This document shows, in pieces, positions 1-40,896 of a stretch of 40,896 nt of DNA (its first letter is position 1; each line of letters starts with the position of its first letter). The notes beneath the pieces were generated by a model. The model was not told the origin of the DNA. It searched no databases and was given only the letters and a program-made list of their open reading frames with translations. The position numbers and the translations under genes are program-made. Source of the stretch: Chitinophagaceae bacterium (GTDB taxonomy: Bacteria; Bacteroidota; Bacteroidia; Chitinophagales; Chitinophagaceae); assembly GCA_947447825.1 (NCBI GenBank), contig CANFLL010000033.1, positions 1 to 40,896 on the forward strand, read 5' to 3'.

Positions 1-309
1 AATCATTAATGATCTCCGCTAGATATCAAGGGTATCTAAATTCAATCATTAATGTTCTACGTCAGATACCAACCGATGTAATTTTAAGTTACTACTCAGG
101 TATATTAATGGTTTTGCTATCATTTCACCACTATGAAACAATAAAAAAAAGGAGATTATTTCAAAAATACAAAGTACAGTTTGCCTCATAAAACAGTGTT
201 ATTTACAAGACATACAAATAAAATTTTTCTGCATAAACCCTTATCAAAAATTATTGCATGTAAAGAAACTATTGTAGGTTTACGCCCCATTCTAACAACA
301 AATGCGTGT
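1..309. other. Left-edge stretch with no supported gene
   Basis: AT-rich sequence upstream of the T9SS plug gene. A 60-codon open frame at 9-191 has no recognisable family, signal peptide or domain and is probably chance. The frame of the plug gene stays open upstream to a TTG at 181, but the signal peptide begins at the ATG at 310, so this stretch is more likely leader and promoter DNA. No clear TAnnTTTG -7 element was found. Confidence 0.4.
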
Positions 310-1584
310 ATGAAATCACTTATACTTTTTTGCTTACTTTTCCCTTTATTTGTTTTTGCACAATCGCCTGACAACATTTTCTTACCTAATATTCATACTG
401 TAAAACTTTTTAAGGCTAACCAACAATTAAGTATTCCCCTTATTTCTCTGAATTCGGGCGAACAACTAGAACTTCATTTTGATGATCTTGATGACAACAT
501 AAAAAACTATTATTACACATTTGTTTTGTGCAATGCCGATTGGCAACCTGCCAACCTTAGTGGATTCGATTACATTAAAGGATTTCAGCAACAACGCATA
601 GGCGATTATCAGGTTTCATCCATATCTCAAGTTAAATATATTCACTACCAAACTCTTTTTCCAACTGATCAATGTGTGCCAAGCAAGAGTGGCAACTATT
701 TACTTAAAGTATTTTTAGATAGTGACACATCTAAAGTTGCTTTTACTAAAAGATTTTTTATAGTGAATAACAAAGTAGGTATCTCTGGAAGAATATTGCA
801 GCCTTATGATAACTCATTGGCTTTAACGCACCAAAAATTGCAGTTCACAATTGATGTGGGACAATTAAATGTACCCAATCCTGTTCAACAAGTTAAAGTG
901 GTGGCAGTACAGAATTTTAAATGGGATGAAGGAAGATATAACCTGCAACCAGCTTTTATTAGAGGCAACTACATTGAATATGACGGTGAAAGAGACTGCA
1001 TTTTTGAAGCATCCAAGGAGTATAGATTTCTCGATTTAACAAGTTTTAGATTTTATAGTTATTGGGTAGATAAGATAAATAAAGACATTCTACCCAATTT
1101 GGTTTATTTAAAAGTGGATGGCAACAGACTAAAACAGCAATATGCGTTCTATGTAAACTACTATGGTTGGTTGAATATAGGGTCTACAGAAGTGCCAAAT
1201 GGATGGTGGCAAACGGATTATGCGAATGTGCTTTTTAGTTATTATCCAACAGATGGAAAACCCCTTTCAGGAAAAAATATATACTTAACAGGAGAATTAA
1301 CACAGAATCATTTTGATGATAGTAGCAAGATGAAATTTAATCCTTACAGAGGTGTTTACGAAAAAACATTATTACTAAAACAAGGTATATATAGCTATAA
1401 TTATACTACTAAAGAAAAAAACAATCCTGATGCTCCCTCTAGTTTTGCTTCAACGGAAGGCAACTATTGGGAAACGGACAACGACTATGAAGTTTTAGTA
1501 TATTATCATTCTTATAGCAGCAGAAGCGATGAACTTGTTGGATTTGCATCCCTGAACTCTAAAACAGCATTTGGAGGAAATTAG
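310..1584 (+). CDS. Type IX secretion system plug protein (DUF5103 family)
   Basis: Secreted or periplasmic protein of 424 residues in the family formerly called DUF5103. Its characterised member is the Plug protein, which closes the periplasmic side of the SprA translocon of the T9SS. The ATG at 310 opens a typical signal peptide (MKSLILFCLLFPLFVFAQ). The mature protein starts with SPDNIFLPNIHTVKLFK and carries the family hallmarks YYYTFVLCNADWQPANL and a late YNYTTKEKNN segment. The in-frame TTG at 181 would add 43 residues before the signal peptide and is rejected. The gene stands alone, followed by a convergent SET-domain gene. A T9SS cargo protein at the right end of the window shows that the system has substrates here. 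The family call is good; the plug role is by homology. Confidence 0.85.
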   Translation: MKSLILFCLLFPLFVFAQSPDNIFLPNIHTVKLFKANQQLSIPLISLNSGEQLELHFDDLDDNIKNYYYTFVLCNADWQPANLSGFDYIKGFQQQRIGDYQVSSISQVKYIHYQTLFPTDQCVPSKSGNYLLKVFLDSDTSKVAFTKRFFIVNNKVGISGRILQPYDNSLALTHQKLQFTIDVGQLNVPNPVQQVKVVAVQNFKWDEGRYNLQPAFIRGNYIEYDGERDCIFEASKEYRFLDLTSFRFYSYWVDKINKDILPNLVYLKVDGNRLKQQYAFYVNYYGWLNIGSTEVPNGWWQTDYANVLFSYYPTDGKPLSGKNIYLTGELTQNHFDDSSKMKFNPYRGVYEKTLLLKQGIYSYNYTTKEKNNPDAPSSFASTEGNYWETDNDYEVLVYYHSYSSRSDELVGFASLNSKTAFGGN

Positions 1585-1695
1585 GGAGTTATTATTTAAT
1601 GCTGCTTATCAAGAGAAAATCTAGGGGGTGTTCAATTTTTTGTTTACACTGAGGAATTCCTAAGAAATCAAACATAGCATACAAAATAGCTGAAA

Positions 1696-2091
1696 CTATT
1701 CAACAACATCAAACCACACAGGGCTTTTATCATCCGCATCACCATTATAGTTAATAAACAACTCCTCCCCTACTTCAATTGGCTTAACTGTTTTAACAGA
1801 CATTGTGCCTTCATCAAAATCCATTTCATATTCGCAATTCGAGTCAAAACTGTGGTTGTACATGGAGATATAACCTAATCCTATGGCGGCTGCATCTTCT
1901 TCTGGCCCCCATTCAAAAATGTAATAGTACAATTTTGTGGCTTCCACAATGGTTCTTTCTTCCTTGGATAAGGGAAGAACAGGCGATATTTCTACAATTG
2001 TTCCTGACTCGAAAGCCCTTGTTGTAAACACGCCCAGGCCACCTTCGCCTCCCTTGGTTGATGGTGCAATTACTAAGTCTGGTAAAATCAT
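1696..2091 (-). CDS. Small SET-domain protein (putative protein-lysine methyltransferase)
   Basis: Small cytoplasmic protein of 131 residues that is essentially a bare SET domain. Visible motifs are an N-terminal strand with GGLGVFTTRAFESGTIVE, the pseudoknot motif YNHSFDSNCEY (Asn79-His80-Ser81) that binds S-adenosylmethionine, and the C-terminal EELFINYNG (about 110-117). SET enzymes transfer a methyl group from S-adenosylmethionine to lysine side chains; the target of these short bacterial versions is unknown. There are no pre-SET or post-SET cysteine clusters. The gene is divergent from acs, with a 121-bp gap that must hold both promoters. The domain call is strong; substrate and activity are unknown. 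Confidence 0.85.
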   Translation of the reverse strand: MILPDLVIAPSTKGGEGGLGVFTTRAFESGTIVEISPVLPLSKEERTIVEATKLYYYIFEWGPEEDAAAIGLGYISMYNHSFDSNCEYEMDFDEGTMSVKTVKPIEVGEELFINYNGDADDKSPVWFDVVE

Positions 2092-2212
2092 TTTGTTAGC
2101 ATTTTTACAATTCTAATCCTTTATAGTCATTATCCCAAATTCATTTCAAATAATTCATTCCAACTTTTTATCTTCACGGCCTTAAATAAATAAGTTAAAT
2201 CATATAGCGATT

Positions 2213-4135
2213 ATGTCATACCCTTATCAAATTACTTCTTTCGAAGCATATAAAGAAGCTTATCAAAAAAGCATTAATAACCCAGAAGAATTTTGGAGTG
2301 AAATAGCTGAAAATTTTACATGGAAGAAAAAGTGGGATTCAGTTCTTGATTGGAACTTTACCGAACCAAGTATTAAATGGTTTAGTGGTGCTCAATTGAA
2401 CATTACAGAAAACTGTTTAGACAGGCACATTAAAGACAATGGAAACGCTCCTGCATTAATTTGGGAACCTAATGACCCTAGCGAAAAAAATCGCTTACTT
2501 ACCTACAGTAAGCTTTTAGAAAGGGTATGCCAGTTTGGGCAAGTGCTTAAAAACAATGGTGTTAAAAAAGGTGACCGAGTGTGTATTTATATGGGAATGA
2601 TACCCGAACTTGCCGTTGCAACCTTGGCCTGCGCTAGAATTGGGGCAATACACTCCGTAATTTTTGGTGGTTTTTCGGCTCAAAGCATTGCCGACAGACT
2701 GTATGATGCCCAAGCAGAATTTATTGTTACCTGTGATGGGGCTTTTCGTGGTGCAAAAGATATTCCTTTAAAAAGTGTTATTGATGATGCCTTGATAGGA
2801 AACCGTACAGTAAAAAAAGTAATTGTAGTTACTAGAACCAGAACGCCAATAAGCATGCTTAAAGGCCGAGATGTTTGGTATGAAGATGAAATGAAACATG
2901 TAGAAGAGCAGGGCATTCATTTCATTGAAGCTGAGCCAATGGAAGCAGAAGATCCATTGTTTATTCTATACACTTCTGGTAGTACTGGCAAGCCAAAGGG
3001 CGTTGTTCATGCTTGTGGAGGCTATATGGTTTATACAAACTATTCTTTTATTAATGTATTTCAATATAAAAAATCTCAAATACATTTCTGCACGGCTGAT
3101 ATTGGTTGGATTACTGGTCACTCCTACATTCTTTATGGACCTTTAAGTGCTGGAGCAACTACATTGATATTTGAAGGTGTACCTACTTATCCAGACGCTG
3201 GAAGATTTTGGGATATTGTTGACAAATACAAAGTAAACATACTATATACTGCTCCAACAGCTATTCGTAGTTTGATGGGCTTTGGCTTAGGGCCATTGCA
3301 AGACAAAGATTTATCTTCATTAAAAGTTCTAGGAACGGTGGGCGAACCTATTAACGAAGAAGCTTGGCATTGGTATGATGAGCATGTTGGTAAAAAGCAA
3401 TGCCCAATTGTAGATACTTGGTGGCAAACAGAAACTGGTGGTATTTTAATCAGCAATTTGGCAGGCATTACACCATCAAAACCAAGCTGGGCAACATTGC
3501 CATTACCAGGTGTGCAAATGCTTTTGGTTGATGAAAAAGGACAAGAAGTTTTGGATGATGGAAGTGAAAGTGTAAGTGGTAATCTTTGCATAAAAGCACC
3601 TTGGCCTTCTACTATTCGTACCACTTATGGAGATCATGAACGTTGCAGAACTAACTATTTTGCTACTTATCCTAATTTATATTTTACAGGAGATGGGGCA
3701 ATGCGTAGCCCAGAAGGATATTACAGAATTACAGGCCGTGTGGATGATGTGTTAAACGTTAGTGGTCACAGAATTGGTACTGCTGAAGTGGAAAATGCGA
3801 TTAACATGCACGCAGACGTTGTGGAAAGTGCGGTGGTTGGTTATCCGCACGACGTGAAAGGACAAGGTATTTATGCTTATGTAATATTGGGTCATATTCA
3901 TGGAGATGAAACACTTTCTAGAAAAGATATTTTGCAAACAGTTACCCGTATAATCGGCCCGATTGCAAAACCTGATAAGATTCAATTTGTTAGTGGCTTG
4001 CCTAAAACTAGAAGTGGTAAGATTATGCGCAGAATATTGAGAAAAATTGCCGAAGGAGAAACTGAAAACTTGGGCGATACTTCTACGCTATTAGATCCAG
4101 GTGTTGTAGAAGAAATTAAGAAAGGAAAATTGTAA
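2213..4135 (+). CDS. acs: Acetyl-CoA synthetase (AMP-forming)
   Basis: Cytoplasmic enzyme converting acetate, ATP and CoA to acetyl-CoA, AMP and pyrophosphate. The 640-residue length is standard for Acs. It has the N-terminal acetyl-CoA synthetase domain (ITSFEAYKEAYQKSINNPEEF), the adenylate-forming P-loop LYTSGSTGKPKGVVH near residue 252, the DTWWQTETGG acyl-adenylate motif, the hinge region TGRVDDVLNVSGHRIGTAEVE, and the C-terminal KTRSGKIMRR. Lys603 in that last motif corresponds to the catalytic lysine regulated by acetylation in characterised Acs enzymes. The tryptophan of the TWWQTE motif fits a small acyl substrate (acetate or propionate). A strong hairpin terminator follows. The PEP carboxykinase gene 2.4 kb downstream fits growth on acetate or other gluconeogenic substrates. 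Confidence 0.95.
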   Translation: MSYPYQITSFEAYKEAYQKSINNPEEFWSEIAENFTWKKKWDSVLDWNFTEPSIKWFSGAQLNITENCLDRHIKDNGNAPALIWEPNDPSEKNRLLTYSKLLERVCQFGQVLKNNGVKKGDRVCIYMGMIPELAVATLACARIGAIHSVIFGGFSAQSIADRLYDAQAEFIVTCDGAFRGAKDIPLKSVIDDALIGNRTVKKVIVVTRTRTPISMLKGRDVWYEDEMKHVEEQGIHFIEAEPMEAEDPLFILYTSGSTGKPKGVVHACGGYMVYTNYSFINVFQYKKSQIHFCTADIGWITGHSYILYGPLSAGATTLIFEGVPTYPDAGRFWDIVDKYKVNILYTAPTAIRSLMGFGLGPLQDKDLSSLKVLGTVGEPINEEAWHWYDEHVGKKQCPIVDTWWQTETGGILISNLAGITPSKPSWATLPLPGVQMLLVDEKGQEVLDDGSESVSGNLCIKAPWPSTIRTTYGDHERCRTNYFATYPNLYFTGDGAMRSPEGYYRITGRVDDVLNVSGHRIGTAEVENAINMHADVVESAVVGYPHDVKGQGIYAYVILGHIHGDETLSRKDILQTVTRIIGPIAKPDKIQFVSGLPKTRSGKIMRRILRKIAEGETENLGDTSTLLDPGVVEEIKKGKL

Positions 4136-4171
4136 TGCTATAATAAATTAGATTGGCTATTATTTAATAAG

Positions 4172-4201
4172 AAAAGGCTTCACAAAATTGTGAAGCCTTT
4201 T
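4172..4201. terminator. Bidirectional intrinsic terminator between acs and the DUF2490 gene
   Basis: Perfect 14-bp inverted repeat AAAAGGCTTCACAA / TTGTGAAGCCTTTT with almost no loop, flanked by A and T runs on both sides. It lies between the stop of acs and the stop of the convergent DUF2490 gene, so it can end transcription from both directions. Confidence 0.85.
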
Positions 4202-4224
4202 ACTTTTGTTGTAGTATTTCATAA

Positions 4225-4989
4225 CTAACTATGTTTCCTTAGATCGGGCATATAGTAGACAAAAAACCTAAACGTATGATTTTGATCGTAATGATAACCA
4301 TCTGCTTTTTCTTGATCAAGAAGCATATAACCTAAATCGAAACTTAATCTTTTATTTATTGTTTCTTTTATTCCAACAAAAAATCTATTCTGATCAAAAA
4401 CATTGTATATAATTTCCTTTCCGGTTTGCACACATAATTCATCAGAAATTACCAATGATGGATAATGCGGGTTCTTTACAATAGGAATAGTGAAGCTGGC
4501 TAGATAACGAACCCTATCAGAAAATTTATTGGTATGGGTACTTGTGTCTGCAGCGATTTTTTCTTGCCAACGCTGTTCATTTCGAATCCGGTGCAACATA
4601 GTAACATTACCAATTTTAGAAACTATTTGTGTTTGCTCGTAAATACGGTTTTCGTTTGAATAGGTATGCCAGCCTAAAGTGGTAGGTGCTAGCCACATGT
4701 GGGCATAGCCAATTGTAAAAGTGATATTATCTTTTAGCCAATAGTTTGCCCCAGTACGAACAAAATAGAAATTAGGAGTTGCGAATAATTGATTAGCTCT
4801 GTAATGCAAATCGGCAACAATACCCCATTTAGATGTAAAACGTTCTGTACTATTTAAGCTTATCCACGATTGTGTTTGATTATTGACAACTCTATGGGTA
4901 ATTTGAGCCGTTAAGCTATTGGCAATAAACAAAATTATCAATAATATCGGGGCATGATATTTCAGCAAATGAAAATTGGGATGTTTCAT
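4225..4989 (-). CDS. DUF2490 family outer-membrane-type protein
   Basis: Exported protein of 254 residues. An N-terminal signal peptide or anchor (YHAPILLIILFIANSLTAQ) precedes alternating aromatic and polar strands typical of a small outer-membrane beta-barrel. The pattern QSWISLNSTERFTSKWGIV, then YFVRTGANYWLKDNITFTIGY, then RNEQRWQ matches the DUF2490 family, a predicted barrel common in Bacteroidota. The C-terminus ends in aromatic beta strands (HTFRFFVYYMPDLRKHS). The function is unknown. The upstream neighbour is the ThrE small subunit on the same strand, 39 bp away, so co-transcription is possible. The family call is moderately strong. Confidence 0.7.
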   Translation of the reverse strand: MKHPNFHLLKYHAPILLIILFIANSLTAQITHRVVNNQTQSWISLNSTERFTSKWGIVADLHYRANQLFATPNFYFVRTGANYWLKDNITFTIGYAHMWLAPTTLGWHTYSNENRIYEQTQIVSKIGNVTMLHRIRNEQRWQEKIAADTSTHTNKFSDRVRYLASFTIPIVKNPHYPSLVISDELCVQTGKEIIYNVFDQNRFFVGIKETINKRLSFDLGYMLLDQEKADGYHYDQNHTFRFFVYYMPDLRKHS

Positions 4990-5028
4990 TAAGGGAGTTT
5001 TAAAAAAGAAAAGAATAAGTAAACTGAA

Positions 5029-5526
5029 TTATTTTTTGGCAAATAAGACTTTTATGTCTTTTACGGATTCCTTCCGTAATATCAACATGGGGATAACAAC
5101 TCCCACAGATAGGCTAATTAAAATGAACACTACTTTTAGCCCATAATTAACTGTTTCTAATAAAGTTGTATTAAAAGTAGGCGACTTTGGGTTGCCAGTT
5201 AGGGTAATTAAACCAAGAATCATTCTATAGGCAAGAATACCTGGAATCATCGGAATTACCGCAGGAATATAGAATATTAAGGGTGGTGTATGTTTATAGT
5301 GGGCAGCAGGAATGCTTAGAAACCCAATTGCCACAGCTCCTGCCAAGGAAGCAAATGCGATATTGAAAGTGTAATGAAGCAAAGTAAACTTAATTAAAAC
5401 ACCAATGCCTCCAAACAAAAAAATGTGAAAGAAACTACGAACTGGAACATTAAACAAGGCAGCGAAACCTAAAGCAGCAATACCTCCCCAGAATGATTTA
5501 TAGAGTAAAATAAATATCCAATCCAT
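5029..5526 (-). CDS. Threonine/serine exporter, C-terminal-half subunit (ThrE/DUF3815 type)
   Basis: Integral inner-membrane protein of 165 residues with about four or five hydrophobic segments. It matches the short half of ThrE-type exporters (DUF3815): FGGIGVLIKFTLLHYTFN, SIPAAHYKHTPPLIFYIPAV and the conserved IPMIPGILAYRMILGLI. In Corynebacterium ThrE both halves are fused; here, as in many bacteria, they are two genes. This one begins 3 bp after the stop of the large-half gene, so the two are almost certainly translated from one transcript and act as one transporter. Export of threonine or serine is inferred from the family; the true substrate is not shown. Confidence 0.8.
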   Translation of the reverse strand: MDWIFILLYKSFWGGIAALGFAALFNVPVRSFFHIFLFGGIGVLIKFTLLHYTFNIAFASLAGAVAIGFLSIPAAHYKHTPPLIFYIPAVIPMIPGILAYRMILGLITLTGNPKSPTFNTTLLETVNYGLKVVFILISLSVGVVIPMLILRKESVKDIKVLFAKK

Positions 5527-5529
5527 GTA

Positions 5530-6342
5530 TTAAAATTGATAAATTAAAGCAGAAGTAAGTATTCCCAATGCAATTGAGAATGAAATTAAAAAACCAACAA
5601 AGCCTCTAGTAACACCGTTTTGAACATTACCATCAAGGATGTCAGAAAATGAATTAATTAATGGAACCCCTGGAATAAGAAATAATACAGAAGTTACATA
5701 AGCATGGTTTTGACTATCACTAAGCCCCAGTTTTGATGACGAACCTGCAATTAATGAAGCAACAAAAGCAGCAAAGTAAACTGCCATATAAGGATTAAAC
5801 TTAGCTTTCAATGATTCTTGTCTGACGTACAATCCAACTGCAGAAGCGACAAAAGTAAATGCAAGATCTAGAGGTTTGCCATCAGCTAAAGAACAAAACC
5901 CAGCCCCAGCCAATCCCACTAATGTTAGCACTTGCGATCTTGGGTAATGAGGTAATTCTTCAAGTCTTTTTAGCTCCTCTCTTATTTTAGGTATTGTCCA
6001 TTGATCGGCAACCAAACTCCAACTCATTTTGCTTATTCCAGAAATGGTTTTAAAATTAATAACATGATGCGGGGTTACCCTAACCGAAGTAAAAATTGAA
6101 GAGCCATTGTCATCAAGCATTGTGAGCATGATTGATCGCTGTGTTATATGTTGTTCAACGCTATGACCAAAAGCTTCCGAAATTCGGTTAACAGTATTAC
6201 GTACCCTCCCAGTATTTGCACCAGCACTCATTAGCATTGTTCCAACTTTAAGTAGAACATCAGCCAATTCTCTCATTTCTTCTATAGTAGCTGTATAACC
6301 TAATTCATTCATAAGTGATTTTATATGTGCAAATTTGCTCAA
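5530..6342 (-). CDS. Threonine/serine exporter, N-terminal-half subunit (ThrE/DUF1212 type)
   Basis: Protein of 270 residues with a soluble N-terminal region (about 1-125) and five or so membrane helices after it. The soluble part has the DUF1212 signature SAGANTGRVRNTVNRISEAFG followed by Q-ITQRSIMLTMLDD. The membrane part contains GLAGAGFCSLADG and the conserved FLIPGVPLINSFSDILDGN, typical of ThrE. It is the first gene of a two-gene unit with the short subunit 3 bp downstream. The gene is preceded by the pckG terminator region, so it probably has its own promoter in the 6343-6440 gap. The substrate is assumed from the family. Confidence 0.82.
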   Translation of the reverse strand: MSKFAHIKSLMNELGYTATIEEMRELADVLLKVGTMLMSAGANTGRVRNTVNRISEAFGHSVEQHITQRSIMLTMLDDNGSSIFTSVRVTPHHVINFKTISGISKMSWSLVADQWTIPKIREELKRLEELPHYPRSQVLTLVGLAGAGFCSLADGKPLDLAFTFVASAVGLYVRQESLKAKFNPYMAVYFAAFVASLIAGSSSKLGLSDSQNHAYVTSVLFLIPGVPLINSFSDILDGNVQNGVTRGFVGFLISFSIALGILTSALIYQF

Positions 6343-6440
6343 TAATTAGCAAACCAATCCATCAAATAAATGATTTGATATAAAAAAAGAAAAAAACTTT
6401 ATTAAGTATTAATCCTATTAAATAGCATATCATTTCAAGT

Positions 6441-6481
6441 AAAAAAACAAAAGGGAACAAGTAATAACCTGCTCCCTTTTA
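6441..6481 (-). terminator. Intrinsic terminator of pckG
   Basis: Read on the minus strand, the inverted repeat AAAAGGGAGCAG ... CTTGTTCCCTTTT (8-bp outer stem, imperfect inner part) is followed by TTTTGTTTTTTT. It begins 12 bp after the pckG stop codon. Confidence 0.75.
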
Positions 6482-6492
6482 CCATATAAAAA

Positions 6493-8352
6493 TTAAATAT
6501 GCTCTGGCTCTAATGCCCAATGTTCAGGAGAACGCCACAAAGCAGAAAGAAGTAATTCTCTCATAAAATAGAACTCTTTCGGAAGTTTATCATACAATTT
6601 AGCGAAGAGTTCTTCGTGAGATAACAGCTCTTGTTTCCAAGGTTCACGATCGATTGTCATAATTTTAGCAAAGTCTTCTTTAGTGAAGTCTTCAATGCCT
6701 GTCCAATCCATATCTTCATAGCGAGGCATCCAACCAATAGGACTTTCAACAGCACTTGCACCACCATGAACACGTTGAACTATCCATTTCAACACCCTCA
6801 TATTTTCGCCAAAACCTGGCCATAGGAATTTACCATTTTCGTCTTTTCTAAACCAGTTGACACTAAAAATACGTGGAGCATTACCAAGAGTACGACCAAA
6901 TTGTAACCAATGGTTCACATAATCACCCATGTGATAACCCATGAAAGGCAACATAGCAAATGGATCACGACGAACTTTTCCGATTTCACCAAAAGCAGCA
7001 GCAGTCATTTCACTACCCATTGTTGCGGCTGTATAAACACCAAAGTTCCAGTTAAAAGATTGACAAACTAATGGCACAGCAGTACTTCTTCTACCTCCAA
7101 ACACAAATGCTTCAATAGGAACACCTTGAGGACTATCCCAATCACTATCAATGGCAGGATTTTGATAAGCTGGTGCAGTAAATCTAGAGTTAGCGTGTGC
7201 AGCTGGTTGACCGCTTTTTGGATCATGAGGTAATCCTTTCCAGTTTGTTAACCCTTCTGGTACTTCTTTAGTCATTCCTTCCCACCATACATCGCCGTCT
7301 GTAGTGATGGCAACATTGGTAAAGATGGTGTTTTCTTTGATGCTTTCCATAGCATTAGGATTGGTTTTGTAGTTTGTTCCTGGTGCTACACCAAAATAAC
7401 CTGCTTCGGGGTTGATGGCAAAAAGGCGACCATCTTCTCCTTTGTGAATCCACGCAATATCATCCCCCACAGTGGTCACCTTCCAGTCATCTACCCCTTT
7501 TGCAGGAATCATCATAGAAAAATTAGTTTTTCCGCAAGCACTAGGGAAAGCAGCAGCTACATAAGTTTTTTGTTTTTCTGGAGATTCTACCCCTAAAATC
7601 AACATGTGTTCAGCTAACCAACCTTCTTCTCTTCCTAAAACAGAAGCTATTCTCAATGCAAAACATTTCTTACCCATTAACGCATTTCCACCATATCCAC
7701 TACCATAAGATATGATTAATCTTTCTTCAGGAAAATGAGAAATATATTTCACAGTTGGGTTATTAGGCCATTTAACGTCTGGTTGATTACCAACAACTGG
7801 TGCACCAACAGTATGAATACATTTCACAAATTCACCTTTTTTCAAGTAAGGATAAATTGGTGTACCCATTCTTGTCATTATATGCATGTTAACTACAACA
7901 TATTCAGAATCGGTCAATTGAACCCCATATCTAGCATAAGGAGATCCTACTGGCCCCATGCAGAAAGGAATAACATAGAGAGTACGTCCTTCCATTGAAC
8001 CTTCCATCAAGTTGTTCAATAAAGATTTCATTTCTTTTGGGTCCATCCAATTGTTTGTGGGACCAGCATCTTCCTTACGGCGACTACAAATGAATGTTTT
8101 GTCTTCAACTCTTGCAACATCGCTAGGGTCACTAAAACACGCAAAACTATTTGGACGCTTTTCTTCATTCAGCTTAATGAATGTTCCTTTTTTAACAAGC
8201 AATCGGCAGAGGCCGTCATATTCTTCTTTACTACCATCGCACCATTTCACAAAATCAGCACCACAATGGCTAGCAATGCTATTTACCCAACTCTCTAGTT
8301 CAGCTTTTGCTGGAGAAGTTTCGTGAAATGGAAATTTTACTTCCTTAGTCAT
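6493..8352 (-). CDS. pckG: Phosphoenolpyruvate carboxykinase (GTP)
   Basis: Cytoplasmic enzyme of gluconeogenesis: oxaloacetate plus GTP gives phosphoenolpyruvate, CO2 and GDP. About 619 residues, the usual length of the GTP family rather than the shorter ATP family. The P-loop is [13 protein letters not shown] (about residue 269) with the hyper-reactive cysteine typical of GTP-PEPCK. The substrate-binding [24 protein letters not shown], the metal-binding [10 protein letters not shown] and the guanine-pocket [16 protein letters not shown] are all present. The frame offers TTG (8361), ATG (8358) and ATG (8352). The last is chosen because the conserved region starts soon after; the 8358 ATG is equally possible. 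No Shine-Dalgarno sequence helps. A terminator follows. It pairs metabolically with acs. Confidence 0.95.
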
Positions 8353-8432
8353 AATCATCAATTTAATTGTTAATTAATTGTTTTTAATGTCAATTTTTGC
8401 TCTTTTATTATGGGTGCAAATTGCTAAGGAAA

Positions 8433-8442
8433 ACGTTAACGT
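8433..8442. promoter_or_regulatory. Perfect 10-bp palindrome upstream of pckG
   Basis: ACGTTAACGT lies about 80 bp upstream of the pckG start in a 290-bp gap holding no gene, next to a short GCTGA/TCAGC hairpin at 8445-8460. Its position and symmetry suit an operator for a dimeric regulator, but no regulator gene is adjacent and a single 10-bp palindrome can occur by chance. Confidence 0.25.
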
Positions 8443-8642
8443 AAGCTGACTTACATCAGCAGGGTTTTTTATTTTAAATGATAAAAATCATATTTAGACG
8501 GATGAATAAGTAAATGGCTAAAAAAAATAAAAGATTCATTCTAGTACCCTTTTTAAAAGGATAATTACCTGAAAGAAGAAGTAGAAAATACTGTATTTGA
8601 TTTAAAAATGAAATCAGCAAAAAACATTCGATTTATAAGGTA

Positions 8643-9890
8643 CTAACTAACAATAACAGCCTCCTTTTCTTGATAAGATACCCAGTAAGAAACGATGATG
8701 CAGCTTATAAATGGAGAAGTATAGAAGAGATACAAATATGGAACATCAATAAATGTATAAAATATCACTAATGATATCTTCAATGCTGCCAAAGCAATAT
8801 TATGGAGGTTGGTATTTTTCTTATAGTTAGCCCAAGCGCAGAAAAGCACAAACACCATCGGTACAACAAATGAAAGGGTGATTAAAAGGTAATGTTGCAT
8901 GGCAATACGAGTGGGTCCAAAGAACTTGGCAAAGCCTAGGCTGATGTAAAACACATGTGGACCATCGTGCCATACCCTCGCTGCGAAATCAATATAAGCC
9001 CCAGGTAAACTAATGAAGTCCTTAATAATTCCCCAACCAAAAGGAAGTAATACTAGTACAAGAAAGCATACAATACCACTTATTTTAAGGTGAATCCACT
9101 GCTTCTTTTTACCTTGTACATACAATAGCACTAACATAGCGGGCAACCAACCCACCAACGCATATCTACTCAATAAACATAAACTAGCCGCAATACCAAT
9201 CAACAAATAGTTTTCGGTTAACAATGCCAATGTAAGCCACACGTAATTAATGATGACCACTCCTTCTTCTGTGTAGGGAATAAGACCAGCGGAATCGTTG
9301 GTAAATAACCACCAGAATAGCATAAAAATAGAAAGCTTATATGTAAGGGAGAGGCGTTTACTAGCAAAAGGATTCCATAATAGGATGGCAAGCGAAAATG
9401 CTAAGAACAGCGCCATTATTGTCATCCATCGAATATCTATATGAAGCCATTCTGCAGCAGTAAAAGGCAACCACATGGCAGGCAAATAAATGGGTTTTAT
9501 GCCCTGCCATATATTGGGGATAATATCATAAACCTTCGACCAATGCCCTGCCACAAAACGTTGGCTCATTACTTTAATAATGGGAAGCATATCAGAATCG
9601 TGAAAATCGAGCGGGGCATCTTCCATGAAGCGCATTCCAAAATGACACATCATAACTCCCATTATTGCTATTGCAGAAAACTTGTATCCATTGAAGGTAT
9701 CAGTGAAGAAAGACTTCTTGGGTAATCGAAGCTTTGCTTGGGGGAAAAATAGGATGACAATTGCTATCGCCAATCCACTAATAAAATATAGTACACTTGC
9801 CAAGGCTGCAAAATCGCTGTTGGCTAATAGGTAGGTAGCACTCAGTATCTCAATAAAAAAAGCAGCAGTAAGAATCCTCTTTTGTAACAA
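8643..9890 (-). CDS. Polytopic membrane protein, possible GT-C-type glycosyltransferase
   Basis: Protein of 415 residues with about ten hydrophobic helices. The first periplasmic loop contains FHDSDMLPIIKVMSQRFVAGHWSKVYDII, an acidic pair followed by a helix and VY. This resembles the arrangement in GT-C-fold mannosyl- or arabinosyltransferases (GT87/DUF2029-like), where the first loop carries catalytic acidic residues. Later loops have ARVWHDGPHVFYISLG and the C-terminal YTFIDVPYLYLFYTSPF. I do not recognise an exact family. A lipid-linked sugar transferase is the best guess, but a transporter or a structural membrane protein is not excluded. The gene is separated from the upstream ald gene by an inverted-repeat bracket (9940-10044). 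A 280-bp gap without a gene lies downstream, before pckG. Confidence 0.5.
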   Translation of the reverse strand: MLQKRILTAAFFIEILSATYLLANSDFAALASVLYFISGLAIAIVILFFPQAKLRLPKKSFFTDTFNGYKFSAIAIMGVMMCHFGMRFMEDAPLDFHDSDMLPIIKVMSQRFVAGHWSKVYDIIPNIWQGIKPIYLPAMWLPFTAAEWLHIDIRWMTIMALFLAFSLAILLWNPFASKRLSLTYKLSIFMLFWWLFTNDSAGLIPYTEEGVVIINYVWLTLALLTENYLLIGIAASLCLLSRYALVGWLPAMLVLLYVQGKKKQWIHLKISGIVCFLVLVLLPFGWGIIKDFISLPGAYIDFAARVWHDGPHVFYISLGFAKFFGPTRIAMQHYLLITLSFVVPMVFVLFCAWANYKKNTNLHNIALAALKISLVIFYTFIDVPYLYLFYTSPFISCIIVSYWVSYQEKEAVIVS

Positions 9891-9939
9891 TTTTTTCTAA
9901 ATATTTCGTGGTTGAAAAATACATTCGAGGCAAGAGCCA

Positions 9940-10044
9940 AAAGCCGAGAGTCGAAAGTCGTAAGTCGAAAGTTTAAAGTCGATAGTCGTAATTAGATCAG
10001 CAAAACTTTCGGGTTACGGCTTTCAACTCCCGACTCTCGACTTT
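9940..10044. repeat. Nested inverted repeat built from AAAGTCG-type words
   Basis: Outer arms 9940-9953 (AAAGCCGAGAGTCG) and 10031-10044 match at 13 of 14 positions when inverted; inner arms 9953-9974 and 10003-10024 match at 19 of 22. Both arms are built from variants of AAAGTCG/TAAGTCG. The element fills the gap between ald and the membrane-protein gene and could fold into a long hairpin in RNA. It may serve as a terminator or a mRNA-stability element. Confidence 0.75.
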
Positions 10045-10048
10045 CAAC

Positions 10049-11263
10049 TTACCTTCTACTTGCAATCAACAAGTTTAAGTCCGTGTACTTCATATCGAAC
10101 TTCTGACTGATGTATAAATCTGTCAAAGCCCCTTTAAACATATATATCCCCTCTCTAAGGTTTACGTTTTGCCAAATCATCTCTTCTAGTCCTCCTGCAT
10201 CGCTAATGGTAAGCAATAGTGGCATTAGCACATTACTTATTGCTTGGCTAGCCGTACGGGCAAAGCCACTCGGAATATTCGGTACGCAATAATGAATCAC
10301 ATTATGTTTTAAAAAAGTCGGGTTTTCGTGACTTGTTAGATGGCTTGTTTCAAAACAACCTCCCCTATCTATTGCCACATCCAGAATAATACTTCCTGGG
10401 CGCATGGCCGCCACCATCTCTTCAGTAACAACAACAGGAGCTCTACCATATTCATTACTCAAAGCACCAATAGCCACCTCGCAAGTCTTCAATTGTTTTG
10501 CTAAGATGCGTGGCTCCAAAACGCTTGTCCACACACGTTGTCCTAACTTATTTTGAAGTTCCTTCAGTTTGTACACATTATTATCAAAAACCTTCACCGA
10601 TGCACCCAATGCCAAGGCATTTCTGGTGGCCGTTTCCCCCACAATGCCTGCACCAACTATTACTACTTTGGTAGGTGGAATACCGCTAATGCTACCAAGC
10701 AATACTCCCTTTCCTTTGTTGAAGCTGCTTAGGTATTGACCAGCTATAAGCATCAAGGCACTGCCAGCAATCTCGCTCATGCTACTTACAATGGGATAAC
10801 TACCGTTATCGTCCTTTAAGTTTTCGAAGCTTAGTCCGGTGATTCTTTTTTCTATCAGCTTCTGAATGATACAAGCCTTTAAAGCAGAATGGTGTATGGG
10901 CGATATGATGGTTTGATTCATCTGTAGCAACTCCATGTCCTCTTCTACTACGGGTGCACTCTTTAAAAGCAAGGGGGCTTTATACACCTCTGCTTTGTCG
11001 TGAACGATGGTAGCGCCTGCTTCGGAATAATCCCTGTCGCTGTAGTGACTACCCAATCCGGCATTGTGCTCTACCATAACACTATGCCCATTGCTAACCA
11101 ATACACCTACAGCTTCTGGCGATAAGGATATACGGTTTTCCTGAAAAGCAAACTCTTTAGGAATACCAATTTCCAGTTGCGCCCCTTGCGGTTTGATGTC
11201 CAATGTTTCTTCTAATGTTTCGTAACTAAACGAGGTAGTGATAAGCGGTTTACTTGTAGCCAT
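10049..11263 (-). CDS. ald: Alanine dehydrogenase
   Basis: NAD-dependent enzyme for the reversible oxidative deamination of L-alanine to pyruvate and ammonia. 404 residues, in the alanine dehydrogenase/PNT alpha family. The N-terminal domain has IGIPKEFAFQENRISLSPEAV (about 33-53), with the Lys-Glu and Arg of the substrate site, and GHSVMVEHNAGLGSHYSDRDY. The Rossmann domain has PTKVVIVGAGIVGETATRNALALGA (the GxGxxG motif) and the conserved IILDVAIDRGGCFETS. About 30 extra N-terminal residues precede the usual KEFAF start, as seen in Bacteroidota homologues. The PNT alpha subunit of transhydrogenase is the alternative, but no beta subunit is nearby. The closest upstream gene is tsaE, 90 bp away on the same strand. 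Confidence 0.85.
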   Translation of the reverse strand: MATSKPLITTSFSYETLEETLDIKPQGAQLEIGIPKEFAFQENRISLSPEAVGVLVSNGHSVMVEHNAGLGSHYSDRDYSEAGATIVHDKAEVYKAPLLLKSAPVVEEDMELLQMNQTIISPIHHSALKACIIQKLIEKRITGLSFENLKDDNGSYPIVSSMSEIAGSALMLIAGQYLSSFNKGKGVLLGSISGIPPTKVVIVGAGIVGETATRNALALGASVKVFDNNVYKLKELQNKLGQRVWTSVLEPRILAKQLKTCEVAIGALSNEYGRAPVVVTEEMVAAMRPGSIILDVAIDRGGCFETSHLTSHENPTFLKHNVIHYCVPNIPSGFARTASQAISNVLMPLLLTISDAGGLEEMIWQNVNLREGIYMFKGALTDLYISQKFDMKYTDLNLLIASRR

Positions 11264-11353
11264 TGCCGTATTAATTACTTTTTTTAGCGTAGTTGAGAGG
11301 GCTAAAATTACTTATTTATCCTCTCTTATCAAACAATAAATTTTTATAGACTA

Positions 11354-11767
11354 TTAAACGGTGGTGGTAAGCCTCCTTGTTATGGCATCAATAGCAACAA
11401 TACTAATTTTAAAAGTGTCTTGTTCCAGCAGACCTTCTGCTTTTTCTGGCCATTCTATCAGGCATAAATCTGCACTATAAAGCGCGTCTTCCACGCCGGT
11501 ATTGATGGCATCATTTTCGTCTTTTAGCCTATACCAGTCCGTATGGCAAATAGTACCCACTTTGTTACTTTTATATTCGTTCATGATGGCATAAGTAGGG
11601 CTACTCACCACATCTTCCACAGCTAGTAGTGCGCAAATGGAATGTATCAGCGTTGTTTTACCGCTTCCCATCTCGGCATAAAAAGCCCATATCTTGTATT
11701 GTTTACCTTCTTCCCATAACTGTTTGGCAACAGCATCTATTTCGGGCAGTGTGTAGGTTATTTCCAT
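11354..11767 (-). CDS. tsaE: tRNA threonylcarbamoyladenosine biosynthesis ATPase TsaE
   Basis: Cytoplasmic P-loop ATPase that works with TsaB and TsaD to place the threonylcarbamoyl group on A37 of ANN-decoding tRNAs. 137 residues, the usual size. The Walker A sequence MGSGKTTLIH lies at residues 33-42, followed by the family pattern VVSSPTYAIMNEYKS and the strand YRLKDENDAINTGVEDAL, then CLIEWPEKAEGLL with the Walker-B-like acidic residue. The common family form of the Walker A is GDLGAGKTT; here it is AEMGSGKTT. The gene lies upstream of ald in the same direction. Confidence 0.92.
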   Translation of the reverse strand: MEITYTLPEIDAVAKQLWEEGKQYKIWAFYAEMGSGKTTLIHSICALLAVEDVVSSPTYAIMNEYKSNKVGTICHTDWYRLKDENDAINTGVEDALYSADLCLIEWPEKAEGLLEQDTFKISIVAIDAITRRLTTTV

Positions 11768-11895
11768 TGGGCGAAGATAAGAAATGGCATTGTTGAAGGA
11801 CGGGAGGATTTGAAATACTGACTAAATGATTGGAATGAAAGAAATGATTGATAAGGTTGACTTTGATTTTTTGCCTATTCTAAAATCCAATAAAC

Positions 11896-12069
11896 TTACT
11901 TCTTCAGGTTAGGCAATCCTGTCTTTGCTAAAATCTCATTTGCCCTTTTCATCTTTTCAGGAAATAAGTCTTTCCCTCTAAATTTTTCCAAACGCTTGTC
12001 AAGGACAATAATAGGCATTTTTGACTTGTTTAATTTCTCTATGGTTTGTTCTACTGTCATATACTTCAT
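11896..12069 (-). CDS. Small 57-residue hypothetical protein overlapping a broken upstream gene
   Basis: ATG at 12069, TAA at 11896-11898, 57 codons. The predicted protein (MKYMTVEQTIEKLNKSKMP... KRANEILAKTGLPNLKK) is charged and helical, with an IIVLDKRLEKFRGKDLFPEKM middle. It has no signal peptide or membrane segment. Its ATG overlaps the TGA of the upstream remnant in an ATGA junction, the standard sign of translational coupling, so it was probably the second gene of a two-gene unit. The coding character (normal codon use, charged amphipathic helix) argues that it is real. No family is recognised. With its partner broken it may itself be decaying. Confidence 0.55.
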   Translation of the reverse strand: MKYMTVEQTIEKLNKSKMPIIVLDKRLEKFRGKDLFPEKMKRANEILAKTGLPNLKK

Positions 12070-12239
12070 TGATTTTGTTTTTTTGCTAATAAAAATGCTT
12101 CATAATCTTCTCCTACTATAAATTCTTCCCACTGTTCTTCTTTGTTGTACCCCTAAACTATGAAATCTATCTTGATTTCTGCTAAGTTATTAGTAATACC
12201 CATTCTATACAGCCTCGTTCTTACATTAGTACTTCCAGT
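12066..12239 (-). pseudogene. Remnant of a DUF6934-type gene, 5'-truncated and with an in-frame amber stop
   Basis: One minus-strand frame reads TGSTNVRTRLYRMGITNNL-AEIKIDFIV, then a TAG at 12153-12155, then GYNKEEQWEEFIVGEDYEAF-LLAKKQNQ and a TGA. The two halves together resemble the C-terminal part of DUF6934 proteins of Bacteroidota: a GSTxxRTRLYRMGI block, then an EEWEEF...NYEAFLxKRK ending. The N-terminal two thirds are absent: the frame closes with a TAA just upstream (12240-12242), 10 bp from the stop of the next gene. Both halves stay in one frame, so a point mutation made the stop. The family assignment is from memory of the pattern and is moderate. Confidence 0.6.
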
Positions 12240-12251
12240 TTAGGTATAGGC

Positions 12252-12971
12252 TTAATCATCAGTTAATTTAATATATAATAGATCTAACTTATACTCCTTA
12301 CCTCTTAAATCTTTAACAGTAATGTCATCTAATGTTATAGAATAGCCTATTTTTAAAAAGGATAAACCTTTTGGAAACTGCTCCTCTAAATTATTAGATT
12401 TTAGTTCCTGGACGCTAGTACCATCATATACATTAGGAGAATTGTTTGTAATATAAATCGTAACATGTGTAATCTGATATGGGCTATTAATATTAATCTT
12501 CTTTGCTTGTCTCATTATTCGCAATGGCACAGTCAGCATTTTACAGTCATCTTTATATTTGCCATAGCCGTCTATGTCTATTACAGGGTTGGGGAGTTTA
12601 GGAAATGCTTTTTCAAATTCAGTCAGCGGCTCAGGAACTACAGAAAACTCTTTGTAGCTCAGAAATTCTAAAGCACTACCATTCTTCCGATAAACAGAAA
12701 TAGTAACACTGCCATTTTTTAATCCACTAAGTTTTAACGCACCGTTGGCTATTCCACTATCCCTATACTCTAATTTTCCTTGTGTACTTTTAATTACAAG
12801 ATTACTAATAGCATCTCTCGAAGCTGTTACGCCAAAACAATTTACATGATTTGAATAAAAACTAGTCCGTCCCTCCCCACCAATTATAATACTCTTGTCC
12901 ATCTCTATTGCTTGGCAGTTAGCCTCCGCAGCTAGCATCATCAGTAAAAAAGAAAAAAGTAGGTATTTCAT
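12252..12971 (-). CDS. Secreted protein resembling the C-terminal domains of GldM
   Basis: 239 residues with a signal peptide (MKYLLFSFLLMMLAAEANCQ). The mature part looks like two beta domains of about 90 residues. The first (IGGEGRTSFYSNHVNCFGVT ... GSVTISVYRKNGSALEFLSYKEFSVVPEP) has the strand pattern of the repeated periplasmic domains of GldM, the T9SS motor subunit. The last strands (KIGYSITLDDITVKDLRGKEYKL) are similar to the GldM C-terminal end. It lacks the GldM transmembrane helix and coiled coil, so it is not GldM itself. The next gene upstream encodes a Sel1-repeat protein, with a hairpin in between. Its function is unknown; binding a T9SS or envelope partner is a guess. Confidence 0.5.
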   Translation of the reverse strand: MKYLLFSFLLMMLAAEANCQAIEMDKSIIIGGEGRTSFYSNHVNCFGVTASRDAISNLVIKSTQGKLEYRDSGIANGALKLSGLKNGSVTISVYRKNGSALEFLSYKEFSVVPEPLTEFEKAFPKLPNPVIDIDGYGKYKDDCKMLTVPLRIMRQAKKININSPYQITHVTIYITNNSPNVYDGTSVQELKSNNLEEQFPKGLSFLKIGYSITLDDITVKDLRGKEYKLDLLYIKLTDD

Positions 12972-13048
12972 TGGTGGTTGTTATTATTTATGATTAATCA
13001 ATGTTTTCTTTTAACTGCTTTCAAGTGTTTGTCCATTTGCTGTGGTGA

Positions 13049-13067
13049 AAAACCTTTTGAAGGTTTT
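13049..13067 (-). terminator. Hairpin after the Sel1-repeat gene
   Basis: Perfect 8-bp stem AAAACCTT / AAGGTTTT with a 3-nt loop, 31 bp after the stop of the Sel1-repeat gene on the minus strand. The stem ends in TTTTTC, so it is a modest intrinsic terminator or an attenuator. Confidence 0.45.
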
Positions 13068-13097
13068 GACCGTTTGTTATTAGGTGAAACGCTCAGC

Positions 13098-13586
13098 TTA
13101 GCGAATCAATTTTTTCCAATTACTTACTAATTCGTAATTCCCTTTTTTGTTTTTGATAAACAACCCTTTATCCAGTTGTTGTAGAAATAACCTTCTGTTC
13201 TTACTCATTTTAATACCCATCAAAGAATCATATAATTCATAATGAGCTTTAGCTTTCTCAAAATCTTGAATCTTTGGTTCTGATTCATACAAAATAGCCA
13301 TCCATTCAACTGCAGGCGGATATTTATTTTCAGCTGACTTATTCATCCAAAAGATATATTTTCTTTTATTGCTTAAGAAAAAGGAACCATCTGAATAGAT
13401 ACCATATTTATAAAAACAGGCTAACTCGTATTGTGCTTGCTCATGCCCCAAATATGCTGCTTTACTCAAACATAATATTCTATTCTTTACTTTTTTAATT
13501 CTATCCTCAGTAGTTAAGGTATCCCATATTTCATCATACTGTCTTTTCAACTCAATAGCTTCTTTGTATTTTTTATTACCTTCCAT
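13098..13586 (-). CDS. Sel1-like repeat protein
   Basis: 162 residues, no signal peptide. Residues about 45-105 read AAYLGHEQAQYELACFYKYG followed by KRKYIFWMNKSAENKYPPAVEWMAILYES and a following DFEKAKAHYELY helix. These are two to three Sel1-like (SLR) helical hairpins of the alpha/alpha solenoid type. Such repeats mediate protein-protein contacts. The protein is short and the partner is unknown. The gene stands between a GldM-like secreted protein and a decayed repeat ORF in the accessory region. Confident on the repeat, not on any role. Confidence 0.65.
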   Translation of the reverse strand: MEGNKKYKEAIELKRQYDEIWDTLTTEDRIKKVKNRILCLSKAAYLGHEQAQYELACFYKYGIYSDGSFFLSNKRKYIFWMNKSAENKYPPAVEWMAILYESEPKIQDFEKAKAHYELYDSLMGIKMSKNRRLFLQQLDKGLFIKNKKGNYELVSNWKKLIR

Positions 13587-13794
13587 GTCTTAGTAATATT
13601 GATTCATTTCAATTATACAGTTCATATAATCTTTTAAATTTAAATGAACTTTAGCTCCCTTCACAAATAAACATCATCCTTTCCATCATTAAATAAACAA
13701 TTTATTTTATTTCTCAAAAGTTTCCCCCACCTTTCCTTCATTCCATCCCTATATTTACATTCTTAAAGAAATCTATTCAATTCACGGGTTTTAA

Positions 13795-14019
13795 ATGTCA
13801 CCCATTCGCTTTTCTTTTGCTTATCCAACTGATACTTACCGTACTAAATGGGACTTTTAGCGGCTTCACCGGATACAAAAACAGCTTCTTTCTATCTTAA
13901 AACGTGTTGCCGCAGCTCCTGAATGGGTTGCCGCAAGAGTCGCAGCAACTGCAGCAGCTCTTGAACGGGTTGCTGCAAGGGTCGCAACAACTGCTGCAGC
14001 GCTTGAGGCAGCTCATTAA
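13795..14019 (+). pseudogene. Alanine-rich repeat ORF interrupted by an in-frame amber stop
   Basis: ATG at 13795 opens MSPIRFSFAYPTDTYRTKWD-F, then TAG (13858-13860). The same frame continues RLHRIQKQLLSILKRVAAAP and then tandem 14-residue units EWVAARVAATAAAL and ERVAARVATTAAAL, ending at TAA 14017-14019. The two full 42-bp units (13921-13962 and 13963-14004) differ at six sites, four of which are synonymous third-position changes. That suggests the frame was once under protein-level selection. The stretch is richer in GC than its surroundings. No family is recognised. It could be a pseudogene, or two short cistrons. Confidence 0.45.
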
Positions 14020-14063
14020 AATCTTGAAAAAATTGCTGCTAATTGGCTTCCTTCTGATATTCC

Positions 14064-15074
14064 CTACGGTTTTATAAATCTATTACTAGCAAAATGTTCA
14101 GCCTCCATTTCATAATAATTCTTATAATAGTCTACTTTGTTATACATTAAAGCATAAAACCCTCCAAAAAAGGGCACATCAGAGCGTATGTATTTCTCCA
14201 TTATTTTAATTGCTTTACTGTTTCTATTAATAGTTTTATTATATATTTTACTAAAATATTGGTTAAAAACTAAATACTCATCATCTTGAAGAGAGTGTAT
14301 TAACTCATGTGCTTTTATATGCCCAGAATAGGTAGAATTATCATATTTAGAGTCGACTAAAATTGTTCGATATGCGTTTACTCCAGAGTATTTGTAATAT
14401 TTTGCATAGTCTACTTTTGAATTAATAGTTTTAGAATCAACCACAAAATAAGGGCTTCCCAGCAACAAACTTTCTTTTAGTTTAAAAGTATTCTTCTCAT
14501 TCAGGCACGGAGTATTATTGAGCGTTATGTTGTTGGTTAATACACTCATAAAACAATAAAACGAATAGGGCATCAATTGCGGCCTTACTACTATTTTATC
14601 TTTTATGCTTACAGATAAGTTAATAAAACCGATAGGCATATTATAATCCTTAAAAACATTGGGCTTATTGGCAGCCGCATTTTCTATGATGGACGATCCG
14701 ACTGCATGTACCATCTTTGTAGGCCAAGCCCAAAGCAGGGCGGCATCATTATGGGTATTTGTATTAGGGCATATATAGGGGTAGTCGTTATATTTTGTAA
14801 TAAGAAAATCTATCCGTTTACTACCATAGTTTATAAGCCCACCAAGCGCACCATACTTAAACCCTTTCCAAAAAGTAGGCATCACACGTTCCTGTTTTCT
14901 CTTATTAATTACTGCCCCTACCCCGGCAGTAACGGCACCAAATCCGCAATTATATATAAACAAGCCTGCTTCCTGCCTAACCTTATCACCTTGCGAATAG
15001 GCAGCTTGCGGCAAGCACTGACAGATTAAAAAAGAAAAGATAATTATCTTCCAGTATAAGTTTTTTGTTTTCAT
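14064..15074 (-). CDS. Secreted hypothetical protein with an HExxH zinc-peptidase motif
   Basis: 336 residues. A signal peptide (IIIFSFLICQCLPQAAYSQ) precedes a small-residue-rich segment FIYNCGFGAVTAGVGAVINKRK ... FKYGALGGLINYGSKR, which may be membrane-associated. The C-terminal half contains KAHELIHSLQDDEY, with His256-Glu257-xx-His260 of a zincin active site. About 60 residues later NYYEMEAEHFASN (Glu322, 324 and 326) could give the third ligand. I have seen similar Bacteroidota proteins with the same glycine-rich block followed by AHE-IH-Q, but no named peptidase family fits. The following gene upstream is a lipoprotein (42 bp apart, same strand), so the two may be co-expressed. Catalytic function is inferred from the motif only. 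Confidence 0.6.
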   Translation of the reverse strand: MKTKNLYWKIIIFSFLICQCLPQAAYSQGDKVRQEAGLFIYNCGFGAVTAGVGAVINKRKQERVMPTFWKGFKYGALGGLINYGSKRIDFLITKYNDYPYICPNTNTHNDAALLWAWPTKMVHAVGSSIIENAAANKPNVFKDYNMPIGFINLSVSIKDKIVVRPQLMPYSFYCFMSVLTNNITLNNTPCLNEKNTFKLKESLLLGSPYFVVDSKTINSKVDYAKYYKYSGVNAYRTILVDSKYDNSTYSGHIKAHELIHSLQDDEYLVFNQYFSKIYNKTINRNSKAIKIMEKYIRSDVPFFGGFYALMYNKVDYYKNYYEMEAEHFASNRFIKP

Positions 15075-15116
15075 TTAGTAATTGATTGAATTGACAATAA
15101 TTATCGGTACTGCTAG

Positions 15117-15773
15117 TTAATAATAAGTATAACTAACTAGATAAGCAGTGCTATCGTAGTAAAGCGAGCTTGGTTTGCTTTCATTTAAAGGAGACACCAA
15201 CCAACTCTTGTACAGAGTGCTACTATTGTATTGAAAATAGCCCGATTCTGCCCTCATGCAAGAAGAATTAAAATGGTTTTTTAGACTTTGATAGGCATCC
15301 AAATCACGCATAAAAAGAAACCTTAATTGACCTAATTGCAAGGTGGAGTCAGCACCAATTATTGTATAGTTTACAGCCTTCATTTTTTCTCTGTAAAAGG
15401 TATCCAACACGTCATTCTCGAAATAAAAAGAAATTTCATTATAAAATATGCGCTCCCCTTTGTAATATTGGTTGACCCCAACCCATTTACTATTAACCTC
15501 TGAATAGGGAGGAGTATCTTTTTTATAGTTCCTACTTATGAAAGATGAAAACTTATAAACACTTGTATCAATGCCATTTTTAACAAAAAGGTTCGTTAGT
15601 ACCAATCTTACAGAATCAGTAATTAACTGCTGTTCAATTGGCGAGTAAGCTCTAACAATGCAGCCAGAATCGAAACCTAGCTTAACAACAACGGGCAGAT
15701 CACAATCGCAAGCTACCTTTTTGCAAGAAGCAATAACTACTAGGATAAAGATTGATAAAAGCATTTTTTTCAT
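15117..15773 (-). CDS. Hypothetical lipoprotein
   Basis: 218 residues with a lipoprotein signal peptide: MKKMLLSIFILVVIASCKK, lipobox IASC with Cys17 as the lipidated residue. The mature part begins KKVACDCDLPVVVKLG and is a mixed alpha/beta domain with many Tyr and Ser residues. I recognise no family. The HExxH protein gene follows 42 bp downstream on the same strand, suggesting a two-gene unit, perhaps an envelope enzyme with a lipid-anchored partner. That pairing is inference from spacing alone. Confidence 0.55.
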   Translation of the reverse strand: MKKMLLSIFILVVIASCKKVACDCDLPVVVKLGFDSGCIVRAYSPIEQQLITDSVRLVLTNLFVKNGIDTSVYKFSSFISRNYKKDTPPYSEVNSKWVGVNQYYKGERIFYNEISFYFENDVLDTFYREKMKAVNYTIIGADSTLQLGQLRFLFMRDLDAYQSLKNHFNSSCMRAESGYFQYNSSTLYKSWLVSPLNESKPSSLYYDSTAYLVSYTYY

Positions 15774-16183
15774 AAGGCGATTATATTTTAATTAATCAAA
15801 AATAGCCATGCTGTTTTAATATTTAGCAAATTAATAGTATGTAATTAGAATAAAACTAAATACTCATCAATTTCCCAAAAGGCAAATAAGGAAAAAAGAA
15901 AAGACACAGAAGAAAATTGTATAGAAGAAGTTTTCATGGAGTAACCTATCTAAAATTAACACTACAACTAACGACTTGATAACTAATAAAGTAAAGAAGC
16001 TAAGGGCTATTTTTAAAAAAATAAAAGAAATTTAATAGCAAAAAAACAGTTGGACATAATAAAACAGATTCTATAAAACTATTTACAGACAATGCTTTCA
16101 AAAGTATTATCATTGTTAGAGACCATAATTTACCAAACAACTTATCTTATTAAATGTCAACTGCACAATTATATTTGCATTGT

Positions 16184-16284
16184 TATTAGAAGAGATAATA
16201 ACACAAAATCTATTTTAAGTTTTTTTCATATGGCAAGCAATCGTTAGAGGTCTATCTGTTTCTACAGAGAGACCCTTTTTGTTT
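16184..16284 (+). ncRNA. Candidate small RNA of about 100 nt
   Basis: TATATTTG (16170-16177) fits the Bacteroidota -7 consensus TAnnTTTG, although no TTG -33 element is visible. About 70 bp later an 11-bp stem (GGTCTATCTGT / ACAGAGAGACC, one mismatch, loop TTCT) is followed by CTTTTTGTTTT, a good intrinsic terminator. No ORF lies between. The transcript boundaries are inferred and no Rfam family could be assigned. Confidence 0.3.
16249..16284 (+). terminator. Intrinsic terminator in a gene-free gap
   Basis: Stem 16249-16259 / 16264-16274 with one mismatch and a TTCT loop, then CTTTTTGTTTT. It ends no annotated gene on the plus strand, which is the reason to suspect a small RNA upstream of it. 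Confidence 0.6.
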
Positions 16285-16495
16285 TAAGCAATTACCAATT
16301 CAAAAGCACCAGCCCCCTTCTAAACTAATAATACATCAAATGGCAAGTAATTGCTTGGTGCATAAAAATTTTTCAGTTTCATGACGAATAATATACCGCT
16401 CCACTTCAGCACATTGATTAAAATGGGGAAACCTCTAAGCAAACAAAAAAGGGGGAGATATAAAGAATTGTTGTTGATGCTAGCTTTTAATATAA

Positions 16496-17101
16496 TTAGC
16501 GGGCAAGCATTACAAGTAGTAATTGTAAAAGACCAACAACGAAACCAAAAGCAGTGCTGATTAGTATAACTATTTTAGTTTGAGTTGCAAATAACTGCTT
16601 AACTGTCTGTTCTAATTGTGAAGTTTGAATATTGTTTAGTTTTTCTTCAATCATTTCCGCAATGCTAAAATCACTTAGAATAGAAGCACTATATTGTTGC
16701 ATTAATTCTGGGAAAAGCACTTGTAGCTCTTCCATAAAAACACTTTTCAATTCGGCCATTGTTGCTTCTCCGATGAACATGCTAATCATAGGCATTTTCT
16801 CAGCAAGCTTAACCCTTAAAAAATGATCTACTTTGCCATCAACAAAAGGAAGAACTTTTTCTATACTAGAAGGGGAAGATATTTTGGTGTTTAATTCTGA
16901 CAAAGAAAAAACTTCTGCTCCTAATGAAGCAACAAGACTTTTAATGATTCGTTGTTTATATTTAGGGAAAATGCCTTGCAATTTAAAACCTAAGATTATC
17001 AAAGGTTTTTCGGGCTGAAATAAAATCTTAATAAGCCCCCAACTCACGCTCCAACCAATAAATGCTGCAAGAAGGGGAATTAGGTAAACTAAATTATTCA
17101 C
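16496..17101 (-). CDS. DUF445 family membrane protein
   Basis: 201 residues from a GTG at 17101. One membrane helix at each end (VYLIPLLAAFIGWSVSWGLIKILF and TKIVILISTAFGFVVGLLQLLLVML) flanks a helical soluble region. The segment LIILGFKLQGIFPKYKQRI after the first helix is the DUF445 signature (G-LQG-PK). An open frame continues upstream to 17182, but that part runs through the tRNA terminator and into the tRNA-His gene, so it is excluded. The GTG sits directly before the first membrane helix. Function is unknown; DUF445 proteins are widespread inner-membrane proteins. Confidence 0.7.
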   Translation of the reverse strand: MNNLVYLIPLLAAFIGWSVSWGLIKILFQPEKPLIILGFKLQGIFPKYKQRIIKSLVASLGAEVFSLSELNTKISSPSSIEKVLPFVDGKVDHFLRVKLAEKMPMISMFIGEATMAELKSVFMEELQVLFPELMQQYSASILSDFSIAEMIEEKLNNIQTSQLEQTVKQLFATQTKIVILISTAFGFVVGLLQLLLVMLAR

Positions 17102-17112
17102 ATGATTGGGGT

Positions 17113-17146
17113 TAAAAATAAAGCCTTGACATCTGATGTCAAGGCT
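17113..17146 (-). terminator. Terminator of tRNA-His
   Basis: Perfect 12-bp inverted repeat AGCCTTGACATC / GATGTCAAGGCT (17122-17146), followed on the minus strand by TTATTTTTAA. It lies between the tRNA and the DUF445 start. Confidence 0.75.
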
Positions 17147-17157
17147 AATTGTATTTG

Positions 17158-17232
17158 GGAGAATGATGGGTCTCGAACCCACGACCTACAGTGCCACAAA
17201 CTGTCGCTCTAACCTACTGAGCTACACCCTCC
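17158..17232 (-). tRNA. tRNA-His (anticodon GTG)
   Basis: Full cloverleaf on the minus strand: acceptor GAGGGTG pairing with CATTCTC, D-stem GCTC/GAGC, anticodon stem ACAGT/ACTGT around the loop TTGTGGC (anticodon GTG), T-arm GTGGG-TTCGAGA-CCCAT. The G at position -1 is encoded and pairs with C73, the identity element for histidine tRNA. The 3' CCA is not encoded. Confidence 0.95.
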
Positions 17233-17477
17233 GTTCATTTTGGGCTGCAAAAATAAGGGAATAAATTGTTATAAACAGCAGCCTTACCAATAAAAATTTG
17301 AATAAGCAGTAGAAAGAAGTCAAACACTCTTTGTATAATTCAAGTGTGGTGTGCAATTCCACCATAATTATCCCCTATGTGTTGTGCCTAAAAGGCAATA
17401 GTTTCAATGATTTTAGCTGAAGCAAATAAATTAAGAAGCCCCTTGCATCTATGTATTAGCCAATTAAATTGTAAACC

Positions 17478-18311
17478 TTAGTGCTGAGGATGATAATATT
17501 TGGCAACTGTTTCGTCCATAACACTTTGTAGTTGTGCAATCCTATTTTCATTACTTGGGTGTGTGCTTAAAAACTCAGGCGGCTTCTGATTACCAGAAAA
17601 CTGTTCCATTCTATGCCAAAAGCTAATTGCTTCGTGTGGATCATAGCCAGCCATAGCAGTAAATACTAGTCCAAACTTATCTGCCTCATATTCATCATTA
17701 CGACTAAAGGGTAACATAATGCCATACTGTGTTCCTAAACCATAAGCAGCACCAAAGAGTTGCTGTGTTTGTTGAGGCTTATTGGCAAGCGCAATAGAAA
17801 GTGCCTGACCACCAAACTGCTGAATTAAGCCTTGACTCATTCGTTCTTTTCCATGTTTTGCCAAAGCATGTGTTACTTCATGCCCTATTACAACTGCCAA
17901 TGAAGCCTCATTTTGTGTTATGGGCAATATACCAGTATAGACAACTATTTTTCCACCCGGCATGCACCACGCATTAGCTTCTGTGCTTTGAACAGTATTT
18001 ATTTCCCAGGCATAACCGTCAAGCTCGCTCGTTCTGCCAAGATCTGCATAGTATTGTTTCACTGCGGCAATAATTTTATTACTCACCTTGTTCACGATTG
18101 CCGCATCTTTACTTCCACCTTTTGTACTGACTACCTTATTAGTGCTGATGAATTGTTTGTATTGTGTGGCAGAAGTGCTCATCACTTCATCATCAGAAAC
18201 GAGGCTTAATTGGCTTCTGTGTGTAAGCGTATTGGTGGAGCAACTAACTAAAAAACACATTGTTGCTATCATTAATTGAAATGCAACATACCTTTTAAAT
18301 CCCTTTTTCAT
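17478..18311 (-). CDS. M48 family metallopeptidase, lipoprotein
   Basis: 277 residues. A lipoprotein signal peptide (lipobox LVSC, Cys24) places it in the periplasm, membrane-anchored. The zinc site is HEVTH (His144-Glu145-His148) in the context VVIGHEVTHALAKHGKERMSQ, with the third ligand in NDEYEADKFGL. The N-terminal part contains WCMPGGKIVVYTGIL, the conserved substrate-side strand of the family. The size and lipobox match LoiP/YcaL-type quality-control peptidases that degrade misfolded outer-membrane proteins; that role is by homology. It stands alone on its strand with 430 bp of gene-free DNA upstream. Confidence 0.88.
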   Translation of the reverse strand: MKKGFKRYVAFQLMIATMCFLVSCSTNTLTHRSQLSLVSDDEVMSTSATQYKQFISTNKVVSTKGGSKDAAIVNKVSNKIIAAVKQYYADLGRTSELDGYAWEINTVQSTEANAWCMPGGKIVVYTGILPITQNEASLAVVIGHEVTHALAKHGKERMSQGLIQQFGGQALSIALANKPQQTQQLFGAAYGLGTQYGIMLPFSRNDEYEADKFGLVFTAMAGYDPHEAISFWHRMEQFSGNQKPPEFLSTHPSNENRIAQLQSVMDETVAKYYHPQH

Positions 18312-18741
18312 TTACCATTATTTTAAGAGCAAATATATAATTCTAGATTCGTTGGTATAATTGACAGACAAATTATTTAAAAATTCATTTTTGGTTAGCA
18401 ACGCATTTAATCAGCATTAAAACCTATTTAATAAAGTAAATCCAACATAAAGAACTAGGCATTGCAATGACATAAATTAATATGATACATTTTTTTAACA
18501 AAACATATATTTATTTAAAACAAAGCCTTATGTTTGCAACTTAGAGAGCAGAATATATAAAGAAAATAATTGTGGAATCATTTTCAAATTAACACAACTA
18601 ACTAACATTTACTAGCATACAATCCACAGTTACGGGTAAGCACAACTGATAAAACATATATACAAACGTTTCCTTTAATCAAGAATTAAAAAGACAGGAT
18701 TGATTAAAATGAGATTAAAACAACTACATAAAATTAAATCA
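18312..18741. other. Divergent promoter region between the M48 peptidase and lipoprotein genes
   Basis: About 430 bp of AT-rich DNA between two divergent genes. A TATGTTTG element at 18529-18536 fits the -7 consensus TAnnTTTG for the rightward gene and would leave a leader of about 200 nt; no -33 TTG is seen. An open frame extending the lipoprotein upstream to 18700 is not used. Confidence 0.35.
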
Positions 18742-20382
18742 ATGGAAAAATTCACTAAAAAGTTAAACACATTAATTGCCTACCTTCTAACTTGCACGCT
18801 TATTTTAAGTTCATGTACCAAAAACACTTACGACAAGATAGCCACCTTTGAGATGGATCCTGCGTACAGTATTGGATTAATAAAAGGAACAGTTGGCTTT
18901 AGCAATCTAAATAATATGCTATCCGATAACAATAGTGTTCTAAAAATTGGCAGCGACAGTTCTATGACGTTTTATTGGAATGGTAACATTAGCACATTTC
19001 ATACTGTAGATTTTATTCCTGCCATTTCTGCAAGTCCAGTTGTTTTCTCGCTTGATCAAGCAAACAAAATTTTAATGCAATATGCTACCACAACGTCTCC
19101 AGTAACAATTACTCAATCGCAGACGTTAAAAATAACGCCTCTAAAAGCTTCTAAAATTGATATTGACTCTATATTGTTAAAATCAGGAATGGTTCAAATT
19201 GTTGTAACCAATAAGTTTAATGAACCATGCACCATGTTGGTTACCCTTCCCGATGTTAAACAAAATAATGGCACTCCTTTTACAACCACTTTCACAGTAA
19301 AACCAAATACTACCACAATAGATTCTTTTGATATTTCTAATAAATGGATTGATATGTCAAGAGGGGGAACCACTTCTAATAGTATATTGGTGAACTATTC
19401 CATTACATTTTCAACGCCTAAAAGTGCGGTTGAACCAAATGGTGATTTATCATTTATACAGGAAGTAAAACATCCTGAAATGAAACTACTTTATGGAGAC
19501 ATTCACCAACAAAACTTCTTTGACGCCTACGTTTCAGACATCCCTTTAAATATTTTTAAAATAAAACAACAAGTTAGCAATACCATTAAGTTCACAAACG
19601 ATACAATCAATATTCGTTGTACAAATACTTTTGGAGTGCCATTGTCTTGCGTTATTAATGAAATAAAAAGCATTGATGCTAACCACCAAAATCATTACCT
19701 AAACGTTGGTGGCATTTCCCCCACCCCTTTCATTATACCTGCGGCTAATGGACTAAAAGATGTTGCTCACTCCCTACTATCCCTAAATGAAACTAACCCA
19801 CCGCTCAATGGCAGTCTGCTTGACATTTCGGGCTTTCTTGGAACATTGCCAACCGTTATTTCGCCAAGGTTTACAGTGATTTCAAACGCTGGATCTAAAA
19901 CTAAAAACAATAATTTTATAACAGACACTAGTTCAGGTAAAATTGATGCAGAGTTTATAATTCCGTTAAATCTTTCAATCAATAATTTTGCTACAAAAGA
20001 TACTTTCGATTTCTCTTTTGGAGAAATTGCCAATATAGATTCATTCTCATTGAGAGTTGCCTTAAACAATGGAATCCCATTAGGATTGTCTGCATCGTTA
20101 GATTTTCTTGATGCTCAAAATAAACTAATACATCACATAGACAAACTTACATTTTTGCGCCCTGCTTTGGTGGACAATTCTAATAAAGTAATTGGAAAGA
20201 CTTTGACAATTACAGATTTCACCATTGGACAAAAGGTAGTTCCACTACTTAAAAATGTAACTAAGCTTGTTTTTACAGGAACACTTTCTTCACCATCTAG
20301 TGGCTCGAAGCCGGCTATTCTATACGCAAATCAAACAATGGATATAAACATAGGTGCTAAAGCTTATGTAAAAATTAACTAA
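18742..20382 (+). CDS. Large hypothetical lipoprotein
   Basis: 546 residues from the ATG at 18742, chosen because a lipoprotein signal peptide starts there (MEKFTKKLNTLIAYLLTC-TLILSSC, lipobox LSSC). The in-frame ATG at 18700 would add 14 residues before it. The mature part is rich in beta-strand, Thr, Asn and Ser: repeated segments such as VSNTIKFTNDTINIRCTN and KDTFDFSFGEIANIDSFSLR suggest several immunoglobulin-like beta-sandwich domains. I recognise no named family. It is followed 29 bp later by the DUF5723 barrel gene on the same strand. The pair resembles a surface-exposed lipoprotein with an outer-membrane partner, which is inferred from context. Confidence 0.65.
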   Translation: MEKFTKKLNTLIAYLLTCTLILSSCTKNTYDKIATFEMDPAYSIGLIKGTVGFSNLNNMLSDNNSVLKIGSDSSMTFYWNGNISTFHTVDFIPAISASPVVFSLDQANKILMQYATTTSPVTITQSQTLKITPLKASKIDIDSILLKSGMVQIVVTNKFNEPCTMLVTLPDVKQNNGTPFTTTFTVKPNTTTIDSFDISNKWIDMSRGGTTSNSILVNYSITFSTPKSAVEPNGDLSFIQEVKHPEMKLLYGDIHQQNFFDAYVSDIPLNIFKIKQQVSNTIKFTNDTINIRCTNTFGVPLSCVINEIKSIDANHQNHYLNVGGISPTPFIIPAANGLKDVAHSLLSLNETNPPLNGSLLDISGFLGTLPTVISPRFTVISNAGSKTKNNNFITDTSSGKIDAEFIIPLNLSINNFATKDTFDFSFGEIANIDSFSLRVALNNGIPLGLSASLDFLDAQNKLIHHIDKLTFLRPALVDNSNKVIGKTLTITDFTIGQKVVPLLKNVTKLVFTGTLSSPSSGSKPAILYANQTMDINIGAKAYVKIN

Positions 20383-20411
20383 CCCATTATTTAAACTCAT
20401 AACACTATAAA

Positions 20412-21752
20412 ATGAAAAAGAACTTACCGTTATTAATTATAATTTTATTACTAGCAACAAAACAAAAAGGGTATTCGCAAGAGGTACTTACCCAGTATTA
20501 CATAAAATCTCTTTCTGAGAATGATTTTTTGAACCCTGGCCGTATGCCAGAAACAAAAATTAACATCAGTCTGCCTGTCCTGTCATCAACATCTTTTGGG
20601 TATTCTAATTCTGGTTTTGCCATTTCCGATTTGATTACCAAAAAGGCTAATTCAGATTCAATGGAGTTCAATACTAACAACATGCTGAGCAAACTTTCTA
20701 CCAATAATTTAATGTCGTTAGGTTTTAACACCGAGATTTTAGGTGTAGGAATTAAGATAAAACAAAATTATTATTCACTAAATGCTCGTTTTAGAAATGA
20801 TGTAAATTTATCCTACTCTAAAGACATGTTAACTTTCATTTTTAAAGGGAATAGTGCCTTTGTGGGTCAAAAAGCAGACCTAAATATGCGATTAAACGCA
20901 ACTTCCTATGCTGAATATTCTCTTGGTTTTATACATAGCACAACAGATAATAAGCTATCTTATGGTGGTCATTTAAAGATTCTTTCGGGTATTGCGAATG
21001 TTAATTTGAAACGTGGAAACATCGGAATATATACTGATTCTAACAACTATTCCATTACAGCCACTCCAAACATTTTAATTAACACATCAGCAATTGACAC
21101 AGGTTCTAACAATAATAATTCTGGACTTTTCGGGCAGAATTCTGGTTTAGCAATCGACCTTGGTGCATCTTATAAAATTTCGGATAAACTTACCGTTTCA
21201 GGTAGTATCACTGATTTAGGCTATATCAATTGGAAATCGAATGTAAATAATTATCAAACTGACCCAAAGAATTCTAATTTCACCTTCAATGGTTTTGATA
21301 TAAATAAAATTGGCACTTCGTTTAGACCCTACAGAGATTCTCTTACTGATAGTTTAAAACACGTATTCGAGCCAGTTAAATCGGCTAATTCATATAAAAC
21401 AGGGCTTGGAACCAAAATTTATGCTGGCGTAAACTACACATTAGCAAAAGGATTGGATGCTGGTTTGCTTTTATATGGAAAGTTTGTTAACGATTACTTT
21501 TATAGTGGTCTAACCCTATCTTTAAATGAGGAATTAAACCATATTCTTAATGTGTCAGCAAGCTTTAGTAGAGTCAATAAAACAAGTAATGTTGGGTTTG
21601 GGCTTTCCTTAAACTTGCTACCTATTCAAATTTATGTAGTAACCGATAACGTCTTCTCTTTTGGCAAGATTGATGAAGTGAAAAATACAAACGTTCATTT
21701 TGGATTAAACCTTGCCATTGGCAGAATCCATAATGAAAAAATTGAAAAATAA
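20412..21752 (+). CDS. DUF5723 family outer-membrane beta-barrel protein
   Basis: 446 residues with a signal peptide (LLIIILLLATKQKGYSQ). The start of the mature part (YYIKSLSENDFLNPGRMPETKINISLPVL) and the following strands (FGYSNSGFAISDLIT; FNTEILGVGIKIKQNYYSLNARFRNDVNLSY) match DUF5723, a predicted long-chain-fatty-acid-transporter-like barrel of Bacteroidota. Alternating hydrophobic and polar strands run throughout, ending VHFGLNLAIGRIH. It is the second gene of a unit with the large lipoprotein (29-bp gap). The physiological substrate or partner is unknown. Confidence 0.75.
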   Translation: MKKNLPLLIIILLLATKQKGYSQEVLTQYYIKSLSENDFLNPGRMPETKINISLPVLSSTSFGYSNSGFAISDLITKKANSDSMEFNTNNMLSKLSTNNLMSLGFNTEILGVGIKIKQNYYSLNARFRNDVNLSYSKDMLTFIFKGNSAFVGQKADLNMRLNATSYAEYSLGFIHSTTDNKLSYGGHLKILSGIANVNLKRGNIGIYTDSNNYSITATPNILINTSAIDTGSNNNNSGLFGQNSGLAIDLGASYKISDKLTVSGSITDLGYINWKSNVNNYQTDPKNSNFTFNGFDINKIGTSFRPYRDSLTDSLKHVFEPVKSANSYKTGLGTKIYAGVNYTLAKGLDAGLLLYGKFVNDYFYSGLTLSLNEELNHILNVSASFSRVNKTSNVGFGLSLNLLPIQIYVVTDNVFSFGKIDEVKNTNVHFGLNLAIGRIHNEKIEK

Positions 21753-22250
21753 TTTACTTTTTTACATCTTTTGAAGACATTCTAATTTGAATGTAGTGCT
21801 TGCACTTAAAGTGGCTAAACTGAAAGGGTTTACTACCAAACGGATGCGTTTAGTAGTAAACCCTTTCAGTTTAGCGATCAAACGGATACGTTTAGTGGTA
21901 AAACCTTTCAGTTTAGCGATCAAACGGATACGTTTAGTAGCTAAACCTTTCAGTTTAGCAATCAAACGGATGCGTTTAGTGGTAAAACCTTTCAGTTTAG
22001 CAATCAAACGGATACGTTTAGTGGCGAAACCTTTCTGTGTATAGAAATGATAAGTAAACCCGTTTATTGAATAAAGGGGGTGAAAATGAGTCTAACCCGT
22101 TTAATTAAGATGAAAAATAACCGTAGAGTTGACAGTATTAATAACATAAAGTGCAAAATGAAGAGATTCATTCCTCTTGTTTTGTAAATGACTACGTTTT
22201 TTCCCCATCTAATAGTCATAAAAGAAGCAAATAAAAAAGGAAAGACAAAC
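21753..22250. other. Gap between convergent DUF5723 and dsbD genes
   Basis: Holds the 42-bp repeat array (21814-22044) and about 200 bp of AT-rich DNA to its right with no gene. Both strands of the array are open (81 and 85 codons), but neither frame has a credible start or composition, so no gene is called. Confidence 0.6.
21814..22044. repeat. Tandem array of 42-bp units with a 29-bp-stem hairpin at its left end
   Basis: Five direct repeats of 42 bp begin at 21838, 21880, 21922, 21964 and 22006 (the last is 39 bp). Each unit holds AAACGGAT(A/G)CGTTT, a small dyad, and CCTTTCAGTTTAGC. At the left end, 21814-21842 and 21847-21875 are inverted copies differing at one position, separated by GATG, so a 29-bp stem can form. 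Unit differences are confined to a few positions, many of them third codon positions of the rightward frame (KR-RLVV-PFSLAI). The array lies in a 500-bp gap between convergent genes. Confidence 0.92.
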
Positions 22251-24227
22251 TTAATTGTTCCTTTGAGGCTTAACGTTTTCTAGAAAGGCTTTTTTTACTT
22301 TATCTAGGTGAGCAATAAACTTTGGCACATCTGCATCATAACCATACCTTACTTCACTTAATGGATTGCCATTCAAATTAAGAAACATGTAAAGCGGCTG
22401 AGCATTTAACCCAAACTTTGTTATTTCATAATCTAAATTCTTCTCGCCAATAGTAGTTATCTTTTGCCCCTGATAACCAGCATATTGCTCTTCAAGAGGC
22501 AATTCTGTTGCTTCATCAACATATAAACTAATCAACACAAAGTTGTCTTTTATCCTTTTTAATACTTCTTCATTTTTCCAAACCTGCTCCTCCATCTTTC
22601 TACAATTAGCGCAGGAATGGCCTGTAAAATCGAGCATAACAGGTTTATTTAATGCTTTTGCAGCAGCTAATCCTTCTTCTAAATCAAAGTAGGCTGTTAA
22701 CCCAAATGGTACACTTAGTTTATCAATATACTTTTTAGGCGCAAGAGGATTGCTTTTACTAACAATATTTGATGATGAACTTCCAATGCTATATTGAAGA
22801 TTATCCAGATTGAAATCTTGGGTGGTGGATGGAGGAATGAAGCCACTTAAAGCTTTTAAAGGCGCACCCCACAAACCTGGAATCATGTAAAGGGCGAAAG
22901 AAAAGGAAGCAATGGCAAAAAACAAACGAGGAACACTGATAAATTGAAGTAAACTATCGTGAGAAAATTTTAGTTTACCCAATAGATAATAGCCCAACAG
23001 AAAGAAAATTACTATCCAAATCACAAGAAATACATCCCTATCCAATAAATGCCAGTGGTATACAAGATCTACACTTGAAAGGAACTTCATGGCTAATGCT
23101 AGCTCAATAAACCCAAAGGAAACCTTAACCGAGTTTAGCCATCCGCCACTTTTTGGCAATGAATGAAGCATAGACGGAAAAAAGGCAAACAAAGAAAATG
23201 GCATGGCTAACCCCACACCAAAACCAAGCATACCAATGATGGGCGCAATGCTTACACCTTGCATGCTTGTTTGCCCTAGCAGTGTACCCACTATGGGACC
23301 AGTGCAAGAAAAAGAGACAATCGCCAAGGTTAAGGCCATGAAGAATATGCCAGCAACACCACCTTTTCCAGCTTGTTCATCGGCTTTGTTAGCCCAACTG
23401 TTGGGCAATGTAAGCTCGAACGCTCCAAAGAAGGAGATAGCGAAAACGATGAAAATGACAAAGAAAAGCAGGTTTGAAATGGCAGAAGTGGAAATTGTAT
23501 AAAGAATAGTGTTACCAAAAATGAGGGTTAGTAATAGTGTAGGAATGGTATAAATACTGATGATGGAAAAAGAATAAATGACTGCATTGCGAAGACCAGC
23601 TTGCCTTGAACCACTACGCTTTAAGAAGAAACTAACCGTTACGGGGATTAAAGGAAAGACGCATGGCGTGATGATGGCTAACAGACCAGCTAGCATTGCT
23701 AATAGAAAAGTTTTCCAGAGTGGACGTGCAATTGGAGAAGCTGCATTTACTGCATTTAAATTATTACTAGATAATTGAACAGTGAACTTTTCTTCTCCAG
23801 ATGGAAACTCCTCGCCTTTTTTACCTAACCAAACAAATGAACCTTTTAATGCAATGGCACTATCTAAATGAATGTGCAAGGGAAAGGCAATCTGAACAGA
23901 ATTGGAATATAACTTAAAGTGGCTGCCATCGGGTTGCTTAATGAGTTGTAATGAACCTTTTTCTGCTACAGGATCATAACTACGAAACGAATTTGTGTGT
24001 GTATCCAGTTTTAAGGAGGAAACAAACGCGTCCGAATCATTATCTTTTTTAGCGGAAAACAATTGCATCCCTTTAGGAATAACCGCCGAAACAAGTAGTG
24101 TTTGCAAAGAATCGTTTACCACCACTGTTCTGAAACTAAATTTTACAGAAGTATCACTCTGTGCGGCAACCTTGCTAGAGGTTGAAAAAAGAATAAAAGC
24201 AAATGCCAACAGAAATAATTTCTTCAT
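22251..24227 (-). CDS. dsbD: Thiol:disulfide interchange protein DsbD (redox-dead N-terminal domain)
   Basis: 658 residues from the ATG at 24227, where the signal peptide (MKKLFLLAFAFILFSTSSKV-AAQ) starts; an extension to 24341 is rejected. It moves electrons from cytoplasmic thioredoxin across the inner membrane to periplasmic partners. Domain order: N-terminal nDsbD-like beta domain (about 25-155), eight-helix membrane domain (170-450) with Cys189 (TPCVFPLIPVTVSF) and Cys308 (SFSCTGPIVGTLL), and a C-terminal thioredoxin domain with Cys539-Ala-Asn-Cys542. The N-terminal domain has no cysteine where nDsbD carries its pair (GSFVWLGKKGEEFPSG aligns with GTVEYMVCNDEQCLPP of the next gene). A stand-alone nDsbD is encoded just upstream and probably supplies that function. 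Confidence 0.9.
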   Translation of the reverse strand: MKKLFLLAFAFILFSTSSKVAAQSDTSVKFSFRTVVVNDSLQTLLVSAVIPKGMQLFSAKKDNDSDAFVSSLKLDTHTNSFRSYDPVAEKGSLQLIKQPDGSHFKLYSNSVQIAFPLHIHLDSAIALKGSFVWLGKKGEEFPSGEEKFTVQLSSNNLNAVNAASPIARPLWKTFLLAMLAGLLAIITPCVFPLIPVTVSFFLKRSGSRQAGLRNAVIYSFSIISIYTIPTLLLTLIFGNTILYTISTSAISNLLFFVIFIVFAISFFGAFELTLPNSWANKADEQAGKGGVAGIFFMALTLAIVSFSCTGPIVGTLLGQTSMQGVSIAPIIGMLGFGVGLAMPFSLFAFFPSMLHSLPKSGGWLNSVKVSFGFIELALAMKFLSSVDLVYHWHLLDRDVFLVIWIVIFFLLGYYLLGKLKFSHDSLLQFISVPRLFFAIASFSFALYMIPGLWGAPLKALSGFIPPSTTQDFNLDNLQYSIGSSSSNIVSKSNPLAPKKYIDKLSVPFGLTAYFDLEEGLAAAKALNKPVMLDFTGHSCANCRKMEEQVWKNEEVLKRIKDNFVLISLYVDEATELPLEEQYAGYQGQKITTIGEKNLDYEITKFGLNAQPLYMFLNLNGNPLSEVRYGYDADVPKFIAHLDKVKKAFLENVKPQRNN

Positions 24228-24261
24228 GTTACTTAGTGGTGAATGGTGACAAATGAGTAGA

Positions 24262-24465
24262 AAGTTGTGAGTTAAAAGTCGAAATTTTAGGGTCATAGAT
24301 CGAGAATAGAGCGTTGAAAGTGATGAGTTATATTCAAACATTGGGAATGTTAAATTTAATAATCAAAGTAACTTGAAGCGAAAACCATTATCCTTATTAC
24401 TTACGACTATAAACTTTCTGCATACTCCTTTCAACTTATGGCTTTCGACTTTTTGACTTACTTTA
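24262..24465. repeat. Inverted AAAGTCG-type words between nDsbD and dsbD
   Basis: The words AAAAGTCGAAA (24274-24284) and TTTCGACTTTT (24443-24453) form an 11-bp inverted pair. Around them further variants (GTAGAAAGTTGTGAGTT; TTACGACTATAAACTTTC) occur in opposite orientation on the two sides. The same word family forms the element at 9940-10044. The structure separates two functionally linked genes on one strand. Confidence 0.6.
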
Positions 24466-24907
24466 TAGTTACAGTAAAAGGCTTTTTAGTGGGGGGCAAA
24501 CATTGTTCATCATTGCAAACCATGTATTCAACCGTTCCTGAAATATTGGTTTTAACACCCGCCTTCACTTTTATCTTTTGGATAAACTTCACACTATTTG
24601 AATAGAAAAGCACCTCTGTCTTGAAGGCATTATCATACACTTTTTCTAACTTACCTTCTTCTTCAACTTTACCGTCTAAGGTTACTAAAGGATTCTTTGA
24701 GAAAGAGAAAGAAGTGGGTACAGGACCGCTTTTTCCTGTATTCTGAGAATATATATGCCATGGTTTCTTTACAGCTGCGGTGATAACAACTTCATAATTA
24801 TCTCCCTTTTTAATGGACTCAAACTTCCAATCAACTGGGTTTTTAACTTGTGCATTCAACAGTGTAGCACAGCTTACCACCAATAGTACTAAAAATAACT
24901 TTTTCAT
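24458..24907 (-). CDS. Stand-alone nDsbD-type redox domain protein
   Basis: 149 residues with a signal peptide (MKKLFLVLLVVSCATLLNAQ). The mature part is one immunoglobulin-like domain of the DsbD N-terminal type: KPWHIYSQNTGKSGPVPTSF is the conserved early motif and GTVEYMVCNDEQCLPPTKKP carries the reactive pair Cys131 and Cys136, as in nDsbD (C-x4-C, then PP). In characterised DsbD this domain receives electrons from the C-terminal thioredoxin domain and passes them to periplasmic oxidoreductases. The gene sits 6 bp after purQ and about 230 bp before dsbD on the same strand. It probably replaces the cysteine-free N-terminal domain of that DsbD. Confidence 0.85.
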   Translation of the reverse strand: MKKLFLVLLVVSCATLLNAQVKNPVDWKFESIKKGDNYEVVITAAVKKPWHIYSQNTGKSGPVPTSFSFSKNPLVTLDGKVEEEGKLEKVYDNAFKTEVLFYSNSVKFIQKIKVKAGVKTNISGTVEYMVCNDEQCLPPTKKPFTVTIK

Positions 24908-24913
24908 ATTTTT

Positions 24914-25573
24914 TTAATTCAATCCTAAAATATTAAAAACCTCAATACCATCAATGTTTCCTAACAATTTGTTAGTTGCTCGTTCTGGATGAGGCATCAT
25001 ACCAAACACATTACCAGCCTTATTACGAATTCCTGCAATATTCCTTACAGCACCATTAGGATTTCCTTCTGTAGAAAGCTCACCATCCTCATCACAATAT
25101 CTGAAAAGAATTTGGTTATTAGCTTCAAGCTCATCTAAAAGACTTTCATCGGCAAAATATCTGCCTTCTCCATGAGCAATAGGAACTTTTAAAGCACCAG
25201 AAGTTTCTGTTTTTAAAAAGACGTTCTTGCATATAAACTGACGGTTATCATTTTGCAACAAAGCTCCAGGCAATAAGCCACTCTCGCACAAAATCTGAAA
25301 ACCATTGCATACGCCCAATACTTTTCCTCCCCTATTGGCAAAGTCTATCACACTTTTCATCATCGGACTAAACCTAGCGATAGCACCACAACGGAGATAA
25401 TCGCCGTAACTAAATCCACCTGGAAGAACAATACAATCATCGGTAGTAAACTGGCTTAAATCTTCATCTTTATGCCAAAGCATTACTACTTCTTTACCTA
25501 AATCTTGCTGAAGAGAATCTAACATATCCCTATCACAATTAGACCCTGGAAACACTACAACACCAAATTTCAT
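24914..25573 (-). CDS. purQ: Phosphoribosylformylglycinamidine synthase, glutaminase subunit
   Basis: Glutaminase of the PurLQS complex in purine synthesis: it releases ammonia from glutamine for the conversion of FGAR to FGAM. 219 residues, the usual size. It is a class I glutamine amidotransferase with the nucleophile Cys89 in GVCNGFQIL and the His-Glu pair in [18 protein letters not shown] at the start and [16 protein letters not shown] around residue 51 are PurQ-specific. The next gene (nDsbD) begins 6 bp after its stop, so they are probably co-transcribed despite unrelated roles. PurL and PurS are not in the window. Confidence 0.95.
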
Positions 25574-25637
25574 AATAATTTATATTAAAAAGTTATTTTA
25601 TAAAGAGTAAAGTGAACTATTAAGTATTAAAAATGGA

Positions 25638-25712
25638 ATATGAGATAAGAGAGATATAACATGAGTTATTTATCATTAGTTTCATTGTTTTTTTAAATTT
25701 GGTATCTCATAT
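25638..25712. repeat. Inverted repeat between purQ and the DUF6427 gene
   Basis: Perfect 10-bp arms ATATGAGATA (25638-25647) and TATCTCATAT (25703-25712) lie 55 bp apart in a short AT-rich gap. They could form a hairpin that ends or protects the transcript of the DUF6427 gene. Confidence 0.45.
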
Positions 25713-25720
25713 CTAAAATT

Positions 25721-26704
25721 TCACTTGCACAAAACCCAATTTGTATGAGCAATTAATGCCACTGAAAAAAAGAACAATATGTTTGGCAACAAAGCCTTTT
25801 TAGGATACGAATACGCATTACCCAAAAAGGCAGCCAACGGCACTAAACACAAAACAGCTGAGTCCAGTCCTCCATTTTTAAATACATAGGGAACAGGTAT
25901 GGTCATAATAATCATAACAACCATTACTCCCCAGTTTTTTCTGATCTGAATCACCATTCTTCCACTCTGTGTGTTCCAATATTGCAAACCTATCAATAAC
26001 ATCAACACCATACCAATCAATTTTAGCCACAACCATACATCTTTAGGATTAAATGGCATGTTGAATTTTAATCTTGGTATTAATTCATATCCTACATACA
26101 TTCTATCTGTAAGAAAAAGGAAAGATAGAATTAAGTAGATAGGCATTAAAATTCCTAATAATAAAACAAACCATTCGCTAAGCACAAAAGGGCGAACTAC
26201 TGCCAAGGCAAACAATGCAACTGCAATTAAAATTATAGTTGGATGGTAGCTTAAAAAGGCAATCCCTACAAGTAAACCAGTGTTGAAAAGTGTTGTTTTT
26301 GGATTAGTCGAATTATAAAGCCTACTTAAATAAATGAAAATCCAAATAACAAAGGAGTTTGCTACGATTGCCACGGAAAGCGATGCCCATTGGGGAACAA
26401 TAGCCGTTAATAGAACATAGGACATAGCAACAGTAAAGGTGCTAGTATTGTACATCCTTAGTTCGTTTAAAAGCACATTAAGACGAATGGCTTGAATTAA
26501 TATAAATGATAGGTAAATGAATGGAGATGCAAGGGGGTATAGTTGACTCTTTAAGAAATATCGGAAGAAATGCGAGATTAGTCCATTGTCTTCGGGCGCA
26601 ATATTAGCAATTGGGTGTAGAAACAGGTGTGCATGCACAGCAAAGCCCAAGAGAACTAGAAATATGATGCTGCTAATTGAATTATTCTTAAATATAAAAA
26701 CCAC
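25721..26704 (-). CDS. DUF6427 family polytopic membrane protein
   Basis: 327 residues with about nine hydrophobic helices and short loops. The pattern FKNNSISSIIFLVLLGF at the start, LLNELRMYNTSTF in the first third and the GLLVGIAFLSYHPTIILI helix resemble DUF6427, a membrane family of Bacteroidota without known function (PTS-like and glycosyltransferase-like roles have both been considered for such proteins; none is shown). The gene begins 15 bp after the stop of the upstream secreted-protein gene, so the two form one unit. No catalytic motif is visible. Confidence 0.55.
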   Translation of the reverse strand: MVFIFKNNSISSIIFLVLLGFAVHAHLFLHPIANIAPEDNGLISHFFRYFLKSQLYPLASPFIYLSFILIQAIRLNVLLNELRMYNTSTFTVAMSYVLLTAIVPQWASLSVAIVANSFVIWIFIYLSRLYNSTNPKTTLFNTGLLVGIAFLSYHPTIILIAVALFALAVVRPFVLSEWFVLLLGILMPIYLILSFLFLTDRMYVGYELIPRLKFNMPFNPKDVWLWLKLIGMVLMLLIGLQYWNTQSGRMVIQIRKNWGVMVVMIIMTIPVPYVFKNGGLDSAVLCLVPLAAFLGNAYSYPKKALLPNILFFFSVALIAHTNWVLCK

Positions 26705-26719
26705 GATAATATTTGGGGA

Positions 26720-28231
26720 TTAAAAATCAATTTTTGCAAAGCAAATGTAGTTTCTATATTGGCAAGGCAAAACTATTTGTCTGCCACCTGTTTGTTTACC
26801 ATATCTCGGCATGAACTCATAGGCCTCATTTAACCCTCTAAATGCTGGGCTACGAACAAGTTGACCATCGGGAGAAATGCTTTGGTCGCTTAATAGTACG
26901 TCTCTATTTGTTTGTGCATTAAACAGAAAATGAACTTTATCTCCGGTATTCAAAACGCCATAACTAATGTAATTTTCACTGCTATCATCACGTTGGGATT
27001 TATGAATTACGTTGCTCCATTCTAGTTTTCCATGAACATCAACTGCAATCATAATAACATTACTAGCAAAATAGCTAGTGACATTATTGTAGCTTCGAGA
27101 ATAAGGGTTACTATACATTCCGTTTGCTCCATAAACTGAATAACTATTAAAACCAGAATAGTAAGAGCTTGTATTATCCCATCTATTAAAAGGATTATTA
27201 TTGGTTGTTGTGGTGTAGTAAGATTCGGCAGCAAGGACAAAACCTCCATCTTTTTTGACAACAATATTTCTTATATAAAAATCATCTAATGCATCTTTAA
27301 TCGAGCTTTCACTTTTAGCATCTGCCCTAAAGTCATCATTAAAAATAATACTAGTGTTAAGTAAATCTTTAATAGAGGCTTTATCCCACAAATAAAAAAA
27401 CACCCCTTCCACATGTCCAGCTCTTTGTTTTGAATAAAAAGAGGTAATTAGATAATGCTTATTGTAATTATCTACTTTAAGACGTATGTCATCTAAGTAT
27501 TTTCCACGCAAATCAACGTCCATTAAATGAATGGAATCATCGAGTGCCAACTTAGTTATGAGGGTTAACTTATTCACTACGTCACTGTTACCAATACCAG
27601 AAGATTTTAAAAACACAAGGTCTCCACTATTATCAAGCGTAAATTCAGAAAGACTCGCATTTCGCTCGCTCATTGTTATAGACATTTCAGTTCTTTTCAA
27701 AAGCTGCAACTGATTATCGTATAGTGTGGTTGTTACATGATTCAGCTTTTCTTCATTAGGTTTGGCTATTTTAACAACCATTACCTTTTGTTTGTCATCG
27801 CTGTTGATAACTGTGTAAATTTTATTTTCGGCCGAAAAAGAAACTTTGGTAGTATCTAATTGGATGGGATTACCAATAATCTTACCCAAATTATTAAGCT
27901 TGGCAGCCATACAATACACAATCCCTTTTTTTTGATATTGATAAAACATAAAATAAGTATCTGACAAAAGAAGAAAGCTTTCATTGATGACTCTATCTGG
28001 CAGAAAGGGTAGCTTTTCGCTTGAGACTTCCTTCATTTCTGCATCATAAAGAGAAATAGAATACCTGTCGTGGTTGTTTTTATAGATGTGTATATTTCCT
28101 TTTAGTTTTCCTATTATTTCGTATTTCAAATCCTTAACATCATCATCGTTTGTATCAGAATAAGTAACCAACTGACCATTCACTTTAGTGAAAACTATTA
28201 AAAGTGTCAAGAAAAAGAATGTCCATTTCAT
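26720..28231 (-). CDS. Secreted hypothetical protein
   Basis: 503 residues from the ATG at 28231 (MKWTFFFLTLLIVFTKVNGQ is a signal peptide; the TTG two codons upstream is ignored). The mature part has repeated strand-loop patterns with alternating charged residues (YDNQLQLLKRTEMSITMSER; LDNSGDLVFLKSSGIGNSD; KDGGFVLAAESYYTTTTNN) that suggest a beta-propeller-like fold. A Ser-Tyr-Asn-rich patch (about 340-375) may be a loop. No family is recognised. It is the first gene of a unit with the DUF6427 membrane protein. Localisation is predicted to be periplasmic or extracellular; there is no T9SS sorting domain at its C-terminus. Confidence 0.55.
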   Translation of the reverse strand: MKWTFFFLTLLIVFTKVNGQLVTYSDTNDDDVKDLKYEIIGKLKGNIHIYKNNHDRYSISLYDAEMKEVSSEKLPFLPDRVINESFLLLSDTYFMFYQYQKKGIVYCMAAKLNNLGKIIGNPIQLDTTKVSFSAENKIYTVINSDDKQKVMVVKIAKPNEEKLNHVTTTLYDNQLQLLKRTEMSITMSERNASLSEFTLDNSGDLVFLKSSGIGNSDVVNKLTLITKLALDDSIHLMDVDLRGKYLDDIRLKVDNYNKHYLITSFYSKQRAGHVEGVFFYLWDKASIKDLLNTSIIFNDDFRADAKSESSIKDALDDFYIRNIVVKKDGGFVLAAESYYTTTTNNNPFNRWDNTSSYYSGFNSYSVYGANGMYSNPYSRSYNNVTSYFASNVIMIAVDVHGKLEWSNVIHKSQRDDSSENYISYGVLNTGDKVHFLFNAQTNRDVLLSDQSISPDGQLVRSPAFRGLNEAYEFMPRYGKQTGGRQIVLPCQYRNYICFAKIDF

Positions 28232-28294
28232 AATCAACTATTTTTCTAAAAAAACTGTCACCAAATTAACTGTTACTTCAACAAAGTTGCAATA

Positions 28295-29230
28295 TTAAAG
28301 TGGGATAAGACGTTCTTTTAAGTTATTCTTCACTTTTTGAGGGATAGATACCAAAATCGCTGTTTTTAATGCCTCTACTAAACGCTTTTTAACAAAATCG
28401 CGATGAGTTATCATACTCACCTCTCTAACAGGGCGGGGTGCGGTGAAGTGACGAACACTTTTTTGTTGTTCTTCATCCAAATCAAAGGTTGCTAATTCAG
28501 GTAATATTGTTACCCCATCATTAATCTCCACCATTCTGCGAAGTGTTTCAAGGCTTCCTGCTTCATATTCAAAATGACTACCTTCTTTTGTCTGCCTTCT
28601 AAGTTCGCACAGATTTACAATTTGACTCCTAAAACAATGCCCTTCCTCCAATAGCCATAGTTTTTCTGGATCAATATCTGCGGGCAACACGTACAATTTC
28701 TGATAAGCAGCATTTTTCTTGCTTATGTAAGCCACCATTTCTTCATAGAAAAGAATATCTTCTTTTATTCCTTTTTCATTTAATGGTGTAATAAGCAAAC
28801 CCACATCTATACGTCCTTCTCGCAAACGAGCAAGCAGAATGTCAGTGGTAAACTCATTTATCACAAGTTTTACCATTGGGTTCTTTTTGGCAAAAGATTG
28901 AATAAATAAAGGCAACAAATATGGGGCAAGGGTAGGGATTACCCCAATGCGCAATTCGCCCGTGAGTACATTCTTCTTTGAATCCACCATTTCTTTAAAC
29001 ACAGCGCACTCTGCAATAATCTTCTTTGCTTGTTCAATTAATTGAACGCCAGGTTCTGTAGGTAGAACAGGCTGCTTTGTTCTGTCGAATATCTTGACGC
29101 CTAGTTCTTCCTCTAGTTTTTGTATCTGCGCACTAAGCGAAGGTTGTGCTACAAAGCAATGCTCGGCAGCCTTGGCAAAGTGTCGATATGTATCTACTGC
29201 GATGATATATTCCATTTGAACAATCGTCAT
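28295..29230 (-). CDS. oxyR: Hydrogen-peroxide-sensing LysR-type regulator OxyR
   Basis: 311 residues. The N-terminal winged helix (MTIVQMEYIIAVDTYRHFAKAAEHCFVAQPSLSAQIQKLE) is the LysR helix-turn-helix in its OxyR form. The effector domain has LEEGHCFRSQIVNLC: Cys199 and Cys208, the same numbers and spacing as the peroxide-sensing pair of E. coli OxyR, which form an intramolecular disulphide on oxidation and switch on antioxidant genes. There is no catalase or peroxidase gene in the window for it to control, so its targets are elsewhere. The gap upstream (29231-29330) should hold its promoter, possibly self-regulated. Confidence 0.9.
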   Translation of the reverse strand: MTIVQMEYIIAVDTYRHFAKAAEHCFVAQPSLSAQIQKLEEELGVKIFDRTKQPVLPTEPGVQLIEQAKKIIAECAVFKEMVDSKKNVLTGELRIGVIPTLAPYLLPLFIQSFAKKNPMVKLVINEFTTDILLARLREGRIDVGLLITPLNEKGIKEDILFYEEMVAYISKKNAAYQKLYVLPADIDPEKLWLLEEGHCFRSQIVNLCELRRQTKEGSHFEYEAGSLETLRRMVEINDGVTILPELATFDLDEEQQKSVRHFTAPRPVREVSMITHRDFVKKRLVEALKTAILVSIPQKVKNNLKERLIPL

Positions 29231-30338
29231 AAATTTCTAAAATTATAATTTTCAAAGTAAATGTATTGATTAAGATAAACCATACTATAACAGAAATATA
29301 AAACAGTAAAACTTAATTCTACTTTCGCGAATTAGAGGTTAAGCATTCGTTTTATGTTAGAAACTTTATTACAACAGGTAAACCCACGTATTGTAAGAAT
29401 AAAATATTGAGGTTGGTTACACTTGTGAAAATTGATTTGACCGAAAGGAATGATTAATTCCATTGATTTCAAATGAATGAAGCTTCTCTCATTTCGCAAA
29501 ATAAATTCTGTTGAGTATAATCTACAAACTCCTTTAAACCCTTTACTGTCAATGAATACATCATTTACTTTAGCAATTTTAGCATCAAAAAACGTCATTT
29601 CCTCACCTGAGTGAGTCCACGACTCAGGTGAATCCTTGGCTGACTCAGGTGAGTCGTCAACTCACTCAAGTGAGTCCTTGGCTGACTCAGGTGAGTCGTC
29701 GAGTCACTCAGGTGAATCGTGGACTGACTCAGGTGAATCTCTGGCTGACTCAAGTGAATATAAGCGTGATTCAGTTGAATAAATGGAAAAAAGAGGACAA
29801 AAGAATGTGCTCAATTTGATATTCTGCGTGTTTGGGATAAGCTTCTAGAATGTTTAGAACTATCTGATAAGTGGAACGTGGGCATAAACACTTATCGCTT
29901 TTCCTCATGAAATTAGCGGTAGAACTCCTGTTGGATAACGATTAATTTAATCTGTGAAAGTAGAATTAAGGATAAAGAATCAATAAGCATTTAATTGGAT
30001 AAAAAAATCCAACGAATCCATCCATAAATACACTTACATAAGTTTAATCTTAAATTTCAAGTATGAATAAAAGTATGGTTATTATAACGTCAAAAAGAAG
30101 TTCACGAGTCAAGTTGCTAAAATTTATTTAACTACCCAAAGGAATCTCGTAAACCTAAATTGATCAAATTGAAGCTTAATTCTCTTTCTTTTTGACTTAT
30201 TACTTTAAACTTACAAAGCCTTGTATTCCCTAGATTTAAGGGGTATTTTGGGTGTGAAAATAGAATCACTTTTGTATTGCGAGAGTAAAATAAAACTCTT
30301 TCATTAAAAAAGATTTATCACAAATAAAATATACAATT
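29231..30338. other. 1.1-kb gap with a repeat array and no confident gene
   Basis: Contains the 21-bp dyad array (29600-29784). An 88-codon frame at 29332-29598 on the minus strand has no recognisable features. Immediately right of the array an unstarted plus-strand frame (29779-29910) reads like protein (AQFDILRVWDKLLECLELSD), and a 22-codon frame begins at 30063 (MNKSMVIITSKRSSRVK). Both look like gene debris rather than working genes. Confidence 0.4.
29600..29784. repeat. 21-bp dyad-symmetric tandem array (iteron-like)
   Basis: Eight copies at exactly 21-bp intervals begin at 29621, 29642, 29663, 29684, 29705, 29726, 29747 and 29768. The core is GACTCAGGTGAGTC, itself a palindrome (GACTCA-GG-TGAGTC); later copies decay to GACTCAAGTGAATA and GATTCAGTTGAATA. 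At the left end the reverse-orientation core CACCTGAGT (29604-29612) pairs with ACTCAGGTG (29622-29630). A 21-bp step is two helical turns, so all dyads face the same side of the DNA. One frame reads as repeated LTQVS, but without a credible start. Confidence 0.92.
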
Positions 30339-30602
30339 ATGCTTATTAATCTTAAAATGAATGTGATTGCAATTGCTATTACTGGGATGATTATGACGGC
30401 AACAATTACTGCCCCCTTAACAAAAATATTTGGCAGGAATTACAACAATGCCAAAGACTTTTCTTGTTGTAAAGGAGACGATTTAGTACTTCATCATTAT
30501 TACACATTTAATGTTTTGTGGGTTGAAGTTACTGATGGTTACACTGAAGAAATTACTGGCAAATCGGAACACGGAGGTTGCGTTATTAGATGCAAAGAGT
30601 AA
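30339..30602 (+). CDS. Small cysteine-containing hypothetical protein
   Basis: 87 residues. The N-terminal half is hydrophobic (MNVIAIAITGMIMTATITAP, a signal peptide or anchor). The C-terminal part reads KDFSCCKGDDLVLHHYYTFN-VLWVEVTDGYTEEITGKSEHGGCVIRCKE: a CC pair, a paired His-His and a late CxxxC. Similar small proteins with the CCKGD-LVLHHYY core occur in Bacteroidota, in my recollection, with no function assigned. Two ATGs (M1 and M7) are possible starts. A strong hairpin terminator begins 27 bp after the stop, which supports an independent transcript. Real gene likely; role unknown. Confidence 0.6.
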   Translation: MLINLKMNVIAIAITGMIMTATITAPLTKIFGRNYNNAKDFSCCKGDDLVLHHYYTFNVLWVEVTDGYTEEITGKSEHGGCVIRCKE

Positions 30603-30628
30603 TGATAGTTTATTGAACAGGACATAAA

Positions 30629-30682
30629 GTTGACAGACTTTAAAATTTAATCAATTGTAAAGTCTGTCAACGTTATTATTTC
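30629..30682 (+). terminator. Terminator of the small cysteine-containing protein gene
   Basis: Perfect 14-bp stem GTTGACAGACTTTA (30629-30642) / TAAAGTCTGTCAAC (30658-30671) with a 15-nt loop, followed by GTTATTATTTC. The stem is strong and the T tract is moderate. Confidence 0.75.
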
Positions 30683-31128
30683 AAAATAAAAACCACGCAC
30701 TTCCAGTTAGGCAATATACAATTTCATAATTCCAATGGAATCTAGTAAAATTAAATTAAGCAACTACGACTTTAATGCATTGTCCTTTCAACTTCCTAGG
30801 GAAATACTATTCCTCAATAATTTATAACCTTTTATAGCCCATATACATAGGAATCAGGAAAGAAATTGCAAGTATTTTAATTGATTAGTTATCTGTTAAC
30901 TTCTGATTAGACATTTATTGCTATTTTCGAAAATTCTGAGTTTAAACTTCTTTTAAGATGGGTGTAAAGACATTATTTAAACTTCATCTAATGAAGTAAA
31001 AAAGATAAATAGCTTACTATTTGTATGCAACATTATCATTCCAATAAAAATAAAATTGGTATAACAATCAATTTGCAAAGATTAAAATGAGTATTCTCAA
31101 TAACATTAATAATAACAAAAAATAAACT
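30683..31128. other. Gene-free AT-rich leader of tpiA
   Basis: About 445 bp with no coding frame and no recognisable RNA motif. It presumably holds the tpiA promoter, but no confident TAnnTTTG with a -33 TTG was found. Confidence 0.4.
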
Positions 31129-31884
31129 ATGCGTAAAAAAGTAATCGCTGCCAACTGGAAAATGAATGGCACATTGGAACAAGCAAATGATCTTTTAGAT
31201 GCATTTGCGTCTGCAACACTAAATGTTAATGAAGAAAAAATTGCTGTGTTTGCAGTACCAGCACCTTACCTGTTATTAGCTAAGGAAAAATTAGTAGGAA
31301 ATCCATTCTTGAAAGTAGCTGCTCAAAACTGCTACAGTAAAAAATCTGGTGCTTACACAGGAGAAATCTCTGTTGAAATATTAAAATCAATAGGGATAGA
31401 ATTTGTAGTTCTTGGACACTCTGAGCGCAGAGAATATTTTGGAGAGAGTAATTCCTTTTTAGCTGAAAAAGTAAACATCAGTTTAGAATTTGGCATTACG
31501 CCAATCTTTTGTTGTGGAGAACCTCTAGAAATAAGAGAAGCTGAAACCCAAAATGCTTTTGTGGCTAAACAATTAGAAGAAAGTCTTTTCCACTTAACTG
31601 CCGAAGGAATCAATAAAATAATAATTGCTTACGAACCAATTTGGGCAATTGGTACAGGCAAAACAGCAAGCAATCAACAAGCACAAGAAATGCATGCCTC
31701 CATCCGCTCTGTCATTGCAGCAAAGTATGGTGCAGACATAGCAAACGAAATATCAATACTTTATGGAGGTAGCGTGAAAGCAAGTAGTGCAGTAGACCTT
31801 TTTGCAGAACCTGATGTTGATGGTGGCCTTGTAGGAGGTGCATCATTAATTGCTGATGAGTTTATTAAAATAATAAACGCTTAG
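31129..31884 (+). CDS. tpiA: Triosephosphate isomerase
   Basis: Cytoplasmic glycolytic and gluconeogenic enzyme interconverting dihydroxyacetone phosphate and glyceraldehyde 3-phosphate. 251 residues, a (beta/alpha)8 barrel of standard length. The catalytic residues are visible: Asn9 and Lys11 in AANWKMN, His97 in LGHSERR, Glu169 in AYEPIWAIGTGKTA (which also starts the phosphate-gripping loop 6), and the phosphate-binding ILYGGSV and GLVGGASL near the C-terminus. The gene is monocistronic with a strong terminator shared with the convergent OmpA gene. Confidence 0.97.
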   Translation: MRKKVIAANWKMNGTLEQANDLLDAFASATLNVNEEKIAVFAVPAPYLLLAKEKLVGNPFLKVAAQNCYSKKSGAYTGEISVEILKSIGIEFVVLGHSERREYFGESNSFLAEKVNISLEFGITPIFCCGEPLEIREAETQNAFVAKQLEESLFHLTAEGINKIIIAYEPIWAIGTGKTASNQQAQEMHASIRSVIAAKYGADIANEISILYGGSVKASSAVDLFAEPDVDGGLVGGASLIADEFIKIINA

Positions 31885-32032
31885 TAATATCGCTACAAAC
31901 TATCATTCTGTATTTGTGAAGCATAAAAACATTCCATTGGGTTATTAATTTAGTTTCAAACAATTAGATTTTATAGCAATACCCACACTATTCTAAAATG
32001 AAACGCTTTACAAAACATTAACAAGGTCACAT

Positions 32033-32099
32033 AAAAAAAAACTCCCAAACTTCAATCGTAGATTAACAAATCATGAAATGAAGATTGGGAGTTTTTTTA
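32033..32099. terminator. Bidirectional terminator between tpiA and the OmpA/TSP3 gene
   Basis: Arms AAAAAAAACTCCCAA-ACTTCA and TGAAG-ATTGGGAGTTTTTTT pair over about 17 bp with one mismatch around an AT-rich loop. A and T runs at both ends let it work in both directions between convergent genes. Confidence 0.8.
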
Positions 32100-32152
32100 T
32101 CTGAAAATTTAAGAGCATAAGCATTTAAAATAGTTATGCTCTTATCATTTTA

Positions 32153-33496
32153 TTATTGGTATTGAGCGTGCAATTCTACTCTCCTATTCATGCTTCTACC
32201 CGTTGGAGTTTTGTTGCTTGCAATTGGTTTTTCTTTTCCATATCCAATTGAATATAACCTAGCAGCAGCGATTCCTTTGCCAATGAAATAATTCTTAATT
32301 GCATCTGCTCTTTTTTGGGATAGTTTCTGATTAACAATAGCATTTCCTATGTTATCTGTATGCCCCTCAATTTCTAATCTAAAATCAGGATACTTCTGCA
32401 TAATTCCAACAACTTGATCAAGTGTAGCAATTGCACCCTTAGCTACTACTGTACTTTTAACATTGAAGAAAATATTTTTAGCTAATTCATTCATTTTAGA
32501 TTGAACATCCGGGCATCCCTTATTAGCAGCAATACCTGCTTCATCTGGACATTTATCCTCTTCATCATTTATTCCATCACCATCTTTATCAGGAATCGGA
32601 CATCCATGATACTTGATAATACCCGGAATAGTAGGGCAAGAATCTTCTTCATCATTAATACCATCTTTATCAGTATCAGGAATTGGGCATCCATGATACT
32701 TTGCAATTCCCGGCATTAAAGGACAAGAATCTAATTCATCATTTATTCCATCACCATCTGTATCAGGAATTGGGCAACCATTATATTTTACAAATCCTAC
32801 TACATAAGGACATTTATCTACACTGTCTGGAATACCATCATTATCAGAATCTAAAGCAACTATTGGCTTAACAACTGTTGGCTTCTTCGACGATTTGCTG
32901 TGTAGAGGGAAAGACATTCCAATGGAATAATTCAAGTTTTCCTTGGTTTCAAATTTGGTTCCTGTTTTCAAAGTTTGATGTAACAATACCTGAACATATA
33001 AAAACTGACTATTATCTAACTTAAATTGCAATCCACCACCCATAGGAATATATGGCATTACATAAGCTCCATTATACAAGGATGTTCCTAAACCTAAAGA
33101 TATGTATGGTACAACTGGTTTATCATCAGTTAATATTTTATAGGTTGCCAAAGCATTTATTTCAGCCATAAACTCCTCAACACCTTTATATACATTGGCA
33201 GAATCATGGTATATGAAAATTCCATTGGAATTCTTACATTTTGTATTGCAAATACTCAACATAGAAGTAAAGTCAAAATTAGGAGAAAGCCCCACTGTAA
33301 AAAAGCCATTTACACCTGGTGCTAATTCACCATTCCACCCCTTTTTATTTAGTTTAAAAGTACTAAGACATGATGGATAGTCTTTTACAAAAATCGACGC
33401 ACCAAACGAAGCAGGCTTTTTTAAACTTGAAGTAGTTTGAGCAGAAGAAACTACCACTAAAAACAACGCTAAATAAGTTAAAATAAATTTATTCAT
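32153..33496 (-). CDS. OmpA family outer-membrane protein with thrombospondin type-3 repeats
   Basis: 447 residues. Signal peptide (MNKFILTYLALFLVVVSSAQ), N-terminal beta-barrel region (about 25-205), then four Asp-rich calcium-binding thrombospondin type-3 repeats (DSDNDGIPDSVDKCP, DTDGDGINDELDSCP, DTDKDGINDEEDSCP, DKDGDGINDEEDKCP) with paired cysteines, and a C-terminal OmpA peptidoglycan-binding domain (FFNVKSTVV ... LEIEGHTDNIG ... LSQKRADAIKNYF ... GRSMNRRVEL). The architecture links the outer membrane to the cell wall through a rigid calcium-dependent spacer, a standard Bacteroidota design. The repeat units are near-identical at DNA level (KYHGCPIPD in two copies), so copy number may vary. 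Confidence 0.92.
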   Translation of the reverse strand: MNKFILTYLALFLVVVSSAQTTSSLKKPASFGASIFVKDYPSCLSTFKLNKKGWNGELAPGVNGFFTVGLSPNFDFTSMLSICNTKCKNSNGIFIYHDSANVYKGVEEFMAEINALATYKILTDDKPVVPYISLGLGTSLYNGAYVMPYIPMGGGLQFKLDNSQFLYVQVLLHQTLKTGTKFETKENLNYSIGMSFPLHSKSSKKPTVVKPIVALDSDNDGIPDSVDKCPYVVGFVKYNGCPIPDTDGDGINDELDSCPLMPGIAKYHGCPIPDTDKDGINDEEDSCPTIPGIIKYHGCPIPDKDGDGINDEEDKCPDEAGIAANKGCPDVQSKMNELAKNIFFNVKSTVVAKGAIATLDQVVGIMQKYPDFRLEIEGHTDNIGNAIVNQKLSQKRADAIKNYFIGKGIAAARLYSIGYGKEKPIASNKTPTGRSMNRRVELHAQYQ

Positions 33497-33710
33497 AATC
33501 TTAGACTTAAGTTTTAAAGGCTGTGAAATAATATAAAAATTCAGTCAAATCATAGAGACAAACAAACTTGCACAAGTGCTGCAAAAAATAAAAAAAGAGT
33601 TAAGCAGAAAAATTCAGATTCTATGGTATGCGAATTCTTTCCAATTTCTTCCATTCATAATCTAGTGCTTTCCCAAGCCCAAACCATTTGTATTTAGAGA
33701 CTTTATACAA

Positions 33711-33742
33711 TAAAAAAAGCCGTGATAATTAAATCACGGCTT
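33711..33742 (-). terminator. Terminator of tRNA-Gln
   Basis: 10-bp stem AAGCCGTGAT (33717-33726) / ATCACGGCTT (33733-33742) followed on the minus strand by TTTTTTTATTG, directly after the tRNA. Confidence 0.85.
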
Positions 33743-33747
33743 AGAGT

Positions 33748-33821
33748 TGGTTGGGTTACCAGGATTCGAACCTAGACAGACAGAACCAAAAACTGTAGTG
33801 CTACCATTACACAATAACCCA
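33748..33821 (-). tRNA. tRNA-Gln (anticodon TTG)
   Basis: Cloverleaf on the minus strand: acceptor TGGGTTA/TAACCCA, D-stem GTGT/GCAC with AATGGTA loop, anticodon stem ACAGT/TCTGT around TTTTGG (anticodon TTG), T-loop TTCGAAT. Discriminator A73 is followed by an encoded CCA, unlike the tRNA-His gene in this window. Confidence 0.93.
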
Positions 33822-33964
33822 ATCCTTTAGCTCTTATTTCAAAAGCGGAGCGCAAAAATAGGGGAGACAGATATTTTAAACAAATTTTTTTTTGAAATTA
33901 TATGAATAGTTAAGAATTCTGTCAGTTAAACATAATTTCAAGCACCCAACAATAAGATTCGTTA

Positions 33965-35164
33965 TTAATAAGGAAAGCTTATCTTACCCATACTTACTTG
34001 AGGCACTCCTTGAATGCATTGTTCTTTTATTATGTTGCCAGCAATTGCTTCATTTGCTAAAACTGCAAATAACACGGCTTCTTTTGCGTCTGGATTTATA
34101 TTTAACGTATTAAAATCCCTAAACTGTACTTTAGGTAAGCTTGATTTCAAATGTTCCATCAGTAGTGCATTATGAATGCCACCACCACTAGCATAAACTA
34201 CCAAATCTTCCATGGTAGTCATAGTTTTAAGAAAAGCGTCTACAATCATGTCAGCAGTAAACTTATTAAGTGTAGCCAATATATCTGCATGATTAATAGT
34301 TTTAACTCCAGCCATTTCAATCGAGTTCTCTAAATATGACAGATTAAACAACTCAGGCCCTGTTGTTTTTGGGAAGGACTGCTTAAAGAAATCATGTTCT
34401 TTAAGTGCAACTAATAAGTCAAGTTGAATATTTCCAGTTCGGGCAATCAACCCATCCTCATCATAAAATTGATTGGGAAAATATGTGCGCACATAAGCGT
34501 CCATAATGGTATTTCCTGGCCCAATATCAGTGCAAATAAATGTATCCGAATGGCAACCTGCTGGCAAATAAGTAAAGTTTGCAATACCGCCTATATTCAA
34601 CAAAACCCTATTTTCTGTTGGATGAGCAAACAAAAGGAAATCCCCATAAACGGCTAGTGGTGCACCTTCACCACCAAATGCAATGTGCTTTTGCCTAAAA
34701 TCGCTTAGTGTTATAATGCCTGTAGTAACAGCAATCCGGTCACCATCGCCTATTTGCAAAGTAGCATTGCCAAACTTGTCAAGTTGGTGTAGTCTTTTGG
34801 GAGAATGATAAATAGTTTGTCCGTGACTTGCAATTAAATCTACTTCACTGCCATCAACGCCCCATTTTTGTAAGCATTGATTAATCATCAATCCATGTTG
34901 CTCACCAATCCATCCATTTAGCAAACAGAGTCTCTCCAATCGAACTTGCTCTTTACTAAATACACTTAGAACATCTTCTTTAAAATCAGTTGAATACTGC
35001 ACAGTTTCAAAGTGATGCACCTTAACAGTGCTACTAGTTCCTGCTCCTGAAATACCACATAACACTACATCTAATCCATCCAAAGATGTACCACTCATTA
35101 ATCCTATAATAACACGTTCTTCTTTTTGGGCAATAGAATATAAATGCGCTATATTTTTATTCAT
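33965..35164 (-). CDS. anmK: Anhydro-N-acetylmuramic acid kinase
   Basis: Cytoplasmic enzyme that hydrolyses and phosphorylates 1,6-anhydro-N-acetylmuramic acid to MurNAc-6-phosphate in cell-wall recycling. 399 residues. The N-terminal ATP-binding loop IIGLMSGTSLDGLDVVL (about 19-35), LIASHGQTIYHSP, the conserved LLNIGGIANFTYLP and CTDIGPGNTIMDAY, and the late VVYASGGGIHNALL are all AnmK hallmarks. A MurQ etherase would be the next step but is not in the window. The gene is on its own, with tRNA-Gln downstream. Confidence 0.95.
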   Translation of the reverse strand: MNKNIAHLYSIAQKEERVIIGLMSGTSLDGLDVVLCGISGAGTSSTVKVHHFETVQYSTDFKEDVLSVFSKEQVRLERLCLLNGWIGEQHGLMINQCLQKWGVDGSEVDLIASHGQTIYHSPKRLHQLDKFGNATLQIGDGDRIAVTTGIITLSDFRQKHIAFGGEGAPLAVYGDFLLFAHPTENRVLLNIGGIANFTYLPAGCHSDTFICTDIGPGNTIMDAYVRTYFPNQFYDEDGLIARTGNIQLDLLVALKEHDFFKQSFPKTTGPELFNLSYLENSIEMAGVKTINHADILATLNKFTADMIVDAFLKTMTTMEDLVVYASGGGIHNALLMEHLKSSLPKVQFRDFNTLNINPDAKEAVLFAVLANEAIAGNIIKEQCIQGVPQVSMGKISFPY

Positions 35165-35341
35165 CCGATAAAACGATTGGGGTTAAAAATTATAGTTAAT
35201 ACCAATGCCATAAGAAATTAACTGTTTACAACTATTAAGAAATAAAGTATTGATAAACCCTGCAATATGAAGCAAAACCCAGCTTCTTTTTATGCTAATA
35301 CTATAAACTTAATTACCTACAACTTTCCATACATAAATATT

Positions 35342-36628
35342 TCAATTACCCAATATTGTCAATATTGTATCATACACTTTTGTCAACTCTTCTTTTGTAA
35401 TACAGTAAGGTGGCATAATATAGACTGTATTGCCTAAAGGGCGAATATAAACACCCATATCCAATGCTTTTTGAGTAAAGCCTGTTGCAACTTCATTTAG
35501 ATATTCATCCTTCCCCTTATCTATTTCAAAAGCGATGATAGTGCCAAGCACTCGAATATTCTTAATTAAAATTCTATTATTCAACGTTGAAAGGATGTCC
35601 GAAAACCTTCTATTTTCTTCACTTATCCAACTTATTTTATGCAGGCATTCCGCTTGTAATAATAGATCTAAACTTGCCAGAGCGGCCGTACAAGCTAAAG
35701 GATTAGCTGTAAATGAATGTCCATGAAAAAAAGTTTTCAATTTATCTTCACTTAAATATGCCTGATAAATCCTGTCTGTGCAAGCAGTTACCCCCAAAGC
35801 CATTGTTCCACCAGTAAGTCCTTTACTTAAACAAATAATATCAGGGCGTTCTGTCAAATATTGACTAGCAAACAAATTTCCTGTTCTACCAAAGCCGGTC
35901 ATCACCTCATCAGCAATGCAAATAATATCAAACAGTTTAACTGTTTTAAGCAATTCATCCATCCATTTTGCTTCATACATCCGTATCCCACCAGCACCCT
36001 GCACTAATGGCTCATAAATGAATGCGGCAATGGACTCTCCTTCTTTAGAGATAATCGATTTGAGTTCTTCAATATTTGTTTCATCAGGTGTATCGATAAA
36101 AAACACTTCAAACAATTTATCATGAAATGCAAGAGTAAACACACTCCTATCGCTCACACTCATTGCCCCAAAAGTGTCCCCATGATAGGCATCGTTAAAT
36201 GCTAGAATCTTCTTCCTTTTAAAGCTATCAGTTGCTTTCTCATTATTGTTCCACCAATACTGCAAAGACATTTTAATGGCTACTTCGGTAGAAGTGCTAC
36301 CATTATCACTATAAAAAATTTTTGAAAAATTATTAGGTAGAATGGTCAATAATCTCTCTGCCAAAGACACTGCTGGCTCATGTGTAAACCCTGCAAAAAT
36401 CACTTGCTCCAAAGTAATAGCTTGCTGATATAACTTTTCCGCAATGTATTTATGGGCGTGTCCGTGAAGCGTTACCCACCAACTACTTATTGCATCAATA
36501 TATTGTTTTCCTTCTTCATCAAAAAGTATCGTACCCTCTCCTTTAACGATGGGCAAGGGTGGTTTTCTATTCTTTTGATGTGTAAATGGATGCCATATTA
36601 CCTCATTATCCCTTTCTTGTAGCGTCAT
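35342..36628 (-). CDS. bioA: Adenosylmethionine-8-amino-7-oxononanoate aminotransferase
   Basis: PLP-dependent enzyme of biotin synthesis: it transfers the amino group of S-adenosylmethionine to 8-amino-7-oxononanoate to give 7,8-diaminopelargonate. The ATG at 36628 gives 428 residues, matching the length of characterised BioA; an extension to 36661 adds 11 residues without conservation. Landmarks: WHPFTHQK at the start, DAISSWWVTLHGHAHK, FYSDNGSTSTEVAIKMSLQYW, the class-III aspartate in ICIADEVMTGFGRTG, and the PLP lysine in CLSKGLTGGTMALG. No other bio gene is next to it here. Upstream of it lies the bracketed 41-bp repeat region. Confidence 0.95.
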   Translation of the reverse strand: MTLQERDNEVIWHPFTHQKNRKPPLPIVKGEGTILFDEEGKQYIDAISSWWVTLHGHAHKYIAEKLYQQAITLEQVIFAGFTHEPAVSLAERLLTILPNNFSKIFYSDNGSTSTEVAIKMSLQYWWNNNEKATDSFKRKKILAFNDAYHGDTFGAMSVSDRSVFTLAFHDKLFEVFFIDTPDETNIEELKSIISKEGESIAAFIYEPLVQGAGGIRMYEAKWMDELLKTVKLFDIICIADEVMTGFGRTGNLFASQYLTERPDIICLSKGLTGGTMALGVTACTDRIYQAYLSEDKLKTFFHGHSFTANPLACTAALASLDLLLQAECLHKISWISEENRRFSDILSTLNNRILIKNIRVLGTIIAFEIDKGKDEYLNEVATGFTQKALDMGVYIRPLGNTVYIMPPYCITKEELTKVYDTILTILGN

Positions 36629-36669
36629 GCGGCAAATGTATTTCTTTAGCACTTTACACATATCATGTT

Positions 36670-37205
36670 TTAGTGGTTAGTTATTAGTGGTTAGTGGTTA
36701 GTGGTTAGTTATTAGTGGTTAGTGTTCAAGTCTTTTTACTGTAACATGCCTTGTTATTTGTATTGAGGAAATACGCATTGTGGGAAAATGTTCTGGGTTT
36801 AGGCTCTATATTTTGGAATTATAGTAGCAAATGGAAACAATTATACACAGATTTCGGAAATCCAGATACAGTCGGATACAATTCTGTCCAGATTCTGGAA
36901 ATCTAACCACAAATGGAAACAATTATACCCAGATTTCGGAATTCTAGTAGCAATCGGATACAATTATGTCCAGATTCTGGAAATCTAACCACAAATGGAA
37001 GGAATTATACCCAGATTTCGGAAATCTAGAAACAATCGGATACAATTCTGTCTAAAAAGTCGCCATCTGGGCATAATTGTATCCGATTATACCCAAACGG
37101 CGACTTTCTAAGCAGAATCAAGTTCGATTATTGTCAGACGGCGCATATTTCCCTTTCAACTCACCACTAACCCCTCATCACTCACCACTAATAACTAACC
37201 ACTAA
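36670..37205. repeat. Bracketed repeat element: 27-bp inverted arms around a 41-bp array
   Basis: The arm 36670-36696 (TTAGTGGTTAGTTATTAGTG followed by GTTAGTG) and the arm 37179-37205 are inverted copies matching at 26 of 27 positions. Further copies of the 9-bp word GTGGTTAGT extend the left arm to about 36724. Between the arms lies the 41-bp array and a long hairpin (37056-37107). The whole 536-bp block fills the gap between bioA and the T9SS cargo gene and holds no ORF. Its form, with terminal inverted repeats and no gene, resembles a miniature non-autonomous element, but no target-site duplication is evident. Confidence 0.75.
36828..37092. repeat. 41-bp tandem array with alternating A and B units
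   Basis: Units start at 36828, 36869, 36910, 36951, 36992 and 37033 (41-bp steps; the sixth is partial). Units 1, 3 and 5 are type A (CAAATGGAA(A/G)(C/G)AATTATAC) and units 2, 4, 6 are type B (CAGTCGGATACAATTCTGTC and variants). Each contains a dyad: AGATTTC-G-GAAATCT in A, CCAGATTCTGG in B. A further copy lies inverted at about 37069-37092 inside the hairpin with arms AAAGTCGCC (37056-37064) and GGCGACTTT (37099-37107). The alternation makes the true period 82 bp. Confidence 0.9.
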
Positions 37206-37213
37206 CTATCCGC

Positions 37214-40200
37214 TTATTCTTTCACAAACTTACTTACTAGTTTATTGCCCTTGGCATCTGCTAATTCTACCAGATAAACTCCTGCTGCAAAACCACTTGC
37301 ATCGAAGGTGATACCCGTTCCAGTTACTGGCACATCTAACTTGCTGAAAGCTAGTTTGCCTGTAGCTGTGGTAATCTTCACACTGTAAAGGCTGCCTGTT
37401 GTAGCGCCCCCTACTGTAATATTCAACTTATTTTTAACAGGATTAGGCGAAAGCGTAATTCGTAATTCATAATTCGTAATTACTACTTTAATAACGTTAG
37501 TATAACTTGTCTTTCCTAAAACATCTGTTGCTTTCACTCGATAGTACAAAGTATTTACATCCGAAGGAATGTTAGCATCTTGAACATTGTAGGCAGTTGC
37601 ACCCGTTGATTTGCTATTGTTTATTGAAGTAAAATGTATGCCGTCCACACTTCTTTCAACGTTGTAGTTAGCAATGCTTGCCTCATTAGCAATTGACCAT
37701 TTAACCGCAACGCCGTTTGCATTCTTGGTAGCAGATATATTCACAAAGTTTACTGCCAATGGAGTTGCGCCACTCAACACTACCTTAAACCTATTACCAC
37801 CCTTACTAGCAGTATCTGTTGTAACATTGAAGCTGTAAGTAGGATTGCTACGAACATCAGTTGTTGTTCCTAAGAACTTATCTATTAAGGTTACCGATTG
37901 AAGGCTATCAATTGTTTCTAGTTGACTAAACTTCAAGGTATAACTACCTGCTTTAATGGCAACACCCAGTTGTGTAGTATCTGCAACGGTGGTATCCGGC
38001 AGATAAGCAATCGCTAATTTATTATCACCCTTATAAGCCACCAATGCCTGACTAGTTAAGCTCATGGAGGTTGCATCTAAGGTAGCATCGTACGCATTTG
38101 TTCCTTGCTTATTGTAAATAAGTAGTATCTCATCCAGTCTGGTATTGGCACTGTAGAATCCAATTCTAAGGTTTTTCTCTGTGGCAGTACCGAAGTATTG
38201 GGTGTTGGGATGCGTAGTACTTGTTTTGTGCGATTCACTAAATGTTACATTACCATTGGCATTTGCTTCCACAAAGAAGGCCTGACCACTCGCTATCACA
38301 TTACCATAAGTATCATCAAAACCAGTTGCACCATTCACAATGTGACCATTAGAATAGGTGGTAAAATTGCCTGAACCAAATGGACTGAATGTCCACATTT
38401 TGTTATTAACGATGCTATTACTTGCCTTGAAAGCTGAGAAACTTATCTGACTAGGATATGGATTTGCCAACAATGTATTCTTATGAACAGCCAAATCATT
38501 CAATGCTACTGTAAGTGTACCAGTAGTTACCGTACCTGTTGCACTCAATGTAACAGCTTCTGGTGCTGCAGGAGAAGTACTATTCAATTGATTATTACAG
38601 TCATAATTACTACTATTTCTGTTTCCACGAACATTAACTGCATAGCCAACTCCCGGTGTTAGGTTCACACTCGTGCTAGCAATTCCAGTATAATGGCTGC
38701 CCTTTGTGGTTGCGGCATCGTAGGTAAGAATGGTATTTGCATTGGCGATAGTAGCATCAAAACCATTGCTATTATACTTATCAGTAGCTCCTCCATTACC
38801 TGTTGTTGTGCCACAAACTAATCCACCTGTTCCAGGACCAGTAACATACATTTGTTGTTGCCAACCAGCACGAACCGATTGAGAAACCGCACTACCCAAA
38901 TAGCTATATCTACGCCCAAGAGGTTTAGCTGTGATATAACGTTCCACTGTTACATTGCCCACTATTGAACCTGCACTGGTAGCAATTCTTGCTGTTCCAG
39001 CAGCATCAGACTTAATCACCAAATTACCGCCTGTGGTCAATGTTGCACCACTTGCAATGGTTACAGTTCCTGCACTTGCTCCCGCAGTAATGTTGGTTGT
39101 GCCTCCTAATGTAGCAGTTGAGTTGCTATTCAATGTTAGATCCTTAATCGTATTGCTACCATTGGTAAAGTTGATTGTTCCAGCAGTTCCACCAATTACT
39201 AGTGAAGAAGAGGAAGTTGGCGTTATTGTTCCTGTTCCACTAACTGCGCCGTTGATGGTAAGCGTTTGTCCGTTTAAGCTAAGTGTTCCACTATTAATAG
39301 CCAAATTATTTAGCGTTGTTGCGCCAGCCAAAACAGGATAATTAGTGATACCTGTGGCAGGAATGGTGATATTGCTAGTTGTTAATGGCACACTGTAACT
39401 CTGCCAGTTAGCAATATTATTATAATCGGTACTCACCGCACCCAACCATGAACCTACTGTACCTGTAGTAATATCTCTTGCTGTTAAGCTAGGCTGCGTA
39501 AATGAATAAGCCGCAGCATTGGTACCTGTAATGGTAGAAGTACTAGTGATAGCCAAACTTGTACCAGGCGTTTTCTGACTGAAATTATAAGCAGGTATCA
39601 ACGTTACATTATCGCCAGTTACTACTCCACTTAAAGTTGCACCAGATACAGGGGCTGTAGTTGTTCCATCATATACTTTATTAGCGGTAACTGCATTAGC
39701 AATCGTTAATGGTATAGCTGTTTCTGCTAGTTCTACATAGTTATAATAATTACTTGTAGCTGTTGGCGTGAAACTAAAACCGTAATAAGTAGAAGTAGCT
39801 GTTGCATTAATATTAGAATTACCTACTAAAGAGCCTCCAACATTATATTCCCACAACGATACTTTAGACGTTCCAGTGGCTGTTCCTCCATTATTATTAA
39901 TGTTCATGGTATAAGAATAAGATGCAGGATTTTGTATCACTGTATAATATCTACTACCAAAACGAGCGGTACTGTAAGTAGGGCTAATTAATGGATATGC
40001 CCCTTCATTTTGCTGAATAATTACAATATTGGGACTCGTTGAGCAAGTGGCACATCCTGTGTAAGCAAACTGAACAGGGCGATAATTGCCTCCTGCACCA
40101 ATTGGGTAAGTACCTGTAACACCGTTTGCAGTAAACCCTATTCCCATTGGCCCATTAATGTAAGAAGATGCACTACCACCAGACAACCCTGTTGACGGAT

Positions 40201-40896
40201 AAGCCAATGACAGATTGTTAGTGATTGTAGTAGTTATTAATCCACTTGTCAAGGTAAGTGTACCGCCAATAACCATCGTTGCACCAGGTGTTGACCACGT
40301 AATCACATTCGTTGGACTACTCAAGTTGATGGTAAGGCTATTGATGTATGGCAACGTGCGACCAGGAATTGGAGCAGTAGGGAATGAAACCGTATTTCCT
40401 GGGAAGGTTTTGCTAGCACCTGTTAAAGTAATGGTACCTAAATCGTTGATGGTACCACCTGTGCCAGAATAAGTGCCAGAGAAAGTTAAGTTAACGCCAG
40501 TATTAATATTTAATGTACCGCCAGATATGGAGAAGTTGCCCAATGTTTCTGCAACGCCAACATTCAAAGTACCTCCTGCAAGTGTAAAAGTGCCACTATT
40601 AGAAACCGTAGTTGCCAAATTAACTGTTGCACCTGTGTTCACCGTGATATTATTAAAAGTGCTGACCGTTGGGGTAAAGTAAACAGTACCCGCTGTGCCA
40701 TTAAAGATGATGCTACCAGCAGTGGTTGCGGTAATAGTACCTAATTGGCTACCAGCATTATAAGTACCATTCAAAGTAAGCGTTTTAGCACCAACACCCA
40801 ACGTAGTGCCTGTAGCTACTACCAAGTTACCAACGGTGGCATCTACGTCTAGAACTGGTGGGAAAGTAGTACCCGCATTGACAGTGACATTTGCCC
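37214..40896 (-). CDS. Large T9SS-secreted surface protein with beta-repeats, YDG-type domain and C-terminal sorting domain (5' end outside window)
   Basis: At least 1,227 residues; the frame is open to the right edge, so the N-terminus and signal peptide are missing (a frame start at 40825 is only a TTG). From the N-side: repeated short beta units (TNTGATVNLATTV, GTLNVGVAETLGNFSISGG) of a filamentous adhesin-like beta solenoid; a YDG/MBG-type bacterial Ig domain (NKVYDGTTTAPVSGATLSGV); more solenoid units (GTINFTNGSNTIKDLTLNS); a globular part (YNKQGTNAYDATLDATSMSL); a fibronectin-III-like domain (VKWSIANEASIANYNVERSV); and a C-terminal type A T9SS sorting domain (LSPNPVKNKLNITV ... GVYLVELADAKGN). 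A 30-bp repeat cluster sits just before the sorting domain. It is probably a surface adhesin. Confidence 0.85.
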   Translation of the reverse strand, partial: ANVTVNAGTTFPPVLDVDATVGNLVVATGTTLGVGAKTLTLNGTYNAGSQLGTITATTAGSIIFNGTAGTVYFTPTVSTFNNITVNTGATVNLATTVSNSGTFTLAGGTLNVGVAETLGNFSISGGTLNINTGVNLTFSGTYSGTGGTINDLGTITLTGASKTFPGNTVSFPTAPIPGRTLPYINSLTINLSSPTNVITWSTPGATMVIGGTLTLTSGLITTTITNNLSLAYPSTGLSGGSASSYINGPMGIGFTANGVTGTYPIGAGGNYRPVQFAYTGCATCSTSPNIVIIQQNEGAYPLISPTYSTARFGSRYYTVIQNPASYSYTMNINNNGGTATGTSKVSLWEYNVGGSLVGNSNINATATSTYYGFSFTPTATSNYYNYVELAETAIPLTIANAVTANKVYDGTTTAPVSGATLSGVVTGDNVTLIPAYNFSQKTPGTSLAITSTSTITGTNAAAYSFTQPSLTARDITTGTVGSWLGAVSTDYNNIANWQSYSVPLTTSNITIPATGITNYPVLAGATTLNNLAINSGTLSLNGQTLTINGAVSGTGTITPTSSSSLVIGGTAGTINFTNGSNTIKDLTLNSNSTATLGGTTNITAGASAGTVTIASGATLTTGGNLVIKSDAAGTARIATSAGSIVGNVTVERYITAKPLGRRYSYLGSAVSQSVRAGWQQQMYVTGPGTGGLVCGTTTGNGGATDKYNSNGFDATIANANTILTYDAATTKGSHYTGIASTSVNLTPGVGYAVNVRGNRNSSNYDCNNQLNSTSPAAPEAVTLSATGTVTTGTLTVALNDLAVHKNTLLANPYPSQISFSAFKASNSIVNNKMWTFSPFGSGNFTTYSNGHIVNGATGFDDTYGNVIASGQAFFVEANANGNVTFSESHKTSTTHPNTQYFGTATEKNLRIGFYSANTRLDEILLIYNKQGTNAYDATLDATSMSLTSQALVAYKGDNKLAIAYLPDTTVADTTQLGVAIKAGSYTLKFSQLETIDSLQSVTLIDKFLGTTTDVRSNPTYSFNVTTDTASKGGNRFKVVLSGATPLAVNFVNISATKNANGVAVKWSIANEASIANYNVERSVDGIHFTSINNSKSTGATAYNVQDANIPSDVNTLYYRVKATDVLGKTSYTNVIKVVITNYELRITLSPNPVKNKLNITVGGATTGSLYSVKITTATGKLAFSKLDVPVTGTGITFDASGFAAGVYLVELADAKGNKLVSKFVKE
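37454..37483. repeat. Short-word repeat inside the T9SS cargo gene
   Basis: GTAATTCGTAATTCATAATT and its continuation: three to four copies of an 8-9-bp word in the coding sequence, read on the minus strand as ITNYELRIT directly before LSPNP of the sorting domain. It resembles in form the intergenic word repeats elsewhere in the window. Confidence 0.7.

Follow-up and report, generated by a model that had tools for sequence, protein, structure and literature searches.

Multimeric operators and iteron arrays consist of dyads or repeats placed at two helical turns and bound cooperatively by protein. The described systems closest to the element reported here are BrickBuilt and PgRS/464 of Porphyromonas gingivalis, which are MITEs with central minisatellites. 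BrickBuilt was described in 19 copies, several of them truncated, which are always intergenic, contain no transposase, and have a limited host range (PMC4596501). Its 23-bp unit comprises conserved and non-conserved sites, its terminal inverted repeat (TIR) is IS5-like (GAGACC...), and its target duplications were given as varying in length (CT, GAAA, and AAAAA); promoter activity was reported for segments of the element, and its repeats were discussed as stem-loops (PMC4596501). MITE464/PgRS was described as having internal 41-nt tandem repeats and flanks that are themselves repetitive, with no homology to the 23-nt repeats (PMC4596501). In Streptococcus pneumoniae, BOX elements were described as affecting neighbouring genes (PMC3049150). 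Transposed satellite families were described as rare, with Leptospira interrogans and Methanocella conradii named, and the string "Bacteroid" was not found in the main text of that survey (PMC6749651).

Here, we analysed an array of short dyads in the window, which is the whole 40,896-nucleotide stretch from a Chitinophagaceae bacterium (assembly GCA_947447825.1, contig CANFLL010000033.1, positions 1 to 40,896). The array forms the middle of a repeated element with its own ends (Table 1). Among open PMC papers, none was found on these arrays in Chitinophagaceae.

Dyad array in the window

Nine TCANNTGA dyads in one 21-bp phase (29603-29778) were read from the sequence. TRF assigned a period of 21 over 29621-29759 (6.6 copies, 77% matches), with 42 and 63 as alternative periods. 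The initial annotation had described this region as eight copies of GACTCAGGTGAGTC. The dyad and the exact 21-bp step held, but the count was loose: with up to two mismatches, GACTCAGGTGAGTC gave eight matches over both strands (six forward sites, two of which also matched in reverse) versus 0.08 expected from 100 dinucleotide shuffles, and only two array sites carried it exactly. The constant part of the array is TCANNTGA rather than GACTCAGGTGAGTC. The reversed, CC-centred core at the left and the decay at the right end, which had also been described, are both present in the sequence.

The annotation had placed the array in a gap with no confident gene, and indeed no gene with a Pfam match was found in 29230-30339. 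The ORF in the left part of the element, which lies inside the gap, and an 87-aa ORF at its right edge (30339-30602) had no Pfam match at E 0.01; the former is probably not a gene. The genes next to this copy in the window encode a LysR-type regulator and triosephosphate isomerase.

Table 1. Coordinates of the element, its parts, and the dyads of its array (positions in the window)
Feature	Position	Strand	Basis
Repeated element (MITE-like), 649 bp here	29317..29965	+	17-copy alignment, ends, target duplications
Target-site duplication TTAA, left copy	29313..29316	.	
Target-site duplication TTAA, right copy	29966..29969	.	
Left terminal inverted repeat, family consensus TTCTACTTTGACA...	29317..29334	+	inverted-repeat search
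Right terminal inverted repeat	29948..29965	-	inverted-repeat search
Left unique part (leader-like)	29335..29599	.	common to element copies
88-aa ORF in left part	29332..29598	-	no Pfam match; 17-copy consensus has internal stop
Array, TCANNTGA dyads in single 21-bp phase	29600..29784	.	
Dyad 1, TCACCTGA, CC centre, reversed	29603..29610	.	sequence
Dyad 2, TCAGGTGA	29624..29631	.	sequence
Dyad 3, TCAGGTGA, exact 14-mer	29645..29652	.	sequence and core search
Dyad 4, TCAAGTGA	29666..29673	.	sequence
Dyad 5, TCAGGTGA, exact 14-mer	29687..29694	.	sequence and core search
Dyad 6, TCAGGTGA	29708..29715	.	sequence
Dyad 7, TCAGGTGA	29729..29736	.	sequence
Dyad 8, TCAAGTGA	29750..29757	.	sequence
Dyad 9, TCAGTTGA, outer arms decayed into TGAATAAATGG	29771..29778	.	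sequence
Right unique part (tail-like)	29785..29947	.	common to copies; also alone as truncated right ends

The repeated element and its copies

The own genome comprises 4.65 Mb in 187 contigs. When up to two mismatches were allowed, the core was found across the whole genome at 182 sites on the forward and 184 on the reverse strand, versus 2 and 3 for the reversed pattern. A search with the array gave 94 matches, which were grouped into at least 40 array places. The element census identified at least 52 places, of which at least 40 have the array; 25 of the 52 have the left part, the array, and the right part, and 27 are without one or two of these, often at contig ends. These counts are lower bounds, as 40 of the 52, 83, and 73 candidates were scored in the searches with the array, the left part, and the right part, respectively.

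The sequence common to the copies extends past the array on both sides and ends at identical points in full copies. Seventeen full copies, taken from L009-L038 with two ends readable by eye, were aligned (the full copies L039, L045, and L047 lie outside the alignment), and their mean pairwise identity was 85% (range 75-94%). The element is short and bounded by TIRs (TTCTACTTTGACA...TGTCAAAGTAGAA), with a distance of 573-720 bp between the TIR ends in the 18 copies with two readable ends; in the window, the inverted repeat 29312-29334/29948-29970 is 87% complementary. Of the 19 rows in which both ends were readable (one of them, L048, being a misparse), 14 showed an exactly matching 4-bp target duplication, whereas re-paired ends gave a mean of 6.5 matches and never 14 in 20000 trials. 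Duplications other than TTAA (TTAG in three rows, GTAA in one, and CTAA in one) account for five of the ten rows that are not TTAA/TTAA.

The many copies contain no transposase; the longest ORF in the window copy is that of 88 aa. PF01609 (DDE_Tnp_1) and PF13340 (DUF4096) were the two transposase families sought in the 187-contig genome: three PF01609 loci were found, none with both element ends, and no PF13340 gene was found. The genome TIR search likewise gave no end pair linkable to a transposase. As no transposase was linked to the element, we refer to it as MITE-like. No insertion-free site was demonstrable among the relatives, in which the DNA upstream of the LysR gene did not align. The Bacteroidetes-type promoter motif TAnnTTTG is absent from the element consensus.

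Some copies are fragments. In L056 (1561-1908), a right-truncated fragment is interrupted by a different small dispersed repeat. L049, L050, and L051 hold the right end only and start within two bases of one another (consensus positions 554, 556, and 554), which perhaps marks a preferred break or a shorter sub-element.

Constraint on the dyads and on their phase

In the 17 aligned copies, the TCA and TGA positions of the TCA-NN-TGA dyads had a mean per-site diversity of 0.020 (60 sites). Diversity elsewhere was 0.269 in the NN centre, 0.151 in the outer arm, 0.187 in the spacer, 0.142 in the left part, 0.171 in the right part, and 0.131 in the TIRs. The TCA/TGA positions were thus 7-9 times less diverse than the flanks, while the TIRs were hardly more conserved than the flanks. 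In comparisons with five classes (spacer, left part, right part, NN, and outer arm; the TIRs were outside the comparison), the difference was reached in 0 of 20000 permutations each time. The diversities and the change counts cover the columns with at least 12 letters, and one TCANNTGA in the left part of the consensus was excluded from the spacer class.

The changes were divided into those shared by at least two copies and singletons. At TCA/TGA, there were no shared changes and 10 singletons in 954 cells, versus 482 shared changes and 234 singletons in 7917 cells of the flanks; private changes were reduced about threefold (odds ratio 0.35), and inherited ones were absent. All eight indels in the arrays (3160 bases) were multiples of 21, giving array lengths of 134, 155, 176, 197, and 218, versus none of the 22 indels in the flanks (8574 bases). 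The dyads are conserved beyond the background and at constant helical phase, as in operator arrays. The constraint on TCA/TGA and the indels in multiples of 21 are what phased sites for a dimeric protein would show, and the claim of the initial annotation that helically phased dyads serve cooperative protein binding gained support of this kind from the alignment: the dyads are spared and the step does not slip. As private changes are reduced and not absent, single insertions may be constrained only weakly.

Arrays with the same dyad in related genomes

A search with the element DNA in 99 genomes of the genus, family, and order (with up to five candidates scored in each) gave matches in six, all in the genus; these were the own genome and five others, which matched weakly over the array or over a piece of about 100 bp of the left part. 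Arrays in the genus relatives G001, G002, G003, G004, G006, and G010 repeat this dyad in exact 21-bp steps, but their spacers and their surroundings differ from those of the element. The fuller consensus AYTCANNTGART fits most of them, whereas the array L190 of G004 reads CCTCA instead. In G004, a piece of about 100 bp related to the left part of the element occurs alone. Downstream of position 1591 in L063 of the same genome, an array with a step of about 22 bp and, by eye, an unrelated unit (GAGAGTAGACGTTTGTGCCAAA) adjoins the piece of about 100 bp related to the left part. An array-bearing 1.7-kb stretch is 98% identical between L066 of G010 and L074 of G001, while the LysR locus is 77% identical between them; the stretch may reflect transfer or mixed bins, and the G010 array may lack independence. 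The named relatives are MAGs of uncultured Chitinophagaceae, and their freshwater origin is our reading of the isolate names.

Of 394 family genomes, 12 contained a triple-dyad pattern, namely 7 of the 10 sampled from the genus and 5 others. The reversed control pattern was found in 10 of the 394, namely the own genome (15 places versus its dyad count of 236), G004 (1 place), and 8 that belong to other genera. Beyond the genus, therefore, the dyad pattern is not in excess of the control (5 versus 8 genomes). The places with the triple-dyad pattern in G011 are other repeats that contain it by chance. A two-core pattern gave no places among the 84,980 species of a GTDB collection that possibly lacks the own genome, and none in IMG/VR. 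The element DNA had no blastn match in 72,556 plasmid (PLSDB) and 50,697 phage (INPHARED) records.

The wider class of exact 21-bp arrays

TRF was run on 840,896 bp of the own genome (minimal period, at least three copies). The sample consisted of 41 stretches, namely the window and 40 20-kb tiles of 11 contigs holding element copies or pieces. Thirty-five arrays had a period of 21. The second commonest class was that of 7 bp (22 arrays), and the other periods were 14, 41, and 42 (6 arrays each), 62-64 (4), and 22, 12, and 85 (2 each), with single arrays at 3, 8, 18, 24, 108, and 153; between 15 and 40, the only periods besides 21 were thus 18 (1), 22 (2), and 24 (1). Of the 35 arrays, nine belong to the element family, a share inflated by the choice of tiles; the 26 others, which this choice did not select, have unrelated units, and some of these are mutually related. 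Some of the other 21-bp families share the array and not its flanks, so that not all of them spread in the same way.

With the gene context taken from ORFs of at least 100 aa and not from gene prediction, 31 of the 35 arrays were outside ORFs, and four were in short ORFs of 100-144 aa; in the element family, eight were outside and one was in an ORF of 100 aa. The genes around the 30 arrays that could be classified were in tandem, divergent, and convergent orientation in 18, 8, and 4 cases, respectively. This follows the same pattern as all gaps of at least 100 bp (217, 79, and 45).

By a matrix-based symmetry test, 20 of the 35 arrays were symmetric at p ≤ 0.05, comprising all nine of the element family and 11 of the 26 others (1 or 2 expected); by a consensus permutation test, 12 of the 35 were symmetric at the same threshold. 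The impression gained by eye that nearly every 21-bp array has a palindromic core was rejected on both counts, and 15 of the 26 unrelated arrays have no significant dyad. Dyads are enriched among 21-bp arrays and are not general.

In genus members, densities were taken from unselected stretches, the others having mostly been chosen for holding dyad arrays. There were four 21-bp arrays in 140 kb of G004, three in 100 kb of G007, four in 38 kb of G011, and one in 80 kb of G012. No 21-bp array was found in 200 kb of each of two other family genomes, and 112 kb of named loci around one gene held none, with one of 22 bp. These counts show that something in the genus favours 21-bp steps.

Regarding the array of the element, the initial annotation had held that arrays with unrelated cores at the same step would favour a mutational origin by slippage. 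Such arrays are abundant (26 of 35) and suggest that the own genome prefers 21 bp generally, for mutational or structural reasons, but this preference alone leaves the dyad conservation in the element family unexplained. The most surprising lead to emerge is the wider class of 21-bp arrays between the genes of this genus of uncultured freshwater Chitinophagaceae, and the sharp 21-bp preference across unrelated arrays can be tested with existing sequences.

Other repeats in the window

A second array (21837-22035) with a period of 21/42 bp and AAAC-N6-GTTT dyads lies between converging ORFs, and its matrix symmetry was reached in 0 of 400 permutations. A relative at about 16.9 kb of G000:C1 (L140) has the array in common and not the flanks. 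A third intergenic array (36833-37052) has a period of 41/82 and palindromic cores around AGATTTCGGAAATCT; it had 13 matches on nine contigs of the own genome, itself included, and is flanked on both sides by heptamer-based repeats (36670-36724 and 37159-37203). An 87-bp tandem repeat (32555-32793) lies within a 447-aa ORF (32153-33496) with D-x-D-rich repeats, the end of which we presume to be OmpA-like.

Interpretation and alternative explanations

We consider it somewhat probable (roughly 60%) that the array acts as the functional core of a MITE-like element, non-autonomous and bounded by TIRs, and that its dyads are bound cooperatively by a putative dimeric protein. A dimeric, sequence-specific DNA-binding protein of the host genus would recognise each dyad, neighbouring dimers would be aligned on one face of the helix and bind cooperatively, and a nucleoprotein filament could form over about 170-200 bp. 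The element would then be a carrier that places a ready-made operator or nucleoprotein site between genes, and the site might act for the element, in transposition control or silencing, or for the host, in regulation or chromosome organisation. The sites have hardly changed compared with the drifting remainder of the element, suggesting that a protein binds them in a row. Other species of the genus have this dyad and step where the remainder of the element was not found, so that the putative protein is more probably one of the host lineage than one of the element.

Several observations stand against this interpretation, among them the private changes at TCA/TGA and the possible non-independence of the G010 array. 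The sample is full of exact 21-bp arrays with unrelated units, more than half of them without a significant dyad, so a preference for 21 bp lies outside the binding model. Pure binding sites do not predict that the order of the units would affect folding, as it does in some of the tests described below. The TIRs are hardly more conserved than the flanks, which blurs the level of selection. Finally, the dyad pattern outside the genus is no commoner than its reversed control.

A less probable alternative is that the array is a cis site of the element itself, binding the transposase or its regulator, and that copies with broken arrays fail to spread. Shared changes avoid TCA/TGA entirely while private ones occur there, as would be expected if the constraint acted mainly on the spreading lineage. 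However, the TIRs, which a transposase requires, lack comparable conservation (0.131), resembling arrays occur in other species where the remainder of the element was not found, and the PF01609 and PF13340 searches gave no transposase with these TIRs.

It is rather unlikely that the array is a passive minisatellite that arose through slippage or unequal exchange, with 21-bp units favoured by the genome, and that is carried along in the MITE without function. The abundance of exact 21-bp arrays with unrelated units in the own genome, their presence in the unselected stretches of all four of the other genus members sampled, and the difference in unit number among the copies in whole 21-bp steps would all fit such an origin. 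Nevertheless, slippage or homogenisation would not spare TCA and TGA and yet leave the central NN the most variable, and the diverged arrays of other species retain the dyad and lose the spacer. The passive reading is already weakened by these results.

Also improbable, and more clearly so, is that the dyads matter through the folding of a transcript or a single strand into a hairpin array. The predicted folding was far better than that of dinucleotide shuffles on both strands (z of -7.8 and -6.3). When the order of the units was permuted (17 related copies, two strands, 60 permutations each), the real order folded better at p ≤ 0.05 in 13 of 34 tests, with a mean z of -0.75, but outside the aligned copies the order mattered in 1 of 18 tests (nine arrays); arrays with fewer than five units (L069 and L059) gave no result. 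In units near the left end of the L029 array, two one-sided dyad changes are mutually complementary across a spacer-centred hairpin, as folding would have it, although these paired changes are perhaps the product of templated (quasi-palindrome) mutation. Against a stem, the outer arms that it needs vary like the flanks (0.151), and all 10 altered dyads are one-sided, without compensation inside the dyad. In six arrays of other species, C-A and T-G mismatches occur within the same array, so neither strand keeps G-U pairs. An Rfam search of the array region gave no match.

An iteron or centromere-like site for replication or partition, which the initial annotation had named among its examples, is very unlikely. 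The repeat size and phasing resemble those of iterons, but such sites are present once or a few times in a replicon, beside rep or par genes, whereas at least 40 dispersed array places of a TIR-bounded element with target duplications were counted in one genome. The neighbours of the window copy include no rep or par gene, and the plasmid and phage records gave no match. Coding of a heptapeptide repeat (21 bp being seven codons) was rejected: the + strand of the consensus has an open D-S-x-E-S frame, but its TCA and xxT codons are fixed at the wobble position and its middle codon (NN) varies freely at the first two positions, which is the opposite of coding, and the window copy has a stop in this frame (TCA CCT GAG TGA, 29603-29614).

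Returning to cooperative binding, a broader and speculative extension, which we regard as doubtful, is that phased 21-bp arrays form a large and diverse class with which the genus structures its intergenic DNA, many of them built on unrelated dyads and each family having its own dimeric protein. Cooperative binding platforms would be multiplied across the chromosome as the arrays are copied into intergenic places, with a TIR-bounded element as the vehicle in at least one family. For the element itself, the copy alignment separates a constrained part (TCA, TGA, and the 21-bp phase) from a free part, and a protein-binding role is thereby directly testable. If this is correct, we would have here a clear example, in a bacterium, of multimeric operator sites spread by a transposon-like element.

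Comparison with described systems

The element resembles the transposed satellite families in that non-coding tandem repeats have spread through a prokaryotic chromosome (PMC6749651). BOX elements, as described, are likewise modular, with two end modules, a variable number of boxB units between them, a TIR, and a target duplication; they differ in belonging to another phylum, and the parts of that description used here contain nothing on a 21-bp phase or short dyads (PMC3049150). Like the unit length described for MITE464/PgRS, 41 bp is also a period class in the own genome (6 arrays). Unlike in multimeric operators and iteron arrays, the sites here are dispersed at dozens of places in a mobile element, and their binding protein is putative.

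BrickBuilt is the closest in organisation. It too is an element of the Bacteroidetes, described with a leader, a central tandem minisatellite with a variable number of units, a tail, short TIRs, and many copies (PMC4596501). The same order of leader, tandem units, and tail was found here, and the position is mostly intergenic, with eight of the nine sampled arrays outside ORFs of at least 100 aa. The sequences differ: the unit is 21 bp rather than 23 bp, and the TIR is TTCTACTTTGACA rather than GAGACC... (PMC4596501). In the parts of the BrickBuilt description considered here, no exact two-turn phase is claimed and no dyad-specific constraint is reported (PMC4596501). As its TIR, unit length, and target duplication are unlike those of BrickBuilt, the element is an analogue and not a homologous member of that family, and the constraint on its phased dyads is its new aspect.
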